This document shows positions 1-64,000 of a stretch of 64,000 bases of DNA, in pieces (the stretch's first letter is position 1; every line of letters starts with the position of its first letter). The DNA lies in NCBI RefSeq assembly GCF_014699135.1, contig NZ_JACOFT010000005.1:248288-312287 (forward strand), read 5' to 3'. The notes under the pieces were generated by a model. The model saw nothing but the letters and a program-made list of their open reading frames with translations. It had not been told where the DNA came from and ran no database searches. The position numbers and the translations under genes are program-made. This stretch comes from Cognatundibacterium aquatile (GTDB taxonomy: Bacteria; Pseudomonadota; Gammaproteobacteria; Burkholderiales; Burkholderiaceae_D).

Positions 1-950
1 ATGGTCGTATTGAAGCGACTGAAATCGATGTCGCGACCAAGCTCGGTGGGCGGGTGCAGGAGATTCTTGTTGCCGAGGGGGAGTTTGTTAAAGCAGGGCA
101 ATTGCTGGCGCGTATGCAAATCGATAGTTTGCAGGCGCAAAGAGATGAAGCCGTAGCACGTCAGCAGCAAGCTGAATATGCGGTGAAAGGCGCCGAAGCA
201 CAGGTTGCCTTACGCGAGAGTGATTTGCAGGCAACGCAGGCGTTGGTAGTGCAGCGCGAAAGTGAACTCGATGCGGCACAACGGCGACTGGCTCGCTCGG
301 AAACGCTGTTCAAAGAAGGTGCTTCATCCGGTCAGGAACTCGATGATGATCGCGCACGTGTCAACAGTGCGGCCGCTGCCCTTGCCGCCACCAAGGCGCA
401 GGTCCGGGCGGCAAATGCAGCGGTGACAGCGGCCGTGACACAAGTCACCGGGGCGCAGTCGAGCGTCCGGGCCGCTGCCGCGACCACTGCCCGGATCGAT
501 GTCGAACTGGCTGACAGCGAATTGAAAGCGCCACGTGCCGGACGGGTTCAATATCGTGTTGCGCAGCCGGGTGAAATTCTGGGCGGTGGTGGCAAGGTGC
601 TGAATCTGGTTGATCTCTCAGATGTCTATATGACGTTTTTCGTGCCGGAAAGTGTTGCAGGGAAAGTTGCGCTTGGCAGTGAGGTGCGTATCGTTCTGGA
701 TGCGGCGCCGCAGTTCGTGATCCCAGCCAAAGTGTCGTTTGTTGCCAGCACGGCGCAGTTCACTCCGAAGACCGTCGAAACGGCCAGCGAACGTCAGAAA
801 CTGATGTTTCGCGTGAAAGCCAGAATTGATCGCGATTTATTGCTCAAGTACCTGCAACAGGTAAAAACGGGTTTGCCGGGCGTCGCGTGGATTAAGCCTG
901 ATACGCAAGCGGCATGGCCAGCATCGCTTAATTTGAAAGCGCTGCCGTGA
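1..950 (+). CDS. yhiI: HlyD-family membrane-fusion protein (YhiI-like), 5' end missing
   Basis: Periplasmic adaptor of an ABC exporter; it should bridge the inner-membrane permease to an outer-membrane channel. The frame is open from base 3, so the true start lies upstream of the window and the GTG at 54 is internal. The visible part begins with a half-lipoyl motif ([18 protein letters not shown]), continues with a long Ala/Gln-rich coiled-coil hairpin, and returns to a second lipoyl/beta-barrel region ([19 protein letters not shown]). The last codons overlap the next gene by 4 bp (GTGA), so the two are translationally coupled. The order adaptor, fused double ATPase/permease, permease matches E. 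coli yhiI-rbbA-yhhJ. The cargo is unknown. Confidence 0.85.
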
Positions 951-3724
951 GCCTGTCTGCTTCAGCATCACCTGTCGTGCGTGGTCAAAACCTGCGGCTG
1001 AATTACGCCAAGGTTTGTGCGCTGGATGATATTACGCTGGATATCCCAGCGAATTGTATGGTGGGGATTATCGGCCCCGATGGTGTTGGTAAATCCAGCT
1101 TGTTATCGCTGATTTCCGGCGCACGTGCCTTGCAGCAGGGATATCTTGACGTGCTCGGCGGCGATATGGCCAGCCGTCACCATCGTGAGCAGGTCTGCCC
1201 CCGCATTGCATATATGCCGCAGGGGCTCGGTAAGAATCTTTCCCCGACTTTGTCGGTTGAAGAAAACCTGCAATTCTTTGCCAGTCTGTTTGGGCATGAT
1301 GCCACCGAGAGTCGTCGCCGCATTGATGAGTTGACGCGCAGTACCGGTCTGTCTCCTTTTCTGGATAGGCCAGCGAGCAAATTATCCGGCGGTATGAAAC
1401 AGAAACTCGGTTTGTGTTGTGCGCTGATTCACGATCCGGATTTACTTATTCTGGATGAGCCGACTACTGGTGTCGATCCGCTGGCTCGTGCACAGTTCTG
1501 GGATTTGATTGCGCGTATTCGCGTCAGTCGTCCGGGTATGAGTGTCATCGTTGCGACGGCGTATATGGATGAAGCGCAAGGGTTTGACTGGCTGGTGGCG
1601 ATGGATGATGGTCAGGTGCTGGCGACCGGAACACCTGCTGAACTGATGCAGAAAACGGCGACCCTCTCGCTGGAGGCAGCCTTCATTGGTTTGCTGCCGG
1701 AGATCAAGCGGCGTGGACACCAGCGAGTCGAAATCCCGCCGCTGACGATGGCCGACAGTGCTGCTGTCGCAATTGAGGCACAAAATCTGACGATGCGCTT
1801 CGGTGATTTTGTGGCGGTTGACCATGTCAGTTTTCGCATCCGGCGCGGTGAAATATTTGGCTTTCTCGGTTCGAATGGTTGCGGTAAATCGACCACGATG
1901 AAAATGTTGACAGGTTTGCTGCCTGCGACTGAAGGTGATGCATGGTTGTTTGGTCAGAAAGTGAATCCGCACGATATCGCGATTCGTCGTCGTGTCGGTT
2001 ATATGTCGCAGTCGTTTTCCTTGTATGCCGAGCTGAATGTGCAACAGAATCTGATATTGCATGCGCGCTTATTCCATGTGCCTGAATCGGAAGTCGCGGC
2101 GCGTGTGGCGGATATGGTGGCACGTTTTGATTTGCAGGATGTTGTTGACATGCTGCCGGATAAACTGCCACTCGGCATACGGCAACGTCTGTCACTGGCC
2201 GTTGCGATGGTGCACCAACCCGAATTGCTGATTCTGGATGAACCGACGTCTGGCGTTGATCCTGTCGCACGTGATAATTTCTGGCGATTGATGATAGAGC
2301 TGGCGCGGCGCGACCACGTTACCATTTTTATCTCCACTCATTTCATGAATGAGGCTGAACGCTGCGACCGTATTTCCCTAATGCATGCGGGACGCGTACT
2401 TGCCAGCGATGCACCGGCAGCATTAGTTGCACAACGGGGTGCCGCAACGCTGGAACAAGCATTTATCGATTATCTGCTTGAAGCCGATGGAGGTGATGTT
2501 CCGCAACCAGTTTCTGATGCTAACGCGGTGGATAGTGTCAACAACGCCGTACTGCCTGCGTCTTCCGCCACATCAGCATCCAACTTCAGACAACGTTGCC
2601 GGCGCAGCCTTGGACGTATCTACACCTATACCTGGCGTGAAGCACTGGAATTAAAGCGCGATCCGGTTCGCAGCACGCTGGCCTTGCTGGGATCTTTGCT
2701 GCTGATGTTTGTGATGGGGTATGGCATCAGCATGGACGTTGAAAACTTACGCTTTGCCGTACTCGACCGGGATCAAACTGTATTAAGCCAGAATTACATA
2801 CTCAATCTTGCGGGGTCGCGTTATTTTGTTGAGCATGCGCCGATTGCCGACTACGCAGAGCTTGACCGGCGCATGCGTAGCGGTGAGTTGTCACTGGCGA
2901 TAGAAATTCCGCCTGGTTTCGCCCGCGATGTGGAGCGGGGAAAATCGGTGCAGATCGGTGCCTGGGTGGATGGCGCTATGCCGCAACGTGCAGAAACGGT
3001 GAATGGCTATGTGCAAGGCATGCACCAGCAATGGTTCTTACAGCAGGTGCATGAACGTACCGGATCAACTTTGTCAGGTGTCACCAGTGTGGAGACCCGT
3101 TATCGGTACAACCCTGATGTGAAGAGTTTGCCATCAATGGTGCCGGCGGTGATTCCGCTGTTGCTGTTGATGCTGCCTGCAATGCTGACGGCACTGGCGG
3201 TTGTGCGCGAAAAGGAGTTGGGTTCGATTATTAATTTTTATGTGACTCCGACAACGCGCAGCGAATTTTTGCTTGGCAAGCAAGTGCCGTATGTCGCGTT
3301 GGCAATGCTGAATTTTCTTTTAATGAGCCTTGCTGCCGTCACGATATTCGACGTACCCGTAAAGGGAAATTTCTTTGTTTTATTGCTTGCCGCGTGGTTG
3401 TTCAGCATTTGTTCAACCGGAATGGGCTTATTAGCTTCAGCATTGACCCGCAGCCAGATTGCAGCCATGTTTTTTACCATGATAGGAACGATGATTCCGG
3501 CCGTTCAGTTTGCCGGGCTGATCAATCCTGTTTCTTCGCTGGAAGGTATCGGGCGTCTGGTTGGACAGATTTATCCGGCAACGTATATGTTTAATATCAG
3601 CCGCGGCGTCTTCAGCAAGGCACTGGGTTTTGATGATTTGCACGCGGCATTCTGGCCCTTGTTGCTGGCAATTCCCGTTATTCTCGGCGCGGCGATTGCC
3701 TTGCTGAAAAAACAGGAGCGCTGA
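947..3724 (+). CDS. rbbA: RbbA-type double ABC ATPase fused to an ABC-2 permease
   Basis: A 925-aa fusion matching the length of E. coli RbbA (ribosome-associated ATPase, also viewed as an exporter component). Two ABC domains come first. The first has Walker [10 protein letters not shown], signature [10 protein letters not shown] and Walker [14 protein letters not shown]. The second, starting near residue 275, has Walker [11 protein letters not shown], a degenerate signature ([10 protein letters not shown]) and Walker [14 protein letters not shown]. The C-terminal third (from about residue 560) is an ABC-2 permease with an N-terminal transmembrane helix, a large periplasmic domain and about five further helices. 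The start is GTG, overlapping the upstream stop. Similarity to the E. coli protein is strong by eye throughout, including the permease. The substrate is not known. Confidence 0.93.
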
Positions 3725-3725
3725 T

Positions 3726-4853
3726 ATGCAACGTCATCTGGCAAATATCTATCGTCTGGGCGTCAAAGAGTTATGGAGTCTCTGGCGTGATCCCATGATG
3801 CTGGCGCTGATTATTTATACATTCACTGCGGCGATTTATGTCGCCGGGACGGCGATGCCGGAAACCCTGAACCGCGCACCGATTGCGATTGTGGATGAAG
3901 ATGATTCTGCTTTATCAGTGCGGATCATCTCTGCATTTTATCCACCGCAATTTACCAAACCAGTACGTATCAACCAGGCTCAGGTTGACCCCGGGCTTGA
4001 CGCCGGACTCTACACATTTGTTCTGATCATTCCACCTGATTTTCAGCGCGATGTTATTGCCGGGAAGGCACCTCAGCTTCAGTTGAATGTCGATGCGACG
4101 CGCATGAGCCAGGCATTTTCCGGCAACGGTGCGATACAGCAAATAATCATGGGGGAAGTCAATGAATTTGTGCAACGTTATCGTGACACACCCATACAGC
4201 CCGTAGAACTTGCACTACGTTCGCGTTTTAATCCGGCACTCAATCCATCCTGGTTTGGCTCATTGATGGAGCTGGTGAATAACATTACGATGCTCTCAAT
4301 TATTCTGACGGGGGCGGCGCTTATTCGTGAACGCGAGCATGGTACGGTAGAACATTTATTGGTGATGCCTGTGACACCGACTGAAATTATGTTGGCAAAA
4401 GTCTGGTCGATGGCATTGGTTGTGCTCGTTGCCGTGTTGGTCTCGCTGACCGTTATTATTCAAGGCGCCTTGCGCGTTCCGATTGACGGTTCCATCCCCT
4501 TATTCCTCATTGGTGTGACTTTGCATCTGTTTGCAACAACATCTATGGGAATTTTTATGGCAACTCTGGCACGGAGCATGCCGCAGTTTGGGTTGTTGAT
4601 GATGCTGACGATGATGCCGCTGGAAATGTTGTCCGGTGGTATGACGCCACGCGAAAGTATGCCCGTTTTTGTTCAATGGCTGATGTCTCTGGCGCCTACA
4701 ACGCATTTTACCGAGTTGAGTCAGGCCATTTTGTATCGCGGTGCCGGGTTTGAAGTTGTGTGGCGGGCTTTTTTTGCATTGTTAGTAATTGGTTCGGTGT
4801 TGTTCATGCTCTCGTTGGCACGTTTCCGCAAAACCTTAGGGCAGATGGCTTAA
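3726..4853 (+). CDS. yhhJ: ABC-2 type permease (YhhJ-like)
   Basis: A 375-aa inner-membrane permease with the ABC-2 layout: one N-terminal helix (about residues 22-42), a periplasmic domain of about 140 residues, then five helices in the C-terminal half. The motif EREHGTVEHLLVMPVTPTE is the usual cytoplasmic coupling segment of this family. It starts 1 bp after the rbbA stop, so it is in the same operon and probably pairs with the permease half of RbbA to make the channel. No clear terminator follows; an AT-rich spacer does. Confidence 0.9.
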   Translation: MQRHLANIYRLGVKELWSLWRDPMMLALIIYTFTAAIYVAGTAMPETLNRAPIAIVDEDDSALSVRIISAFYPPQFTKPVRINQAQVDPGLDAGLYTFVLIIPPDFQRDVIAGKAPQLQLNVDATRMSQAFSGNGAIQQIIMGEVNEFVQRYRDTPIQPVELALRSRFNPALNPSWFGSLMELVNNITMLSIILTGAALIREREHGTVEHLLVMPVTPTEIMLAKVWSMALVVLVAVLVSLTVIIQGALRVPIDGSIPLFLIGVTLHLFATTSMGIFMATLARSMPQFGLLMMLTMMPLEMLSGGMTPRESMPVFVQWLMSLAPTTHFTELSQAILYRGAGFEVVWRAFFALLVIGSVLFMLSLARFRKTLGQMA

Positions 4854-5133
4854 ATCGAAAACTAAAAAATTATTAAAAAGATAAATAATAGGCTGTATTA
4901 ACAAGCGTAAGCGTTGACCAAATTTAAAATTTTAAAATTAAAAAAAACGATGAAATTCAGTTTTTTTAAGAAAATAATAAATTTTTTATAATTTCAATGA
5001 AAAAAAAGTATAGTTTTTTTTAGTTTCGTAACATTACGTGTCAACCGAAGTGGCTTCCGGCTCGTTTTTCGACTCATAGAATCTTTGCCCGTACTTTTAA
5101 CGCAGCGGAGATTCCCCAACAGGAGTCTGAAAA
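4854..5133. other. AT-rich intergenic spacer
   Basis: About 280 bp between yhhJ and the 114-aa gene. Bases 4855-5030 are strikingly AT-rich with repeated A- and T-runs (several of six to eight bases), much more so than the genes on either side. The last 100 bp return to normal composition and end in the AGGAG ribosome-binding site of the next gene. Such tracts are often curved and bound by nucleoid proteins; that is inference. No hairpin terminator for yhhJ was found. Confidence 0.6.
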
Positions 5134-5478
5134 ATGATTTACGAAATTTTGGTTCGCCCTTCCGATAATAAAAAGATGACGTCTGACAATCTGATCTGGA
5201 TTGAGACCGATATGCCTTCCCGTTCCTTTGAAAAATGGATGCGTGATCGTGCATTGTTAGATGGAAGTGGACATGCGCCTATCGTTCGCTGGAGTATCGT
5301 ACAGACTCAGCGTCCAGCGCATTTCAAATTGGCGACCCAGGCTAAAGCGTTGAAAAGCCGTATTTCAGAATTAATGAGCGGCATCGCGGAAGTAACAGCG
5401 GTTCCAGATGCGACGAAAGCACTGAGTGCATTCCGCCTGAAAGCAAAAACACCAGAATTGGCTGGCGCGTTCCACTAA
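5134..5478 (+). CDS. Conserved-looking hypothetical protein, 114 aa
   Basis: I do not recognise this protein. It has no signal peptide, membrane segment or cysteine and looks soluble and cytoplasmic. The N-terminal part reads like a beta-strand (MIYEILVRPS), followed by charged segments with two Trp and a Lys/Ala-rich helical C-terminal half. The ATG is preceded by a good AGGAG (5121-5125, spacing 8), and codon use resembles the surrounding genes, so I think it is real. It stands alone: an AT-rich spacer precedes it and a strong two-way terminator follows, shared with the convergent chemoreceptor gene. Confidence 0.65.
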   Translation: MIYEILVRPSDNKKMTSDNLIWIETDMPSRSFEKWMRDRALLDGSGHAPIVRWSIVQTQRPAHFKLATQAKALKSRISELMSGIAEVTAVPDATKALSAFRLKAKTPELAGAFH

Positions 5479-5485
5479 GCACGTA

Positions 5486-6795
5486 GCCGCATAAAAAAAG
5501 CACGACAGACAGCAATGTCGATCGTGCTTTTTGTGTTTTGACAGTATTAACGCGGAATGTTCAGCGTTAATACATGCCGGTCAGAATTCTTCCCAGTCCT
5601 GATTTGACGTTGATGCCGTCGTAATTTGTTTGCGAGGAGCAGGTGCAGCTTTGACCGGACGCACCGCCGCAGTGGCTGGTTTCAGCGCACGTGCCGGTGT
5701 TTTGACAGGTGTGTTGGCCGTTTGCAGCTGCGCCGCAATTTTGAACTGCGCCACGACTTGCGTCAGATTATCAGATTGTTCACGCATACTTTCCGCCGCA
5801 GCGGCCGCTTCCTCAACCAGCGCAGCATTCTGTTGCGTCATCTCATCCATCTGATTGATCGCCATATTCACTTGCTCAATACCAGCGCTCTGTTCCTGAC
5901 TGGCCGAACTGATTTCCGACATGATGTCAGCGACACGCTGCACGCTGGTCACGATTTCCTGCATCGTGCTACCCGCGTTATCCACCAGACGACTACCGTG
6001 CTCCACTTTACTGACAGAGTCATCAATCAACTGCTTAATCTCTTTCGCTGCCGAAGCACTACGTTGTGCCAGATTACGCACTTCCGATGCAACCACTGCA
6101 AAACCACGACCCTGTTCACCCGCACGAGCGGCCTCGACGGCTGCATTCAACGCCAGAATATTCGTCTGAAAGGCAATCCCATCAATCACCGCAATAATAT
6201 CGACAATCTTATTCGAGCTGGCCTTGATTGAACCCATCGTTTCAACGACCTGATCAACGACTTCTCCCCCTTTAATCGCCACACCCGTTGCCGTCACCAC
6301 CAGCTGATTTGCCTGACGCGCATTGTCCGCATTTTGTTTCACTGTTGAAGTCAGCTCTTCCATCGAAGACGCCGTCTCTTCGAGCGAACTAGCCTGAGAT
6401 TCTGTTCTGGACGATAAATCAGCATTACCGGAAGCGATTTCAGCAGCGGCAACATTAATCGCGTCGGTGCCATTACGCACATCGGCAATCACATGACTCA
6501 GACCGCTGCTGACACCGTTAATGGCAGTGATCAAGGTACCGATTTCATCGTTACGGTGAACATCAACGACCTCCGTCAAATCGCCCATCGCCATTTTCTG
6601 AGCGACATTCGTTGCCTGAATCAAGGGTTCTGTAATCGAACGGGTGAGCAGCCAGCCGGTGACGATAGCCAGAGTGGTGGTGAGAAGAATCAAAACGATG
6701 AGTAAAGTACGGCTGCGTTCGTAATTCGCCTGGATCTCTGCGGCCATTGCGTCGATCTGTGAGCGTTGCAGTGCCTGCATTTCTTCTACTTTTTT
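5486..6795. repeat. 1310-bp direct repeat, copy 1 (terminator + MCP signalling domain)
   Basis: From GCCGCAT at 5486 to the T-run at 6795 the sequence matches 7651-8960 at a constant offset of 2165 bp. The translations on both strands agree throughout. The only difference I found is TG/CA at 5558-5559 versus 7723-7724. The repeat covers the terminator, the 3' untranslated hairpin and the part of the chemoreceptor gene encoding TM2, HAMP and the signalling domain. It ends abruptly at the sensor-domain boundary. Confidence 0.9.
5494..5533. terminator. Bidirectional terminator, copy 1
   Basis: Arms AAAAAGCACGA (5495-5505) and TCGTGCTTTTT (5522-5532) give an 11-bp stem with A- and T-runs at its ends, so it can stop transcription from both sides. 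It sits between the convergent 114-aa gene and the first chemoreceptor. It belongs to the duplicated block, and the same hairpin recurs 2165 bp further on. Confidence 0.85.
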
Positions 6796-7281
6796 CACGT
6801 AGCTTAGCGCAGTCGGCATGAATGTCTTTTCAAGCAACTGGTTCGCTTCGTCGGTATTTCCCTCTTTTTTCAGTGCCACGACTTTATTACGTGTGGACAA
6901 ATAGGCTTCACGAAGTTTTTCAACTTCTTTCAAGAGTTTAATTTCTTGTTCACTCTGAAGTTGTTTTACGATTAATTTGAATAAGTCGGCTGATACTTTA
7001 GTTGACTCAGCCCCTTCTGCCTCAAAAAAAGCGGCTAAAGAAGGATCACTACTTTTAGCGATTGCGGCTGTCCTGCGGATTGCTGTGTGTATATAGCGAT
7101 ACCAATCGCTGATCAGGCGTTCGGTTGCAAGAGGTTCTTCTAATAAGGTCTTGGTCGATGTGGCAACTGTGTTGAGTTGTGTTAAGCCAACCAAAGTAGC
7201 GAAAATAGAAAAGACGAGGATAAGGGCGAAGCCCAGGCCTAGTCGTTTTCCGACGGAGAGCTGTTTGAGCAGTGAGTTCAT
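5581..7281 (-). CDS. Methyl-accepting chemotaxis protein 1
   Basis: Transmembrane chemoreceptor of 566 aa that signals through CheA/CheW. It has TM1 (about 11-36), a periplasmic domain of about 150 residues that looks like a four-helix bundle (Tar/Tsr type), TM2 (about 192-212, [20 protein letters not shown]), HAMP (about 213-265) and a cytoplasmic coiled-coil. The hairpin tip is [20 protein letters not shown] (from about residue 367). The C-terminus DWEEF fits the xWxxF pentapeptide that tethers CheR/CheB. Residues from about 163 onward are identical to the second receptor, and the first 36 nearly so; only the sensor region differs clearly. The ligand is unknown. Confidence 0.95.
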
Positions 7282-7650
7282 ATGTATTCCATTTCTCTAA
7301 TGCATGAGGTGCACTGATTGAGGATTGTTGTAATGTGATGATTGCGAGGGTATTCGGATATGAAAGAAAAAACATTGCCGCAATTGCTGCGGTTTCATAT
7401 GTCCGGCATTATATTCGTTAATCAGTGAAGGACATAGGACGTTTTTTTGTTCCAAAGCAATATCGTGATCTATATAGTTTTGTGTGGGTTTTTACTTCAC
7501 CGGGGCTTTGCTGGATTGTTGAAAAATTGTGAGTCTTTTTAATTTAGCTGTTCTCTTCAGCTTAGCAAGCTCTGATGCAATGATGGCCTGAAGTATATTC
7601 AGTCATTGATCGGCGCTGTTAACGAATGCGCTTTCATATTTGTCTACGAT
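7282..7650. other. Spacer between the two chemoreceptor genes
   Basis: About 370 bp holding the 5' region of the first receptor (minus strand). The ribosome-binding region and the first 20 or so bases upstream are almost identical to those of the second receptor. On the minus strand around 7351-7370 lies a T-run followed by CATATCCGAATA, and the second receptor has the nearly matching CATATCCGATTT at the equivalent place (9511-9530). This faintly resembles a FliA -10 element (GCCGATAA) but lacks a convincing -35. No gene was seen in the rest. Confidence 0.4.
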
Positions 7651-8960
7651 GCCGCATAAAAAAAGCACGACAGACAGCAATGTCGATCGTGCTTTTTGTG
7701 TTTTGACAGTATTAACGCGGAACATTCAGCGTTAATACATGCCGGTCAGAATTCTTCCCAGTCCTGATTTGACGTTGATGCCGTCGTAATTTGTTTGCGA
7801 GGAGCAGGTGCAGCTTTGACCGGACGCACCGCCGCAGTGGCTGGTTTCAGCGCACGTGCCGGTGTTTTGACAGGTGTGTTGGCCGTTTGCAGCTGCGCCG
7901 CAATTTTGAACTGCGCCACGACTTGCGTCAGATTATCAGATTGTTCACGCATACTTTCCGCCGCAGCGGCCGCTTCCTCAACCAGCGCAGCATTCTGTTG
8001 CGTCATCTCATCCATCTGATTGATCGCCATATTCACTTGCTCAATACCAGCGCTCTGTTCCTGACTGGCCGAACTGATTTCCGACATGATGTCAGCGACA
8101 CGCTGCACGCTGGTCACGATTTCCTGCATCGTGCTACCCGCGTTATCCACCAGACGACTACCGTGCTCCACTTTACTGACAGAGTCATCAATCAACTGCT
8201 TAATCTCTTTCGCTGCCGAAGCACTACGTTGTGCCAGATTACGCACTTCCGATGCAACCACTGCAAAACCACGACCCTGTTCACCCGCACGAGCGGCCTC
8301 GACGGCTGCATTCAACGCCAGAATATTCGTCTGAAAGGCAATCCCATCAATCACCGCAATAATATCGACAATCTTATTCGAGCTGGCCTTGATTGAACCC
8401 ATCGTTTCAACGACCTGATCAACGACTTCTCCCCCTTTAATCGCCACACCCGTTGCCGTCACCACCAGCTGATTTGCCTGACGCGCATTGTCCGCATTTT
8501 GTTTCACTGTTGAAGTCAGCTCTTCCATCGAAGACGCCGTCTCTTCGAGCGAACTAGCCTGAGATTCTGTTCTGGACGATAAATCAGCATTACCGGAAGC
8601 GATTTCAGCAGCGGCAACATTAATCGCGTCGGTGCCATTACGCACATCGGCAATCACATGACTCAGACCGCTGCTGACACCGTTAATGGCAGTGATCAAG
8701 GTACCGATTTCATCGTTACGGTGAACATCAACGACCTCCGTCAAATCGCCCATCGCCATTTTCTGAGCGACATTCGTTGCCTGAATCAAGGGTTCTGTAA
8801 TCGAACGGGTGAGCAGCCAGCCGGTGACGATAGCCAGAGTGGTGGTGAGAAGAATCAAAACGATGAGTAAAGTACGGCTGCGTTCGTAATTCGCCTGGAT
8901 CTCTGCGGCCATTGCGTCGATCTGTGAGCGTTGCAGTGCCTGCATTTCTTCTACTTTTTT
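7651..8960. repeat. 1310-bp direct repeat, copy 2
   Basis: Second copy of 5486-6795. After 8960 the two sequences diverge through the sensor-coding region, then become nearly identical again over the first 100 or so coding bases and the ribosome-binding site. This is a mosaic expected from duplication followed by gene conversion, with diversification restricted to the ligand-binding part. Confidence 0.9.
7659..7698. terminator. Bidirectional terminator, copy 2
   Basis: The same hairpin as at 5494-5533, shifted by 2165 bp and placed just downstream of the second chemoreceptor gene (minus strand). The A-run/T-run ends make it work in both orientations. Confidence 0.85.
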
Positions 8961-9446
8961 AATGAAGGTGGCCGACGCAGGTATAAACACTTTTTCCAGA
9001 ACTTTGCTTGCTTCTTCTGCATTGCCTGCTTTTTTTAATGCACTTATCTGATCCCTTGACGATAAATAGCCAGCGCGCAATTGCTCAACTTCTTTCAGCA
9101 TTTTTTTCTCTTGCTCGCTTTGGAATTTTTCTGTAATTCCCTTAAGTAGTGCCGACGAGTTCTTAGTGGACTCTGCTTGTTCTTCTGCAAAAAAAGCAGC
9201 TAAAGAAGGATCGCTGCTTTTCGCGATCGCTGTTGCACGACGTATGCCGGAGTGGATATTACGGTACCAGTCGCTGATCATACGTTCGGCAGCAAGGGGC
9301 TCTTCCAGTAAGGTCTTCGTTGAGGTCGCGACATTGTGCAATTGTGTTAAGCCGACCAACGTAGCGAAAATGGAAAAGACGAGGATAAGGGCGAAGCCCA
9401 GGCCTAGTCGTTTTCCGACGGAGAGCTGTTTGAGTAGTGAGTTCAT
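7746..9446 (-). CDS. Methyl-accepting chemotaxis protein 2
   Basis: A 566-aa paralogue of the preceding receptor with the same architecture: TM1, four-helix-bundle-like sensor, TM2, HAMP, signalling coiled-coil and DWEEF tail. The periplasmic region (about 37-162) keeps the same length but differs at many positions, for example [16 protein letters not shown] against [16 protein letters not shown]. It probably senses a different ligand or range while feeding the same CheA/CheW machinery. Its own terminator lies downstream, and its 5' region resembles that of copy 1, so each gene appears to be a separate unit. Confidence 0.95.
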
Positions 9447-9752
9447 ATGTATTCCATTTTTCTAATGCAAGAGACACATTGATTGAGGATTCTTTTATTT
9501 GAGTATGATGAAAATCGGATATGAAAAAAAAGCAGTGATATGAACACTGCAGCGTCATACGAGATGAAATTATATGGGTGAACTACTTACGTAAATGTAC
9601 TGATTTTTTGTTTCGGCGCAATTTCAGCTTAGATAATTGAAATTGTGTCTCTATTTGTCCGCGTTGTCTTATCTGGCTTCGTCAATTCAAATCAGTCATA
9701 AGATTTATGCGGCCTTGTTTTACAATGAGTTTTTTGAGCACAGATAACCGTT
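9447..9752. other. Divergent spacer between chemoreceptor 2 and the transposase
   Basis: About 306 bp between two genes that point away from each other. The left part carries the receptor 5' region and a small dyad (GCAGTG/CACTGC around 9532-9550). I see no gene, inverted-repeat end or target duplication marking the left edge of a mobile element. Confidence 0.4.
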
Positions 9753-10457
9753 ATGGCAAGGCTACCCCGTTTAGTAATTCCTCAGACTTTGCATCACGTA
9801 TTACAGCGAAGCCATGAAGGGATACTGTTATTCAGGGATAACGAGGATTACACGACTTTTCTGAGTTGGCTTGCGCAGGCGGCAAAGCAGTTTCAAGTTG
9901 CGATCCACGCTTATATTTTGATGCCGGATCATTTTCATCTTTTACTGACACCCTCAGATGAACAGGGTTTGAGTAAATTTATGCAATGGGTGGGGCGTTA
10001 CTACGTACCTTATTTCAACCGGAAATATCAGCGATCCGGGAGTCTGTGGCAGGGACGATATAAAGCGACCGTGTTGGAGGCAGAACGGCATTTCCTGCAG
10101 TGCAGTTTGTATGTGGAGGGCAGCCCCCTGCGTAGTGGATTGGTTACCGATGCGAGTGAGTATCCGTGGTCAAGTTACCAGCATCATATCGGACAGAGGA
10201 CAGATCCTCTGGTCTCAGATCACCCCATATTTTGGGCTTTGGGAAATACACCCTTTCAACGGGAAGCAAATTACAAGGAAATGATGAGCCAATCCTTATC
10301 TGTCGCGGATATGGCACAGTTAGACAATGCTGTGCAAAAAGGATGGCTGCTGGGATCAGCGTCGTTTCAGAAAGAAATCAGCAAGTTGACTGAGCGGCGC
10401 GTCGCTCCGGCGAAGCGTGGACGACCAAGAAAAATGCCAAAGGCCCCGATAGATTAA
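9753..10457 (+). CDS. REP-associated Y1 (RAYT/IS200-like) transposase
   Basis: A 234-aa single-strand transposase of the Y1 HUH superfamily. The HUH motif is seen as MPDHFHLLL (His60, His62), and the likely nucleophile is Tyr120 in LQCSLYVEGSPLRSGLV, where most relatives read Y-x-E-x-N-P-V-R. The family mark YPWSSY follows. The C-terminus is basic (RRVAPAKRGRPRKMPK) and may contact DNA. RAYTs are usually domesticated single-copy genes tied to REP palindromes rather than active insertion sequences; no TnpB partner is present. Direct repeats of CTCTGACCCTA lie downstream, in front of gltB. The frame is intact, so the protein could be functional. Confidence 0.88.
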   Translation: MARLPRLVIPQTLHHVLQRSHEGILLFRDNEDYTTFLSWLAQAAKQFQVAIHAYILMPDHFHLLLTPSDEQGLSKFMQWVGRYYVPYFNRKYQRSGSLWQGRYKATVLEAERHFLQCSLYVEGSPLRSGLVTDASEYPWSSYQHHIGQRTDPLVSDHPIFWALGNTPFQREANYKEMMSQSLSVADMAQLDNAVQKGWLLGSASFQKEISKLTERRVAPAKRGRPRKMPKAPID

Positions 10458-10505
10458 CGTTGTGTGAAATCGATGCGGATTAAGACAAAAGTTCGAATTA
10501 AATAA

Positions 10506-10568
10506 CTCTGACCCTATTAAAAAATATGGCAATTTAATTCTTATTTTATTTGTCTCTGACCCTAATTA
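10506..10568. repeat. Two direct copies of CTCTGACCCTA downstream of the transposase
   Basis: CTCTGACCCTATTA at 10506-10519 and CTCTGACCCTAATTA at 10554-10568, separated by AT-rich DNA. Motifs of this type are, from memory, common beside RAYT-like transposases and may be their recognition sequence. They lie within the 184-bp gap that must also hold the gltB promoter. Confidence 0.5.
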
Positions 10569-10641
10569 TTTAGATTGAACTTTCTTTTGCGCTGCACTAT
10601 TCTCATCACCAGACTTTCAATTTTTCCATCTGGAGATCGCT

Positions 10642-13600
10642 ATGCATGCCCAAGGTTTATACGACCCATCCAATGAACATGATGCCTGTGGCGTCGGTTT
10701 TATTGCACACATTAAAGGCAAGAAAAATCACGCTATCGTCGAACAGGGTTTGCTGATCTTGAAAAATCTCGATCACCGCGGTGCTGTCGGTGCCGATCCT
10801 TTGATGGGCGATGGTGCCGGTATCCTGATTCAGATTCCTGATCAGTATTATCGTGAAGAGATGGCAAAGCAGAACATCCAGTTGCCGCCGCCAGGTGAGT
10901 ATGGTGTTGGTATGATCTTTTTGCCAAAAGAGCATGCGTCCCGTCTGGCCTGTGAGCAGGAAATCGAGCGCGCAGTCAGGGCAGAAGGTCAGGTTGTTCT
11001 GGGCTGGCGCGATGTTCCGGTAGATCGCGAGATGCCGATGTCGCCAACGGTGCGTGACAAAGAGCCTGTGATTCGCCAGATATTCATCGGACGTGGCGCG
11101 GACATCATGGTGACTGACGCACTCGAGCGTAAGCTGTACGTGATCCGTAAATCTGCCGTACATGCGATTGAAGCATTACATTTGCTGCATGGTAAAGAAT
11201 ATTTTGTACCGTCGATGTCGGCACGTACCATTGTATATAAAGGTCTGTTGCTGGCAGATCAGGTTGGCGTTTATTACAAAGATTTGCAAGATGAGCGCTG
11301 TGTTTCTGCGCTGGCTCTGGTGCATCAACGGTTTTCTACCAACACTTTCCCGGAATGGCCACTGGCTCACCCATACCGCATGATTGCGCACAATGGCGAA
11401 ATCAATACTGTCAAAGGTAACTTCAACTGGATGCGAGCACGCGAAGGGGTGATGAAATCTGCGGTACTGGGCGATGATTTGCAAAAGCTCTACCCGTTGA
11501 TTTTCGAAGGTCAATCCGATACCGCGAGCTTTGATAACGCGCTTGAATTGCTGGTCATGGCAGGTTATCCGATCGCACAGGCAATGATGATGATGATTCC
11601 TGAAGCATGGGAAAATCATACCCTGATGGACGACAATCGCCGCGCATTCTACGAATACCACGCTGCGATGATGGAACCATGGGATGGCCCTGCCGCGATG
11701 GCGTTTACTGATGGCCGTCAGATTGGCGGTACGCTGGATCGTAATGGTCTGCGTCCTGCGCGTTATATCGTGACTGACGATGATCTGGTGGTGATGGCGT
11801 CGGAATCCGGCGTACTGCCTATTCCTGAATCGAAAATTATTCAGAAGTGGCGTTTGCAGCCAGGAAAAATGTTCCTGATCGATCTGGAAGCGGGTCGCAT
11901 CATCGATGACAAAGAAATCAAAGATACCTATGCCAACGCGAAACCCTATAAGCAGTGGATACAATCTGTCCGCATTAAACTCAGCAGCCTGAATGCTGAG
12001 CTGGACGTCGCACCGGAAGCGGCCACTTTGCTGGATCGCCAGCAAGCCTTTGGTTACACACAGGAAGATATCAAATTCCTCATGGCACCGATGGCGACCA
12101 ATGGTGAAGAGGCGATCGGTTCTATGGGGAATGATTCCTCATTGGCCGTGATGTCGAACAAGCTCAAGCCGCTCTATAACTATTTCAAACAGCTGTTTGC
12201 TCAGGTGACGAATCCGCCGATTGATCCTATCCGCGAAGCGATGGTGATGTCGCTGGTATCGTTTATCGGCCCTAAACCTAACTTACTCGATACGAATAAC
12301 ATCAATCCACCGATGCGTTTAGAGGTTTCTCAGCCGGTATTGGATTTCGCAGATATCGCCAAATTGCGCAATATCAGCGCAAATACCGGTGGCAAGTTCA
12401 AATCGTATGAACTGGATATCTGCTACCCGATCGCCTGGGGGAAAGATGGTATTGAAGCGCGTCTCGCCTCCATCTGCGCAGAAGTGGTCGACGCGGTGAA
12501 ATCCGGTCATAACATCATGATCATCACCGACCGCAAAATGAACGCTGATTTTGTGGCGATTCCAGCATTGCTGGCAACTTCTACCGTTCATCAGCACTTG
12601 GTCAGCAAGGGCTTGCGTACCACAACCGGTCTGGTCGTCGAAACCGGCTCAGCACGCGAAACACACCACTTTGCTTTGCTTGCAGGATACGGCGCAGAAG
12701 CGGTACATCCGTATCTGGCGATGCAGACGCTGGCCGATATGGCGAAAGATATGTCCGGCGATTTGTCGGCAGAAAAAGCCATTTACAACTACACCAAAGC
12801 GATTGGTAAGGGCTTGATGAAAGTGATGTCCAAAATGGGCATTTCTACCTATATGTCCTACTGCGGTGCGCAGATTTTTGAAGCGATCGGCCTGAATAAA
12901 TCTCTGGTTGACAAATACTTCAAAGGCACAGCGTCGAATGTCGAAGGTATAGGCGTTTTTGAAGTGGCAGAAGAAGCACTGCGCCTGCATAAACTGGCGT
13001 TTGGCAAAGATCCGGTATTAGCCAATGCCCTGGATGCAGGTGGTGAATATGCGTACCGTGTCCGTGGTGAAGACCATATGTGGACGCCGGATGCGATTGC
13101 AAAACTGCAGCACTCGACCCGCGCGAATAACTACAATTCGTATAAAGAGTATGCACAGATCATCAATGATCAGTCGAAACGCCACATGACTTTACGTGGT
13201 CTGTTCGAATTCAAAATAGACCCATCCAAAGCAATTCCTGTGGAGCAGGTCGAGCCAGCAAAAGAAATCGTTAAACGTTTTGCGACTGGAGCGATGTCTC
13301 TCGGTTCCATCAGCACCGAGGCGCATGCAACGCTGGCGGTGGCGATGAACCGCATCGGCGGCAAATCAAATACCGGCGAGGGCGGTGAGGATCCTGCGCG
13401 TTATCAGCAAGAGCTCAAAGGAATACCTATCAAGCAGGGTGCAACACTCGCTTCGGTGATTGGTAAAGAACAGATAGAAGTGGATATCCCTTTGCAGGAT
13501 GGCGACTCCCTGCGCTCCCGTATTAAACAGGTCGCATCCGGTCGTTTTGGTGTGACTGCCGAATATCTGACATCGGCTGATCAGATACAGATCAAGATGG

Positions 13601-15330
13601 CGCAAGGTGCGAAGCCGGGTGAAGGCGGGCAGTTACCTGGTCATAAAGTATCTGAGTACATTGCGAAGTTGCGTTTCTCAGTACCAGGCGTGGGCTTGAT
13701 TTCTCCGCCTCCGCACCATGATATTTACTCGATTGAAGATCTGGCGCAGTTGATTCATGACCTGAAAAATGTCAATCCGCATGCATCGATTTCCGTCAAG
13801 CTGGTATCTGAAGTGGGTGTCGGTACGATTGCCGCTGGTGTGTCGAAAGCCAAGGCAGATCATCTGGTGATCGCAGGTCACGATGGTGGTACCGGCGCTT
13901 CACCGTTGTCATCGATCAAACATGCTGGCACACCGTGGGAACTCGGCTTGTCCGAAACCCAGCAAACGCTGGTACTCAACGGCTTGCGTGGACGTGTTCG
14001 CGTACAGGCAGACGGTCAGATGAAAACTGGGCGTGACGTTGCAATAGCTGCGATGCTGGGTGCAGACGAAATCGGATTCGCAACTGCGCCGCTGGTTGTG
14101 GAAGGTTGCATCATGATGCGTAAGTGTCACCTGAATACCTGCCCTGTCGGCGTCGCAACACAAGATCCGGTACTGCGGGCGAAATTCTCAGGTAAGCCCG
14201 AATATGTCGTGAACTATTTCTTCTTTGTTGCTGAAGAATTACGTCAGATCATGGCGCAACTCGGCGTGCGTACTTACGATGAGCTGATCGGGCGGGTTGA
14301 CCTGTTGGATAAATCCAAAGCGGTATCGCACTGGAAAGCCAAAGGTCTGGACTTCAGCCGTATCTTCCATCAGCCAGAACTGGCCGATGGAGCAGCAGTC
14401 CGTCATGTTGATGTGCAGGATCATGGCCTCGAAAAAGCACTTGATAACAAACTGATTGCGCAGGCAAAACATGCGCTGGAAACTGGTGAGAAAGTTTCCT
14501 TCATTTCTCCGGTGAAAAATCTGAATCGTACTGTCGGTGCGATGCTGTCCGGTGAAGTGGCGAAGAAATATGGTCACACTGGCTTGCCTGACGACACTAT
14601 CCATATTCAGTTGCAAGGAACGGCAGGGCAATCTGCCGGCGCGTTCCTCGCGCATGGTGTGACGCTCGATCTGGTCGGTGAAGGCAATGACTATGTCGGT
14701 AAAGGTTTATCCGGTGGTCGCATCATCATTCGTCCGAATACCGAGTTCCGTGGCTGGGCCGTCGATAACATTATTTGCGGCAATACCGTGTTGTACGGCG
14801 CCATCTCTGGTGAAGCGTTTATTAATGGCGTCGCCGGTGAACGTTTCGCTGTACGTAATTCAGGCGCAGTTACTGTGGTGGAAGGAACTGGTGATCATGG
14901 TTGCGAATACATGACTGGCGGTACGGTTGTCGTGTTGGGCAACACTGGACGTAACTTTGCTGCCGGTATGTCTGGTGGTATTGCGTATGTCTATGACCCG
15001 GAAGGGACGTTTGAAAGCAAATGCAATATGTCTATGGTGACCCTGGAACCTGTGCTGGCAGGCGATATTCAGGCGACTTCAATCGATAAATCGATCTGGC
15101 ACAGTATGTTGCGTGGCGGTGAAGGTGATACCGATGAGGCGATTTTGCGTCAGCTGATTGAGCGTCATTTCAAACACACCGGCAGTACCCGCGCCCGTAA
15201 CTTGCTGGATAACTGGGCAAGCAGCCGCGCTAAGTTCGTCAAAGTATTCCCGACCGAGTACAAACGTGCGCTGGCTGAAATGTACGCTGCCAGAAACGCT
15301 GCCAATGAAAAAGACAAAGTCGTCGCGTAG
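10642..15330 (+). CDS. gltB: Glutamate synthase (NADPH) large subunit
   Basis: Converts glutamine and 2-oxoglutarate to two glutamates, the GOGAT step of ammonia assimilation. At 1562 aa it is full length. The N-terminal class II amidotransferase nucleophile is Cys16 (in [10 protein letters not shown]), so a short propeptide must be cut off to expose it. The central and FMN-binding synthase domains follow. The 3Fe-4S ligands are Cys1156, Cys1162 and Cys1167 in [13 protein letters not shown]. The C-terminal gltB beta-helix is glycine-rich. GGAG before the ATG (10632-10635) sets the start. gltD follows 90 bp later. Confidence 0.98.
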
Positions 15331-15420
15331 TTGAGATGAGGTACCCCTTGCCGGGGTGCCTGCTCCTGTGCGATTCACGATAGATAGGGCAACAGCCCGC
15401 AACGATATTGAGGTTAAAAA

Positions 15421-16884
15421 ATGGGTAAAGTCACCGGCTTCATGGAATATCAGCGCTTGCAGGAAGCAAGCGAAGCACCACAATCACGTAAAAAACACTA
15501 CAAAGAGTTTTTAGTCCATCTGGGCGATGCCCAGGCAAAGACGCAAGCGGCCCGCTGCATGGATTGCGGCATTCCGTTTTGCAATAACGGTTGCCCTGTG
15601 AACAATATCATCCCTGACTGGAATGATCTGGTGTATCACGGAAATTATCAGCAAGCTCTGGAAGTCCTGCATTCAACCAATAATTTCCCGGAATTTACCG
15701 GACGCATCTGCCCGGCACCTTGCGAATCCGCATGTACTTTGGGTATCAATAATGATGCCGTTGGGATTAAATCGATTGAGCATTTCATCATCGATAAAGG
15801 CTGGGAAAATAATTGGGTAGTGCCGCAGATTTCCAGCGTTAAAACCGGTAAGAAAATTGCGGTTGTCGGCTCTGGTCCTGCCGGGCTGGCGGCCGCACAA
15901 CAACTCGCACGTGTCGGACACGATGTCACCGTGTTTGAAAAAAATGACCGTGTTGGCGGTTTATTACGCTACGGTATTCCTGACTTCAAAATGGAAAAAT
16001 CCCATATTGATCGCCGTGTCGAGCAAATGAAAGCGGAAGGTGTTACTTTCCGTACCGGCGTCTTCGTCGGTAAAGATTTTCCTGCCACAGTGACCAACTG
16101 GTCGAAAGAAACAATGTCACCGGAACAGCTGCAAAAAGATTTCGATGCGGTGATTATCGCCGGTGGTGCAGAAACTCCGCGTGATCTGCCAGTACCAGGG
16201 CGTGAACTCAAAGGAGTGCATTTTGCAATGGACTTTTTGCCAGTGCAAAATAAGGTTAATGCTGGTGACAAAGTGAAAGATCAGATTCTGGCGACCGGTA
16301 AGCATGTGGTTGTCATCGGTGGTGGTGACACTGGTTCAGATTGCGTCGGGACCTCGAATCGTCATGGCGCCAAATCCGTGACGCAATTTGAATTAATGCC
16401 ACAACCGCCGGAGCAGGAAAATAAACCTCTGGTGTGGCCATACTGGCCAACGAAGTTGCGTACATCCTCTTCTCACGAAGAGGGTTGCGAGCGTGACTGG
16501 GCGGTTGCGACCAAGCGTCTTGAAGGCAAAGGTGGCAAAGTTGAAAAACTGATCGCCTGTCGCGTTGAATGGAAAGACGGCAAAATGCAGGAAGTTGCCG
16601 ATTCCGAGTTTGAAATGAAAGCCGATCTGGTGTTGCTGGCAATGGGCTTTGTCTCACCAGTGCAGCAGGTGCTGGATGCATTCGGTGTTGATAAAGACGC
16701 ACGCGGTAATGCTAAAGCGACCACCGAGGGCGATGCCTGCTACAAAACCAATGTACCGAAAGTGTATGCTGCAGGCGATATGCGTCGCGGACAGTCATTA
16801 GTGGTCTGGGCTATCCGCGAAGGGCGTCAATGTGCGCGCGAAGTCGATGCGTTTCTGATGGGCGAGTCCGTCCTTCCACGCTGA
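15421..16884 (+). CDS. gltD: Glutamate synthase small subunit
   Basis: FAD-containing NADPH-oxidising partner of GltB that passes electrons to the large subunit. At 487 aa it is of normal length. The N-terminal domain has two Cys clusters ([14 protein letters not shown] and CPAPCESAC) for 4Fe-4S centres. The FAD Rossmann motif is [14 protein letters not shown] and the NADPH motif is GGGDTGSDC. The C-terminal [20 protein letters not shown] is typical of the family. A strong terminator follows directly, closing the gltBD operon. Confidence 0.98.
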
Positions 16885-16892
16885 TAAAAACG

Positions 16893-16933
16893 ACTGATTT
16901 CTCTTGAAAAAGGAGAAATCAGTCAGTTTTTTT
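16893..16933 (+). terminator. Terminator of gltBD
   Basis: Arms ACTGATTTCTC (16893-16903) and GAGAAATCAGT (16913-16923) form an 11-bp stem with a 9-nt loop, followed by a T-run at 16926-16933. Confidence 0.9.
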
Positions 16934-17169
16934 GATGAATCCAGTCAAATTTTTAAAATTAATGACTTCAAATTCATTAATTTTTGTCTTAATTTATTCT
17001 CGATTTTGAATTAAATATCGATTTAAATTTTATTTCGGAATTTAATTTAAAAATTGGTTGCTATTTCAAATAATAATTAATTTGTTATTTTTTTGCTTAT
17101 ACTTGTCGATACAACTTCATTTCCAGTTCTGCATTACAATCTAGCCTTTGCAAAACTTAATCCCTCGTT
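16934..17169. other. AT-rich spacer upstream of the mla operon
   Basis: About 235 bp, much AT-richer than its neighbours, with words such as AAATTTTTAAAATT and AATTTAATTTAAAAATT. It must carry the mla promoter. TACAAT at 17135-17140 is a possible -10, but I see no good -35 at the right distance. No gene. Confidence 0.5.
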
Positions 17170-17973
17170 GTGTCAAATCTCGTTGAAATTCGCGATGTTC
17201 ATTTCGGATATGGAGAACGGACAATTTTATCCGGACTTCATATGGACTTCCCGCGCGGTAAAGTGATTGCCGTCATGGGAGGCTCCGGCTCCGGTAAAAC
17301 CACTATCCTGCGTTTGATAGGCGGACAAATTCGTCCGCAGCGTGGCAGTGTCAGCGTCAATGGTCAGCACGTGCAGGATCTTGCCAGTGATGATTTATAT
17401 GCGATGCGGCGCAAAATGGGTATGTTGTTTCAGCACGGCGCATTATTCACCGACCTGAGCGTCTTTGATAATGTCGCTTTTCCTATGCGCGAGCATACGG
17501 ATTTGAGCGAAGCGATGATACGCGACCTGGTGATGCTCAAACTCGAAGCAGTCGGATTAAGAAATGCTGCATATCTGATGCCGGCAGAAATTTCCGGCGG
17601 TATGGCGCGCCGGGTTGCGCTTGCGCGGGCGGTTGCTCTGGATCCGCAGCTAATGATGTACGACGAGCCGTTTGCTGGGCTTGATCCGATTTCTATGGGC
17701 GTGGCCGCAAATCTGATCCGGAACTTGAATGATGCCTTGGGGTCTACATCAATACTGGTCTCACACGATGTTCATGAGTCGTTTGCGATTGCAGACTACA
17801 TTTACTTCCTGTCACAGGGAAAAATCGTGGCTGATGGCACGCCTGAGCAGATGATGGCATCGGAAGATCCGTATGTCAGACAGTTTGTACATGCCCAGGC
17901 GGATGGTCCCGTACCTTTCCATTATCCCGGCAAAACTTTGCTGGATGATCTGGGTCTGAAAGGGGCATTATGA
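17170..17973 (+). CDS. mlaF: Mla phospholipid-transport ATPase
   Basis: ATPase of the MlaFEDB inner-membrane complex that keeps the outer-membrane lipid asymmetry. It has 267 aa with Walker A GGSGSGKTT, an unusual signature region (ISGGMARRVALARAV) typical of MlaF, Walker B LMMYDEPFAGLDP and the H-loop VSHD. The GTG start has no clear Shine-Dalgarno sequence, but the following MSNLVEIRDVHFGYG matches the start of MlaF proteins. It overlaps mlaE by 4 bp. The operon order here is F-E-D-A-C-B. Confidence 0.96.
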   Translation: MSNLVEIRDVHFGYGERTILSGLHMDFPRGKVIAVMGGSGSGKTTILRLIGGQIRPQRGSVSVNGQHVQDLASDDLYAMRRKMGMLFQHGALFTDLSVFDNVAFPMREHTDLSEAMIRDLVMLKLEAVGLRNAAYLMPAEISGGMARRVALARAVALDPQLMMYDEPFAGLDPISMGVAANLIRNLNDALGSTSILVSHDVHESFAIADYIYFLSQGKIVADGTPEQMMASEDPYVRQFVHAQADGPVPFHYPGKTLLDDLGLKGAL

Positions 17974-18740
17974 TCATTGAATCTGTCGGTAAGTGGACGC
18001 GCGGAATGTCCAGTGATCTGGGTTATGCCACGCGTAGCTTTTTCTCAATTTTGTTCAGCGGCTTTGGTTTGTGGCGGCGGCCGCGCCTGATTACCGATCA
18101 GATTCATTTCATTGGTAATTATTCGTTGGTCATTATTGCAGTATCCGGTTTGTTTGTCGGATTTGTACTTGGTTATCAGGGCTATTACACCTTAAACCGC
18201 TTCGGCTCAGGTGAATCACTTGGTTTGCTGGTGACAATTTCTCTGGTGCGTGAACTTGGTCCGGTCGTCGCTGCCTTGTTATTTGCTGGTCGGGCCGGTA
18301 CTTCTCTGACAGCAGAAATTGGTCTGATGAAGGCGGGTGAGCAACTGGCTGCGATGGAAATGATGGCAGTTAATCCGATACAACGGGTATTAGCGCCACG
18401 TTTTATCGCTGGTTTGATTTCCTTGCCGATTCTGACTGCCATTTTCAATGCCATGGGTGTGATTGGCGGATATATCGTTGGCGTCCAATTGATCGGCGTG
18501 GATAACGGCGCGTTCTGGTCGCAGATGCAGGCCGGTGTGGAAATCGGTCAGGATATCGGTAACGGTGTATTGAAAAGTATCGTCTTTGGTTTTGCTGTGA
18601 CGTTTGTGGCTTTATTTCAGGGCTATGAAGCGCAACCAACACCGGAAGGGGTGGCCCGAGCAACAACGCGTACCGTTGTGATTTCCTCTCTGCTGGTGTT
18701 GTGGCTGGATTTCCTGATGACAGCCTGGATGTTCCAATAA
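17970..18740 (+). CDS. mlaE: Mla phospholipid-transport permease
   Basis: A 256-aa integral membrane subunit (MlaE/YrbE family) with about five to six hydrophobic segments and the conserved core LVRELGPVVAALLFAGRAGTSLTAEIG broken across helices. It forms the dimeric centre on which MlaD sits. It overlaps mlaF by 4 bp. The following 132 bp to mlaD hold repeat element A, an unusual insertion within an operon that is otherwise tightly packed. Confidence 0.96.
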   Translation: MIIESVGKWTRGMSSDLGYATRSFFSILFSGFGLWRRPRLITDQIHFIGNYSLVIIAVSGLFVGFVLGYQGYYTLNRFGSGESLGLLVTISLVRELGPVVAALLFAGRAGTSLTAEIGLMKAGEQLAAMEMMAVNPIQRVLAPRFIAGLISLPILTAIFNAMGVIGGYIVGVQLIGVDNGAFWSQMQAGVEIGQDIGNGVLKSIVFGFAVTFVALFQGYEAQPTPEGVARATTRTVVISSLLVLWLDFLMTAWMFQ

Positions 18741-18750
18741 GCGTGGCCTT

Positions 18751-18850
18751 CCACATACTCCTGGGGAGTATGTGGATCTGTGCGGCGGAAGTCTTTTTAA
18801 ATAAACGGCAAATTAAGAATAAATGCAGATACTCCCTGATATACGGGAGT
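18751..18850 (+). repeat. Dispersed paired-box element A
   Basis: First of six copies of an unrecognised intergenic element. Box 1 is a near-perfect dyad, CCACATACTCC (18751-18761) and GGAGTATGTGG (18765-18775), with a 3-nt loop. Box 2 is a looser dyad, ACTCCC (18831-18836) and GGGAGT (18845-18850). The GGAG to GGAG distance is 81 bp. It separates mlaE from mlaD and could fold in the operon transcript. There is no T-run, so it is not a standard terminator. Confidence 0.75.
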
Positions 18851-18872
18851 TTGAAATAGGTAAGGATTGATG

Positions 18873-19349
18873 ATGCAAAAAAAATCTCTGGACTTCTGGG
18901 TTGGACTTTTTGTTTTACTTGGTGCTGCCGCTTTACTATTTCTGGCATTGAAAGCTGGCAATATGAGTTCGCTTTCACTAGAGAAAACGTATGAAGTGGT
19001 AACGCGTTTTGACAATATCGGCGGACTGAAACCACGTGCCGCAGTAAAAAGTGCGGGTGTCGTCGTTGGACGGGTTTCGGAAGTCAGATTTGACGATAAA
19101 ACCTTTCAGGCAACGGTGATACTGCAATTAGAAACACGCTATAAGTTTCCGAAGGATACATCTGCCAAGATTCTGACGGCAGGATTATTGGGTGAGCAAT
19201 ATATTGGCCTGGAAGCCGGTGGTGACACCGCGAATCTGGTTGCCGGTGACAGGATAAAAATGACGCAGTCGGCGGTCGTTCTGGAAAATCTGATCAGTCA
19301 GTTTCTTTTCAGTAAGGCCGCAGACAGCAATGCGGAAGAGAAAAAATGA
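18873..19349 (+). CDS. mlaD: MCE-domain phospholipid-transport protein
   Basis: Membrane-anchored hexameric MCE protein carrying lipid between MlaFE and MlaC. It has one N-terminal helix (LDFWVGLFVLLGAAALLFLAL), the MCE domain (about 37-115, including FDNIGGLKPRAAVKSAGVVVG) and a short C-terminal helix. TTG 18867, ATG 18870 and ATG 18873 are in frame; AAGGA at 18862-18866 sits best for 18873, giving 158 aa. It overlaps mlaA by 4 bp. Confidence 0.95.
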   Translation: MQKKSLDFWVGLFVLLGAAALLFLALKAGNMSSLSLEKTYEVVTRFDNIGGLKPRAAVKSAGVVVGRVSEVRFDDKTFQATVILQLETRYKFPKDTSAKILTAGLLGEQYIGLEAGGDTANLVAGDRIKMTQSAVVLENLISQFLFSKAADSNAEEKK

Positions 19350-20116
19350 AAAATACATTCAAGCAGCTAAACGCGCGTTTTTGCGCCGTACTGGTACTGA
19401 GCATGACTGTGTTGCTGACAGGTTGCAGCACCGTCTCAGTCGATAAAATCAAAGACAAAGCAGACCGTACGTTGGACGTGATCAGTACCAAAACCAATAT
19501 CGGTAAAAATCCACGCGATCCTCTTGAGGGGTTTAATCGCGCAATGTTCAATTTCAATGATTCGCTGGATCAGGCGGTATTGAAACCGGTCGCGCAAACG
19601 TATCGCGATGTGACGCCATCGTTTGTTCAGACCGGTGTCGGTAACTTTTTCAGCAATATCGGCGATGTCTGGAATGCGGTCAACAATCTGTTGCAAGGCA
19701 AAGTTGCTGAAGGTAGCTCCGACGTAATGCGTTTTGCGTTTAACTCAACATTTGGTCTGGCTGGTTTACTTGATATCGCTTCGCCGGCAGGATTGCCTAA
19801 ACACCGCGAAGATTTCGGTCAGACGCTGGGTCGCTGGGGTGTCCGTTCCGGGCCTTATCTGGTCTTGCCACTATTGGGTTCTTCCACCGTACGTGATGCT
19901 TTGGCAACGCCGGTCGATATGAAAGGTAATTTGTGGTCGTATAAAGAGCCTGTCTATGTTCGCAATATAGGTACTGCTGTGCGTCTGGTGGATGCCCGTG
20001 CATCGGTGCTGGATGCCGGTTCGCTGATAGAAGAAGCAGCTCTGGATAAATATGTGTTTATCCGCGATGCATATTTGCAGCGTCGCGCCAGTCAGATCGC
20101 TCCAGACGAGGATTAA
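19346..20116 (+). CDS. mlaA: Outer-membrane phospholipid-removing lipoprotein (VacJ)
   Basis: A 256-aa lipoprotein. The signal peptide ends in the lipobox LLTGC (Cys27). It continues with the MlaA-family core NPRDPLEGFNRAMFNFND and SGPYLVLPLLGSST. It takes misplaced phospholipids out of the outer leaflet for MlaC. In E. coli mlaA is unlinked to mlaFEDCB; its place inside the operon is usual in betaproteobacteria. It overlaps the mlaD end by 4 bp. Confidence 0.96.
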   Translation: MKNTFKQLNARFCAVLVLSMTVLLTGCSTVSVDKIKDKADRTLDVISTKTNIGKNPRDPLEGFNRAMFNFNDSLDQAVLKPVAQTYRDVTPSFVQTGVGNFFSNIGDVWNAVNNLLQGKVAEGSSDVMRFAFNSTFGLAGLLDIASPAGLPKHREDFGQTLGRWGVRSGPYLVLPLLGSSTVRDALATPVDMKGNLWSYKEPVYVRNIGTAVRLVDARASVLDAGSLIEEAALDKYVFIRDAYLQRRASQIAPDED

Positions 20117-20225
20117 TTCCCGCAGGGATTTGTAAAACAATATAACAACAGTCAACCCATCAACACCCCGATGAGTTAACTGGCGACACAGACGTCGCAA
20201 TCAGATGGATATGAAGGATAAAGAA

Positions 20226-20876
20226 ATGAAAACAATCATGACCCGATTTTTATTAACGATGTTCGCCACTCTGGCATTTGCCAATACCGGTTTTGCCGCA
20301 GCTGCTGCTCAGGAAGCGCCTGATCAGTTGGTCAAACGCATCAGTCTTGAAATTATTGATCTGGCGAAAGCGGACAAAGAAATTCAGGCCGGCAATCAAA
20401 AGCGTGTTTATGACCTGGTGGACAGCAAAATTTTGCCTTACATCGATTTTCAGCGCATGACTTCGCTGGCAGCAGGTAAAAGCTGGAGAGATGCGACACC
20501 GGAACAGCAAAAGCAACTGATTAACGAATTCCGTACTTTGTTGGTATTTACTTACTCTGGCGCTATCGCTCAGATTAAAGACCAACGCGTTGAATTCAAG
20601 CCGCTTCGTGCCGCACCGGAAGATACGGAAGTCGAAGTCCGTTCGCAGATTATTCAAACCCGTGGCGAGCCTATCCAGTTAAATTACCGTCTTGAAAAAT
20701 TGCCAGCAGGCTGGAAAATCTATGACATCAACGTACTGGGTGCGTGGCTGGTAGAAACATATAAAGGCAGCTTTTCTGCTGAAATCAGCAAGTCTGGGAT
20801 TGATGGTCTGATCAAAACTTTGACTGAAAAAAATAAAAAGCTCGCTTCTGCACCAATCAAAGCGGCATCCAAATAA
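20226..20876 (+). CDS. mlaC: Periplasmic phospholipid carrier
   Basis: MlaC/Ttg2D-family soluble carrier between MlaA and MlaD. The start at 20226 is chosen because AAGGA lies just upstream and it gives a clean signal peptide (MKTIMTRFLLTMFATLAFANTGFAAA written in part); an in-frame ATG at 20205 adds seven residues without benefit. The length is 216 aa. The conserved segment YIDFQRMTSLAAGKSWRDAT is typical of the family. Confidence 0.94.
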   Translation: MKTIMTRFLLTMFATLAFANTGFAAAAAQEAPDQLVKRISLEIIDLAKADKEIQAGNQKRVYDLVDSKILPYIDFQRMTSLAAGKSWRDATPEQQKQLINEFRTLLVFTYSGAIAQIKDQRVEFKPLRAAPEDTEVEVRSQIIQTRGEPIQLNYRLEKLPAGWKIYDINVLGAWLVETYKGSFSAEISKSGIDGLIKTLTEKNKKLASAPIKAASK

Positions 20877-20895
20877 GTCTGACAAAGGATTTATT

Positions 20896-21171
20896 GTGTA
20901 CAAACTAGCAGGCGAACTCTCTCAGCAGAATGCCCGTACCGCGCTGGCAGCGGGAAACGCTGCCATATCGCAGGGACAGTCGGACTTCGACTTGTCTGGC
21001 CTGGAGCGGATTGATTCTGCTGCCGTTGCCGTTATGATTGAATGGCAGCGACAGGCTCTGGCAAAAAAGCAAACTCTGCAATTTCATGCGTTGCCAGCCA
21101 GCCTGATCAGTCTGATCAGGCTTTACGGTCTGAGTGAGCAGTTTATTACCCCATCCTCCGAGCGACATTGA
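20896..21171 (+). CDS. mlaB: STAS-domain protein of the Mla complex
   Basis: A 91-aa cytoplasmic STAS protein that binds and stabilises MlaF. It has a GTG start preceded by AAGGA (20884-20888). The STAS signature DLSGLERIDSAAVAVMIEWQ carries the conserved Asp-Ser pair. Last gene of the mla operon, 19 bp after mlaC. A promoter-like region follows, so the next ABC genes may be a separate unit. Confidence 0.92.
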   Translation: MYKLAGELSQQNARTALAAGNAAISQGQSDFDLSGLERIDSAAVAVMIEWQRQALAKKQTLQFHALPASLISLIRLYGLSEQFITPSSERH

Positions 21172-21208
21172 CGCTCACCCCGGGAATGCGTCGGTTTCCT
21201 GCACGCAG

Positions 21209-21240
21209 TTTCAGCCTCCATGCTGAAAATCCCCTATAAT
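21209..21240 (+). promoter_or_regulatory. Putative promoter with overlapping dyad upstream of the ABC-ibaG-murA-his genes
   Basis: A perfect TATAAT (21235-21240) is preceded by the inverted repeat TTTCAGC (21209-21215), six bases, GCTGAAA (21222-21228), which covers the place a -35 would occupy. I see no TTGACA-like box. The arrangement looks like an operator placed to block or assist polymerase. It lies 80 bp before the first gene of a long co-directional run. Confidence 0.4.
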
Positions 21241-21320
21241 CAAGGGTTCGCCCAGCGGGTGAACTCTTAGATTTTCTCCGTATCCGATTTCTCTTACGCA
21301 CGTAAGTGCAAGCATGCCAG

Positions 21321-22241
21321 ATGGCCGCCATACAAATTAGTAATATTCAAAAACGCTACCAGTCTTTGCAAGCTCTGGGCGGCGTATCGCTTTCTATCGA
21401 AGAAGGCGAATTTTTCGGCCTGCTCGGCCCAAATGGTGCTGGTAAAACGACATTGATTTCTATCATCGCTGGCCTGAACCGCGCCGATGCCGGTCATGTC
21501 ACGGTGCAAGGACATGACGTTGTCAGCGACTACAGGAATGCGCGCAGAAATCTGGGCGTCGTACCGCAAGAATTAGTCTTTGATCCATTTTTCACTGTAC
21601 GCGAAACCTTGCGTATGCAGTCCGGTTATTTCGGCCTCAGAAACAACGACAAATGGATAGATGAGGTTATGGAAAACCTTGATCTGACCAATAAGGCCGA
21701 TACCAATATGCGCGCTTTGTCGGGTGGCATGAAGCGCCGCGTGCTGGTTGCGCAGGCGCTTGTGCACAAGCCGCCCGTGATCGTGCTTGATGAGCCAACG
21801 GCAGGCGTTGACGTTGAATTGCGTCAGACTTTGTGGCAATTCATTGCGCGTCTAAACCGCGAAGGTCACACCATCGTGCTGACCACACATTATCTCGAAG
21901 AAGCGCAGGCTCTTTGTAATCGTATTGCAATGCTGAAATTGGGGAAGGTTGTCGCCCTCGATAGCACTGCTGCGCTGATTAAGCGTATCTCAGGATCGCA
22001 ATTGCGGGTAACTCTGGCCGCATCCGGTAATACGACTTTACCTGTAACGTTACGCGACAAGATTATCAGCCATGAAACCCTGGCCGACCCACGTCAGTTT
22101 GCTTTACGTGTCACCGACTATGGTCAGGTAGAAGGAATCTTAGGTGAGCTCCGCATGGGTGGATGTGTGATTGAGGATATGCAATTGTTGCAAGCCGATC
22201 TGGAAGACGTCTTCCTGCAAATTATGGAGGGCAAGCAATGA
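21321..22241 (+). CDS. yadG: ABC transporter ATP-binding protein (YadG-like)
   Basis: ATPase of an ABC-2 exporter, 306 aa from the ATG at 21321 (an in-frame GTG at 21306 is less likely). Walker A is GPNGAGKTT, signature LSGGMKRRVLVAQAL, Walker B VIVLDEPTAGVD, and the H-loop is in LTTHYLEEA. The C-terminal extension of about 85 residues is as in YadG/DrrA-type ATPases. It overlaps its permease by 4 bp. In betaproteobacteria this pair commonly lies between mlaB and ibaG/murA. The substrate is not known. Confidence 0.92.
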   Translation: MAAIQISNIQKRYQSLQALGGVSLSIEEGEFFGLLGPNGAGKTTLISIIAGLNRADAGHVTVQGHDVVSDYRNARRNLGVVPQELVFDPFFTVRETLRMQSGYFGLRNNDKWIDEVMENLDLTNKADTNMRALSGGMKRRVLVAQALVHKPPVIVLDEPTAGVDVELRQTLWQFIARLNREGHTIVLTTHYLEEAQALCNRIAMLKLGKVVALDSTAALIKRISGSQLRVTLAASGNTTLPVTLRDKIISHETLADPRQFALRVTDYGQVEGILGELRMGGCVIEDMQLLQADLEDVFLQIMEGKQ

Positions 22242-23002
22242 GTAATATGACCGGTTTTAACACCCTGTTTTACAAAGAAGTACTGCGCTTCTGGAAAGTC
22301 GCAACGCAAACGATCACAGCGCCTATCATGACCGCGTTGTTGTATTTGCTGATTTTCGGCCATGTGCTGGATGCTCATGTGCAGGTGTATCCGGGTGTGC
22401 GTTACACCGCGTTTCTGGTGCCAGGATTGGTGATGATGAGTGTGTTGCAAAATGCTTTTGCGAATTCATCGTCGTCACTGATACAGTCGAAAATTACCGG
22501 CAATCTGGTGTTTGTACTGTTGCCGCCTTTATCGCACTGGGAGCTTTTCGGTGGTTATGTACTGGCGGCGATATTACGTGGTGTCACAGTTGGTGCGGGT
22601 GTGTTTATTGTGACGGTGTGGTTCACTGACCTGCATTTTGAAGCGCCAGGGTGGATTGCTCTGTTTGCGTTGCTGGGCGCGGCGATGCTGGGAACGATGG
22701 GACTGATCGCCGGCATCTGGGCAGAAAAATTCGATCAGCTTGCTGCATTCCAGAATTTTTTAATCATGCCGGCGACGTTTTTATCCGGCGTGTTTTATTC
22801 GATACATTCTTTGCCGCCGTTCTGGCAAACCGTGTCGCACTTTAATCCATTCTTTTACATGATCGATGGATTCCGGTTTGGCTTCTTCGGTAAATCAGAC
22901 GTGGCACCGTTGTATAGTTTAGCGATTGTTTCTGTTTTCTTTGTTTTACTGTCAGCGATTGCGGTGCAGATGCTGAAGCGTGGTTATAAGTTGCGTGATT
23001 GA
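22238..23002 (+). CDS. yadH: ABC-2 type permease (YadH-like)
   Basis: A 254-aa permease with six predicted hydrophobic segments and the ABC-2 family segment PATFLSGVFYSIHSLPPFWQ. It partners the ATPase just upstream with a 4-bp overlap. Length and layout match YadH. It ends 60 bp before ibaG. Confidence 0.92.
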   Translation: MSNMTGFNTLFYKEVLRFWKVATQTITAPIMTALLYLLIFGHVLDAHVQVYPGVRYTAFLVPGLVMMSVLQNAFANSSSSLIQSKITGNLVFVLLPPLSHWELFGGYVLAAILRGVTVGAGVFIVTVWFTDLHFEAPGWIALFALLGAAMLGTMGLIAGIWAEKFDQLAAFQNFLIMPATFLSGVFYSIHSLPPFWQTVSHFNPFFYMIDGFRFGFFGKSDVAPLYSLAIVSVFFVLLSAIAVQMLKRGYKLRD

Positions 23003-23062
23003 TTGATGCCAGGTATCAGTCCTTCAGCGTGTTACTAATTGAGTTTGAAAGAGATATACGCC

Positions 23063-23299
23063 GTGTTTCCTACCCCTGAACAAATTAAAAACTACATTGC
23101 TGCTGGTCTTGAATGCAGCCATCTGGAAGTTGAAGGTGATGGTCAGCACTTTAATGCCGTCATCGTTTCCACCGCATTCGCTGGCAAACGTCCGATACAA
23201 CGTCACCAGATCGTCTATGCGGTTCTGGGCGACCGTATGCGTGAAGAAATTCATGCTTTGTCGATGAAAACACTGACACCTGAAGAGTACCAGGCATAA
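23063..23299 (+). CDS. ibaG: BolA-family protein (IbaG)
   Basis: Small BolA-fold protein (78 aa) that, with monothiol glutaredoxin, handles 2Fe-2S clusters and acid stress. I choose GTG at 23063, giving [16 protein letters not shown], because BolA/IbaG proteins start at this point; a TTG at 23039 would add eight residues. Core features are the GDGQHF loop and [13 protein letters not shown]. It lies immediately before murA (1-bp overlap), the usual position. The monothiol glutaredoxin grxD is also present in this window (47805). Confidence 0.9.
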
Positions 23300-24549
23300 T
23301 GGATAAGTTACTGATTACCGGCGGTCACCGCCTGAACGGAGACATCGTTATCTCCGGAGCAAAAAATGCCGCGTTACCGATTCTGTGCGCAGGTTTGCTG
23401 AGTGCCGATGATGTCGTACTGAGCAATGTTCCATCGCTGCAGGATGTCAACACTATGCTGAAATTGCTGCGTCAGATGGGTTTGCGCGTCACGCAGGAAA
23501 ATGGCGTCACCACGCTCAATGGGCAGGGTATTGATAAACTCGAAGCACCTTACGACATGGTGAAAACCATGCGTGCCTCGATACTGGTACTCGGCCCTTT
23601 ACTGGCGCGTTTCGGTGAAGCGAAAGTCTCATTGCCGGGCGGTTGTGCGATTGGCTCGCGTCCGGTGGATCAGCATATCAAAGGCTTGCGTGCGATGGGT
23701 GCCGAGATCACGATCGAGGCCGGTTATATCCATGCCAAAGCCAAGCGACTCAAAGGTGCGCGTATCGTGACCGATATGATTACGGTCACTGGCACCGAAA
23801 ATCTGTTGATGGCCGCGACGCTGGCGGAAGGCGAGACTGTGCTGGAAAACGCCGCGCGTGAACCGGAAGTGACCGATCTGGCGAATCTGCTGGTGGCAAT
23901 GGGAGCGAAGATCGAAGGCATAGGCACTGATAGACTGGTGATACAGGGTTGCGATAGTTTGCATGGCGCTGCCCATACTGTGATCGCGGATCGTATTGAA
24001 ACCGCGACTTTCCTGTGTGCAGTGGCGGCAACCGGTGGCGATATCACCTTGAAAAATACCCGCAGCGATATTCTTGATGTGGCACTCGATAAGTTGCGTG
24101 AAGCTGGCGTCGTTCTGACGACCGGCCCGGACTGGATACGTGCGCAAATGAGTAGCCGTCCGAAGGCAGTCAGTTTCCGCACCACCGAATACCCGGGTTT
24201 CCCTACCGATATGCAGGCGCAATTCATGGCGCTCGATTGTGTTGCGTCTGGTAGTAGCCGCGTCACAGAAACGATATTTGAAAATCGTTTCATGCATGTG
24301 CAGGAAATGAATCGTCTTGGCGCAAAAATTGAAATCGATGGACATACAGCGATCATTAATGGCGTCGATAAACTGGTCGGTGCACCAGTCATGGCAACCG
24401 ATTTACGCGCTTCAGCTTCGCTGGTGATTGCCGGCATGGCAGCGGAAGGCGAAACACTGATAGACCGGATTTATCACCTCGATCGTGGTTACGACCGCAT
24501 GGAAGTGAAATTGTCGGCCGTCGGCGCACAAATACAAAGGCTCAAGTAA
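23299..24549 (+). CDS. murA: UDP-N-acetylglucosamine 1-carboxyvinyltransferase
   Basis: First committed step of peptidoglycan synthesis (enolpyruvyl transfer from PEP). At 416 aa it is full length. The catalytic Cys116 sits in [15 protein letters not shown], so fosfomycin sensitivity of the active site is expected. The early motif [10 protein letters not shown] binds substrate. Its start overlaps the ibaG stop and its end overlaps the hisG start (TAATG), linking cell-wall and histidine genes in one transcript. Confidence 0.98.
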
Positions 24550-25202
24550 TGACTGCACAACTCACTCTGGCTTTATCCAAAGGGCGGATTTTTGAAGAAA
24601 CCCTGCCTCTGCTGGAAGCGGCCGGTATTCGCGTGACCGAAGATCCGGAAAAATCCCGTAAGCTGATTCTGGCAACGAATGATCCGGGTGTGCGCGTGAT
24701 CATTGTCCGCGCTTCCGATGTGCCGACGTATGTGCAGTATGGCGCCGCTGATTTCGGCGTTGCCGGTAAAGACGTGTTGCACGAACATGGTGGCGAAGGT
24801 TTGTATCAGCCTATCGATCTGAACATCGCGAAATGCCGCATGTCGGTGGCTGTCTCGGCCGGATTTGATTATCAGAGCGCGGTACATCAGGGCGCTCGTC
24901 TGCGCGTGGCTACCAAGTACACCGAAACTGCGCGCGAGCATTTTGCCAGCAAAGGTGTGCACGTCGATCTGATCAAGCTGTATGGTTCTATGGAGCTCGC
25001 GCCGCTGGTTGGTCTGTCGGATGCGATTGTCGATCTGGTCAGCACCGGCAGCACTCTGCGCGCGAATAATCTGGTTGAAGTCGAACACATCATGGATATT
25101 TCCTCGCGTCTGGTGGTGAATCAGGCAGCATTGAAATTGAAGCGTGAACGTTTGCAACCGATACTTGAAGCTTTCGAGCGCGCCACCAGTTTAAAAGCAT
25201 AA
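24549..25202 (+). CDS. hisG: ATP phosphoribosyltransferase, short form
   Basis: First enzyme of histidine biosynthesis. At 217 aa it is the short form, which lacks the C-terminal regulatory domain and works as a complex with HisZ. No hisZ is seen in the window, so it should lie elsewhere. The PRPP-binding segment is [14 protein letters not shown]. It is coupled to murA by TAATG. Feedback control by histidine would act through HisZ. Confidence 0.96.
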
Positions 25203-25211
25203 TTAAAGAGA

Positions 25212-26540
25212 ATGAGCATGGCATCCCCCGCATCCCTGATTACCCGGCTGGACTCAACTGAGGCAGATTTTTCCGCAAAGCTCTCTGCCTTGCTGGCTTT
25301 TGAAGCGAGTGAAGATGAAGCGATTGATCGTGCTGCCGCACAAATTTTAGCCAGCGTAAAAGCGCATGGTGACAGTGCTGTGCTGGACGCGACCAATCGT
25401 TTTGACCGCCTCAGTGCGGACAGTGTTGCGGCGCTGGAGTTGTCGCAGCAAGAGATGCAGGATGCGCTGAATTCACTCAGTGCCGAACGTCGCCATGCGC
25501 TGGAAACGGCAGCACAGCGAGTGCGTGCGTATCACGAGATACAAAAGAAAGAATGCGGCTCCGAAGGCTTCAGCTATACCGAAGCCGACGGCACTGTGCT
25601 CGGTCAGAAGGTCACGCCACTGGATCGCGTCGGCATCTATGTGCCGGGTGGTAAGGCGGCTTATCCTTCCTCGGTATTGATGAATGCGATTCCTGCCAAG
25701 GTTGCCGGTGTGCAGGAAATCATCATGGTGGTGCCGACCCCCGATGGCGTGAAGAATCCGTTGGTGCTGGCGGCAGCGGCGATTGCCGGTGTCGACAGAG
25801 TGTTCACCATAGGTGGTGCGCAAGCAGTAGGTGCGCTGGCGTATGGCACGGCGACCATTCCGCAAGTCGATAAGATAGTCGGACCTGGTAACGCTTATGT
25901 CGCGGCGGCAAAACGCCGTGTGTTTGGCACAGTTGGTATCGACATGATTGCTGGCCCATCAGAAATTCTGGTCTTGTGCGATGGCACAACGAATCCGGAT
26001 TGGGTCGCGATGGATTTATTTTCGCAGGCAGAACATGATGAGCTCGCGCAGTCGATTTTATTGTGCCCCGACGCCGCGTATATCGAAGCGGTGCTGGCCA
26101 GCATCGCCCGTTTGCTGCCAGAGATGCCGCGCCACGAAGTCATCCGCACTTCGCTGGCGAATCGTGGTGCGCTGATTAAAGTGCGCGACATGGACGAAGC
26201 CTGTGCGATAGCTAACAGCATTGCTGCCGAACACCTGGAAATCTCGGCTGAACAACCACAGCAATGGGCAGATAAAATCCGCCACGCCGGTGCGATGTTC
26301 CTCGGTCGTTATTCGTCGGAAGCCTTAGGCGATTATTGCGCGGGTCCGAATCATGTGTTGCCGACTTCCCGCACCGCGCGCTTTTCATCGCCGCTGGGTG
26401 TGTATGATTTTCAGAAACGCTCATCCATGATCCATGTCAGTGAGTTAGGTGCGCAGACGCTGGGTAAAGTGGCCGCCGAGCTCGCTTATGGCGAAGGCTT
26501 GCAAGCCCATGCGCGTAGTGCAGAATTCCGCTTGAAGTGA
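25212..26540 (+). CDS. hisD: Histidinol dehydrogenase
   Basis: Zn- and NAD-dependent enzyme for the last two steps of histidine synthesis. At 442 aa it is full length. Diagnostic segments are [33 protein letters not shown], the catalytic stretch [15 protein letters not shown] and the C-terminal GPNHVLPT. It begins 9 bp after hisG. Confidence 0.98.
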
Positions 26541-26561
26541 TTCTCGACATGAATTCCTAGC

Positions 26562-27326
26562 ATGACAGCCGATTGGCGGAACCAGATTTTTTGCGAGGAC
26601 GCGCTGCAAGGGCTGGCGCGTTTACCCGATGCCAGCATAGATCTGTTGCTGGCCGATCCGCCGTATGGTCTGGGCAAGGATTACGGCAACGACTCCGACA
26701 AAATGGAAGCCGCCGCCTACCTTGACTGGATGGCGGCATGGGTCGATCTGGCATTACCCAAGCTCAAGGCGAATGGCAGTCTGTATATTTTTCTGACCTG
26801 GCGTTATTCGCCGGAAGTGTTCGTGATGCTCAAACAGCGCATGAGCATGATGAATGAAATCATCTGGGATAGGCGTGTGCCATCGATGGGCGGGACGGTA
26901 CGTAAATATTCTTCGGTGCATGACACCATCGGTTTTTTTGTCAAAGCGCGGGATTATTATTTTGATCTGGATGCGATCCGCATTCCGTATGATGCGGCGA
27001 CCAAAAAAGCCCGCAGCCGTAAGATTTTTGAAGGCGCCAAATGGCTGGAGCTGGGCTTTAACCCCAAAGATGTGTGGAGTGTTTCGCGTCTGCATCGTGA
27101 ACATGCCGAGCGTGAAGAGCACCCGACACAAAAGCCCTTAGAAATTATCGAACGCATGATTAAGGCATCCTGCCCACCCGGCGGCGTCGTCCTTGATCCA
27201 TTTATGGGCAGCGGCACCACCGCTGTCGCCGCACAACGTTGCGGGCGCGATTTCGTTGGTTTTGAACTGAATCCTGATTATTGCGAGATGATACAAAAAC
27301 GCCTCGCTCAGGCGCATCCCGTATAA
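26562..27326 (+). CDS. Site-specific DNA methyltransferase (adenine type) inside the his operon
   Basis: A 254-aa enzyme of the beta-class amino-methyltransferase layout: catalytic motif IV DPPYG at residues 32-36, a central target-recognition region, then the AdoMet motif DPFMGSGTT (FMGSGTT at 214-220). The HPTQKP motif just before motif I is typical of the CcrM/YhdJ group. It lacks the C-terminal domain of CcrM. No restriction endonuclease is nearby, so it appears to be an orphan methylase. It sits 21 bp after hisD and is followed by repeat element B and hisC, thus co-transcribed with histidine genes. The target sequence cannot be read from the protein. Confidence 0.9.
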   Translation: MTADWRNQIFCEDALQGLARLPDASIDLLLADPPYGLGKDYGNDSDKMEAAAYLDWMAAWVDLALPKLKANGSLYIFLTWRYSPEVFVMLKQRMSMMNEIIWDRRVPSMGGTVRKYSSVHDTIGFFVKARDYYFDLDAIRIPYDAATKKARSRKIFEGAKWLELGFNPKDVWSVSRLHREHAEREEHPTQKPLEIIERMIKASCPPGGVVLDPFMGSGTTAVAAQRCGRDFVGFELNPDYCEMIQKRLAQAHPV

Positions 27327-27345
27327 CTCTCCGGTGTGTAGTTTT

Positions 27346-27430
27346 GGGGGAGTATATGAACAAGGTCTCGTACAACCTAATTAAATAGCGGATGTTTTGG
27401 TGTTAATCGAACATACTGCCTGGAGTATAT
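27346..27430 (+). repeat. Dispersed paired-box element B
   Basis: Box 1 is GGGGGAGTATAT (27346-27357). Box 2 is the dyad ATACT-GCCTGG-AGTAT (27413-27428). The GGAG to GGAG distance is 73 bp. The element fills nearly the whole gap between the methyltransferase and hisC. The GGAG of box 2 (27422-27425) lies six bases before the GTG of hisC and is its only visible ribosome-binding site. Box 1 is followed by an ATG opening a 10-codon frame (27356-27388) that could be a leader peptide; this is speculative. Confidence 0.75.
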
Positions 27431-27431
27431 A

Positions 27432-28508
27432 GTGAGTATCACGGATATTATCCGCCCGGAAATCAGCAGTTTAGCGGCTTACCATGTGCCCGATGCGGCA
27501 GGTTTGCTGAAACTCGATGCGATGGAAAATCCTTATCTGTTGCCAGCGGAAATGCAGCAGGCGCTGGCGCAGCATCTGGCGCAGGTGGCGCTGAATCGCT
27601 ATCCGGTGCCATCGTATTTCAGCCTGAAGCAGTTGATCGCCGACAAGCTGGGCGTGCCCGCAGATCGCGAGATCGTGCTCGGCAATGGTTCCGACGAGCT
27701 GATCGCCATGATCTCGGTGGCATGCGCCAAACCGGGCGCGAAAGTGCTGGCGCCGGTGCCCGGATTTGTGATGTATGCGATGTCGGCGAAATTTGCCGGT
27801 CTGGAATTCATCGGCGTGCCGCTGCAGGCTGATCTGACACTTGATACTGCCGCGATGCTGGCAGCCATCCGCACGCACCGACCGGCGATCACTTATCTTG
27901 CGTATCCGAATAATCCTACCGGCACTTTGTATGATGCCGACGATATCGTTGCCATTGCGCACGCCGTTGGCGACAGTGGCGTAGTGGTGGTGGATGAAGC
28001 GTATCAGCCTTTTGCACCGTCGAGTTTTATGCCGCGTCTGGCGGAATTCGACAATCTGGTGGTCATGCGCACGGTGTCAAAATTAGGTCTGGCTGGCATA
28101 CGTCTTGGTTATATGGCAGGCAATAACGCGCTGATGCATGAATTTGAAAAAGTGCGCCCGCCATACAATATCAATGTGCTGACGCAGGGGGCGGCAGAGT
28201 TTGTGTTGCAGCGGGTCGAAGTGCTGGATGCGCAGGCAGCCGAATTACGCGCGCAGCGTAGCCAATTGGCAATGGCATTAAGTGCCTTGCCCGGCGTGCA
28301 GGTTTTCCCCTCCGCTGCAAATTTCCTGCTGATCCGTGTGGCGAATGCTGAACAAGTCTTTGCTAAATTGTTGGATCACAAAATTTTAGTCAAAAATGTA
28401 GGTAAAATGCACTCTCTGCTTGAGAACTGTCTGCGCATCACCGTCAGTACTCAGGAAGAAAATGCTCTTTTTATGGCTGCGCTTGCAGCATCTCTGACAT
28501 CAAAATGA
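27432..28508 (+). CDS. hisC: Histidinol-phosphate aminotransferase
   Basis: PLP enzyme of histidine synthesis, 358 aa. The substrate and cofactor motifs are [20 protein letters not shown] and the Schiff-base lysine in [16 protein letters not shown]. It starts at GTG 27432, with GGAG supplied by repeat element B. It overlaps hisB by 4 bp. The 105-bp gap before it, filled by the element, is the loosest junction between hisD and hisB. Confidence 0.96.
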
Positions 28509-29122
28509 ATAAGCCAACGCAAAATGAATATCAGCCGCGCATTGCGGCGGTATCCCGCAATACCAATGAAACGCAAATCCGCGTCGCGATCAATCTCGAT
28601 GGCACCGGTCAGCAAAAGCTCAATACCGGCGTGCCGTTTCTGGATCACATGCTTGATCAGATCGCCCGTCACGGATTGATCGATCTTGAGATAGAAGCGG
28701 TCGGCGATCTGCACATCGATGCGCACCATACCGTCGAAGATGTCGGTATTACGCTGGGTCAGGCATTCGCGCAGGCAGTCGGCGACAAAAAAGGCATTCG
28801 TCGCTATGGTCACGCTTATGTGCCACTGGATGAAGCATTGTCACGCGTGGTGGTGGATTTTTCCGGTCGTCCCGGGCTGGAATATCACATTCCTTTCACC
28901 CGTGCGATGATAGGTCAGTTTGACGTTGATCTGACGCGTGAGTTTTTTCAGGGTTTTGTGAATCACGCGCTGGTTACGCTGCATATCGATAATTTGCGTG
29001 GCGATAATTCGCATCATCAATGCGAAACCGTGTTCAAGGCGTTTGGCCGTGCATTACGGATGGCCATCGAGCTGGACCCGCGTGCCGCCGGTATGATTCC
29101 GTCGACCAAAGGTTGTCTTTAA
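28505..29122 (+). CDS. hisB: Imidazoleglycerol-phosphate dehydratase
   Basis: Monofunctional HisB of 205 aa (no phosphatase domain, unlike E. coli). The Mn-binding His motifs are visible: [14 protein letters not shown], and DNSHHQCET near the end. It overlaps hisC by 4 bp and is followed after 45 bp by hisH. Confidence 0.97.
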
Positions 29123-29167
29123 TATTGTCAGTCGTATCCCGATCCCGGCGACAGTCGGGCGATCATT

Positions 29168-29806
29168 ATGAATAAAATTGTTGTTGTTGATTACGGTATG
29201 GGAAATTTGCGCTCAGTAGCGCAAGCCTTGCGTGCCGTTGCACCTGAAGCGAACGTATTGATTTCGGGTGAGGTGGCCGATATTCAGAGTGCTGACCGCA
29301 TCGTGTTACCAGGACAGGGCGCGATGCCCGACTGCATGAGCAGTCTGCGTGATTCCGGTGTGCAGGAAGCTGTACTCAATGCCAGCCGTAACAAACCCTT
29401 GTTCGGCGTGTGTGTTGGCGAACAAATGTTGTTTGATCTGAGTGAAGAAGGCAATACGCCTGGTCTGGGATTATTGCCGGGCAAGGTTGTACGCTTTGAT
29501 CTGGATGGTCAACTGCAAGCCGATGGTTCGCGTTTTAAAGTGCCGCAGATGGGCTGGAATCGTGTGCAGCAATCCCGTCCTCACGCTTTGTGGCAAGATA
29601 TACCCGATCAGGAATATTTTTATTTTGTGCATAGCTATTATGCACAGCCTGACAATGCGGAGCATATTGTGGGTATGACGGATTATGGTCAGCTTTTCGC
29701 CTGTGCCGTTGCCCGCGATAATATTTTTGCGACGCAATTTCACCCTGAAAAAAGTGCGCATGCCGGCTTGCAGTTGTATAAGAACTTTGTTCACTGGAAT
29801 CCTTGA
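29168..29806 (+). CDS. hisH: Imidazole glycerol phosphate synthase, glutaminase subunit
   Basis: Class I glutamine amidotransferase of 212 aa that feeds ammonia to HisF. The nucleophile Cys is in [13 protein letters not shown]; the usual Met after GVCVG is Glu here. The His-Glu pair is in [13 protein letters not shown] 123-bp T-rich gap separates it from hisA, larger than other gaps in the operon. Confidence 0.96.
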
Positions 29807-29929
29807 GTCGCTGATCGGGCGAAATGTTGTTGCTTTGTGCTTTGCCGGATAGTCTGATTTTCTGTTGTACTTTCGTTTCTTTTTTGTCCCTTTTTTGTCT
29901 GATACCGACACCTTAATTTCTTTAACATC

Positions 29930-30724
29930 ATGTTGCTCATCCCTGCTATCGACCTGAAAGATGGTCACTGTGTACGCCTGAAACAAGGTGATATGGAACA
30001 AGCCACCGTGTTCTCCGAAGACCCGGCTGAAACTGCCCGTCACTGGCTGAAACAAGGAGCGCGTCGGCTGCATCTGGTCGATCTGAATGGGGCTTTTGCC
30101 GGTAAGCCAAAAAATGAAGGCGCGGTGAAATCCATTCTGAAAGCGGTGCGTGAATATGCCGAAGAAACCGGCACTGAGGAAATCCCGGTTCAGCTCGGCG
30201 GCGGTATCCGTGATCTCGATACCATCGAACGCTATCTTGATGGCGGCCTGTCTTACATCATCATCGGCACGGCAGCGGTTCGTAACCCCGGCTTTCTGGC
30301 GGATGCCTGCAGCGCATTTCCCGGTCAGATTATCGTTGGCATTGACGCTAAAGACGGTAAGGTGGCAACCGATGGCTGGAGTAAATTATCCGGTCACGAA
30401 GTGATTGATCTGGCGAAAAAATTTGAAGATTACGGCGTGGAATCCATCATCTACACCGACATCGGTCGTGATGGCATGATGGGCGGCGTCAATATTGAAG
30501 CGACAGTCAGACTGGCGCAGGCCGTCAGCATTCCGGTCATTGCTTCCGGCGGCGTGCATAATCTCGCCGACGTGGAAGCCCTGTGTGCGGTACAGGAGGA
30601 AGGTATTGAGGGCGTTATATGTGGCCGCTCAATTTACGAAGGCACGCTGGATCTCGCCTCGGCACAGGATCGGGCAGACGAACTCAGTGGTGAGCCGCTT
30701 TTGGATGAAGAAGACGCTGAATGA
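29930..30724 (+). CDS. hisA: ProFAR isomerase
   Basis: TIM-barrel isomerase, 264 aa, with the two Asp-led phosphate-binding halves: [20 protein letters not shown] and [14 protein letters not shown]. No Shine-Dalgarno sequence precedes the ATG (the leader is T-rich), so initiation may depend on an unstructured leader. It is slightly longer at the C-terminus than typical HisA, with an acidic tail. It overlaps hisF by 4 bp. Confidence 0.96.
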
Positions 30725-31485
30725 CATTAGCTAAACGCATTATTCCTTGTCTGGATGTGACCGCAGGTCGCGTTGTCAAAGGAATTAATTTTCAAGAGCT
30801 GCGCGATGCCGGTGACCCGGTGGAGATTGCCCGTCGTTACGATGCGCAGGGTGCCGATGAAATTACTTTCCTCGATATCACCGCATCATCTGATGGGCGT
30901 GATCTGATACTGCCGATTATCGAAGCCGTGGCATCGCAGGTATTCATTCCTCTGACGGTTGGCGGCGGCGTGCGTACGGTTGCCGATGTGCGACGCTTGC
31001 TGAATGCGGGTGCCGACAAGGTTGGCATCAATACGTCTGCGGTGACCAATCCGCAATTGGTGGCAGATGCTGCGCATAAATACGGCTCGCAATGTATCGT
31101 GGTCGCGATTGATGCAAAGAATGTCGCACCGGGAAAATGGGAAGTGTTCACCCACGGCGGCCGCAATGCGACTGGCTTGGATGCGGTAGAGTGGGCGCAA
31201 AATATGGCGCGTCTTGGTGCCGGTGAGATTCTTCTGACCAGCATGGATAAAGATGGTACCCGTTCCGGTTTTGATCTCGGCCTGACCCGTGCTGTATCTG
31301 ACGCGGTGTCAATACCGGTGATTGCGTCCGGTGGTGTTGGTGGTTTGCAGGATCTTGCTGACGGTATCAAAGTCGGTGGTGCAGATGCGGTATTGGCCGC
31401 CAGCATTTTCCATTACGGCCATCACACGGTCGGAGAAGCGAAGCAATTCATGGCAGCGCAAAATATTCCTATGAGGTTGATATGA
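30721..31485 (+). CDS. hisF: Imidazole glycerol phosphate synthase, cyclase subunit
   Basis: TIM-barrel partner of HisH, 254 aa. The N-terminus [21 protein letters not shown] carries the catalytic Asp; the second Asp is in [13 protein letters not shown]. It overlaps hisA and hisI by 4 bp each, consistent with strict co-translation. Confidence 0.98.
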
Positions 31486-31883
31486 GTGCCGCGACGTGGT
31501 TAAACAAAGTGAAGTGGGATGATCAGGGGCTGGTACCCGTGATCGCACAAGAGGCCAGCAGTAACGACGTGTTGATGTTCGCCTGGATGAACCGCGATGC
31601 GTTAAGCAAAACAGTTGAGATCGGCGAAGCCGTTTACTGGAGCCGTTCACGTAAAAAGTTATGGCATAAGGGCGAGGAGTCCGGTCATGTGCAGAAAGTA
31701 AAAGAAATCCGCCTCGATTGCGATCAGGACGTGGTGCTGATTAAAGTTGAGCAGGCAGACAGCATTGCCTGTCACACCGGGCGTCATTCTTGTTTTTTTC
31801 AGAAATTTGAAGGCAGCCTGAATGAAGGTGATTGGCAGGCAGTGGATCCGGTATTGAAAGACCCTGAGAGTATTTATAAATGA
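31482..31883 (+). CDS. hisI: Phosphoribosyl-AMP cyclohydrolase
   Basis: Stand-alone HisI of 133 aa (not fused to HisE as in E. coli). Metal-binding motifs are seen in [15 protein letters not shown] and the Zn Cys/His segment [10 protein letters not shown]. It overlaps hisF and hisE by 4 bp. Confidence 0.97.
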
Positions 31884-32227
31884 GTACACAAGTACAAGTG
31901 CTGGAACGTTTGGCAGAGATTATTGAAAGTCGCAAACTGGCCAATGGCGGCGACCCTGATAAATCGTATGTCGCGCGTTTGTTTTCCAAAGGCGACGATG
32001 CGATTTTGAAAAAAATCGGCGAAGAAGCAACCGAAACTGTGATGGCCGCAAAAGATGCGCGTGTTTCAGGTGATGCCAGCAAAGTGTTATACGAATGTGC
32101 TGACTTATGGTTTCATTCGCTTGTCATGTTGGCCCAGTATGATTTGCGCCCTCAGCAAGTATTAGATGAGCTGGCAAGGCGCGAGGGCATCTCCGGTATC
32201 GAAGAAAAGGCAGCACGCCAGGAGTAA
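31880..32227 (+). CDS. hisE: Phosphoribosyl-ATP pyrophosphatase
   Basis: MazG-like all-alpha enzyme, 115 aa, second step of histidine synthesis. The core is [20 protein letters not shown] and [12 protein letters not shown]. It overlaps hisI by 4 bp. Last his gene of the run. No terminator was seen before the HIT gene 56 bp later. Confidence 0.97.
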
Positions 32228-32283
32228 GGCGTGCGGCTTTGGTTCTGAGAATTATTTCCCTTGTTTAATTTGATCGGATAAAC

Positions 32284-32655
32284 GTGGATAATTGTATCTT
32301 CTGTAAAATTGTTGCCAAGCAAATTCCATCAACGATAGTGTATGAAGATGAGAGCTTACTGGCGTTTAAGGATATTCATCCTGCTGCACCGGTGCACTTA
32401 TTGATTATTCCAAAAAAGCACATAGATACCTTGTCTTCCGCACAGTCAGAGCATACGGAATTGCTGGGAAAAATGCTGGCGCTGGTGCCTAAGCTTGCGA
32501 CTGAGCATGGTTGTGCACCAACGGTGATGGCAGATGGAAGTTTATCGGGTGGTTATAAAACCCTGATTAACACAGGGCCGGATGGTGGGCAGGAAGTGTA
32601 TCATCTGCACACGCATCTGATCGGTGGTCCGCAGCCTTGGCGCGGACAACGCTAA
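32284..32655 (+). CDS. hinT: HIT-family nucleoside phosphoramidase (HinT-like)
   Basis: A 123-aa histidine-triad protein. The triad is His107, His109 and His111 in YHLHTHLIGG, close to the end as in HinT. The N-terminal CIFCKI is a usual feature of the family. The GTG start has no strong Shine-Dalgarno sequence. In many betaproteobacteria this gene sits between hisE and tatA, as here. Confidence 0.93.
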   Translation: MDNCIFCKIVAKQIPSTIVYEDESLLAFKDIHPAAPVHLLIIPKKHIDTLSSAQSEHTELLGKMLALVPKLATEHGCAPTVMADGSLSGGYKTLINTGPDGGQEVYHLHTHLIGGPQPWRGQR

Positions 32656-32691
32656 TTTTTTTAGAGAGCATTGCTCTCCTGGGAGTCAAAC

Positions 32692-32913
32692 ATGGGTTCA
32701 TTCAGTATCTGGCACTGGCTAATCGTTTTAGTCGTGGTTATATTAGTTTTCGGCACCAAAAAACTTGGTAACGTTGGTGCTGATCTTGGTAAGGCTGTCA
32801 AAGGATTCAAAGACGGCGTTAAAGGTGAAGAAGAAAAATCATCCACTGCGACTCAGCAAGTGGCAGATAAAAGCACGATTGATGTTGACGCCAAAGAAAA
32901 ATCGAAACAGTGA
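32692..32913 (+). CDS. tatA: Twin-arginine translocase subunit TatA
   Basis: A 73-aa pore-forming Tat component: a short N-terminal membrane helix ([16 protein letters not shown]), the hinge FGTKKL, an amphipathic helix and an acidic/lysine-rich tail. The ATG at 32692 follows GGGAG at ideal distance; an upstream in-frame TTG is rejected. A small hairpin GAGAGC/GCTCTC (32664-32678) lies just before the ribosome-binding site. Confidence 0.95.
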
Positions 32914-32946
32914 AGCAAGTGTTGCTGACTTCTGTGGGATGCGGCC

Positions 32947-33438
32947 ATGATTGATCTTGGTATCAGCAAACTGGCATTGATCGGTGTCGTTGCCTTGATC
33001 GTCATCGGTCCGGAAAAATTACCGAAAGTTGCCCGCATGGCGGGCACTTTGCTTGGGCGTGCCCAGCGTTACATCAGCGATGTGAAGGCCGAAGTCAGTA
33101 AAGAAATTGAACTCGAAGAATTGCGCAAAATGCAGAAAGACGTACAGGAAGCAGCTCAGAATGTAGAGCAATCTGTCAGCGCTTCACTGCAGGAAGCAGA
33201 GAATGAGCTGCGTTCGATTGAACGCGATGCTCAAGATGATTTGCAGACGCCATTTACCGTTACCCATGATCAAGTGAGCGAGAAAGCGAAAGATTTCCGT
33301 CGCAAGCGTCTGGCGAAAACATCGGCAGTTCCTGGCTGGTACAAAAGCCGGCATGGCCAGCGCAGCCATATCGTGTCCGGCTCCGCACGGATGGCAAGAC
33401 ACAGGGCAAAAGCCCGTCCACCTGTCAGTTTTTTTTGA
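32947..33438 (+). CDS. tatB: Twin-arginine translocase subunit TatB
   Basis: A 163-aa receptor component that binds RR signal peptides with TatC. It has an N-terminal helix MIDLGISKLALIGVVALIVIG, then GPEKLPKVAR, a long charged amphipathic/coiled region, and a basic C-terminal tail. It is 33 bp after tatA and 45 bp before tatC. Confidence 0.95.
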   Translation: MIDLGISKLALIGVVALIVIGPEKLPKVARMAGTLLGRAQRYISDVKAEVSKEIELEELRKMQKDVQEAAQNVEQSVSASLQEAENELRSIERDAQDDLQTPFTVTHDQVSEKAKDFRRKRLAKTSAVPGWYKSRHGQRSHIVSGSARMARHRAKARPPVSFF

Positions 33439-33483
33439 TTCCTCTTTTATGTCCCTGCGCTCTTTATTTTGGGTGGTATTCGC

Positions 33484-34245
33484 ATGAGCGATAAGATTGA
33501 ACACGGCGCTGAGGAAACCTTCATTTCTCATCTTGTTGAGTTACGTGACCGTCTGGTGAAGGCGGTCTACGGTCTCGCCGCTGCATGTATTGTGTTGATG
33601 CTGTGGCCGGGGCCGGCAGCCATTTATGATTTTCTCGCCCGGCCCATGCTGGCGTCGTTGCCCGCCGGATCGAAAATGATCGCGACGGGCGTGATATCGC
33701 CATTTCTGGTGCCGATGAAGGTGACCTTGTTGCTGGCATTTATGCTGGCATTACCGTGGATACTGTATCAGGTCTGGGCCTTTGTCGCGCCAGGCTTGTA
33801 CACCCATGAAAAGCGACTGGTTGCTCCACTGGTCATTTCCTCATCTCTGCTGTTTCTGGGCGGCGTCGCGTTTTGTTATTTCCTGGTGTTTGGCCGGGTA
33901 TTTAAATTCATCAACGAATTTTCGCCAGCGTCGATCAGCATCGCACCGGATATAGAAAATTATTTAGATTTTATTATGTCGATGTGCCTTGCGTTTGGCG
34001 TGACCTTCGAAGTGCCCGTCGTCGTCGTCGTTTTGGTGCGCATGGGCCTGGTGACAGTTGAGAAACTCAAAGCGATACGACCTTATGTCGTGGTTGGGGC
34101 GTTTGTGATTGCGGCTATTGTGACGCCACCGGACATTGTCAGTCAGTTTTCACTGGCGTTGCCAATGTGGTTTTTGTATGAGCTTGGTTTGCTCATTGCG
34201 CCACTGTTTGTTCGCGTAACGCAGTCACCCGACACGGCCGAGTAG
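33484..34245 (+). CDS. tatC: Twin-arginine translocase subunit TatC
   Basis: Six-helix core of the Tat translocon, 253 aa from ATG 33484 (a TTG at 33469 is in frame but less likely). The family motif SHLVELRDRLVKA is at the N-terminus, and FEVPVVVVVLVRMG in the middle. A likely native client encoded nearby is the Rieske protein PetA (37693), which has a twin-arginine signal. It ends at a hairpin shared with the convergent gene. Confidence 0.97.
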   Translation: MSDKIEHGAEETFISHLVELRDRLVKAVYGLAAACIVLMLWPGPAAIYDFLARPMLASLPAGSKMIATGVISPFLVPMKVTLLLAFMLALPWILYQVWAFVAPGLYTHEKRLVAPLVISSSLLFLGGVAFCYFLVFGRVFKFINEFSPASISIAPDIENYLDFIMSMCLAFGVTFEVPVVVVVLVRMGLVTVEKLKAIRPYVVVGAFVIAAIVTPPDIVSQFSLALPMWFLYELGLLIAPLFVRVTQSPDTAE

Positions 34246-34248
34246 ATG

Positions 34249-34273
34249 CTGCGGGACGGAATGCGTCCCGCAG
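34249..34273. terminator. Hairpin between convergent tatC and DUF2461 gene
   Basis: Perfect 10-bp arms CTGCGGGACG (34249-34258) and CGTCCCGCAG (34264-34273) with a 5-nt loop. It has no long T-run, so as a terminator it would be moderate, but it is placed exactly between converging genes. Confidence 0.6.
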
Positions 34274-34275
34274 AA

Positions 34276-34944
34276 TTATGCGGCGCGTAACCAGTGCACC
34301 AATGGTAACGCGCTTTGGAACCCTTGCAGCAGTGTGCGCTTGACGTCGTCACTGTCCATGCCTTTGAGCGGGCATTCTGTCCACACCATAAAGTTTTTGA
34401 GTTTGATGTACTCGATGTGTTTCAGATCTGCATCAAACCCTTTCGGTGGGCGACTCAGTTTTCCTTCTTCTTGCAGTGCCCCGAAAGCCTGTTTGAGTTT
34501 TTTATCTTTCAGCACTTTTTCAAATCCTGCTGCATCATCAACGATGTGCTGACGGATTGCCCGCAGCCGATCAGATGGCGGCATATATTCGCCCACGGCA
34601 AAGAATAATCTGCCCGTAGCGTCCATTTGAAAATAATAAGCTGGCCCGCCGCCTTCGCTGGGCTTCTTGCGCCCGCTCGGCAGAATCGAGGAGGAAAACG
34701 TCGTTTTGTATGGTGATTTGTCTTTGGCAAAACGGACGTCGCGATTAATCCGGAACAGAGCCTTCTTCGGTTCGCAACCGGCGATTGCGGGGTCGAATTT
34801 TTGTATACCTTGTATGAGTTCTGTCACCATCTGTAAGAACTCAGCGCGCAAAATATCGTAACGCGGCTTGTTCATGACGAACCACGCGCGATTATTGTTT
34901 TCAGATAACTCAGATAAAAAAGCTTGCAGATCAATCAGGTGCAT
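34276..34944 (-). CDS. DUF2461 family protein
   Basis: A 222-aa cytoplasmic protein of the DUF2461 (TIGR02453) family. Recognisable features are NNRAWFVMNKPRYD near the N-terminus, FRINRDVRFAKDKSPYKT and GGPAYYFQMD. Function is not established. It is probably co-transcribed with the protease gene upstream (9-bp gap). Confidence 0.85.
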   Translation of the reverse strand: MHLIDLQAFLSELSENNNRAWFVMNKPRYDILRAEFLQMVTELIQGIQKFDPAIAGCEPKKALFRINRDVRFAKDKSPYKTTFSSSILPSGRKKPSEGGGPAYYFQMDATGRLFFAVGEYMPPSDRLRAIRQHIVDDAAGFEKVLKDKKLKQAFGALQEEGKLSRPPKGFDADLKHIEYIKLKNFMVWTECPLKGMDSDDVKRTLLQGFQSALPLVHWLRAA

Positions 34945-34952
34945 ATATCAGC

Positions 34953-36119
34953 CTATTCTTCGCGTCGGCTTGGTGGACGTTTGCCGACGGTGACTTCTAA
35001 AGTGGGTTCCTGTTTATTTCTCACCACGGTAATTTTTGCGGTATTCCCTGGCTTGAGTTGTGCAACCAGATTCAGCATTTCGGTTGTATCTCTGACCGGC
35101 TTTCCTGCAATGGAGACCAGAATATCACCCGGCTTCATTCCCGCTTTGTCTGCTGGCCCACCGCGGATCACACCGGCAATAATTGCCCCCGATTTCTGTT
35201 TCAGCCCAAAGCTTTCAGCCAGCTCTGGCGTAATGTCCTGAGGCTCTACACCGATCCAGCCGCGTACCACTTGTCCCTGGCTGATAATTTGTTCCATGAC
35301 CGCTTTGACAGTCGAGACCGGGGTGGCAAAGCCAATGCCGACCGAGCCACCGCTCTGAGAGTAGATCGCTGTATTGATTCCAAGCAGGTTGCCATTGATA
35401 TCAACCAGTGCGCCACCGGAATTACCAGGATTAATCGCTGCGTCGGTTTGTATGAAATTCTGGAACGCGTTGTCGGTCAGATTATTGCGTCCCTGTGCAG
35501 AAATAATACCCATCGTTACCGTTTGTCCGACACCGAAAGGATTACCAATCGCCAGTACAACGTCGCCGACCTTGGTGTCGTCGGGTTGTCCGAGTGTGAT
35601 GGCAGGAATATTCGGCAGATTAATTTTAATGACCGCCAGATCGGTTTCCGGATCGGTACCGACGACTTTTGCCGCAGCAGTGCGTCCGTCGGCAAGGGCG
35701 ACATCAATTTCATCCGCCGATTCGACTACGTGGTTATTAGTCAGGATATAACCTTCAGCACTAACGATGACGCCTGAACCCAGGCTGGATTGTCGCTCAG
35801 TTCTCTGATTTGATTGCTCGCCAAAAAAACGACGCAGAAACGGATCATTTAATAATGGATTGCGCGCACGTTGGATTTCTTTCGAGGTGTAGATGTTGAC
35901 CACCGACGGCATGGCTTTCTGTGCCGCACCGCGATAAGAGCTTTGCGCACCGACACTGTTTGCCGGTGCTTCTTTCAGGCTGAGTGCCGACCCCATCGGG
36001 TCGCCCTGCGCTGCGCTGAACGGCTGATTTACCCAGCCTGGTTTTAAGGTGGTTACAATAAACCAAATCGCCAGACCAACTGTTACAGTCTGGGCAAACA
36101 ATAACCAAAGACGTCGCAT
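34953..36119 (-). CDS. DegS/DegQ-type trypsin-like serine protease with one PDZ domain
   Basis: A 388-aa periplasmic HtrA protease anchored by an N-terminal helix (about 7-24). The catalytic triad is His130 (LTNNHVV), Asp160 (TDLAVI) and Ser234 (NPGNSGGAL). A single PDZ domain (about 285-375) makes the layout DegS/AlgW-like rather than DegP-like. It may monitor envelope stress or degrade misfolded proteins; no rseA-like target is nearby. Its start codon is only 7 bp from that of the divergent nif3-like gene and has no Shine-Dalgarno sequence, so the mRNA may be nearly leaderless. Confidence 0.92.
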   Translation of the reverse strand: MRRLWLLFAQTVTVGLAIWFIVTTLKPGWVNQPFSAAQGDPMGSALSLKEAPANSVGAQSSYRGAAQKAMPSVVNIYTSKEIQRARNPLLNDPFLRRFFGEQSNQRTERQSSLGSGVIVSAEGYILTNNHVVESADEIDVALADGRTAAAKVVGTDPETDLAVIKINLPNIPAITLGQPDDTKVGDVVLAIGNPFGVGQTVTMGIISAQGRNNLTDNAFQNFIQTDAAINPGNSGGALVDINGNLLGINTAIYSQSGGSVGIGFATPVSTVKAVMEQIISQGQVVRGWIGVEPQDITPELAESFGLKQKSGAIIAGVIRGGPADKAGMKPGDILVSIAGKPVRDTTEMLNLVAQLKPGNTAKITVVRNKQEPTLEVTVGKRPPSRREE

Positions 36120-36129
36120 AAGGTAAATG

Positions 36130-36897
36130 ATGAAAGTAAATTCAATAAGTAGGGATGAACTTGCCCAATTTCTAGAGACAGAATTGCAGCTTGCCCGTGT
36201 TCGTGATTATTGCCCAAATGGCGTACAGGTGGAAGGACGAAATGAAATTAAGCGCATTGTTACTGGTGTTACGGCAAGTCTGGCGCTGCTGAATAAGGCT
36301 GTCAGCCTGCAGGCTGACGCTGTACTGGTACATCATGGCTATTTCTGGCGCGGCGAGGATATGCGCGTCATCGGGCAGAAACAAAAGCGCTTAAAACTTT
36401 TGCTGCAACATGATATCTCTTTATTTGCCTATCACTTACCGCTCGATATGCATCCGCTGATAGGAAATAACGCACGTCTGGCGCATGAACTCGGTTTGCA
36501 GGCAGAGGGAAGATTTGGTGACGATGACCTTGGTTGGATCGGTCATTCAGTTGTGCCGGAGATCGTTACTGTAGGGCAATTTGCCCGGCATATCGAGACG
36601 TGCCTCGGACGGCAGCCATTGTTGATCGGTGAGTCGGACGAGCCTCTGGGCAAAATTGCATGGTGTACCGGCGCGGCACAAGGCATGTTAGACGCGGCGA
36701 TCGCGGCAGGAGCAAGCGTTTATCTGAGTGGTGAGATATCGGAACCAACAGTGCATCTCGCGAGAGAGTCCGGCGTCGCTTACCTGGCGTGTGGTCATCA
36801 TGCGACCGAACGTTATGGTATTCAGGCGTTGGGCGGGTTGCTTGCAGAAAAGTTCGGAATCGAACACTTATTTGTAGATATTGATAATCCGGTTTGA
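36130..36897 (+). CDS. Nif3-like dinuclear-metal protein (YbgI family)
   Basis: A 255-aa Nif3/DUF34 protein forming a hexameric ring with a two-metal site. Metal ligands are visible in VLVHHGYFW and in [12 protein letters not shown]; the Asp-containing YHLPLDMHP adds to the site. Biochemical role is unsettled (related to GTP cyclohydrolase folds). ATG 36127 and 36130 are both possible; AAGG at 36120-36123 suits 36130 better. Confidence 0.92.
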
Positions 36898-36905
36898 TAT
36901 CCGTT

Positions 36906-36933
36906 GGGATTGCCGGCGTCGTCAGGCAATCCC
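36906..36933. terminator. Hairpin between convergent nif3-like gene and mscL
   Basis: Arms GGGATTGCC (36906-36914) and GGCAATCCC (36925-36933) with a 10-nt loop, followed by CTTT. Placed between converging genes, it likely serves both. Confidence 0.6.
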
Positions 36934-36951
36934 TTTGAGGTTGCGTTATTG

Positions 36952-37371
36952 TTATTTTTTCAGTGAGTCGCGAATTTCTCTGAGCAACAACACATCTTCC
37001 GGCGTTACAACTGGTGCTGGGGCGGGGGCAGGTTCTGCCTTTTTCATTTTATTAAACAGACGCACCATCTGAAAAATGATAAAGGCCAGAATCAGGAAGT
37101 TGACCGCAACTGTAATGAAACTGCCGTAAGCAAGCACGCCGCCGGCTTTTTTCACCTCGATCAGCGTCAATGTGGTTCCTTGTCCATTCAGCGGCAGATA
37201 ATAGTTGGAAAAATCCAGACCGCCAAAGATACGCCCGATGATAGGCATGACAACATCTCCCACCAGAGAGTCAACGATTTTGCCGAAAGCACCACCGATA
37301 ATGACACCAACCGCCAGATCGACGACGTTGCCCTTGCTTGCGAAAGCTTTAAATTCCTGCATCATGCTCAT
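36952..37371 (-). CDS. mscL: Large-conductance mechanosensitive channel
   Basis: A 139-aa channel that opens on hypo-osmotic stress. The N-terminal [20 protein letters not shown] and the TM1 signature [19 protein letters not shown] are clear. TM2 is near 72-95, and a charged helical C-terminus ends in [10 protein letters not shown]. The ribosome-binding site GGAG lies just before the ATG on the minus strand. Confidence 0.97.
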
Positions 37372-37692
37372 TATTTTTCTCCGTAAATATATTGATTAAT
37401 ATATTGGCAAACGCTGCCAAGATAGTTAGATTGTATTTTAAGGCCGAAAGTAGCCTGAATAATCAGGATGCTTTGTTAATTATCTTTTCGTAAATTTTTT
37501 GCTTTAATCACAAAGTACAGGAAAAGATCTGAAGTAAATCAAAAAGTGTGTAAGTTGTTGAAAAAAAGCCTTGAAACGGGCGTTTCGGGTATCTTTTGCT
37601 TTAAAAGCATATCCAGCTACTTTATAATTTAATGTTGCTAGAAGTTGGATTGAGCTTCATCGGGTTTTGATTTTTGACAGATTGGGGTTGGT
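37372..37692. other. Divergent spacer between mscL and petA
   Basis: About 320 bp, AT-rich with T- and A-runs. It must contain the mscL promoter (minus) and the petABC promoter (plus; see the entry at 37600). A small dyad, GAAACG/CGTTTC (37573-37586), lies upstream of the latter. No gene was seen. Confidence 0.5.
37600..37628 (+). promoter_or_regulatory. Putative petABC promoter
   Basis: A perfect -10 TATAAT at 37623-37628, with TTTAAA at 37600-37605 as a 17-bp-spaced, 4/6 match to TTGACA. The palindrome GCTTTAAAAGC overlaps the -35. It lies about 65 bp before the petA start. Confidence 0.5.
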
Positions 37693-38307
37693 ATGAGTAA
37701 CGAAAAGCAGGTCGATTCTGGCCGTCGCGGTTTGCTCGTCGCCACTTGCGCGGCGGGTGGTGTGGCAGGTTTGGCAACAGCAGGAGCACTGGTGAGCACT
37801 TTCCAGCCATCTGAGCGAGCCAAAGCAGCTGGTGCTCCGGTGGAAGTTGATATTTCAGCTTTGAAACCGGGTGAGATGACAACAGTCGAGTGGCGCGGTA
37901 AGCCAGTCTGGATTCTGAAACGTACTCCGGAAATGCTGGCGAGTCTGGCAAAAACCGAAGATAAGGTGGCGGATCCTACCTCCAAAAAGCCTTACACGAT
38001 GGATATGCCTGAGTACTGCGACAAACAAAGCCGCTCACGCAAAGAACATCCTGAGCTGTTAATCACCGTTGGTATTTGCTCACATCTGGGTTGCTCTCCG
38101 AGTTCCAAATTCCAGGCAGGTGCGCAACCATCGTTGCCGGATGACTGGCAAGGTGGTTTTCTGTGCCCATGCCACGGATCTACTTTCGATCTGGCTGGTC
38201 GTGTTTATAAAAATAAACCAGCCCCTCAAAATCTGGATGTGCCGCGTCACATGTTTTTGTCAGATACCAAAATTGTCATCGGTAAAGATGAGAAAGGCGA
38301 GGCTTAA
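37693..38307 (+). CDS. petA: Ubiquinol-cytochrome c reductase Rieske subunit
   Basis: 2Fe-2S subunit of the cytochrome bc1 complex, 204 aa. Cluster ligands are Cys129/His131 in CSHLGC and Cys158/His161 in CPCHGS, with Cys134 and Cys160 forming the stabilising disulphide. The N-terminus has Arg11-Arg12 before a hydrophobic helix (RRGLLVATCAAGGVAGLAT), a twin-arginine anchor. First gene of petABC, 2 bp before petB. Confidence 0.97.
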   Translation: MSNEKQVDSGRRGLLVATCAAGGVAGLATAGALVSTFQPSERAKAAGAPVEVDISALKPGEMTTVEWRGKPVWILKRTPEMLASLAKTEDKVADPTSKKPYTMDMPEYCDKQSRSRKEHPELLITVGICSHLGCSPSSKFQAGAQPSLPDDWQGGFLCPCHGSTFDLAGRVYKNKPAPQNLDVPRHMFLSDTKIVIGKDEKGEA

Positions 38308-38309
38308 TC

Positions 38310-39719
38310 ATGGCATTTGTTGAGAAAAAACTCCCGGCGGACGCTCCTGTCGTGGATAAAGCCTTGAACTGGGTTGATTCGCGCTTTCCGTTAACGAAAT
38401 TGTGGAATGACCAGTGGGGCAAATACTACGCGCCTAAGAATTTCAATTTCTGGTACATCTTCGGTTCGCTGGCGATGCTCGTGCTGGTGATCCAGATCGT
38501 GACCGGTATTTTCCTGGTTATGCATTACAAACCAGATGCGAATCTGGCGTTTGCGTCCGTTGAATACATCATGCGTGATGTGCCGTGGGGTTGGCTGGTG
38601 CGCTACATGCACTCGACTGGCGCTTCTGCATTCTTCATCATTGTTTATCTGCACATGACCCGTGCTTTCCTGTATGGCTCATATCGTAAGCCACGTGAGC
38701 TGATCTGGCTGTTCGGCTTTGCGATTTTCCTGTGTCTGATGGCGGAAGCTTTCTTCGGTTACCTGCTGCCATGGGGACAAATGTCTTACTGGGGTGCGCA
38801 GGTTATTGTGAATCTGTTTGGTGCGATTCCTTTCATCGGCCCTGATCTTTCCCTGTGGATCCGTGGTGACTATGTGGTGTCAGATGCGACATTGAATCGT
38901 TTCTTCTCTTTCCACGTGATCGCGATTCCTCTGGTGTTGCTGGGCTTGGTCGCTGCGCATCTGATTGCTTTGCATGAAGTGGGCTCTAACAATCCTGATG
39001 GCATTGAGATCAAAGAAAATCTTGACCCTGATGGTCACCCTGTTGATGGTGTTCCGTCACATCCTTATTACACTTTCCACGATATTTTCGGCGTGACAGT
39101 GTTCCTGACGATCTTTAGCGCAGTGGTGTTCTTTGCTCCTGAAATGGGCGGTTATTTCCTCGAATATAACAACTTCATTCCAGCCGATTCTCTGAAAACG
39201 CCGCTGCATATTGCGCCAACCTGGTATTTCACGCCTTTCTATTCGATCTTGCGTGCGACAACATCTGAATTCTTGTACGTGGTTCAGGCTGGTGTTGCTG
39301 CTTATGTCGCTTTGATCTGGTTGACAACCAAGTTACCGCAAATCGTCAAAATGGCGATCGCTGGTGTCGCATTGCTGGCAATTATCGGCATGCTGCCATT
39401 TGGTCTGGATGCGAAATTCTGGGGTGTTGTATTGTTTGGCGGCTCTGTTGTGATTCTGGGTTTCCTGCCTTGGCTGGATCTGTCGCCAGTGAAATCCATA
39501 CGCTACCGTCCTCACTGGCATAAGTATGTCTATATCGTGTTTGGTATTGCGTTTGTTGTCCTCGGTTATCTCGGGGTACAGCCACCATCCCCAACCGGCG
39601 AACGTGTTTCCCAGGTTTGCGCCGTGATCTATTTCGGCTTCTTCCTGCTGATGCCTTGGTGGAGTGCAATGGGTACATTTAAGCCAGTGCCGAAGCGCGT
39701 TACATTTTCGGCACACTGA
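38310..39719 (+). CDS. petB: Ubiquinol-cytochrome c reductase cytochrome b
   Basis: A 469-aa integral membrane quinol oxidase core with the two haem b His pairs in RYMHSTGASAFFIIVYLHMTR (split) and FFSFHVIAIPLVLLGLVAAH. It has the Qo-site PEWY-type segment as APTWYFTPFYSILR. It is of full length (cyt b6 and subunit IV parts in one chain) with about nine helices. Its 3' end lies 25 bp before the chosen petC start. Confidence 0.97.
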   Translation: MAFVEKKLPADAPVVDKALNWVDSRFPLTKLWNDQWGKYYAPKNFNFWYIFGSLAMLVLVIQIVTGIFLVMHYKPDANLAFASVEYIMRDVPWGWLVRYMHSTGASAFFIIVYLHMTRAFLYGSYRKPRELIWLFGFAIFLCLMAEAFFGYLLPWGQMSYWGAQVIVNLFGAIPFIGPDLSLWIRGDYVVSDATLNRFFSFHVIAIPLVLLGLVAAHLIALHEVGSNNPDGIEIKENLDPDGHPVDGVPSHPYYTFHDIFGVTVFLTIFSAVVFFAPEMGGYFLEYNNFIPADSLKTPLHIAPTWYFTPFYSILRATTSEFLYVVQAGVAAYVALIWLTTKLPQIVKMAIAGVALLAIIGMLPFGLDAKFWGVVLFGGSVVILGFLPWLDLSPVKSIRYRPHWHKYVYIVFGIAFVVLGYLGVQPPSPTGERVSQVCAVIYFGFFLLMPWWSAMGTFKPVPKRVTFSAH

Positions 39720-39744
39720 GCGAACTAAGCGAGGAAGAATAAGC

Positions 39745-40509
39745 ATGAAATTACTTAAAAAGATAATCGCTGTCCTGGCGTTTGTTCCTGCATTAGCGAT
39801 GGCTGCTGGTGCAACATTCCCTCTGGATCGCGCTCCTGACCGTTCTACAGATATGGCGGCATTGCAGAATGGCGCGAAGCTGTTTGTGAATTACTGCCTG
39901 AACTGTCACTCGGCCTCAGCAATGCGTTATAACCGTCTGAAAGATATCGGTTTGACGGATGATCAGATCAAACAAAACTTGCTGTTTACTGGTGAGAAAG
40001 TTGGCGATCTGATGAAAAATACGATGTCAGCCAAAGATGCTAAAACCTGGTTTGGTGCGGTGCCGCCGGATTTGTCCGTGATTGCCCGTGCCCGTGCTTC
40101 TGAAGCCGGCTCTGGCGCGGACTGGTTATACACCTATCTGCGTACCTACTACAAAGATGATTCCCGTCCTACAGGCTGGAATAACATGGTTTTCCCGAAC
40201 GTGGGTATGCCTCATGCATTGTGGGAGCTGCAAGGCGTTCGCGATGCCAAATTTGTGGAAGAAAAAGACCCGCATGATGCTTCTAAAACCATACACAAAT
40301 TTGTCGGATTTGAAAAAGTAACCGATGGTTCGCTTGATCAGGCCGCTTACGATAATCAGGTTGGCGATCTGGTGGCCTACTTGCAATGGATGGGTGAACC
40401 AGCGCAAAATACGCGCAAACGTCTTGGTGTTGTTGTGCTGATTTTCATGGCATTGCTGGCAACACTTGCATGGCGTTTGAATGCTTCTTACTGGAAAGAA
40501 GTAAAATAA
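39745..40509 (+). CDS. petC: Ubiquinol-cytochrome c reductase cytochrome c1
   Basis: A 254-aa haem-c subunit. It has a signal peptide (MKLLKKIIAVLAFVPALAMAA), covalent haem site CLNCH, axial Met region in NMVFPNVGMPHALWEL, and a C-terminal membrane anchor (LGVVVLIFMALLATLAW). The ATG 39745 follows GAGGAAG; earlier in-frame starts inside petB give no signal peptide. Confidence 0.97.
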   Translation: MKLLKKIIAVLAFVPALAMAAGATFPLDRAPDRSTDMAALQNGAKLFVNYCLNCHSASAMRYNRLKDIGLTDDQIKQNLLFTGEKVGDLMKNTMSAKDAKTWFGAVPPDLSVIARARASEAGSGADWLYTYLRTYYKDDSRPTGWNNMVFPNVGMPHALWELQGVRDAKFVEEKDPHDASKTIHKFVGFEKVTDGSLDQAAYDNQVGDLVAYLQWMGEPAQNTRKRLGVVVLIFMALLATLAWRLNASYWKEVK

Positions 40510-40570
40510 GGTATTGTTTCCTGTTTTGCGTCTGCGATTCATTAAATCGTAAGGCAGGAATTTCTAAGAT

Positions 40571-40599
40571 CGTCCGTTTCTATCCGTCGTAAACGGACG
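40571..40599 (+). other. Hairpin between petC and sspA
   Basis: Arms CGTCCGTTT (40571-40579) and AAACGGACG (40591-40599) with an 11-nt loop and no T-run. It may be an mRNA-processing or stabilising hairpin that lets petABC and sspAB be expressed at different levels; that role is inference. Confidence 0.45.
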
Positions 40600-40666
40600 A
40601 GTAATCCTTGGGGTGAGGCGCGCAAAATTGGCTCCTCGCCCTGATTGTTTCTAAGGAACTATAAAA

Positions 40667-41278
40667 ATGATGGTTCTCTATTCGGGTACAACCTGCCCAT
40701 TTTCTCAACGTTGCCGTTTAGTGCTGTTTGAAAAAGGCATGGATTTTGAAATCCGTGATGTTGATCTGTTTAATAAACCGGAAGATATTTCGACCATGAA
40801 TCCTTATGGTCAGGTACCTATCTTGGTTGAACGTGAATTGATTCTGTATGAATCCAATATCATCAACGAATATATCGATGAACGCTTCCCGCATCCGCAA
40901 CTGATGCCGGCAGACCCGCTGCAGCGTGCACGTGCACGTCTGATGCTGTTTAACTTTGAAAAAGAATTGTTCGTTCACGTACATACGCTGGAAAATGACA
41001 AGAGCAGCAGTTCCGCTAAAATTCAGGACAAAGCACGCGCTGAAATTCGTGATCGCCTGACGCAACTGGCACCTTTATTTATCAAAAATAAATACATGCT
41101 GGGCGATGAGTTTTCTATGCTCGACGTAGCGATTGCACCTTTGTTGTGGCGTCTGGATCACTACGGTATCGAATTGTCGAAAACCGCTGCACCTATCATG
41201 AAATATGCTGAGCGCATTTTCTCCCGCCCAGCCTACATTGAAGCGTTGACACCTTCCGAGAAAGTGATGCGTCGCTAA
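40667..41278 (+). CDS. sspA: Stringent starvation protein A
   Basis: GST-fold RNA-polymerase-associated protein, 203 aa. It has a thioredoxin-like N-domain (VLYSGTTCPFSQRCRLVLFEKG) and an all-helical C-domain. SspA family proteins lack transferase activity and alter transcription in stationary phase. The position petABC-sspAB is typical of betaproteobacteria. A terminator stands between it and sspB. Confidence 0.95.
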   Translation: MMVLYSGTTCPFSQRCRLVLFEKGMDFEIRDVDLFNKPEDISTMNPYGQVPILVERELILYESNIINEYIDERFPHPQLMPADPLQRARARLMLFNFEKELFVHVHTLENDKSSSSAKIQDKARAEIRDRLTQLAPLFIKNKYMLGDEFSMLDVAIAPLLWRLDHYGIELSKTAAPIMKYAERIFSRPAYIEALTPSEKVMRR

Positions 41279-41315
41279 GCTCTGAGTGATACGTCTTCTG
41301 TCTCAACGGTATTTC

Positions 41316-41356
41316 AACAAGGCTGACTTATTCCATCAAGTCAGCCTTGTTGTTTT
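41316..41356 (+). terminator. Strong hairpin with T-rich tail between sspA and sspB
   Basis: A 14-bp stem: AACAAGGCTGACTT (41316-41329) and AAGTCAGCCTTGTT (41338-41351), 8-nt loop, then GTTTTT. It would cut off or reduce sspB transcription from upstream. Confidence 0.85.
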
Positions 41357-41402
41357 TATCGGTCCCATCTATTCTTAAACTTTGATCTGTTGAGTAAGCA
41401 TC

Positions 41403-41912
41403 ATGCAAGAAACATCGACAAAACCTTATTTCATGCGTGCCATTTACGAATGGTGTACTGATAATGGCTATACACCTTATATGGCGGTGAAAGTGCAGGG
41501 CGGTGCGCGGGTGCCTATGGAATTTGTCCGGAATGGCGAAATCGTACTGAACATCAGTTTTGGCGCGACCAGTGGCCTGAAAATGGATAACCAAGCCGTG
41601 ACATTCAAAGCCAGATTCGGCGGCTTTTCCCGCGAGATTTACGTTCCTGTCGCGAATGTGATGGCAATTTATGCGAGCGAGAATGGTCAGGGAATGGCAT
41701 TTGAGCTGGACCTTACCGAGCTGGAAGAAACGCAGGAAACAGTGCGATCGGCAGAGGAAAAAGAAATACCTGAAAACGAAGCGCCGCCGAGAAAGTTAGG
41801 TTTGGCCGCGGTCAGTTCCAAACCGGATAGCGAAGAAACAGCGGATTTATCCACTGAACAAAAAAAATCAGAAAAAAAATCAGAAAAGCCCTCGCTAAAA
41901 ATAATAAAGTAG
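41403..41912 (+). CDS. sspB: ClpXP adaptor SspB
   Basis: A 169-aa adaptor that delivers ssrA-tagged proteins to ClpXP. The folded N-domain (about 1-110, KPYFMRAIYEWCTDNGYTPY, LNISFGATSGLKMDN) binds the tag. A flexible charged linker leads to the C-terminal ClpX-binding peptide, here SLKIIK, resembling the E. coli tail. It is translated from ATG 41403 downstream of a terminator, so it needs readthrough or its own promoter. Confidence 0.95.
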   Translation: MQETSTKPYFMRAIYEWCTDNGYTPYMAVKVQGGARVPMEFVRNGEIVLNISFGATSGLKMDNQAVTFKARFGGFSREIYVPVANVMAIYASENGQGMAFELDLTELEETQETVRSAEEKEIPENEAPPRKLGLAAVSSKPDSEETADLSTEQKKSEKKSEKPSLKIIK

Positions 41913-41970
41913 CCTATAATCTTGGTCTTCGGGAATGCAACGGAAACGAAGCAAACACGATAAGATTTTC

Positions 41971-42046
41971 GCCGGCTTAGCTCACTTGGTAGAGCAGTTG
42001 ACTTGTAATCATCAGGTAGCCAGTTCGATTCCGGCAGCCGGCACCA
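41971..42046 (+). tRNA. tRNA-Thr (anticodon TGT)
   Basis: A 76-nt cloverleaf with encoded CCA. The acceptor arms GCCGGCT/AGCCGGC pair, D-stem GCTC/GAGC, anticodon loop CTTGTAA with TGT at 42004-42006, and T-loop TTCGATT. The anticodon stem GTTGA/TCATC has a U-U mismatch at positions 28-42, which is not usual. It is followed directly by a terminator. Confidence 0.95.
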
Positions 42047-42050
42047 ATTA

Positions 42051-42084
42051 AAAACCCATCGTTAGCAATAACGGTGGGTTTTTT
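42051..42084 (+). terminator. Terminator of tRNA-Thr
   Basis: Stem AAAACCCATCGTTA (42051-42064) and TAACGGTGGGTTTT (42069-42082) with a GCAA loop and one G-T pair, running into TTTT. Confidence 0.88.
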
Positions 42085-42244
42085 CTTTGCCATCGCATTT
42101 TCTTATTCGCGGTGCTGCCCTGATAATTCCTGCTCTTTCAAACATAACAGTGAACTGTGCACAGCTCTGCATGGTCATACTGCGCAAGCGCGTGCTGATG
42201 AGTCAGTGTTGGCGGCACGGAATAAAAATACACAGAGGAGTTTC

Positions 42245-44431
42245 ATGAAAAAAATAATCAACAGTGGCTTGTGTTTATTTCTTGCTGCCAGCACCGTGAT
42301 GGCGAATGCTGACGATGGCAAGCTGAGTCTGGAGATGCTGTATCACCCGCTGAAGAAAGAGAAATTCGATACCCGCCCGCTGACCCGTTTGTCGTGGGAT
42401 CAGCAAAATCGTCTGATCGAGTCCGAAGTGAAAGACGGTGTCGTCAAGCTTTCGGTTGTGAATACCGATACCTGGGAAAAACAGGCGCTGACGGTTGATG
42501 GGAATATTCTGCGCTATCTTAAATCCGCAGGCATTGACGACAAAGCGGCGCTGACTCTGGCGGAAAAACTGGGGCAACAGGTGCAAGCTGAAGTGAAGTC
42601 GTATTTGTTCACCTATAAAAATGATCTGTGGCTGCTCGATCTGCAAAATGCACGCGCACGCGAACTGACCCATACGCCGGATCAGGCCGAAGATGAAGCG
42701 ATACTCTCGCCGGACGCGAAATCGGTGGCGTACCTGAAAGGGAATGACCTGTATCTGACCGACATCGCCAGCGCGACAGAGAAACGTCTGACCACTGGTG
42801 GCAGCGAGACGAATCTGAATGGTCGTCTCGACTGGGTCTATATGGAAGAAATTTACGGACGCGGCAAATTGCGGGCATTCTGGTGGGCGCCGGATTCGCA
42901 GAAACTCGCCTTCCTGAATTTCGATGAAAGCAAAGTGCCGGTCTACACCCTCAGCGGTGATCATACGCAGCCTTTAAAAACGAATCTGACCCGCTATCCG
43001 AAAGCGGGTGATCCGAATCCCATAGTCAGATTAGGCATCGTTGATAAAGACGGCAAACTGACATGGACAGTCAATCCTTATCCCGAAAAAGAAACCCTGA
43101 TCGTGCAAGTAGGTTGGACGCCGGATGGCAAGTTGCTGGCCGGTTGGCAGGACAGAGTACAGACCTGGCTCGATCTGCGTTTGTATGACGCGCAATTACA
43201 GCAGAGTAAAGTGATCGTGCGTGAGACCAGCCCGGCATGGACTGAGCGTTTGCCGTTTCCGGTGTTTCTGAAAGACGGCGGTTTTATCTGGGAATCGGAT
43301 CGCAGCGGGCATCGCCATTTGTATCGTTATGATCAGCATTATCAGTTGCAAAAAGTGATCACCAGCGGCGATTGGGATGTGCGCAGCGTGTTTGGTGTGG
43401 ATGAAGCGCGGCAGCGGATATTGTTTGCCGCGAATCAGCGCAACCCTATCGGTAACGATGTCTACAGCGTCAATCTGAATGGCGAAGGCTTGCAGCGCCT
43501 GACCGAAGAATCAGGCACGCACGCGGTTCGCTGGAACAAAACCTTTACTCATTTCCTCGATAGCTGGAGCAGCCTGAAACAAACGCCGAAGCAGGCCTTG
43601 TTTAACGATGCTGGAAAACAGCTCAGGCTGATCGATGACGTTGGCATGCCAGAGAAAATGCGTACTCTGCGTCTGGCCAAAGTCAGCCAGCAACAAATCC
43701 GCGCACGCGATGGATTTTTACTGGAAAGCCTGTTGTACCTGCCGCCGGATTTCGATCCGGCAAAAAAATATCCGGTATATCAGCATTTGTATGCCGGGCC
43801 AATGGCGCCGCAGGTGAATGACCGTTGGTCGAATGATTTGTACCATCACTTCCTCGCACAACAAGGCTATGTTGTGTGGGTGCTGGATAACCGTAGTGCG
43901 AGTAATAAAGGCGTGGCAAGCGCGTGGCCTATCCACAAAAAACTGGGGCAACTCGAATTGCAGGATCAGCTTGATGGTCTGGCGTGGTTGCGTCAGCAAG
44001 GCTGGGCAGACATGGACAGAATTGCGCTGAACGGCTGGAGTTACGGCGGCTATTTCACCTCGTATGCGATGACGCACAGCAAAGCCTGGAAGATCGGTTT
44101 TGTCGGTGCGCCGGTGACCGACTGGCGTTTGTATGACAGCGTGTACACCGAGCGTTACATGGGCTTGCCGCAAGAAAATGCGAGTGGTTACGATCAGGGC
44201 AGTGTGCTGAAAGCGGCGAAAGATTTGCACGGAGAGATCCTGATCATGCATGGCACGATGGACGACAATGTGCATCCGCAAAATACCGTGATGCTGATCG
44301 AGGAGCTGATCAAAGGCGGCAAGGATTACAGTCTGCAACTGTATCCGGGTGCAGGTCACGGCCCGCGCGGTGACTGGACGATCTGGTCTTTGCAAAAAGC
44401 GAAATGGGAATTTCTGCAAAAGAAACTGTGA
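42245..44431 (+). CDS. Prolyl oligopeptidase-family protease, DPP-IV type (S9)
   Basis: A secreted 728-aa serine peptidase. The signal peptide is MKKIINSGLCLFLAASTVMA. The N-terminal beta-propeller (about 50-480) carries the DPP-IV segment DWVYMEEIYGR, the double-Glu motif that holds the substrate N-terminus. The alpha/beta-hydrolase domain has Ser599 in GWSYGGY, the acid at Asp673/674 in HGTMDDNVH, and His705 in GAGHGP. It likely removes X-Pro dipeptides. GAGGAG-type Shine-Dalgarno sequence precedes ATG 42245; the longer upstream frame crosses the tRNA terminator and is rejected. It stands alone. Confidence 0.93.
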   Translation: MKKIINSGLCLFLAASTVMANADDGKLSLEMLYHPLKKEKFDTRPLTRLSWDQQNRLIESEVKDGVVKLSVVNTDTWEKQALTVDGNILRYLKSAGIDDKAALTLAEKLGQQVQAEVKSYLFTYKNDLWLLDLQNARARELTHTPDQAEDEAILSPDAKSVAYLKGNDLYLTDIASATEKRLTTGGSETNLNGRLDWVYMEEIYGRGKLRAFWWAPDSQKLAFLNFDESKVPVYTLSGDHTQPLKTNLTRYPKAGDPNPIVRLGIVDKDGKLTWTVNPYPEKETLIVQVGWTPDGKLLAGWQDRVQTWLDLRLYDAQLQQSKVIVRETSPAWTERLPFPVFLKDGGFIWESDRSGHRHLYRYDQHYQLQKVITSGDWDVRSVFGVDEARQRILFAANQRNPIGNDVYSVNLNGEGLQRLTEESGTHAVRWNKTFTHFLDSWSSLKQTPKQALFNDAGKQLRLIDDVGMPEKMRTLRLAKVSQQQIRARDGFLLESLLYLPPDFDPAKKYPVYQHLYAGPMAPQVNDRWSNDLYHHFLAQQGYVVWVLDNRSASNKGVASAWPIHKKLGQLELQDQLDGLAWLRQQGWADMDRIALNGWSYGGYFTSYAMTHSKAWKIGFVGAPVTDWRLYDSVYTERYMGLPQENASGYDQGSVLKAAKDLHGEILIMHGTMDDNVHPQNTVMLIEELIKGGKDYSLQLYPGAGHGPRGDWTIWSLQKAKWEFLQKKL

Positions 44432-44446
44432 GCCGGAATTGCAATG

Positions 44447-44476
44447 AAAAAAGGACGCTGCGGCGTCCTTTTTTTA
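44447..44476. terminator. Terminator of the DPP-IV-like gene
   Basis: Stem AAAAAAGGACGC (44447-44458) and GCGTCCTTTTTT (44463-44474), 4-nt loop, continuing T-run. Symmetric ends, so it can act in both directions. Confidence 0.9.
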
Positions 44477-44495
44477 CGTAGAAATTAAAAAAACA

Positions 44496-44568
44496 GGGGA
44501 GTATCCAGAAAAAAACGCTTAATCCCAGCATAAAACAAGGGATTTAAATAATACTGGGGGGAGTATAT
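44496..44568 (+). repeat. Dispersed paired-box element C
   Basis: Box 1 GGGGAGTATCC (44496-44506); box 2 dyad ATACT-GGGGGG-AGTAT (44551-44566). The GGAG to GGAG distance is 62 bp. The middle (ATAAAACAAGGGATTTAAAT) resembles the same part of elements E and F, so the whole unit of about 75 bp is repeated, not only the boxes. Confidence 0.78.
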
Positions 44569-44716
44569 TTAAGCCGTTTTCGACTAGTTTTGACCCCGTT
44601 TCGGCCCTGTTTTATCTTTGCTTACATGCTGTTGCGCTTTGCGGACATCCAGGTGCAACGGTCCGCTGCTGATCTCCTGCTGATCTTAGCCACTGCCATT
44701 TTCAGACTTCAACGAA

Positions 44717-44743
44717 ATAAAAAAGCCACCACACGCAGGTGGC
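44717..44743 (-). terminator. Terminator of the esterase lipoprotein gene
   Basis: Read on the minus strand: GCCACC, 7-nt loop, GGTGGC, then a T-run. It lies about 85 bp beyond the stop codon of the minus-strand gene. Confidence 0.75.
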
Positions 44744-44792
44744 GGCTCGTCTCAGATCAGGTTCCGCGTGACGCCGTTGTAATGATGCCGAA

Positions 44793-44824
44793 GTCACGTC
44801 GCGGTGACGTCACAGCGACGTGAC
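44793..44824. other. Nested palindrome directly after a stop codon
   Basis: Outer arms GTCACGTCGC (44793-44802) and GCGACGTGAC (44815-44824) pair perfectly. The 12-nt loop contains the palindrome TGACGTCA. It begins 5 bp after the stop of the minus-strand lipoprotein gene, so it forms the start of its 3' untranslated region, or a protein-binding site. Confidence 0.6.
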
Positions 44825-44828
44825 TGCA

Positions 44829-46901
44829 TTACTGCGCAGGCACGGCGAAGTCGGCCAGTTTCTTGTTGAATTTGAACAGCCACAAGCGATTCGGACGTTC
44901 GCTGTCGGCACCACGAGCCACGCGTACCGAATTACCGGCAACGCAGCCAGTTGCACCGGCCGTGGTGGTCAGTGCGCCATTCGCATCCACCGTGCATTTT
45001 GTGATATCGGCACCTTCTACCGCTTTACCATTCGCATCGGTAATCAGGGTTTTCAGTCCGAAGTCATCATCATTCACCAATGCCAGCGTGTACTCATCGA
45101 CCAGAGCCAGACCTTCGGCTTTTTCTGCCAGCCAGCCTGCGCCATTCAGATCAAACAACACCGTCTTTTTGAGCGTGACTACGTTCGCATAATTCACACC
45201 GTTGACCGCTGCCCCTGTCATGCTGCTTTTTTCGAGGTCGCTGCCCATCGCGGCGATATCGGTTGCATCGCTTGGAATCTGCACCAGCATCAGACGATTG
45301 AATACCTTGCCGTCAACGCCAGCACCCTGTTCAATCACAATGAATTTGCCACCACCGAGTGCGACCAGATCGCCGAGTTTAGCGCCGCCGGTTTTGCCGG
45401 ATGCATACATCGTGCTGTCAAGCGGATACGCATACAATTTTGTTTTTTCAGTCGTCGGGTCAAACTCAACCCAGCGGTTAAATTTGGCGTAATCCTTGAT
45501 GCTTTCATTCGTCGCAGCGCTTGCACCCGGCACTTTATATGACGCTTTGCCGTCGTCCAGCGGGCTCTGGATAAAGCCCTGCAATTTTCCTGTGCCTGCA
45601 TCAAGTGACAGACCTTCCATGCCGCGATTCGCACGGCGTTTCAGCAGCACTGCGGGCAGGTCAGCAGCACCGCTGCCTGGCTGATATTTTTTCAGAATGA
45701 TACCGGTATTCATATCGATCTTCAGGATGAACGGACCATATTCATCCGATACCCAGAACACGCCGCGTGCCGTATCGAGCACAACGGATTCGGTATCGAG
45801 ACCGTAATCGCTGAAGGTGGTTTTGCTGGCGGCATCGTATTTCATCGCGTCGTTCAGCGGCACCTCGCCGGAGGAGCCGACTTTGCCAGCGGCGATCGAT
45901 AAGCCTGAAGCATTGATGGTGCTGCTGAATTTAATCGGCATTGATGATTTCAATGTCGCGCCGTTTTTACCGACCGAGATCAGACCGATCGATGGTGTGA
46001 AACTCGGTGAAGGGAAAAATTTAGCGTCGCTGGTGCCGCTGGCACCGGCTGTCACGACTGAATTAGGTACTTTCGGGCCGTCGCCGTTCGGGCCACGGTC
46101 GGTAATGCCGTAGAACTCCAGAGAACCATCGGCCGCTTTGCCTTTAAACGTCAGGCCAGAACCATACGATGGCAAAAAGCCTTTCGGGAAGTCGGCTTTC
46201 ACGGCCGCGTTTGTGCCTTCATACGGAACATAAAATGCATCTGCCGCCTTGATCTGGTAGCGCGTCACATTCGCCACCACCGTGCCGAGTGCATTGGTTT
46301 GCGTGACCGCATCAACGACAGGCTTGTCCATTTTGGACGCGAGCGTATCTTCAAAATGTTCGCGTACCAATGCGCGACGATCCGCATCCGCGCTGCGGCT
46401 CTGATAGGTAGCCGGCAGCTTGCTCAGCAGATTCGTCATCGCCGTATTGAATGTCGCCGCATTCGCATTGAAATCCAGAGCCTGACCTGCCAGCGCAGTT
46501 TTAACGGTAGAAGATAAGCGTATGCCATTCGAAGGATCATTATCTTCATCCAGCAATTGCAAGGCCATCAGGCGATTGACGACTTTATCGTCGTTGCTGT
46601 TGCTCAGATTCGCCAGGCTCAATGGCGTGATCACTGCCGCACATGGCGCAGAACCCAGGCTGATGCCGCCGACAGAAAAACTCATGCTGTCACCACTGTT
46701 GCAGCTAAAGCCGCCATCGGCTTGCGTTGTACCTTTTGCTGTGCCGCTGGTGTAATCCAGACCTTCCACCGCTGCATCCAGAAACACGCCCGACTGTGCG
46801 ACCGGTGCCGGGGTGGATGTCGTGTCGGAGCCACCGCAGGCGGCCACCAGAGCGCTTGCCGTCAGCGCGGCCAGCAGCGATACATTTTTGTTGTGATTCA
46901 T
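44829..46901 (-). CDS. Phytase-like esterase lipoprotein
   Basis: A 690-aa lipoprotein: signal peptide with lipobox LVAAC (Cys22) after MNHNKNVSLL, then a low-complexity linker and an N-terminal domain of about 180 residues. The C-terminal part looks like the 'esterase-like activity of phytase' family (PF13449), with FYGITDRGPNGDGP, ESVVLDTARGVFWVSDEYGP and VNDDDFG. The start at 46901 is chosen for the signal peptide and AGGATC upstream; the frame extends 14 codons more. Substrate unknown; phosphate esters are a guess from the family name. Single gene with its own terminator. Confidence 0.8.
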   Translation of the reverse strand: MNHNKNVSLLAALTASALVAACGGSDTTSTPAPVAQSGVFLDAAVEGLDYTSGTAKGTTQADGGFSCNSGDSMSFSVGGISLGSAPCAAVITPLSLANLSNSNDDKVVNRLMALQLLDEDNDPSNGIRLSSTVKTALAGQALDFNANAATFNTAMTNLLSKLPATYQSRSADADRRALVREHFEDTLASKMDKPVVDAVTQTNALGTVVANVTRYQIKAADAFYVPYEGTNAAVKADFPKGFLPSYGSGLTFKGKAADGSLEFYGITDRGPNGDGPKVPNSVVTAGASGTSDAKFFPSPSFTPSIGLISVGKNGATLKSSMPIKFSSTINASGLSIAAGKVGSSGEVPLNDAMKYDAASKTTFSDYGLDTESVVLDTARGVFWVSDEYGPFILKIDMNTGIILKKYQPGSGAADLPAVLLKRRANRGMEGLSLDAGTGKLQGFIQSPLDDGKASYKVPGASAATNESIKDYAKFNRWVEFDPTTEKTKLYAYPLDSTMYASGKTGGAKLGDLVALGGGKFIVIEQGAGVDGKVFNRLMLVQIPSDATDIAAMGSDLEKSSMTGAAVNGVNYANVVTLKKTVLFDLNGAGWLAEKAEGLALVDEYTLALVNDDDFGLKTLITDANGKAVEGADITKCTVDANGALTTTAGATGCVAGNSVRVARGADSERPNRLWLFKFNKKLADFAVPAQ

Positions 46902-47197
46902 GTGTTGATCCTGTGCTTGTCGAGGTTGACTGCTTTGCAGCAATCGCTGTTGTTTGAGGAGGTGCTTGCAAGCACGCCGTTACCGGGTGCAGGGCGATGA
47001 CTGTGATCGCAAGTAACAAAATGTAGCGACCGGATATGACCCTGTGATTACAGCGATGGCAGATAACAACAGCACAGAGAGTTGGAATAACTTATGTGGA
47101 AGATGGGAAAGAAGACGCAGCCATATGCGCGATCCTGTCTAGCGAGTCAGACATCCGTGGCAAGAGGCGAGCGCAGTCAGGCGCTGCGATTGAGGTT
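46902..47197. other. Spacer upstream of the esterase lipoprotein gene
   Basis: About 295 bp separating the lipoprotein gene start from the ubiX stop, both on the minus strand. No gene-like frame and no strong hairpin found. It should hold the lipoprotein promoter, which I cannot place. Confidence 0.4.
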
Positions 47198-47797
47198 CTA
47201 TTGGCTGTCTTTTAAACCTTGCCAGCGCGGTGTCAGCTCGTGCGGCAGGGTGAACATATCAAGTACGCGACCAACCGTGTGGTCGACCATTTCCTGTATC
47301 GATTGCGGGCGGTGGTAGAAACCGGGGAGAGGGGGGAAGATGATGCCGCCCATTTCGGTGACGGCGGTCATGTTGCGCAGATGCGCGAGGTTGAACGGGG
47401 TTTCCCGCACCATCAATATCAGGCGGCGGCGTTCTTTCAGCACGACATCGGCCGCGCGCGTGATCAGATTATCTGACATGCCATGCGCCACCGAGGCCAG
47501 CGTTTTCATCGAGCACGGTGCAATCACCATACCGTCTGATTGAAACGAACCGCTGGCGATGCTGGCGCCGACATCACGCACATGATGCACGACATCAGCG
47601 AAGGTCTCGACATCCTTACGCTTCATATCGAGTTCCTGATGTAGATTCAAGACCCCGGCTTCAGAAATCAGCAGATGCGTTTCGACATCCGGGTTTGCCT
47701 GTAATACTTGCAGCAAGCGCACGCCATACACTGAGCCGGTCGCGCCGGTGATGGCGATGATCAGGCGTTGTTTCGGTTGTGCGCTGGTGCTCGTCAT
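47198..47797 (-). CDS. ubiX: Flavin prenyltransferase
   Basis: A 199-aa enzyme that makes the prenylated FMN cofactor for the UbiD decarboxylase in ubiquinone synthesis. It has the flavin-binding start IIAITGATGSVYGVRLLQ and the core VIAPCSMKTLASVAHGMSDN. It is 7 bp downstream of grxD, the pair being usual in betaproteobacteria next to prmC. Confidence 0.96.
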   Translation of the reverse strand: MTSTSAQPKQRLIIAITGATGSVYGVRLLQVLQANPDVETHLLISEAGVLNLHQELDMKRKDVETFADVVHHVRDVGASIASGSFQSDGMVIAPCSMKTLASVAHGMSDNLITRAADVVLKERRRLILMVRETPFNLAHLRNMTAVTEMGGIIFPPLPGFYHRPQSIQEMVDHTVGRVLDMFTLPHELTPRWQGLKDSQ

Positions 47798-47804
47798 TGA
47801 TGGC

Positions 47805-48116
47805 TCAGTCTTTCAACAAGGTTTGCAGTTCGCCGTTTTCAAACATCTCATTCATGATGTCAGAGCCGCCGATGAATTCGCCTTTGATGTACAGCTGCGG
47901 TACGGTTGGCCAGTTAGAAAAATCTTTGATGCCCTGACGTACTTCCGGGTCTTCCAGTACATTGACAGTCACCAGATTCTGTACGCCGCAGGCTTTCAGT
48001 ACCTGCACCGCGCGACCGGAAAATCCGCATTGCGGGAATTGGGCAGTCCCTTTCATGAACAACACGACAGGGTTTTGGGTAACGGTTTCTTTGATCCAGC
48101 TTTGAACGTCGCTCAT
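47805..48116 (-). CDS. grxD: Monothiol glutaredoxin (Grx4 type)
   Basis: A 103-aa CGFS-type glutaredoxin binding a bridging 2Fe-2S cluster, often with BolA partners. The active Cys30 is in [13 protein letters not shown]. The usual GSH-binding elements [19 protein letters not shown] are seen. The BolA-family gene ibaG is also in this window. Its upstream region carries repeat element D. Confidence 0.97.
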
Positions 48117-48222
48117 GGCTTTTCCTTGGTTAATAATGTGCCGCCATTATAAAGGAAACTCCGGCAGCGCTCCCGCGCGCCAACAGCGTGCTGACAGGCG
48201 CTGTTTTGCGCTAGGGGAATAA

Positions 48223-48307
48223 ATATACTCTCCCGGAGTATATGTTTAACACCCAATGAATATAAGGAGATCAGCATAGTTTTGTAAAAATATGGGGGGA
48301 GTATATG
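48223..48307 (+). repeat. Dispersed paired-box element D
   Basis: Box 1 is the dyad ATATACTC (48223-48230) and GAGTATAT (48236-48243); box 2 is GGGGGGAGTATAT (48294-48306). The GGAG to GGAG distance is 63 bp. It lies 100-190 bp upstream of grxD (minus), within the gap to the next minus-strand gene. Unlike B, C, E and F, the dyad box comes first here. Confidence 0.75.
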
Positions 48308-48390
48308 ATTTTAACCAGGATTGACCTAACTCAAGGATTTCCAATCCGGCTCGCGCAATACCGACGGAGCGGGGCGCGTTTTCAAAGGCG

Positions 48391-48894
48391 CTACGACCCC
48401 GTGCCGACAGAACCAAGGCCTGAGCTGTGCAGTAATAATACTTTGCCGTTGCGACGAACCAGCGTATCCGTGCTGCGTGATCGGATATGCATCAGCGTTC
48501 CAGCAACGTCCAGCGAACTGCTGACATCCACCGTCGCAGTTTTGCCGTCCGGCGATAGCGAGATGCTGTGTATCGTGTATTGAGAATCCAGTTGCAACAT
48601 GCCGCCCATTTTCTCGCCGAGCTTTTCCCAGGTCGCATACAAGTCACGATAGGCGTCGCAGGCTTGCTGCTTGTTTTGGTTCACCGTTTGCGTGTTTCCG
48701 GCTGTGCTGACGCTGCCGGTAGAGTGAAAATCCGGCGCCAGCAGCGCGCATATCGCCTCAGGCTGACGCTGCAGCGTCGCTATTTCAAGATCGCGGTAAA
48801 AGCCGTTGACATGTTCGTCCGACAGCTTGCGCCCGCCGATGAAGTACCACCAGCCGCCAGCCACAATCAGCACAAGGAGTATTACTTTTTTCAT
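48391..48894 (-). CDS. Membrane-anchored NTF2-like hypothetical protein
   Basis: A 167-aa protein with an N-terminal helix (VILLVLIVAGGWWYFIG) that anchors it in the inner membrane or serves as a signal. The rest, with an early helix (DEHVNGFYRDLEIATLQRQP), the segment ALLAPDFHSTGSV and late beta-strands, reads like an NTF2/SnoaL-type fold. Function unknown. It overlaps the end of the frameshifted gene upstream by 4 bp (ATGA), so the two formed an operon. Confidence 0.7.
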   Translation of the reverse strand: MKKVILLVLIVAGGWWYFIGGRKLSDEHVNGFYRDLEIATLQRQPEAICALLAPDFHSTGSVSTAGNTQTVNQNKQQACDAYRDLYATWEKLGEKMGGMLQLDSQYTIHSISLSPDGKTATVDVSSSLDVAGTLMHIRSRSTDTLVRRNGKVLLLHSSGLGSVGTGS

Positions 48895-49306
48895 TTATGT
48901 ATGCCAGAACGGATTGCACCTGCAGACTTGATGTACTCCAGACGTCGGAAGCGCAGTGCCGACCAGTCTTCATCTATGGCGACCTGGCGCACCGTATCGA
49001 AACCCTCGCTGCGAATGGCATCCCAGCCCGTGTCGCGGTTGAACTCGCACTTGTAACGCTTAGACGTGCCCTTCGGATACGCGAACCACAGCACTGCATC
49101 GCTTTCCGCCTTGCTTGCCAGAACTTTGGATAAAGTATCTACCTCGGCTTGTCTGGTGGCGAAGATCAGAGCGAAATGGATTGCCTTCGGTTGCTTCAGG
49201 TCACGCCTTCAAGCGCAAGCAACTCAGGCTCGAAGGATGGCGGCGCATTGACAACAAGAATCTCTTGTTGCTGTTTTAGGTTCAGCTTTTCAAAGATTGA
49301 CGACAT
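48891..49306 (-). pseudogene. DUF3052-like gene broken by a single-base frameshift
   Basis: The N-terminal part (MSSIFEKLNLKQQQEILVVN...ALEGVT, from ATG 49306) stops at a TGA near 49198-49200. In the neighbouring frame the product continues without a break as KQPKAIHFALIFATRQAEVD, then through WFAYPKGTSKRYKCEFNRD and DEDWSALRFRRLEY to the stop at 48891. Restoring one C at ACC(C)TGAAG rejoins both parts into a protein of about 138 aa, typical of the family (DUF3052; from memory). No slippery heptamer is present, so a deletion or a sequence error is more likely than programmed frameshifting. Confidence 0.8.
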
Positions 49307-49607
49307 AAGTTCACTTCCGGCGCCGCGATTGCCTCCACCAGTCAATTCGTAAAAATGCTGATTATTGGCGATTCTCTGCCGTACGTAAAGCAAGCGCAAA
49401 AACTGATAATGAAGCGGAATAATATCGCTGTGATTAGCTGCCGTCCCTTTTTAGCCATTGGCATAAAAATACCATCGTGCCCAGCTAATGTATGGACGCG
49501 CATAAAAGCGTTTGCAGTGAGAGTTTATAAATCTAAAAGGGCGCGTGAACCGCACCCTGAGCCAGGTTGATTTAGCTGCTTCGTGTTAGTCCTGCTCGAA
49601 CGTGAGG
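49307..49607. other. Spacer between the frameshifted gene and the OLD-type gene
   Basis: About 300 bp. I see the GAAGTGA ribosome-binding site of the frameshifted gene (minus) at its left edge, no strong terminator and no convincing gene. GTTAGGC at 49600-49606, overlapping the stop of the next gene, resembles half of an integron attC core, but no partner half is found. Confidence 0.4.
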
Positions 49608-51311
49608 TTAGGCATTAGGTAATGGCTCAACTGGCTCTTTAATAAGATCAATTTCGGCTTGAGTAACGATGTTTGTGCCAGCAATAAAATCGCGAAGAAC
49701 CTTGAAAATTGGTAGATCTTTAGCTTTGTTATTTTTGTAGAAAAAATATGCACTCATCGGCTTGCCCAAGTCTGGATCTTGCTGATATCCATTTGCTGAC
49801 TCAAAATCAAAAACTGAAATCCAGCGATGTTTCTTATTGGCGGAATCAGATTGAAGTTCATTAGAAATATTCTCGTTGATAGCCCATGCGCTATTTTTTT
49901 TGGGGGTGCCGTCTTTTTTTGTAACGTGCTTAGTACGTTCAGAATCGGCATAAATATAGCGAGTGTCTGCGTCATGGAGAACGCCATAATCAATTGCAAA
50001 GTGGTTCAAGATTTTTTGGAAAAAAGGGATGTTATTTTTTGAACCTGAATTCAAGATGAAAATATCTAATTCGGGGTGATGTTCCTTCAGATATTCGCGG
50101 CACACTATTGCCTCCGTGTCACCTTCGACCACAAGAACATTGGATGCGTAAAAGGTTTCGCATACGTGCGGGTTATATCTGTTGACCATTTGAATAAAAT
50201 CCTTGAACTCGTCGCTCTGAAACAGGGTGTGGCCAACTTGATGCGTAGATGTTTCTTCGTTTTCAAGTTTAACGATTCGAACTAAAGATGAATGGGGTCT
50301 AGAAATATCAATCATCTGAGCACTATGAGTTGCACAAAGAACTTGGAAAGGACTGTTCTCTGCGAGGGCATATAGTTGGTCTCGGAGCATGCGTTCGGAA
50401 TTCGGATGCAGAAAAAGTTCGGGCTCTTCGAAAAGAATAAGATATTGTTTTCTATTACCTTCGCTAGCATTTTTTAGGAAGGCAATAAAATTAAAAAGCG
50501 CCTGTCTTATTACACCATGACCGTGTTGTGTAAATAATTCTTTTCTATCGATTCCGGATTTAATGACATCAACTGAGTGATTAGACTTTATGGCCTTTTC
50601 TAGATCAATACCATCTACATTTTTGACTGATATTTTGAGTTCTAGATGTGGAAATACTCGCTGGAATCCCTTGTTGATATTTTCATTGTATGTGTTCACA
50701 GCTTCAGTTGATGTGATAAGACCTTGAAGGGTCTTTAGCGCGTCAGCAGCAGCATCGTATTCTGCCTTGTGGGAGGCGTTCAATTTTTTGATGAACTCCT
50801 TCTCCATAATGTCATTGATTTTCTTCTCAAGCGATTCAACGGTTTCGATTGCACTAATTTTGATTGGTTCAGGGGCATACTTTTTGAATATGGCATCAAA
50901 CCCTCCAAAGCCATTTAGAACCCAATTGCCATCTGCATCCTTGGTAGATTTCTGAAACTCTGATTCAGCTTTTGAGCATTCTTTCTTAATCGTAACAAGC
51001 CCGTTCGACTTCTGAATCCATTTGGTAGTCCAATCAGGCTCTTTTGAGAGTTCTTTGTCGATTTTATCTGATTCCTCAATCTCAAAATCACCTTCAAAAC
51101 TAATCGTATTGTCTTCGGCGTATTTAAAGAAGTCAGTCAATTCGGCTTTTTGTTTGACATTAACGAAATATTCGTAAGCATCCAAAAATGATGATTTTCC
51201 GACGTTGTTTTGGCCAATTAAAAAAATAATATTCGATTCGGAAAATCGAATCACATTCTTATTTCCACCCAAGCCTCTAAAGTTGGTGATTCTCAGTTCG
51301 ACAAGCTTCAA
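49608..51311 (-). CDS. OLD-family ATPase/TOPRIM nuclease
   Basis: A 567-aa SMC-like ATPase fused to a TOPRIM nuclease domain. Walker A is GQNNVGKS (33-40), the mid region is coiled-coil, and Walker B is YLILFEEPELFLHP (about 288-302) with the H-loop CATHSAQMI. The TOPRIM part starts with VLVVEGDTEAIVCREYL (about 391; catalytic Glu) and has GVLHDADT (about 443). It fits class 1 OLD, since no UvrD/GajB helicase gene is adjacent. Relatives act against phages; here that is inference. The gene is clearly AT-richer than its neighbours, suggesting transfer. TTG start with AAAGGA six bases upstream. Confidence 0.88.
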   Translation of the reverse strand: MKLVELRITNFRGLGGNKNVIRFSESNIIFLIGQNNVGKSSFLDAYEYFVNVKQKAELTDFFKYAEDNTISFEGDFEIEESDKIDKELSKEPDWTTKWIQKSNGLVTIKKECSKAESEFQKSTKDADGNWVLNGFGGFDAIFKKYAPEPIKISAIETVESLEKKINDIMEKEFIKKLNASHKAEYDAAADALKTLQGLITSTEAVNTYNENINKGFQRVFPHLELKISVKNVDGIDLEKAIKSNHSVDVIKSGIDRKELFTQHGHGVIRQALFNFIAFLKNASEGNRKQYLILFEEPELFLHPNSERMLRDQLYALAENSPFQVLCATHSAQMIDISRPHSSLVRIVKLENEETSTHQVGHTLFQSDEFKDFIQMVNRYNPHVCETFYASNVLVVEGDTEAIVCREYLKEHHPELDIFILNSGSKNNIPFFQKILNHFAIDYGVLHDADTRYIYADSERTKHVTKKDGTPKKNSAWAINENISNELQSDSANKKHRWISVFDFESANGYQQDPDLGKPMSAYFFYKNNKAKDLPIFKVLRDFIAGTNIVTQAEIDLIKEPVEPLPNA

Positions 51312-51598
51312 TTGATGTCCTTTCGTTTGAGTAATAGTGCGAGGATAGAATGCTGAACTTTATTTATTTTTGACAAAATCAAAGCTTAACTTGGAATGTG
51401 AAAAAAAGACAATTTTCTTCAAACGCCTTGTTGTCCTTTTTATGATGAACATACTGTCTGTTTATCTAAACGGAGAAAAATCTCACGTCTTCAATATCGC
51501 CAAAACCGTATTAAATGGATCGGGCACTGGAACGCTTACGATATATAAGTACAAGCAGCCAAGATTCAGGGTGCCGCAATCAGATACAGGATGCCGCA
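51312..51598. other. Spacer upstream of the OLD-type gene, with a short direct repeat
   Basis: AT-rich DNA that should hold the OLD-gene promoter. A 17-bp imperfect direct repeat with a 20-bp period lies at 51562-51578 and 51582-51598 (AGATTCAGGGTGCCGCA and AGATACAGGATGCCGCA), beside the tex terminator. No gene. Confidence 0.5.
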
Positions 51599-51629
51599 CA
51601 AAAAAACACCCCGGTAAAAACCGGGGTGT
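51599..51629 (-). terminator. Terminator of tex
   Basis: Arms ACACCCCGG (51606-51614) and CCGGGGTGT (51621-51629) with a 6-nt loop; on the minus strand a T-run follows. It is 35 bp beyond the tex stop. Confidence 0.88.
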
Positions 51630-51662
51630 GCTCATGGCAATCTTGTGATCGCAGTCGTAATT

Positions 51663-54014
51663 TCAGCCGCGTAATTTCGCAAACGCTGCTGCCATCGCAT
51701 TTCCGGCAGGGGCGGCTTCTTGTTTGCGTTGTTGCTGGTGTTGGCCGAGGCGTTTGGCGTCGTTGCGGTCGCCGCGTTGTTCCGGTTTGCTGCCGGGTTG
51801 CGGTGCGCTGTCGGTGAGGCGCATTGTGAGGGCGATACGCTGGCGTTTGACGTCGACTTCCATGACTTTGACTTTGACCACCTGACCGGCTTTGACGACG
51901 GTATGCGGGTCTTTGACAAAGGTGTTCGACAGTGCGGAAATGTGCACCAGGCCATCCTGATGCACGCCGATATCGACAAACGCGCCGAACGCGGCAACGT
52001 TGGTGACGACGCCTTCTAAAATCATATCGGGCTGCAAATCTTTGATGTCTTCCACGCCGTCTTTAAAGGTGGCGGTGGTGAATTCAGGACGCGGATCGCG
52101 GCCCGGTTTTTCCAGCTCTTTGATGATGTCGGTGATGGTCGGTACACCGAATTTGTCATCGGCGTATTTGGCGGGGTTCAGCGATTTCAATAAGCCACTG
52201 TCGCCGATCACGCCTTTCACATCTTTCTTGATATCGGCCAGAATTTTTTCGACCAGCGGATACGATTCCGGATGCACTGCGGATGCATCGAGCGGATTGC
52301 TGCCGTTCATCACGCGCAAAAAGCCGGCGGCTTGTTCAAATGTTTTGTCGCCGAGGCGCGGCACTGCGCGCAGATCGGCGCGAGAGCTGAACATGCCTTT
52401 GGCATCGCGGAAATTGACGATGCTTTGCGCGACGCTGGCAGACAAGCCGGACACCCGCGCCAACAAAGGCGCAGACGCGGTATTCACATCAACACCGACC
52501 GCATTCACGCAGTCTTCGACCACCGCATCAAGCGAGCGAGCCAACTGGGTCTGGCTGACATCATGCTGATACTGACCAACACCGATGGACTTAGGATCGA
52601 TCTTCACCAACTCGGCCAGCGGGTCTTGCAGACGACGCGCAATCGAGACCGCGCCACGGATGGACACATCCAGATCGGGCAATTCTTTAGAGGCGAATTC
52701 TGAAGCGGAATACACCGATGCACCAGCTTCAGAGACAACGATTTTAGTCAGCTTCAATTCTGGTTTGAGTTTGATTAAATCCTGCGCCAGTTTATCGGTT
52801 TCGCGTGAGGCGGTGCCGTTACCAATCGAGATTAATGACACCTGATGTTTTTCAGCGAGCTTCGCCAGCGTATGCAGCGAACCGTCCCAGTCATTGCGCG
52901 GCTGATGCGGATAAATCGTGGCGTGTTCCATCACCTTGCCGGTCGCATCGACAATCGCAACCTTCACGCCGGTACGCAAGCCAGGATCGAGGCCCATCGT
53001 GGCGCGCGGGCCTGCCGGTGCGGCCAGCAATAAATCTTTGAGGTTGCGCGCAAATACGTTGATGGCTTCGATTTCTGCACTCTCGCGCAGCTTACCCATG
53101 AGCTCGGTTTCCAGATGCATGAAGACTTTGACGCGCCATGCCCAGCGCACGGTATCGGCCAGCCATTTATCGGCCGGGCGATCTTTTTGGCTGACGCCGA
53201 AACGTGCGGCGATGCGGCTTTCACACGGGTTCAGCGGCGCATCCCATTTTGGTTTTTCTTCTTCAGTGTCGAGCCGCAAAGTGACGGTCAGCATTTCTTC
53301 GCGGCGACCACGGAACAAGGCCAGCGCGCGATGCGACGGAATGGTGCCCAGGGTTTCTGAGTAATCGAAATAATCGGCAAATTTTTCGCCTGCATCTTCT
53401 TTGCCTGCGACGACTTTGGATTCGACGATGCCGTGGTCGTTCAGATATTCGCGCAGCGCTTGCAACAGGCTCGCATCTTCGGCAAAACGTTCCATCAGAA
53501 TCTGACGTGCACCATCGAGTGCGGCCTTGGTATCGGGCACGCCTGGGTTGTCGCCGTTGTCGGTGCTGAACGCGGGTTTCAGATAATTGGCGGCCTCGGT
53601 TTCCGGCGTCAGCATCGGGTCGGCCAGCAAGGCGTCGGCCAACGGCAACAAACCTGCTTCAACGGCGATCTGCGCTTTGGTGCGGCGTTTCGGTTTGTAC
53701 GGCAGATATAAATCTTCGAGACGGGTTTTGTCTTCGGCGTGGGTAATCGCATCAAGCAAGACTGGCGTCATCTTGCCTTGTTCGTCTATCGAAGCGATGA
53801 TGGCGGCGCGGCGGTCTTCGAGTTCGCGCAGATAACGCAGACGTTCTTCGAGCAGACGCAATTGGATATCGTCGAGGCCGCCGGTGACTTCTTTACGGTA
53901 ACGGGCGATAAACGGTACGGTCGCGCCTTCATCCAGCAAGGCAACGGCAGCGGCCACCTGTACCGGTTTGGCGGCGAGTTCTACGGCGAGTCTTTGTTCA
54001 ATCGAAGGCAGCAT
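51663..54014 (-). CDS. tex: Tex-family transcription accessory / RNA-binding protein
   Basis: A 783-aa nucleic-acid-binding protein with the Tex layout: N-terminal helical domain ([20 protein letters not shown]), YqgF-like domain ([20 protein letters not shown]), helix-hairpin-helix ([16 protein letters not shown]), and a C-terminal S1 domain ([20 protein letters not shown]) followed by a basic low-complexity tail. Start 54014 (MLPSIEQ) matches the family; the frame extends 45 codons upstream without homology. It affects transcription and is linked to toxin or stress gene expression in other bacteria. Single gene. Confidence 0.96.
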
Positions 54015-54201
54015 AAATCCAGAATCCAGACAATAAAAAAGCAATGAAGGCGCAGATGATACGCAATTTGCAGCGTTGCGCCAGTCTTGACAGTCGTTCT
54101 GACTGCGGTTAATAGTCGGCATTCTGGCGTGGCTTGGTTCCCGCAGCATCCCGGAAGGATGACCCGCAGTGCCGCAAAAATGCTGCTCAGGAAGTAAAAA
54201 A

Positions 54202-54275
54202 GGGGGAGTATGTGGCGATTTACGCTTATTCTCTTAATGAAATCAAGGGTGTTTACACATACTGGGGGGAGTATT
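54202..54275 (+). repeat. Dispersed paired-box element E
   Basis: Box 1 GGGGGAGTAT (54202-54211); box 2 dyad ATACT-GGGGGG-AGTAT (54259-54274), the same 16 bases as in element C. The GGAG to GGAG distance is 63 bp. It lies between divergent tex and the hydrolase gene, ending 16 bp before the hydrolase start codon. Confidence 0.78.
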
Positions 54276-54290
54276 TTAAAGGTGATTTTC

Positions 54291-55418
54291 ATGTTTTTTG
54301 GCCTTCCCAAACAGATCAGACATGTCGCTGTATGGCTGGCGGCGGGCTTGCTGATTTGGCTGATGTCGCTGTCGCTGGTGATACGCCCGGCGCTGGCGGC
54401 CCCTGCGCCTGCTGACAATATGCGTGTCATTTCTACGGCTGCCATCGCCGCAATCACACCGGCAGCTTCAGCTTCGGCAGCAACCGCCAGCAGCGCATTG
54501 CAGCCATCAACATTCACCTTTGCCGATGGCGGCGTTGCCCTGTTTTATCAATGGGATAAACAGCCGTGGCAGGCGGAAACCGCGGTGTCTGCGCCGACGA
54601 GCTCCGTGGCAGCACCCGTGAATCTGATCTTCGTTGTCGCCGGTGCAGGTTGCGGTAGCATGGGACGATACTTGCCGCAGTATTTCACCGGATTGGAAGG
54701 TGAATCAGGGGCGACCCGCATCAGCGTTTTGCAGAAGCGCCATATCAGCGATCAGGCCAGCGGCGACGAATGCAGTGAGGCATTTATCCGCGCTGATCAT
54801 CTGAGCCAATGGCAGGCCGATCAGCGGGCATTCATACAAGCGCAGTTACGCCAATTCAAACAACAAGGCATGCAGCCACGGCGCGTGATTTTGTTGGGCA
54901 TTTCTGAAGGTGCAGAGCTGGTACCGCTGTTGGTGCCGATGTTGGCGCGCGATCTGCCGCACATCACGCATCTGGCCTTGCTGGCGAATGCGGGAAATAG
55001 CGCGATTCCCACGTATCGCGCGCTCGCTGGCATCTATCCGCATATGCAGCAGGGCTGGAATGTTTTATCCAGCGCATTGGCAAGTTCCCCTGCTGACCCT
55101 GAGCAGTCACGTATTCACGGACGCAGCTGGCGCTACTGGTCGGAAATCGCTGGTGTTGATCAGACGCGTAATCTGATCGCCGCTCGCTTGCCGGTCTTCG
55201 TTGGTATCGGTGAGGCGGACACCTTAATTCCGCCGGGAGCGGCAAACGCCTTGAGAAAAGCGTTCGGCGATGCCGGGCGCAGCAATCTGCAACTGCGTGT
55301 TTATCCCGGTGCTGATCACGGCTTGCGTGGTGAGCATAAAAATTATCTGCCAGATTTTATGTGGCAACTGGATCAGTGGTTGCTGGATGAAGAGAATCCG
55401 AAGCCCAGCTTCCGGTGA
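54291..55418 (+). CDS. Secreted alpha/beta-hydrolase
   Basis: A 375-aa exported protein: hydrophobic N-terminus (VAVWLAAGLLIWLMSLSLVI) followed by an Ala/Pro-rich linker, then an alpha/beta-hydrolase domain. The nucleophile is the Ser of GISEGAEL, the acid is probably the Asp in GEADTLIPPG, and the His is in GADHGLRG. An oxyanion-type GAGCGSMG precedes. Start 54291 is preferred (AAAGGTG upstream); a longer frame begins inside repeat element E. Substrate unknown. Single gene. Confidence 0.75.
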   Translation: MFFGLPKQIRHVAVWLAAGLLIWLMSLSLVIRPALAAPAPADNMRVISTAAIAAITPAASASAATASSALQPSTFTFADGGVALFYQWDKQPWQAETAVSAPTSSVAAPVNLIFVVAGAGCGSMGRYLPQYFTGLEGESGATRISVLQKRHISDQASGDECSEAFIRADHLSQWQADQRAFIQAQLRQFKQQGMQPRRVILLGISEGAELVPLLVPMLARDLPHITHLALLANAGNSAIPTYRALAGIYPHMQQGWNVLSSALASSPADPEQSRIHGRSWRYWSEIAGVDQTRNLIAARLPVFVGIGEADTLIPPGAANALRKAFGDAGRSNLQLRVYPGADHGLRGEHKNYLPDFMWQLDQWLLDEENPKPSFR

Positions 55419-55508
55419 TGGAGTTTGATTAAAAGCAAAGTTTATTTGCTGCAAAAATAATAATTTTGAAAAAGTGTTGTTTTGTATGTTTTGCTAACAA
55501 TTTTAAGC

Positions 55509-55537
55509 ATTACAAAAACAAACGCGCTCTTTATAAT
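55509..55537 (+). promoter_or_regulatory. Putative promoter of the LpoB cluster
   Basis: TATAAT at 55532-55537 with ATTACA at 55509-55514, 17-bp spacer (4/6 match to TTGACA). It is about 145 bp before the first gene of the cluster, leaving a long leader. Confidence 0.5.
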
Positions 55538-55681
55538 TTCCCGTTTTAATGCTGGTCATGCCTTGGTAATACCTTATTTTGCAGGGCAGTATTTATCACT
55601 TTGTACGATGTGTACCTGATCGTTACAAAAATGATGTTGCTAGTCCGGCCGCCTTTTTCAACACTCAAATATATAAGCTAA

Positions 55682-57175
55682 ATGCGCCTCTCTTCCTTCT
55701 CGCTCACACCTCTGGTTGCTGCTCTGGTTCTCACTGGTTGCGTTACAACGCAAACCCACGACAGCAAAGTCTCTAACTCACTGGCAGTTGTTAAAACCGG
55801 GCAGATCGAGGATGCGATCCGTCAGGTGGAAGAGCAGACTAAAGGTGCTAATCAGAATGATTTATTGCTGAATCTGGAAAAAGGCGAACTGATGCGTATC
55901 GGTAAGCGTTATCAGGACAGCTTGAATGCGCTGACGATTGCCGACACCAAGGTGAAAGAGTGGGAAGAAAACGCTAAAAGTAATCCGCAGAAATTGATGG
56001 GCCAGATCGGCGCCACGATCATGGGCGACGCCAGCCGCGATTACGAAGGACAGGATTACGAAAAAGTGATGCTGACTGTACGGATGGCGATGGATCGTAT
56101 CAATCTGGGTGATCTTGATACTGCCCGCGTCGATATCAAACGCACGCATGAGCGTGAAGCGGTGATTGCTGAATTCCGTTCCAAAGAAACAGAGTCCGCC
56201 GAAAAGGAAGCGAAAGAAAAAGGTGTAACAACCAGTAACAAGGAAATTAACGGTTATCCGGTTGAAACCCTGAATGACCCTGAAGTGCTGAAACTGAAGA
56301 ACGGTTATCAGAATGCACTGAGTCATTACCTCGCAGGTTTTGTATACGAAGCCCTGAATGAACCAGGTCTGGCGGCACCAGGCTATCGCAAGGCGATAGA
56401 ATTGCGCCCGGATTTGCCGGTGCTGGAAGATGGCTTGAAGGGCCTTGATCAACGCACCAGCTTCCGCCGCAAAAAAGGCGTGACGGATGTCCTGTTCGTG
56501 GTCGAAACCGGTAATGCGCCAGCCCGTCAGTCACAGAAATTTGCGTTGCCTTTGCCAACCTCACGCGGTCTTGTTACTGTATCGCTGACTTTCCCTGTGA
56601 TCCAGCCGGATAAAGAAGCGGCGGTGATCCGTTCGGTGAATATCGCGAATCAATCTTTGCCAACGGCATTGATCACTGATTTCAACGTCATGGCGCGTCG
56701 TGCATTGAAAGATGAAATGCCTGGTATTTACACCCGCGCTGCGATCCGCGCGATTACCAAAGGTGTGGTGCAGGATCAGGTCAATAAAAACTTCGGCGCA
56801 CTCGCTGGTCTGGCTGCTAATATTGCCGTGGTAGCGACTGAAGGCCCGGCAGATGATCGTATGTGGCGTAGTCTGCCAGAGCGCGTCTTTATTGCTCGTG
56901 CGTTTTTACCACCGGGCGAATATGATGTGAATTTTTCGGGTCGTCCTGGCGAAAGCACCAAGCTGAGTATTGATGGTCGTTACATGGTGGTGCCAGTGCG
57001 TTTGTATCCGAACAAAACTTATGTCGGTGATCTGGCAAAATTCGGTAGCGTGACACCAGCGGCGCAAATCGCAGCGGAAACGCCAGCGGTAAAAGCCGCA
57101 CCGACGAAGCCAGCGAACAGAAAAGCAGCGCAAAAGCAGGTGAAACCAGCTGCTGCAACTGCAGGTGCTAACTAA
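55682..57175 (+). CDS. COG3014-type lipoprotein with TPR-like repeats
   Basis: A 497-aa lipoprotein with lipobox VLTGC (Cys20). The first half is helical and TPR-like (SLNALTIADTKVKEW, LSHYLAGFVYEALNEPGLAAPGYRKAIELRP in part); the second half is beta-rich (VTVSLTFPVIQPD, VFIARAFLPPGEYDVNF), and it ends in an Ala/Lys-rich tail. I recognise it as a COG3014-type protein; its function is unknown. It leads a cluster with YcfL-, LpoB- and CsgG-like proteins (gaps 45-70 bp), suggesting a role at the outer membrane/peptidoglycan boundary. Confidence 0.75.
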   Translation: MRLSSFSLTPLVAALVLTGCVTTQTHDSKVSNSLAVVKTGQIEDAIRQVEEQTKGANQNDLLLNLEKGELMRIGKRYQDSLNALTIADTKVKEWEENAKSNPQKLMGQIGATIMGDASRDYEGQDYEKVMLTVRMAMDRINLGDLDTARVDIKRTHEREAVIAEFRSKETESAEKEAKEKGVTTSNKEINGYPVETLNDPEVLKLKNGYQNALSHYLAGFVYEALNEPGLAAPGYRKAIELRPDLPVLEDGLKGLDQRTSFRRKKGVTDVLFVVETGNAPARQSQKFALPLPTSRGLVTVSLTFPVIQPDKEAAVIRSVNIANQSLPTALITDFNVMARRALKDEMPGIYTRAAIRAITKGVVQDQVNKNFGALAGLAANIAVVATEGPADDRMWRSLPERVFIARAFLPPGEYDVNFSGRPGESTKLSIDGRYMVVPVRLYPNKTYVGDLAKFGSVTPAAQIAAETPAVKAAPTKPANRKAAQKQVKPAAATAGAN

Positions 57176-57245
57176 GTAAAACTGGCAAGACGACAGAAAC
57201 CAGTCGATTTAATTGATGTACAAAGTTACTAAGGAAAAATCATCC

Positions 57246-57641
57246 ATGATGTCTAAAAAAATTGCCGTTTGTGCGGCTGTCATCGCAGCCTGCTTTGCTG
57301 CACCGGTCATGGCCGAAGATGTGCCAAATGCAGTTTCTCCTGGCATTGCTGCGAAATTAATGGTGCGCGGCACGCTCGAAGGTGTGCAGGTCACTGATCT
57401 GCGCGGTCAGCGTCGCAACGACGTGCTGGTTGTGCAGGCCGAAATGTATAACACTACAGCCAAAGATGTGCGCGTGTATTACCGTTTCCGCTGGACAGAT
57501 GCGGCCGGTATGCAGGTTGGCGACGGCGAAGTCTGGAAACCATTGATGATACTGGGTAAGCAAAGCCAGCTCGTCAAAGGCACAGCCTATGGCCCGCAAG
57601 CGACAGATTTCAAAATCGAAATGAGCGCTGAGCCACGTTAA
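57246..57641 (+). CDS. ycfL: YcfL-family protein (DUF1425)
   Basis: A 131-aa exported protein with a signal peptide (SKKIAVCAAVIAACFAAPVMA). The mature part has the DUF1425 core: VTDLRGQRRNDVLVVQAE, VYYRFRWTDAAGMQV and EVWKPLMILG. Start 57246 is chosen for AAGGAA upstream. In E. coli ycfL is directly upstream of lpoB, as here. Role unknown; perhaps assists the LpoB lipoprotein. Confidence 0.85.
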   Translation: MMSKKIAVCAAVIAACFAAPVMAEDVPNAVSPGIAAKLMVRGTLEGVQVTDLRGQRRNDVLVVQAEMYNTTAKDVRVYYRFRWTDAAGMQVGDGEVWKPLMILGKQSQLVKGTAYGPQATDFKIEMSAEPR

Positions 57642-57686
57642 TCACAGATTTGTTTTAAAAAAATTGTACAGAACTACGGAGTTATT

Positions 57687-58301
57687 ATGAAACGCATTTC
57701 CTCTTTATCGACTACTTTGTGCCTGATGATTCTGGCCGTGACTTCTCTGTCTGCTTGCCAGACAAAATTATCGCAGCCGACCGTCAGCCTCGCGCGTCAG
57801 GTCAATTATGGCGACAACAAAGCGGTAGAAACAGTGACGAATGAATTCGGTTCGACTGATCTGCAAATGATTGCAGAAAAAATGGTAGGTTCCTTGCTCG
57901 AAGATCCGGCACTGGCAAATCGCCCGACACTGACACTGGCCGGCGTGCGCAATAAAACCAGCGAATACATCGACACTAAATCGATCATGAACAGTATTCA
58001 AACTGCGTTGGTGAAAAGTAAAAAAGTAAAATTCACACGTAGCGCGGATGAAATGCAGCAAGGCGTGGATGAGTTGCAACGTCAAAATCAAAGTGGCTTG
58101 TACAAATCCCAGGGTAAAGCAAAAGTGGGCAACATGACGGCAGCGAAATATTCACTCGAAGGTGAAATCGTTTCTATCGTCAAACAAAATTCCACGACTA
58201 AAGATGTGTTCTACAAGATGACATTGAAACTGTATGACATCGAAGATGGTTCCATCGAATGGCAGGATGAAAAAGAAATCCGTAAAACATCGAAAAAATA
58301 A
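57687..58301 (+). CDS. lpoB: LpoB-type penicillin-binding-protein activator
   Basis: A 204-aa lipoprotein (lipobox LSAC, Cys24) with the LpoB/CsgG-like fold: ALANRPTLTLAGVRNKTSEYI, MNSIQTALVKSKKVKFTR and the closing DIEDGSIEWQDEKEIRK are characteristic. In E. coli LpoB stimulates PBP1b across the periplasm. No PBP gene is in the window. The order YcfL then LpoB is that of enterobacteria, here flanked by two more exported proteins. Confidence 0.88.
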   Translation: MKRISSLSTTLCLMILAVTSLSACQTKLSQPTVSLARQVNYGDNKAVETVTNEFGSTDLQMIAEKMVGSLLEDPALANRPTLTLAGVRNKTSEYIDTKSIMNSIQTALVKSKKVKFTRSADEMQQGVDELQRQNQSGLYKSQGKAKVGNMTAAKYSLEGEIVSIVKQNSTTKDVFYKMTLKLYDIEDGSIEWQDEKEIRKTSKK

Positions 58302-58354
58302 TCAGCCCTGATCAATCTTTAACCGGTTTTTAACCGGCTCCTGAAGGACGCAAG

Positions 58355-59179
58355 ATGTTGAATATGAAAAAAATTCTGGCAGGCGTTTTCTGCTCCGCAG
58401 CGGCATGCAGCGCGCTGGCAGCAGAACCGAAAATTGCCGTGACCGATCTGACTTACGAAGAAAAAGTCAGCGAGTATTTCCGTGTCGTTTCTGCCAGCAG
58501 CAAAAGCAGTGTCAAAGGTAGCTACAGCGAACGCGAAACCGATCGCAGCTATTCACAACGCGGCAAAATCGATGCCAAGAGCGAAAGCAATTACTACGAA
58601 GCGGAAGGTTTTTACACCTATATCGATCGTGGCGAATTAAAAACCTACACGGCTGATTTAAAAGGCGCGATGATCAAAGGCGGTGGTGTGCATCTGATTC
58701 AGGCGCGTCCGTATGTTGGTAAACCGATGGAAAAAATTTACGACATCATCGGTCGTATCAAACAAGGCATGTATCCCGGCGCGGATTATGTGTTGTTCGG
58801 CACAGTCAGCAATATCCAGTTCCGTCAGGAAAGCAATCAACTGCAATACGGGAATTCGATGACAGCCAGCCTGTCACTCGATCTGGTGGCCGATTTCAGC
58901 CTGATTAATACCAAAACCTATGAGGTCAAAGCGGCTTTCAGCGCGAGTGGTTCCGGTGTTGATACTAAGATCATCAGCCGTGCCGGTGATCGCGTTGTCT
59001 TCAATCGCGGCAAGGTCATGCAGGAAACGTCACGCAGTCTGGCAGATGCCGCCTATAACGAGCTGATGGTGCAGTTCGGTTTGCCACGCGGCGCGAACCG
59101 TCCGGCGAATGTCAATGGTCAGCCAGTGGTACCTGCAGTGCCAGTACAAAATACAGAACCAGTGACGGTGTATCGTTAA
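58355..59179 (+). CDS. CsgG-fold-like exported protein of the LpoB cluster
   Basis: A 274-aa protein with a signal peptide (KKILAGVFCSAAACSALA) and no lipobox. The segments PKIAVTDLTYEE, YPGADYVLFGTVSNIQF and LDLVADFSLINTKTYEVKAAFSASG resemble the CsgG/LpoB type fold. Between lies a polar Ser/Tyr/Lys-rich insert (SVKGSYSERETDRSYSQRG). Pro-rich C-terminus. ATG 58355 has GAAGGA at good distance. A small hairpin CCGGTT/AACCGG (58323-58337) lies before it. Function unknown, probably acts with LpoB. Confidence 0.65.
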   Translation: MLNMKKILAGVFCSAAACSALAAEPKIAVTDLTYEEKVSEYFRVVSASSKSSVKGSYSERETDRSYSQRGKIDAKSESNYYEAEGFYTYIDRGELKTYTADLKGAMIKGGGVHLIQARPYVGKPMEKIYDIIGRIKQGMYPGADYVLFGTVSNIQFRQESNQLQYGNSMTASLSLDLVADFSLINTKTYEVKAAFSASGSGVDTKIISRAGDRVVFNRGKVMQETSRSLADAAYNELMVQFGLPRGANRPANVNGQPVVPAVPVQNTEPVTVYR

Positions 59180-59204
59180 TCGGTCATCGCTGTTTTAGTA
59201 ACTG

Positions 59205-59232
59205 AAAAGCCAGCAGAAATGCTGGCTTTTTT
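59205..59232. terminator. Terminator of the LpoB cluster
   Basis: Stem AAAAGCCAGCA (59205-59215) and TGCTGGCTTTT (59220-59230) closed by a GAAA tetraloop, then TT. Confidence 0.92.
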
Positions 59233-59504
59233 ATGTCACTTCCATCCGCGAAACTGCGTAATATTTTGTGTGAAATTGTTGCGTGAAATAGCATTTTTAG
59301 GGGAGTATAAGCAAAAAATTCCATCATCTCCTTATGAAATAAGGGCTTTAAAATATACTCCGGGGAGTATATTTGATGCCAAATGACAGGCTGGTGCCGT
59401 CACTGAACACCTGGCCAGTCGCATAGCTGATCTGCGCGAGATGTTTATTTTATGCGCCGGGTTGCTGGAAATGTCTGTCTGAATTTTTTTGAATAGGTGA
59501 TTGA
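59233..59504. other. Spacer holding element F
   Basis: About 270 bp after the LpoB-cluster terminator. Apart from repeat element F and the AGGTGA ribosome-binding site of the next gene, nothing recognised. Confidence 0.5.
59300..59374 (+). repeat. Dispersed paired-box element F
   Basis: Box 1 GGGGAGTATAAG (59300-59311). Box 2 is the most perfect dyad of the family: AAATATACTCC (59351-59361), GG, GGAGTATATTT (59364-59374). The GGAG to GGAG distance is 62 bp. The middle (ATGAAATAAGGGCTTTAAA) parallels elements C and E. Confidence 0.8.
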
Positions 59505-59957
59505 ATGATGAAACGTAAACCGTTTGCACAGCTGTTCTTCTTCGCTATTTTTGCGCTTGCCGCAAATGTTGGTAATGCCGCGAATGCCGCTGGGGCAGAT
59601 CGATATGTCCCTGTATGCGTTGATATGAAGGGCTATCAGGCAGAGGCTGAGTGCTTCAGTCATCAGCTTGATTTGAAAGAGGCTCAATTTAAAAAGTACT
59701 ATCTGGCAGCGCAGAAGCAGGATATAAAAATATACGGCGGCAACGCCGAGGAATTAGCCGAATCACAGCAGATGTGGGAACAGTATCTGCGAAAGCATTG
59801 CGACTATCTGTACAGCCGTGAGCAAGGTACTGCCCGGATACGCGATTCTGCCGAGTGCCGGTTGCGACTGTATGACGAGCGCATTGACGAAATATGGATT
59901 TCGTATTTAAGGTATTTTGGTTCTGCTGAGCCGGTTCTTCGCGATCCCCGGAAATAA
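59505..59957 (+). CDS. Secreted LprI-like (DUF1311) protein
   Basis: A 150-aa exported protein with a signal peptide (RKPFAQLFFFAIFALAANVGNAA). The mature part has four Cys and the DUF1311 pattern: an early Cys pair (VCVDMKGYQAEAECF), AESQQMWEQYLRKHCDYLY and a late SAECRLRLYDERIDEIW. Some relatives inhibit lysozyme; here this is inference from the family. Starts at ATG 59505 or 59508 after AGGTGA. No partner gene. Confidence 0.65.
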   Translation: MMKRKPFAQLFFFAIFALAANVGNAANAAGADRYVPVCVDMKGYQAEAECFSHQLDLKEAQFKKYYLAAQKQDIKIYGGNAEELAESQQMWEQYLRKHCDYLYSREQGTARIRDSAECRLRLYDERIDEIWISYLRYFGSAEPVLRDPRK

Positions 59958-60088
59958 TGTTTCTTTATGGCGCAGATGCTTTGCAGCGATTGTAGTCGCG
60001 CCATGCATGAAATAGGCAACGTCCGTGGTCATGATGGCCTATACTGAATCTTCACTTGCATACGCGGGTGCTTACCCGGAGTCAGATC

Positions 60089-60217
60089 ATGAGCAAAGTT
60101 ACCAAGAGCAATAAAGAAACCAAGAAGCAGGCCTCATCCACTCCTAAAGAAAAAAAGGCAGCAAAGGAAGCGAAGAAAGTAGCGAATGCTGTTATTCCCT
60201 GGACACCGCGCGCATAA
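60089..60217 (+). CDS. Small Lys/Ala-rich protein, 42 aa
   Basis: A short frame starting ATG 60089 with GGAG nine bases upstream, coding for a very basic protein (MSKVTKSNKETKKQASSTPK at the start, then KEKKAAKEAKKVANA, ending IPWTPRA). It has no hydrophobic segment and looks disordered and possibly DNA- or RNA-binding. A strong terminator follows at once, which supports a real gene. I believe similar small basic proteins occur in related bacteria but cannot confirm it. Confidence 0.6.
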   Translation: MSKVTKSNKETKKQASSTPKEKKAAKEAKKVANAVIPWTPRA

Positions 60218-60233
60218 CCGCGTTGACTTGAGC

Positions 60234-60269
60234 AAAAAAAACGATGTGTTGAACAGCATCGTTTTTTTT
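60234..60269. terminator. Bidirectional terminator after the small basic gene
   Basis: Arms AAAAAAAACGATG (60234-60246) and CATCGTTTTTTTT (60257-60269), perfect 13-bp stem, with extra pairing TGTT/AACA inside the loop. It serves the converging GNAT gene as well. Confidence 0.9.
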
Positions 60270-60307
60270 CGCCGGTCAATGTTAGCGATCAATATCCGCG
60301 ATATATA

Positions 60308-60721
60308 TCAGCGATAAATATCGGGCCGATGAATTTCCATAAAATTTTCTGGTGTTGCCGGTGAGCGGAAACCAAATTTTTCATACAGGCCGCGTGCCGA
60401 GCTACTGACCAGTATGAAGCGGCGTATGTTTTGCAGATCAGGATGATCTTGTATCACTTCCAGCAGATGGCGGCTATGACCTTGGCCACGGAAATCCGGC
60501 AAGACAAACACATCCATCAGATAGGCGAATGTGGCATGGTCTGTGACTACCCTGGCAAACGCGATTTGTTTGCCATCAATAAATCCGCCAAAGCACAGGG
60601 AATGCTCAATTGAACGTTGTACCGTTTCCAGCGGAATCCCTTGCGCCCACGGTGAGGTCGTGGATAAAAAATCGTGTATCAGCGCAATGTCGAGCGCGGT
60701 TTTATCTGTCGTAATGTGCAT
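60308..60721 (-). CDS. GNAT-family N-acetyltransferase
   Basis: A 137-aa acetyltransferase of the compact GNAT type. The acetyl-CoA motif A is VFVLPDFRGQGHSRHLLE and the C-terminal ARGLYEKFGFRSP is the usual last helix/strand. Start at 60721 (MHITTDKTALD); the frame runs 14 codons further up without support. It is 16 bp downstream of prmC, so probably co-transcribed. Substrate unknown. Confidence 0.85.
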   Translation of the reverse strand: MHITTDKTALDIALIHDFLSTTSPWAQGIPLETVQRSIEHSLCFGGFIDGKQIAFARVVTDHATFAYLMDVFVLPDFRGQGHSRHLLEVIQDHPDLQNIRRFILVSSSARGLYEKFGFRSPATPENFMEIHRPDIYR

Positions 60722-60737
60722 AAAAATTCTTTTCCGA

Positions 60738-61565
60738 TCAGCTGCGTTGTCCGCCTGTAACACGTTCTATACCAGCGAGGTCGCGCCAGCTTTGTACTTG
60801 CGTGTAGCCCGCGCCGTTTAACAAAGCGCGCACATCCTCGGCCTGATGGTAACCATGTTCCATCAGCAGCCAGCCTTGTGGCGCAAGATGCATATGCGCG
60901 CCGCTGACGATGTGCCGGTAAGCGCTGAGGCCGTCTGCGTGATCGGTGAGGGCATTAATGGGTTCAAAGCGCAGATCGCCCTGGCTCAGATGTGGGTCAT
61001 CTTTGACGATGTAGGGCGGGTTGCTGACGATGGTCTGAAATACCTTGCCCGTAAGCGCACTGTACCAGTCGCTGTGCAGCAATTGCAGACGATCAGGCGG
61101 CAGCAAACGCGCGGCATTTTTGTTTGCTACCGCAAGTGCCTCAGTGCTGATATCGACCGCGCAGACATCCAGATCCTGGCGTTCGTGGGCAATCGCAATC
61201 GCAATCGCACCGGAACCTGTGCCGAGATCGAGTAGGCTGGAGTTTTGCGGTGCGAATTGCAAACCGAGTTCCACCAGCAATTCTGTATCGGGTCGTGGGA
61301 TCAATACTGCTGGTGAGGTATAAAAGGGCAGACCGAAAAACTCACGTTCACCGGTCAGGTACGCGATGGGCTCGCCAGCTAAACGACGTTGCTGCAATTC
61401 GACGAACTGAGACATTTGCTGCGCGCTGAGCTGATAGTCCGAGCGGGTAATCAGTTGTATGCGGCTAAAGCCAGTCACATGCATGAGCAACATGCGTGTT
61501 TCCAGCTTGTCCAGCGGCGACAAGCGCTCATGATCGGCAATGCTGAGCGGTTGTCCTGCTGTCAT
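60738..61565 (-). CDS. prmC: Release-factor glutamine methyltransferase
   Basis: Methylates the Gln of the GGQ motif in release factors, 275 aa. AdoMet motif LLDLGTGSGAIAIA (about 111-124) and catalytic NPPY (182-185). The target RF1 gene prfA is close by in the same direction, but dsbB lies between them. The start overlaps the dsbB stop by 1 bp (TGATG). Confidence 0.96.
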   Translation of the reverse strand: MTAGQPLSIADHERLSPLDKLETRMLLMHVTGFSRIQLITRSDYQLSAQQMSQFVELQQRRLAGEPIAYLTGEREFFGLPFYTSPAVLIPRPDTELLVELGLQFAPQNSSLLDLGTGSGAIAIAIAHERQDLDVCAVDISTEALAVANKNAARLLPPDRLQLLHSDWYSALTGKVFQTIVSNPPYIVKDDPHLSQGDLRFEPINALTDHADGLSAYRHIVSGAHMHLAPQGWLLMEHGYHQAEDVRALLNGAGYTQVQSWRDLAGIERVTGGQRS

Positions 61566-62074
61566 CAGTGACGCTTTCCGAACATGCCGGTTTTTTGTTT
61601 TTGAAAAAACAGTACGATCAGCGTGAGACTGAAAATAACAAACCAGATCATGGCCCAGGTCGGAATCGCCAGACCGAAGATCGGTGGATACGGTGTTTCA
61701 CACAAACCGTCTGCACGGAACAGGATAGGAAACCATTCCGACAAGAAGATTTTGTTGAGCCCGGTTTCCAGCGGATCGATACCGCAGGAAAGCGTAGGAT
61801 TCGACAAGACATACAGATGTTTGCCTGCGATGCCGATGCCGCCGAATGCTGATAAACCTGCGAGACCTATGCCGTAACGGCGCGCATCGGCAGGAAGAAA
61901 CGCAGCGATCAGGCTGAACAGCGCGATGGCAAGGAATGCGTAACGCTGGAAGACGCATAAGGGACAAGGCAGCATCAGCTCAACGATTTGCAGATAGAGG
62001 GCAACCGCTATCAGTAGCAGGCAGGTGGCAGAGATGCCGAGTAAGACGAATTTAGAGGAACGCATGTAGGTCAT
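61565..62074 (-). CDS. dsbB: Disulphide-bond formation protein DsbB
   Basis: A 169-aa quinone-coupled membrane oxidase that re-oxidises DsbA. Four helices; redox pairs are Cys37/Cys40 in PCPLC and Cys97/Cys125 in the second periplasmic loop. The ATG at 62074 or the one three codons later may be used. Its place between prfA and prmC is not the common arrangement in these operons. Confidence 0.95.
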   Translation of the reverse strand: MTYMRSSKFVLLGISATCLLLIAVALYLQIVELMLPCPLCVFQRYAFLAIALFSLIAAFLPADARRYGIGLAGLSAFGGIGIAGKHLYVLSNPTLSCGIDPLETGLNKIFLSEWFPILFRADGLCETPYPPIFGLAIPTWAMIWFVIFSLTLIVLFFQKQKTGMFGKRH

Positions 62075-62191
62075 TCGTAAAATGAAAGCGGATGCCAGCT
62101 TACACGCTATTTAAAGCCTCATGTTTATAAGAAACTAAATAGTATGGAATGCTGGTGTTGCTGGCGCTGTTGGTACCGTGACTTGGATAGT

Positions 62192-63271
62192 TTAATCGTC
62201 TCCAAGTTCCGCAAGGAGTTCAGCCTGGTGTTCTGCAATCAGGGCATTGCTCAGTTCGGTCAGATCGCCATCCATAATGAAATCGAGTTTATACAAGGTC
62301 AGATTGATGCGGTGATCAGTCATGCGGCCTTGCGGATAATTGTAAGTGCGTATGCGCTCACTGCGGTCGCCGGAACCGATCAGGCTCTTACGGGTTGCTG
62401 CCTCTTTCGCCTGTTTCTCTCTTAACTGACCATCCATGATCCTGGTGGCCAGCACCCGCATCGCCTGCGCCTTATTCTGATGTTGGCTGCGGCCATCCTG
62501 ACATTCGACCACGATACCGGTAGGAATATGCGTCAGGCGCACAGCAGAATCAGTTTTATTAATGTGCTGCCCGCCGGCACCGCTGGCGCGGAAAGTGTCG
62601 ATACGCAGATCGGCATTGTTGATGATCACGTCGGCGAGCTCATCCGCTTCAGGCATCACGGCGACGGTACAGGCGGAAGTATGGATACGGCCTTGCGTTT
62701 CTGTCGCCGGAACGCGTTGCACTCGATGTCCGCCGGATTCAAATTTCAGCTTGGAATACGCACCCAGACCGGCGATACGCACGATCACTTCTTTGTAGCC
62801 GCCAAGCTCAGAAGGCGACTCCGACATCATCTCTACTTGCCAGCGGTTACGTTCAGCGAAACGGGTGTACATGCGCAATAAATCACCGGCAAACAAGGCA
62901 GCTTCGTCACCGCCGGTGCCGGCGCGGATTTCCAACAAGATGTTACGTTCATCGTTGGGGTCTTTCGGCAGCAGCATTTTTTGCAGATCGGCTTCCAACG
63001 TTTGCATTTTTTCTTTTGCGGCTTCTATCTCATCTTGCGCAAATGCTTTCATGTCGGGATCGTTGAGCATTTCCTGTGCTTCGCCCAGATCGGCTTGTGC
63101 CTGCTGATAGTTTTTGTAGAGAGCGACGAGGGGGTCTAATTCCGCATGCTCACGGTTGAGTTTGCGGTAATTGTCCATGTCATTGGTGGCGCCTTCCTGC
63201 ATCAGCAGGTGACCAACTTCGTCGAGACGTTCAGCCAGCTGATCCAGCTTGGAGAGCATTGATGGTTTCAT
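62192..63271 (-). CDS. prfA: Peptide chain release factor 1
   Basis: Terminates translation at UAG and UAA. 359 aa from [10 protein letters not shown] (63271); the frame extends 28 codons further with no homology. The stop-codon reading PxT motif is Pro188-Ala189-Thr190, and GGQ is at 233-235 in [24 protein letters not shown] is the family signature. Follows hemA by 105 bp. Confidence 0.98.
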
Positions 63272-63376
63272 ACGGGAAGAGTAGTAGGTGAATCCGGAGG
63301 GAACTGCTTCAGGCTTGAAAACAGTCACCGAGAAGATGACGCAGAGAGTCTGCATCAGAAAGAAAAGCAGAATCCG

Positions 63377-64000
63377 CTAACGCTTGGTGCGGAATAATTG
63401 CGGCAACAAGCTCGCCAGACGTGCCCGTTCATCGCCACTGGCCTGATGCAATGCCTGTTGCGGGCCATGCAGGAATTTGGCTGTAATACCTTTGGAAAGC
63501 GCTTCCAGCACAGCGTCGATGTCATCACCGCGCGCCAGCATTTTACGTGCGCGTTCGAGTTCCATCAGGCGGAGTTGTTCGCTGCTTTCATGCAAGTCCT
63601 GAATCACGGGCACCACCGCACGGCCATCGATCCAGTGCATAAAAGACTGCACCCGCGTTTCGATAATCGCTTCTGCCTGCGCGACGGCTGCCTGACGGCT
63701 TTCTATGCCGGTCTGCACCACGCTGCCGAGATCATCCACCGTGTATAAAAACACGTCATCGAGTTTGCCGACTTCCGGTTCAATATCGCGTGGCACGGCC
63801 AGATCAACCATGAATACAGGACGATGTTTACGCGCTTTGACAACACGCTCGACCAGACCCAATCCTATGATCGGCAATGAGGATGCAGTGCAGGAGACGA
63901 TGATGTCGAACTGTGCCAGTTGTTGCGGTAAGTCAGCAAGGCGGATCGCTTTACCATTAAAGCGATGGGCAAGGACTTCGCCACGTTCCAAGGTGCGATT
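63377..64000 (-). CDS. hemA: Glutamyl-tRNA reductase, N-terminal part missing
   Basis: C-terminal two-thirds of the first C5-pathway enzyme of tetrapyrrole synthesis. The frame is open to the window edge, so the TTG at 63991 is internal. Visible: NADPH-domain end ([18 protein letters not shown]), [28 protein letters not shown], and the C-terminal dimerisation helices ending in LASLLPQLF. The hemA-prfA-prmC order is conserved widely. Confidence 0.95.

What the first reader, a model, noticed from the sequence alone, without database searches (positions are those of the whole stretch)
55682..59179. Four-gene LpoB cluster in a betaproteobacterium
A COG3014-like lipoprotein, YcfL, LpoB and a CsgG-like exported protein follow in one transcript with a good promoter and a GAAA-loop terminator. 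LpoB is best known from gammaproteobacteria, and the two flanking proteins have no assigned role. They could form an outer-membrane complex that controls PBP activity or a secretion-like assembly.
Basis: partly seen in the sequence, partly recalled or inferred. Interest (0 to 1): 0.5.

Follow-up and report, generated by a model that had tools for sequence, protein, structure and literature searches.

The report
LpoB operon without its PBP1b partner
A conserved set of envelope genes, one of them annotated as an activator of the cell-wall enzyme PBP1b, is found in bacteria in which no PBP1b was found, and it travels with a secreted hydrolase, so it probably does a different job at the outer membrane.

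Summary
The four genes are real and strongly conserved as a block. Of 80 loci found with the CsgG-like protein, 76 have COG3014-like, YcfL, LpoB and CsgG-like genes in that order on one strand; the other 4 are cut by contig ends. Across 274 genomes of the class LpoB follows the COG3014-like gene (45 of 54 against 2 of 220) far more closely than PBP1b (40 of 54 against 123 of 220). Its tether is shorter than in E. coli LpoB. In other lineages YcfL or the CsgG-like protein is fused to a caspase-like domain. Best reading: an accessory scaffold that holds or controls an envelope hydrolase. Its three-gene core is known from Campylobacter.

The parts
   Evidence: PF12146 E 3.2e-8, over its cut-off; relatives in 38 of 80 D loci, all on the block's strand; triad invariant in 30 of 30 aligned; genus co-occurrence 15/15 against 1/21
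55509..55537 (+). possible sigma-70 promoter ATTACA-17-TATAAT
   Evidence: not above the chance number of matches
55682..57175 (+). COG3014-like (recalled label) TPR lipoprotein, 497 aa: TPR 26-260, beta domain, 53-residue helix 334-386, second beta domain
   Evidence: ORF; model pLDDT 84; TPR matches only; lipobox LTGC20 by eye
57246..57641 (+). YcfL/DUF1425 protein, 131 aa, signal peptide without lipobox (by eye)
   Evidence: PF07233 E 5e-20; profile A7 finds PDB 3o0l (1.1e-18) and 4gio (1.7e-9)
57687..58301 (+). LpoB-family lipoprotein, 204 aa, lipid cysteine C24
   Evidence: PF13036 5.6e-43, TIGR02722 128.2 bits over its cut-off; tether measured
58355..59179 (+). exported CsgG/FlgT/PelC-fold protein, 274 aa, with an inserted polar beta hairpin (residues 43-83)
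   Evidence: model pLDDT 74, fold matches, weak homology to LpoB
59204..59231 (+). intrinsic terminator, 12-bp stem, GAAA loop
   Evidence: z -4.24

Best explanation
This is an accessory envelope lipoprotein module, not a PBP1b activator. SHOWN (by genomics): the COG3014-like TPR lipoprotein, YcfL, LpoB and a CsgG/FlgT-fold protein are a conserved unit; in this genus they come and go together with a secreted serine hydrolase; no PBP1b was found in the LpoB-positive genomes of this order that were searched. INFERRED: the two lipoproteins sit on the inner face of the outer membrane. LpoB and the CsgG-fold protein, both of the fold that builds rings in CsgG, PelC and FlgT, form the body; the TPR lipoprotein and YcfL bind a client. 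The client is an envelope hydrolase: the alpha/beta hydrolase here, a caspase-like domain fused to YcfL or to the CsgG-fold protein in other lineages. The scaffold would hold that enzyme in place and switch or confine its activity. On this reading enterobacterial LpoB, with its long tether and UB2H dock, is a derived member recruited to PBP1b.
For: Exact ABCD order in 76 of 80 D loci, the other 4 contig-truncated. LpoB x COG3014-like in 274 class genomes 45/9/2/218, Fisher 5.8e-40; LpoB x PBP1b 40/14/123/97, p 0.02 (inputs). No PBP1b in 25 LpoB-positive genomes of the order; a match in 3 of 50 D-carrying genomes, one of them partial. Lipid cysteine to first helix: E. coli 64 residues, window 39, beta/other set median 37 (n 92, window included), gamma set median 28 (n 31), about 20 of them a conserved motif in the window. 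Hydrolase: 38 of 80 D loci, all on the block's strand; in 20 it directly follows D with gaps of -3 to 43 bp; in the genus 15/15 against 1/21, p 2.9e-9, the one exception being a block cut by a contig end; invariant triad. Caspase-like domain: 9 loci on YcfL, 1 on D; Pfam-confirmed in the 3 scanned. Strong purifying selection on A-D against the nearest species, dN/dS 0-0.04. In print: HP0018, a TPR lipoprotein and Cj0089 homologue, co-precipitates the peptidoglycan hydrolases AmiA and MltD (PMC11394524, passages).
Against: No interaction, localisation or activity has been measured here. In C. jejuni the TPR lipoprotein Cj0089 fractionated with the inner membrane and its mutant had no adherence defect, while Cj0091 was mainly outer-membrane (PMC3100323, abstract and section 9); that speaks against both lipoproteins lying on one membrane. 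A hydrolase client is not universal: of 80 D loci 38 have the hydrolase (one, L072, only 3.9 kb away and cut), 10 a caspase-like domain, 32 neither within the DNA held, and none of the 40 gamma loci has the hydrolase. Here the hydrolase lies before the putative promoter, so it may be a separate transcript. LpoB and PBP1b are weakly positively associated in the class (p 0.02), and E. coli LpoB does activate PBP1b (literature). The tests are not corrected for phylogeny. D's mean pLDDT is 74 and its extra hairpin is poorly predicted.
Confidence: 0.4

Rival explanations
1. LpoB here still activates peptidoglycan synthesis, through one of the two PBP1A enzymes, with the COG3014-like protein, YcfL and D as co-regulators.
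For: LpoB passes the TIGR02722 equivalog cut-off; the host has two PBP1A; Helicobacter authors also suggest a peptidoglycan role for their LpoB homologue (PMC11394524, passages).
Against: No UB2H dock in the host PBPs; tether shorter than in E. coli; LpoB occurs in only 15 of 36 genomes of the genus, odd for a regulator of a core synthase.
Confidence: 0.2
2. The CsgG-like protein is an outer-membrane export channel and the lipoproteins are its accessory factors; the hydrolase or caspase-like protein is its cargo or processing enzyme.
For: Best Foldseek match is CsgG, E 1.6e-7; two gamma loci carry a true PF03783 CsgG protein with a FlgT_C part beside the block (L136, L160).
Against: No PF03783 match by sequence; hairpin tips are polar with no clear membrane-spanning alternation (by eye); VIA puts CT253 (Z 12.8), FlgT (12.7) and PelC (11.8) level with or above CsgG (11.8).
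Confidence: 0.12
3. It is part of an outer-membrane ring around a motor, like the FlgO/FlgP/FlgT rings of sodium-driven flagella.
For: D resembles FlgT (Z 12.7); in gammaproteobacteria LPP20-related lipoproteins, the fold and family linked to FlgP, neighbour LpoB in 18 of 40 loci; LpoB is enriched in FlgI-positive genomes, p 0.002.
Against: 15 of 54 LpoB-positive genomes have no FlgI match. The largest neighbour family in the beta loci is a hydrolase; the smaller neighbour families were not annotated.
Confidence: 0.12
4. It is a surface adhesin/colonisation complex, as proposed for the C. jejuni cj0089-cj0091 operon.
For: Same three-gene core; the cj0091 mutant adheres 4.3-fold less (PMC3100323, abstract and passages).
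Against: Many named relatives are environmental isolates or MAGs (record titles), so a host-cell phenotype may be indirect; surface exposure of LpoB-family proteins was not shown here.
Confidence: 0.1

Closest known systems
Campylobacter jejuni cj0089-cj0090-cj0091 lipoprotein operon (Oakland 2011, PMC3100323: abstract, passages and section 9 read)
   Same: TPR lipoprotein, small lipoprotein, then the orthologue of the LpoB homologue HP1457, co-transcribed. The YcfL profile finds PDB 4gio, recalled as Cj0090.
   Different: No CsgG-like fourth gene, hydrolase or caspase fusion is mentioned in what I read; Cj0089 fractionates with the inner membrane. I did not compare the sequences of Cj0089 and Cj0091 directly.
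E. coli ycfL-lpoB (hinT-ycfL-lpoB-thiK-nagZ, NC_000913)
   Same: YcfL next to LpoB; same families.
   Different: No COG3014-like gene beside it; 64 against 39 residues from lipid cysteine to first helix; E. coli has PBP1b (control).
CsgG / PelC / FlgT outer-membrane ring proteins
   Same: Fold of D (CsgG Foldseek E 1.6e-7; FlgT Z 12.7, PelC Z 11.8).
   Different: D has no PF03783 match, probably no lipid anchor, and a polar hairpin insertion.
Helicobacter HP0018 / HP1457 (PMC11394524, passages)
   Same: TPR lipoprotein whose homologue lies in an operon with an LpoB homologue in many enterohepatic species; linked to envelope hydrolases AmiA and MltD.
   Different: hp0018 stands alone in H. pylori; no CsgG-like or hydrolase gene in the passages read.

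Membership tests
LpoB, activator of PBP1b | sequence family PF13036 / TIGR02722 | tested here: met
   146.8 and 128.2 bits, both over cut-off
LpoB, activator of PBP1b | outer-membrane lipoprotein signal (lipobox, no Asp at +2) | tested here: met
   LSAC24-Q in the translation, by eye
LpoB, activator of PBP1b | long disordered tether (54 aa in E. coli, PMC9593243 passage) that lets the domain reach PBP1b | tested here: not met
   39 residues from Cys to first helix against 64 in E. coli, about 20 of them a conserved motif; 20 of 144 proteins had no recognised lipobox and were left out of the medians
LpoB, activator of PBP1b | PBP1b with UB2H docking domain in the same genome | tested here: not met
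   class A PBPs are PBP1A, PBP1A, PBP1C; UB2H hit is Mfd
LpoB, activator of PBP1b | stimulates glycosyltransferase/transpeptidase activity | not testable with these tools
   -
CsgG secretion channel | PF03783 sequence family | tested here: not met
   no hit at E <= 1
CsgG secretion channel | CsgG-type fold | tested here: met
   Foldseek E 1.6e-7; Z 11.8, rmsd 3.9, 159 aligned with 6lqh
CsgG secretion channel | two membrane-spanning hairpins forming a barrel | tested here: inconclusive
   hairpins present in the model but polar (by eye) and partly low confidence
TPR-DUF1425-LpoB lipoprotein operon (cj0089-91 type) | gene order TPR lipoprotein, DUF1425 protein, LpoB family | tested here: met
   genes together in 22 of the 24 best other LpoB loci of the order
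TPR-DUF1425-LpoB lipoprotein operon (cj0089-91 type) | direct sequence homology to Cj0089, Cj0090 and Cj0091 | tested here: inconclusive
   YcfL profile hits 4gio at 1.7e-9 (identity as Cj0090 recalled); the other two were not compared

The most novel reading that the evidence does not exclude
A widespread envelope scaffold of LpoB, COG3014-like TPR lipoprotein, YcfL and a CsgG/FlgT-fold protein holds interchangeable enzymes (a serine hydrolase, or a caspase-like protease that has been fused independently to two different scaffold subunits), and the textbook PBP1b activator LpoB is a late recruit from this scaffold.
Probability: 0.3. Interest if true: 0.75.

Novelty: new variant of a known kind. 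Interest (0 to 1): 0.52.

Why it matters
Typas et al. 2010 (PMC3060616, passages) state that LpoB and UB2H are restricted to enterobacteria and evolved together, using stringent cut-offs (100 bits for LpoB, 35% identity for UB2H). With profiles the LpoB family reaches further: it occurs in genomes of this order in which no PBP1b was found, tied to a COG3014-like lipoprotein. The window protein passes the curated 'PBP activator LpoB' cut-off, so that name is probably misleading here. It opens the ancestral role of LpoB to test, and it gives experimenters named candidate partners: a secreted hydrolase and caspase-like domains with signal peptides.

Tried and rejected
UB2H in the host: the single PF14814 hit looked like support for LpoB docking but lies in Mfd. 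Caspase in the host: no PF00656 match. Defence system: no PADLOC hit for the five window proteins; the two caspase fusions scanned hit only a caspase model. PDB sequence search with the D profile: two weak hits to DUF305 proteins, E 0.4; with the TPR-lipoprotein profile: TPR-region hits, mostly designed proteins. Fold search of the TPR lipoprotein: matches rest on its TPR part; its beta domains and long helix were not tested alone. LpoB is not among the 50 rows shown for D, which proves nothing. Papers: 'COG3014' in 0 papers; LpoB with caspase 6 papers and LpoB with YcfL 5 papers, judged from the listings only, none with a title about this. A UB2H-facing surface comparison of LpoB was dropped: the passages read give no list of LpoB residues.

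Weak points kept in view: hydrolase and caspase-like domain never share a locus (0 of 80; hypergeometric 0.0009 with 38 and 10; one search had used 28 hydrolase loci and gave 0.0096), but phylogeny confounds this. Neighbour clustering found the hydrolase in 29 loci; a profile built from those and the window protein found it in 38 of 80 D loci plus L031 and L037. Some loci are the same genome under two ids (LpoB of L029 and L089, and of L031 and L110, is identical), so sets L026-L049 and L056-L135 overlap slightly. PBP_1b by E-value alone is unsafe: a PBP1A scored whole reaches 6e-117, so I relied on the curated cut-off and matched range. Two of the 16 genus hydrolase matches run over one stop codon (G498, G475). 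Of 40 gamma loci, L151, L152, L154 and L159 show no COG3014-like gene; the genomes of L151 and L159 have one on another contig. The exception G488 has the hydrolase followed by the first 273 residues of the COG3014-like gene up to the contig end.
Full report
OBSERVATION. Protein B is DUF1425/YcfL and protein C is LpoB, both above curated cut-offs. Protein A has no family in Pfam or NCBIfam beyond sub-threshold hits; I keep the recalled label 'COG3014-like'. Protein D has no family above threshold, only a faint LpoB match. A strong terminator follows D (z -4.24); promoter-like sites in the region are not above chance. Closest named organism: Undibacterium rivi, 99% identical over D.

CO-OCCURRENCE. 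In 150 genomes of the order, 42 have a PF13036 match at E <= 1e-3; 25 (window included) have one of 70 bits or more over nearly the full profile. I fetched the 24 others. In 22 of these 24, A, B and C homologues lie together; the two lowest-scoring, L048 and L049, lack the block. In 21 of the 22 the order is A-B-C; in L046 it is C-D-A-B. D was found in 8 of the 22 by blastp. From the other side, a scan of the genome collection with six D proteins gave 91 relatives, of which 80 were kept. 76 of 80 show A-B-C-D in order on one strand; the remaining four (L070, L083, L091, L113) are cut by contig ends. Record titles include Undibacterium, Herbaspirillum, Bordetella, Accumulibacter, Propionivibrio, Azonexus, Comamonas and Pandoraea, plus MAGs labelled Methylococcaceae and Magnetococcales.

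THE PBP1b TEST. The host genome has four transglycosylase-domain proteins. By NCBIfam two are PBP1A-family and one PBP1C, and Pfam shows no UB2H in them; the fourth has only the transglycosylase domain and I call it MtgA from size and domain. The one UB2H hit is in a 1154-aa frame that reads as Mfd (identified by eye). In the 150 genomes PBP_1b passes its cut-off in 2 (G143, G024), neither among the 25 LpoB-positive. Of 50 genomes behind D loci (50 of 80 were submitted; several are MAGs, so absence is less sure), 3 match at 1e-100: two full PBP1b, both Methylococcaceae MAGs (L108, L109), and one partial (L130). Across 274 genomes of the class, LpoB x COG3014-like is 45/9/2/218 (p 5.8e-40) and LpoB x PBP1b 40/14/123/97 (p 0.02). 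These are raw Fisher tests, not corrected for phylogeny. In 40 gamma LpoB loci (40 of the 53 other LpoB genomes), A lies adjacent or within a few kb in 36.

THE TETHER. E. coli LpoB has 64 residues between the lipid cysteine and the first helix; a paper gives an unstructured N-terminus of 54 residues that lets it reach PBP1b (PMC9593243, passage). The window protein has 39, of which about 20 are a conserved motif. In 92 beta/other and 31 gamma proteins the medians are 37 and 28; 20 proteins without a recognised lipobox were left out. This favours a domain that stays near its membrane (inference).

THE CsgG-LIKE PROTEIN. The D model (55-row alignment, pLDDT 74) has the CsgG/PelC/FlgT fold with an inserted polar beta hairpin at 43-83. 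CsgG, PelC and FlgT build outer-membrane rings (recalled; PelC dodecamer and LPHT ring in the titles). A paper on FlgP links ring formation in a related fold to a hairpin insertion, at a different place (PMC12222027, passages). D is distantly related to LpoB: its profile picks LpoB proteins at E down to 1e-10 in a small database, and hhalign gives E 1.8e-4 with probability 48%. The A model (pLDDT 84) is a TPR domain, a beta domain, a 53-residue helix and a second beta domain.

THE FIFTH GENE. Among neighbours of all loci the largest recurrent family is an alpha/beta hydrolase with a signal peptide. A profile of it finds 38 of the 80 D loci, 38 of 38 on the block's strand: 18 before A (Undibacterium, Noviherbaspirillum and relatives; L072 only 3.9 kb away), 20 directly after D with gaps of -3 to 43 bp, so in one operon there; none of the 40 gamma loci has it. 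The window copy is 54210-55418. Ser232 (GISEG), Asp337, His370 and Cys148/Cys188 are invariant in the 30 aligned. In 36 genomes of the genus LpoB is present in 15; the hydrolase is in 15 of 15 and in 1 of 21 without LpoB (p 2.9e-9). That one (G488) has hydrolase plus the first 273 residues of A up to the contig end, so its block is cut, not absent. In 6 genus loci fetched (6 of the 14 other LpoB-positive genomes) the order is hydrolase-A-B-C-D; tex is the next matched gene upstream in all 6, directly so in 5 and 3 kb away in L182. Against U. rivi, A-D have dN/dS 0-0.04 with YcfL and LpoB identical, while the hydrolase has 0.19 and a raised dS of 0.73, so it changes faster than its partners.

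CASPASE FUSIONS. In 9 loci (Accumulibacter, Propionivibrio, Azonexus and other Rhodocyclaceae by title) YcfL is the C-terminal part of a protein of about 460-490 aa with a signal peptide (by eye) and a caspase-like domain with His/Cys motifs; L076's frame starts further upstream (671 aa). In one Methylococcaceae MAG (L105) D carries a caspase-like domain instead. Pfam confirms PF00656 in the three scanned. The fusions tie a protease to two different members of the block.

GAMMAPROTEOBACTERIAL VERSIONS. There LpoB often precedes the COG3014-like gene, with LPP20-related lipoproteins as neighbours in 18 of 40 loci; all 7 proteins scanned match PF02169, 5 over the cut-off. Paper and memory link this fold to the flagellar ring protein FlgP. 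LpoB is only loosely linked to FlgI: 39 of 54 against 107 of 220, p 0.002, 15 LpoB genomes having no match. Two loci (L136, L160) have a true CsgG/FlgT_C protein just before the COG3014-like gene.

WHAT IS KNOWN. The three-gene core is the C. jejuni cj0089-cj0090-cj0091 operon; its LpoB homologue Cj0091 affects adherence, but the TPR lipoprotein Cj0089 fractionated with the inner membrane and its mutant adhered normally (PMC3100323, abstract, passages, section 9). The H. pylori TPR lipoprotein HP0018 affects vesiculation and shape and co-precipitates AmiA and MltD (PMC11394524, passages). I found no paper on the four- or five-gene form or on the fusions in the listings.

JUDGEMENT. Shown: a conserved, strongly constrained accessory module, decoupled from PBP1b in this order, linked to a serine hydrolase and, elsewhere, to caspase-like domains. 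Inferred: an envelope scaffold that positions or controls a hydrolase. Function is untested.

Noticed in passing
L001 (G000:C9:308743-308865): The Pfam UB2H model rings on Mfd, so UB2H surveys by this model alone overcount.
   Followed up: yes
L136-L175 (18 of 40 gamma loci): LPP20-related lipoproteins, sometimes two, flank the LpoB-COG3014-like pair; recalls the flagellar ring set FlgO/FlgP/FlgT.
   Followed up: partly
window 59505-59957 (+): LprI-like (PF07007, lysozyme inhibitor family) protein after the terminator; no match beside the block in the six genus loci L177-L182.
   Followed up: partly
G143:C42:24321-26483 and G024:C9:268210-270378: The only 2 of 150 genomes of the order over the PBP_1b cut-off; neither has a strong LpoB match.
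   Followed up: no
G489, G497, G500, G502, G504: These LpoB-positive genomes of the genus carry a second, 26-29% identical relative of the hydrolase elsewhere.
   Followed up: no
window 60308-63355 (-): GNAT, prmC and prfA have about twice the synonymous divergence of A-D against U. rivi (dS 0.50-0.60 against 0.19-0.27), perhaps local allele exchange.
   Followed up: no
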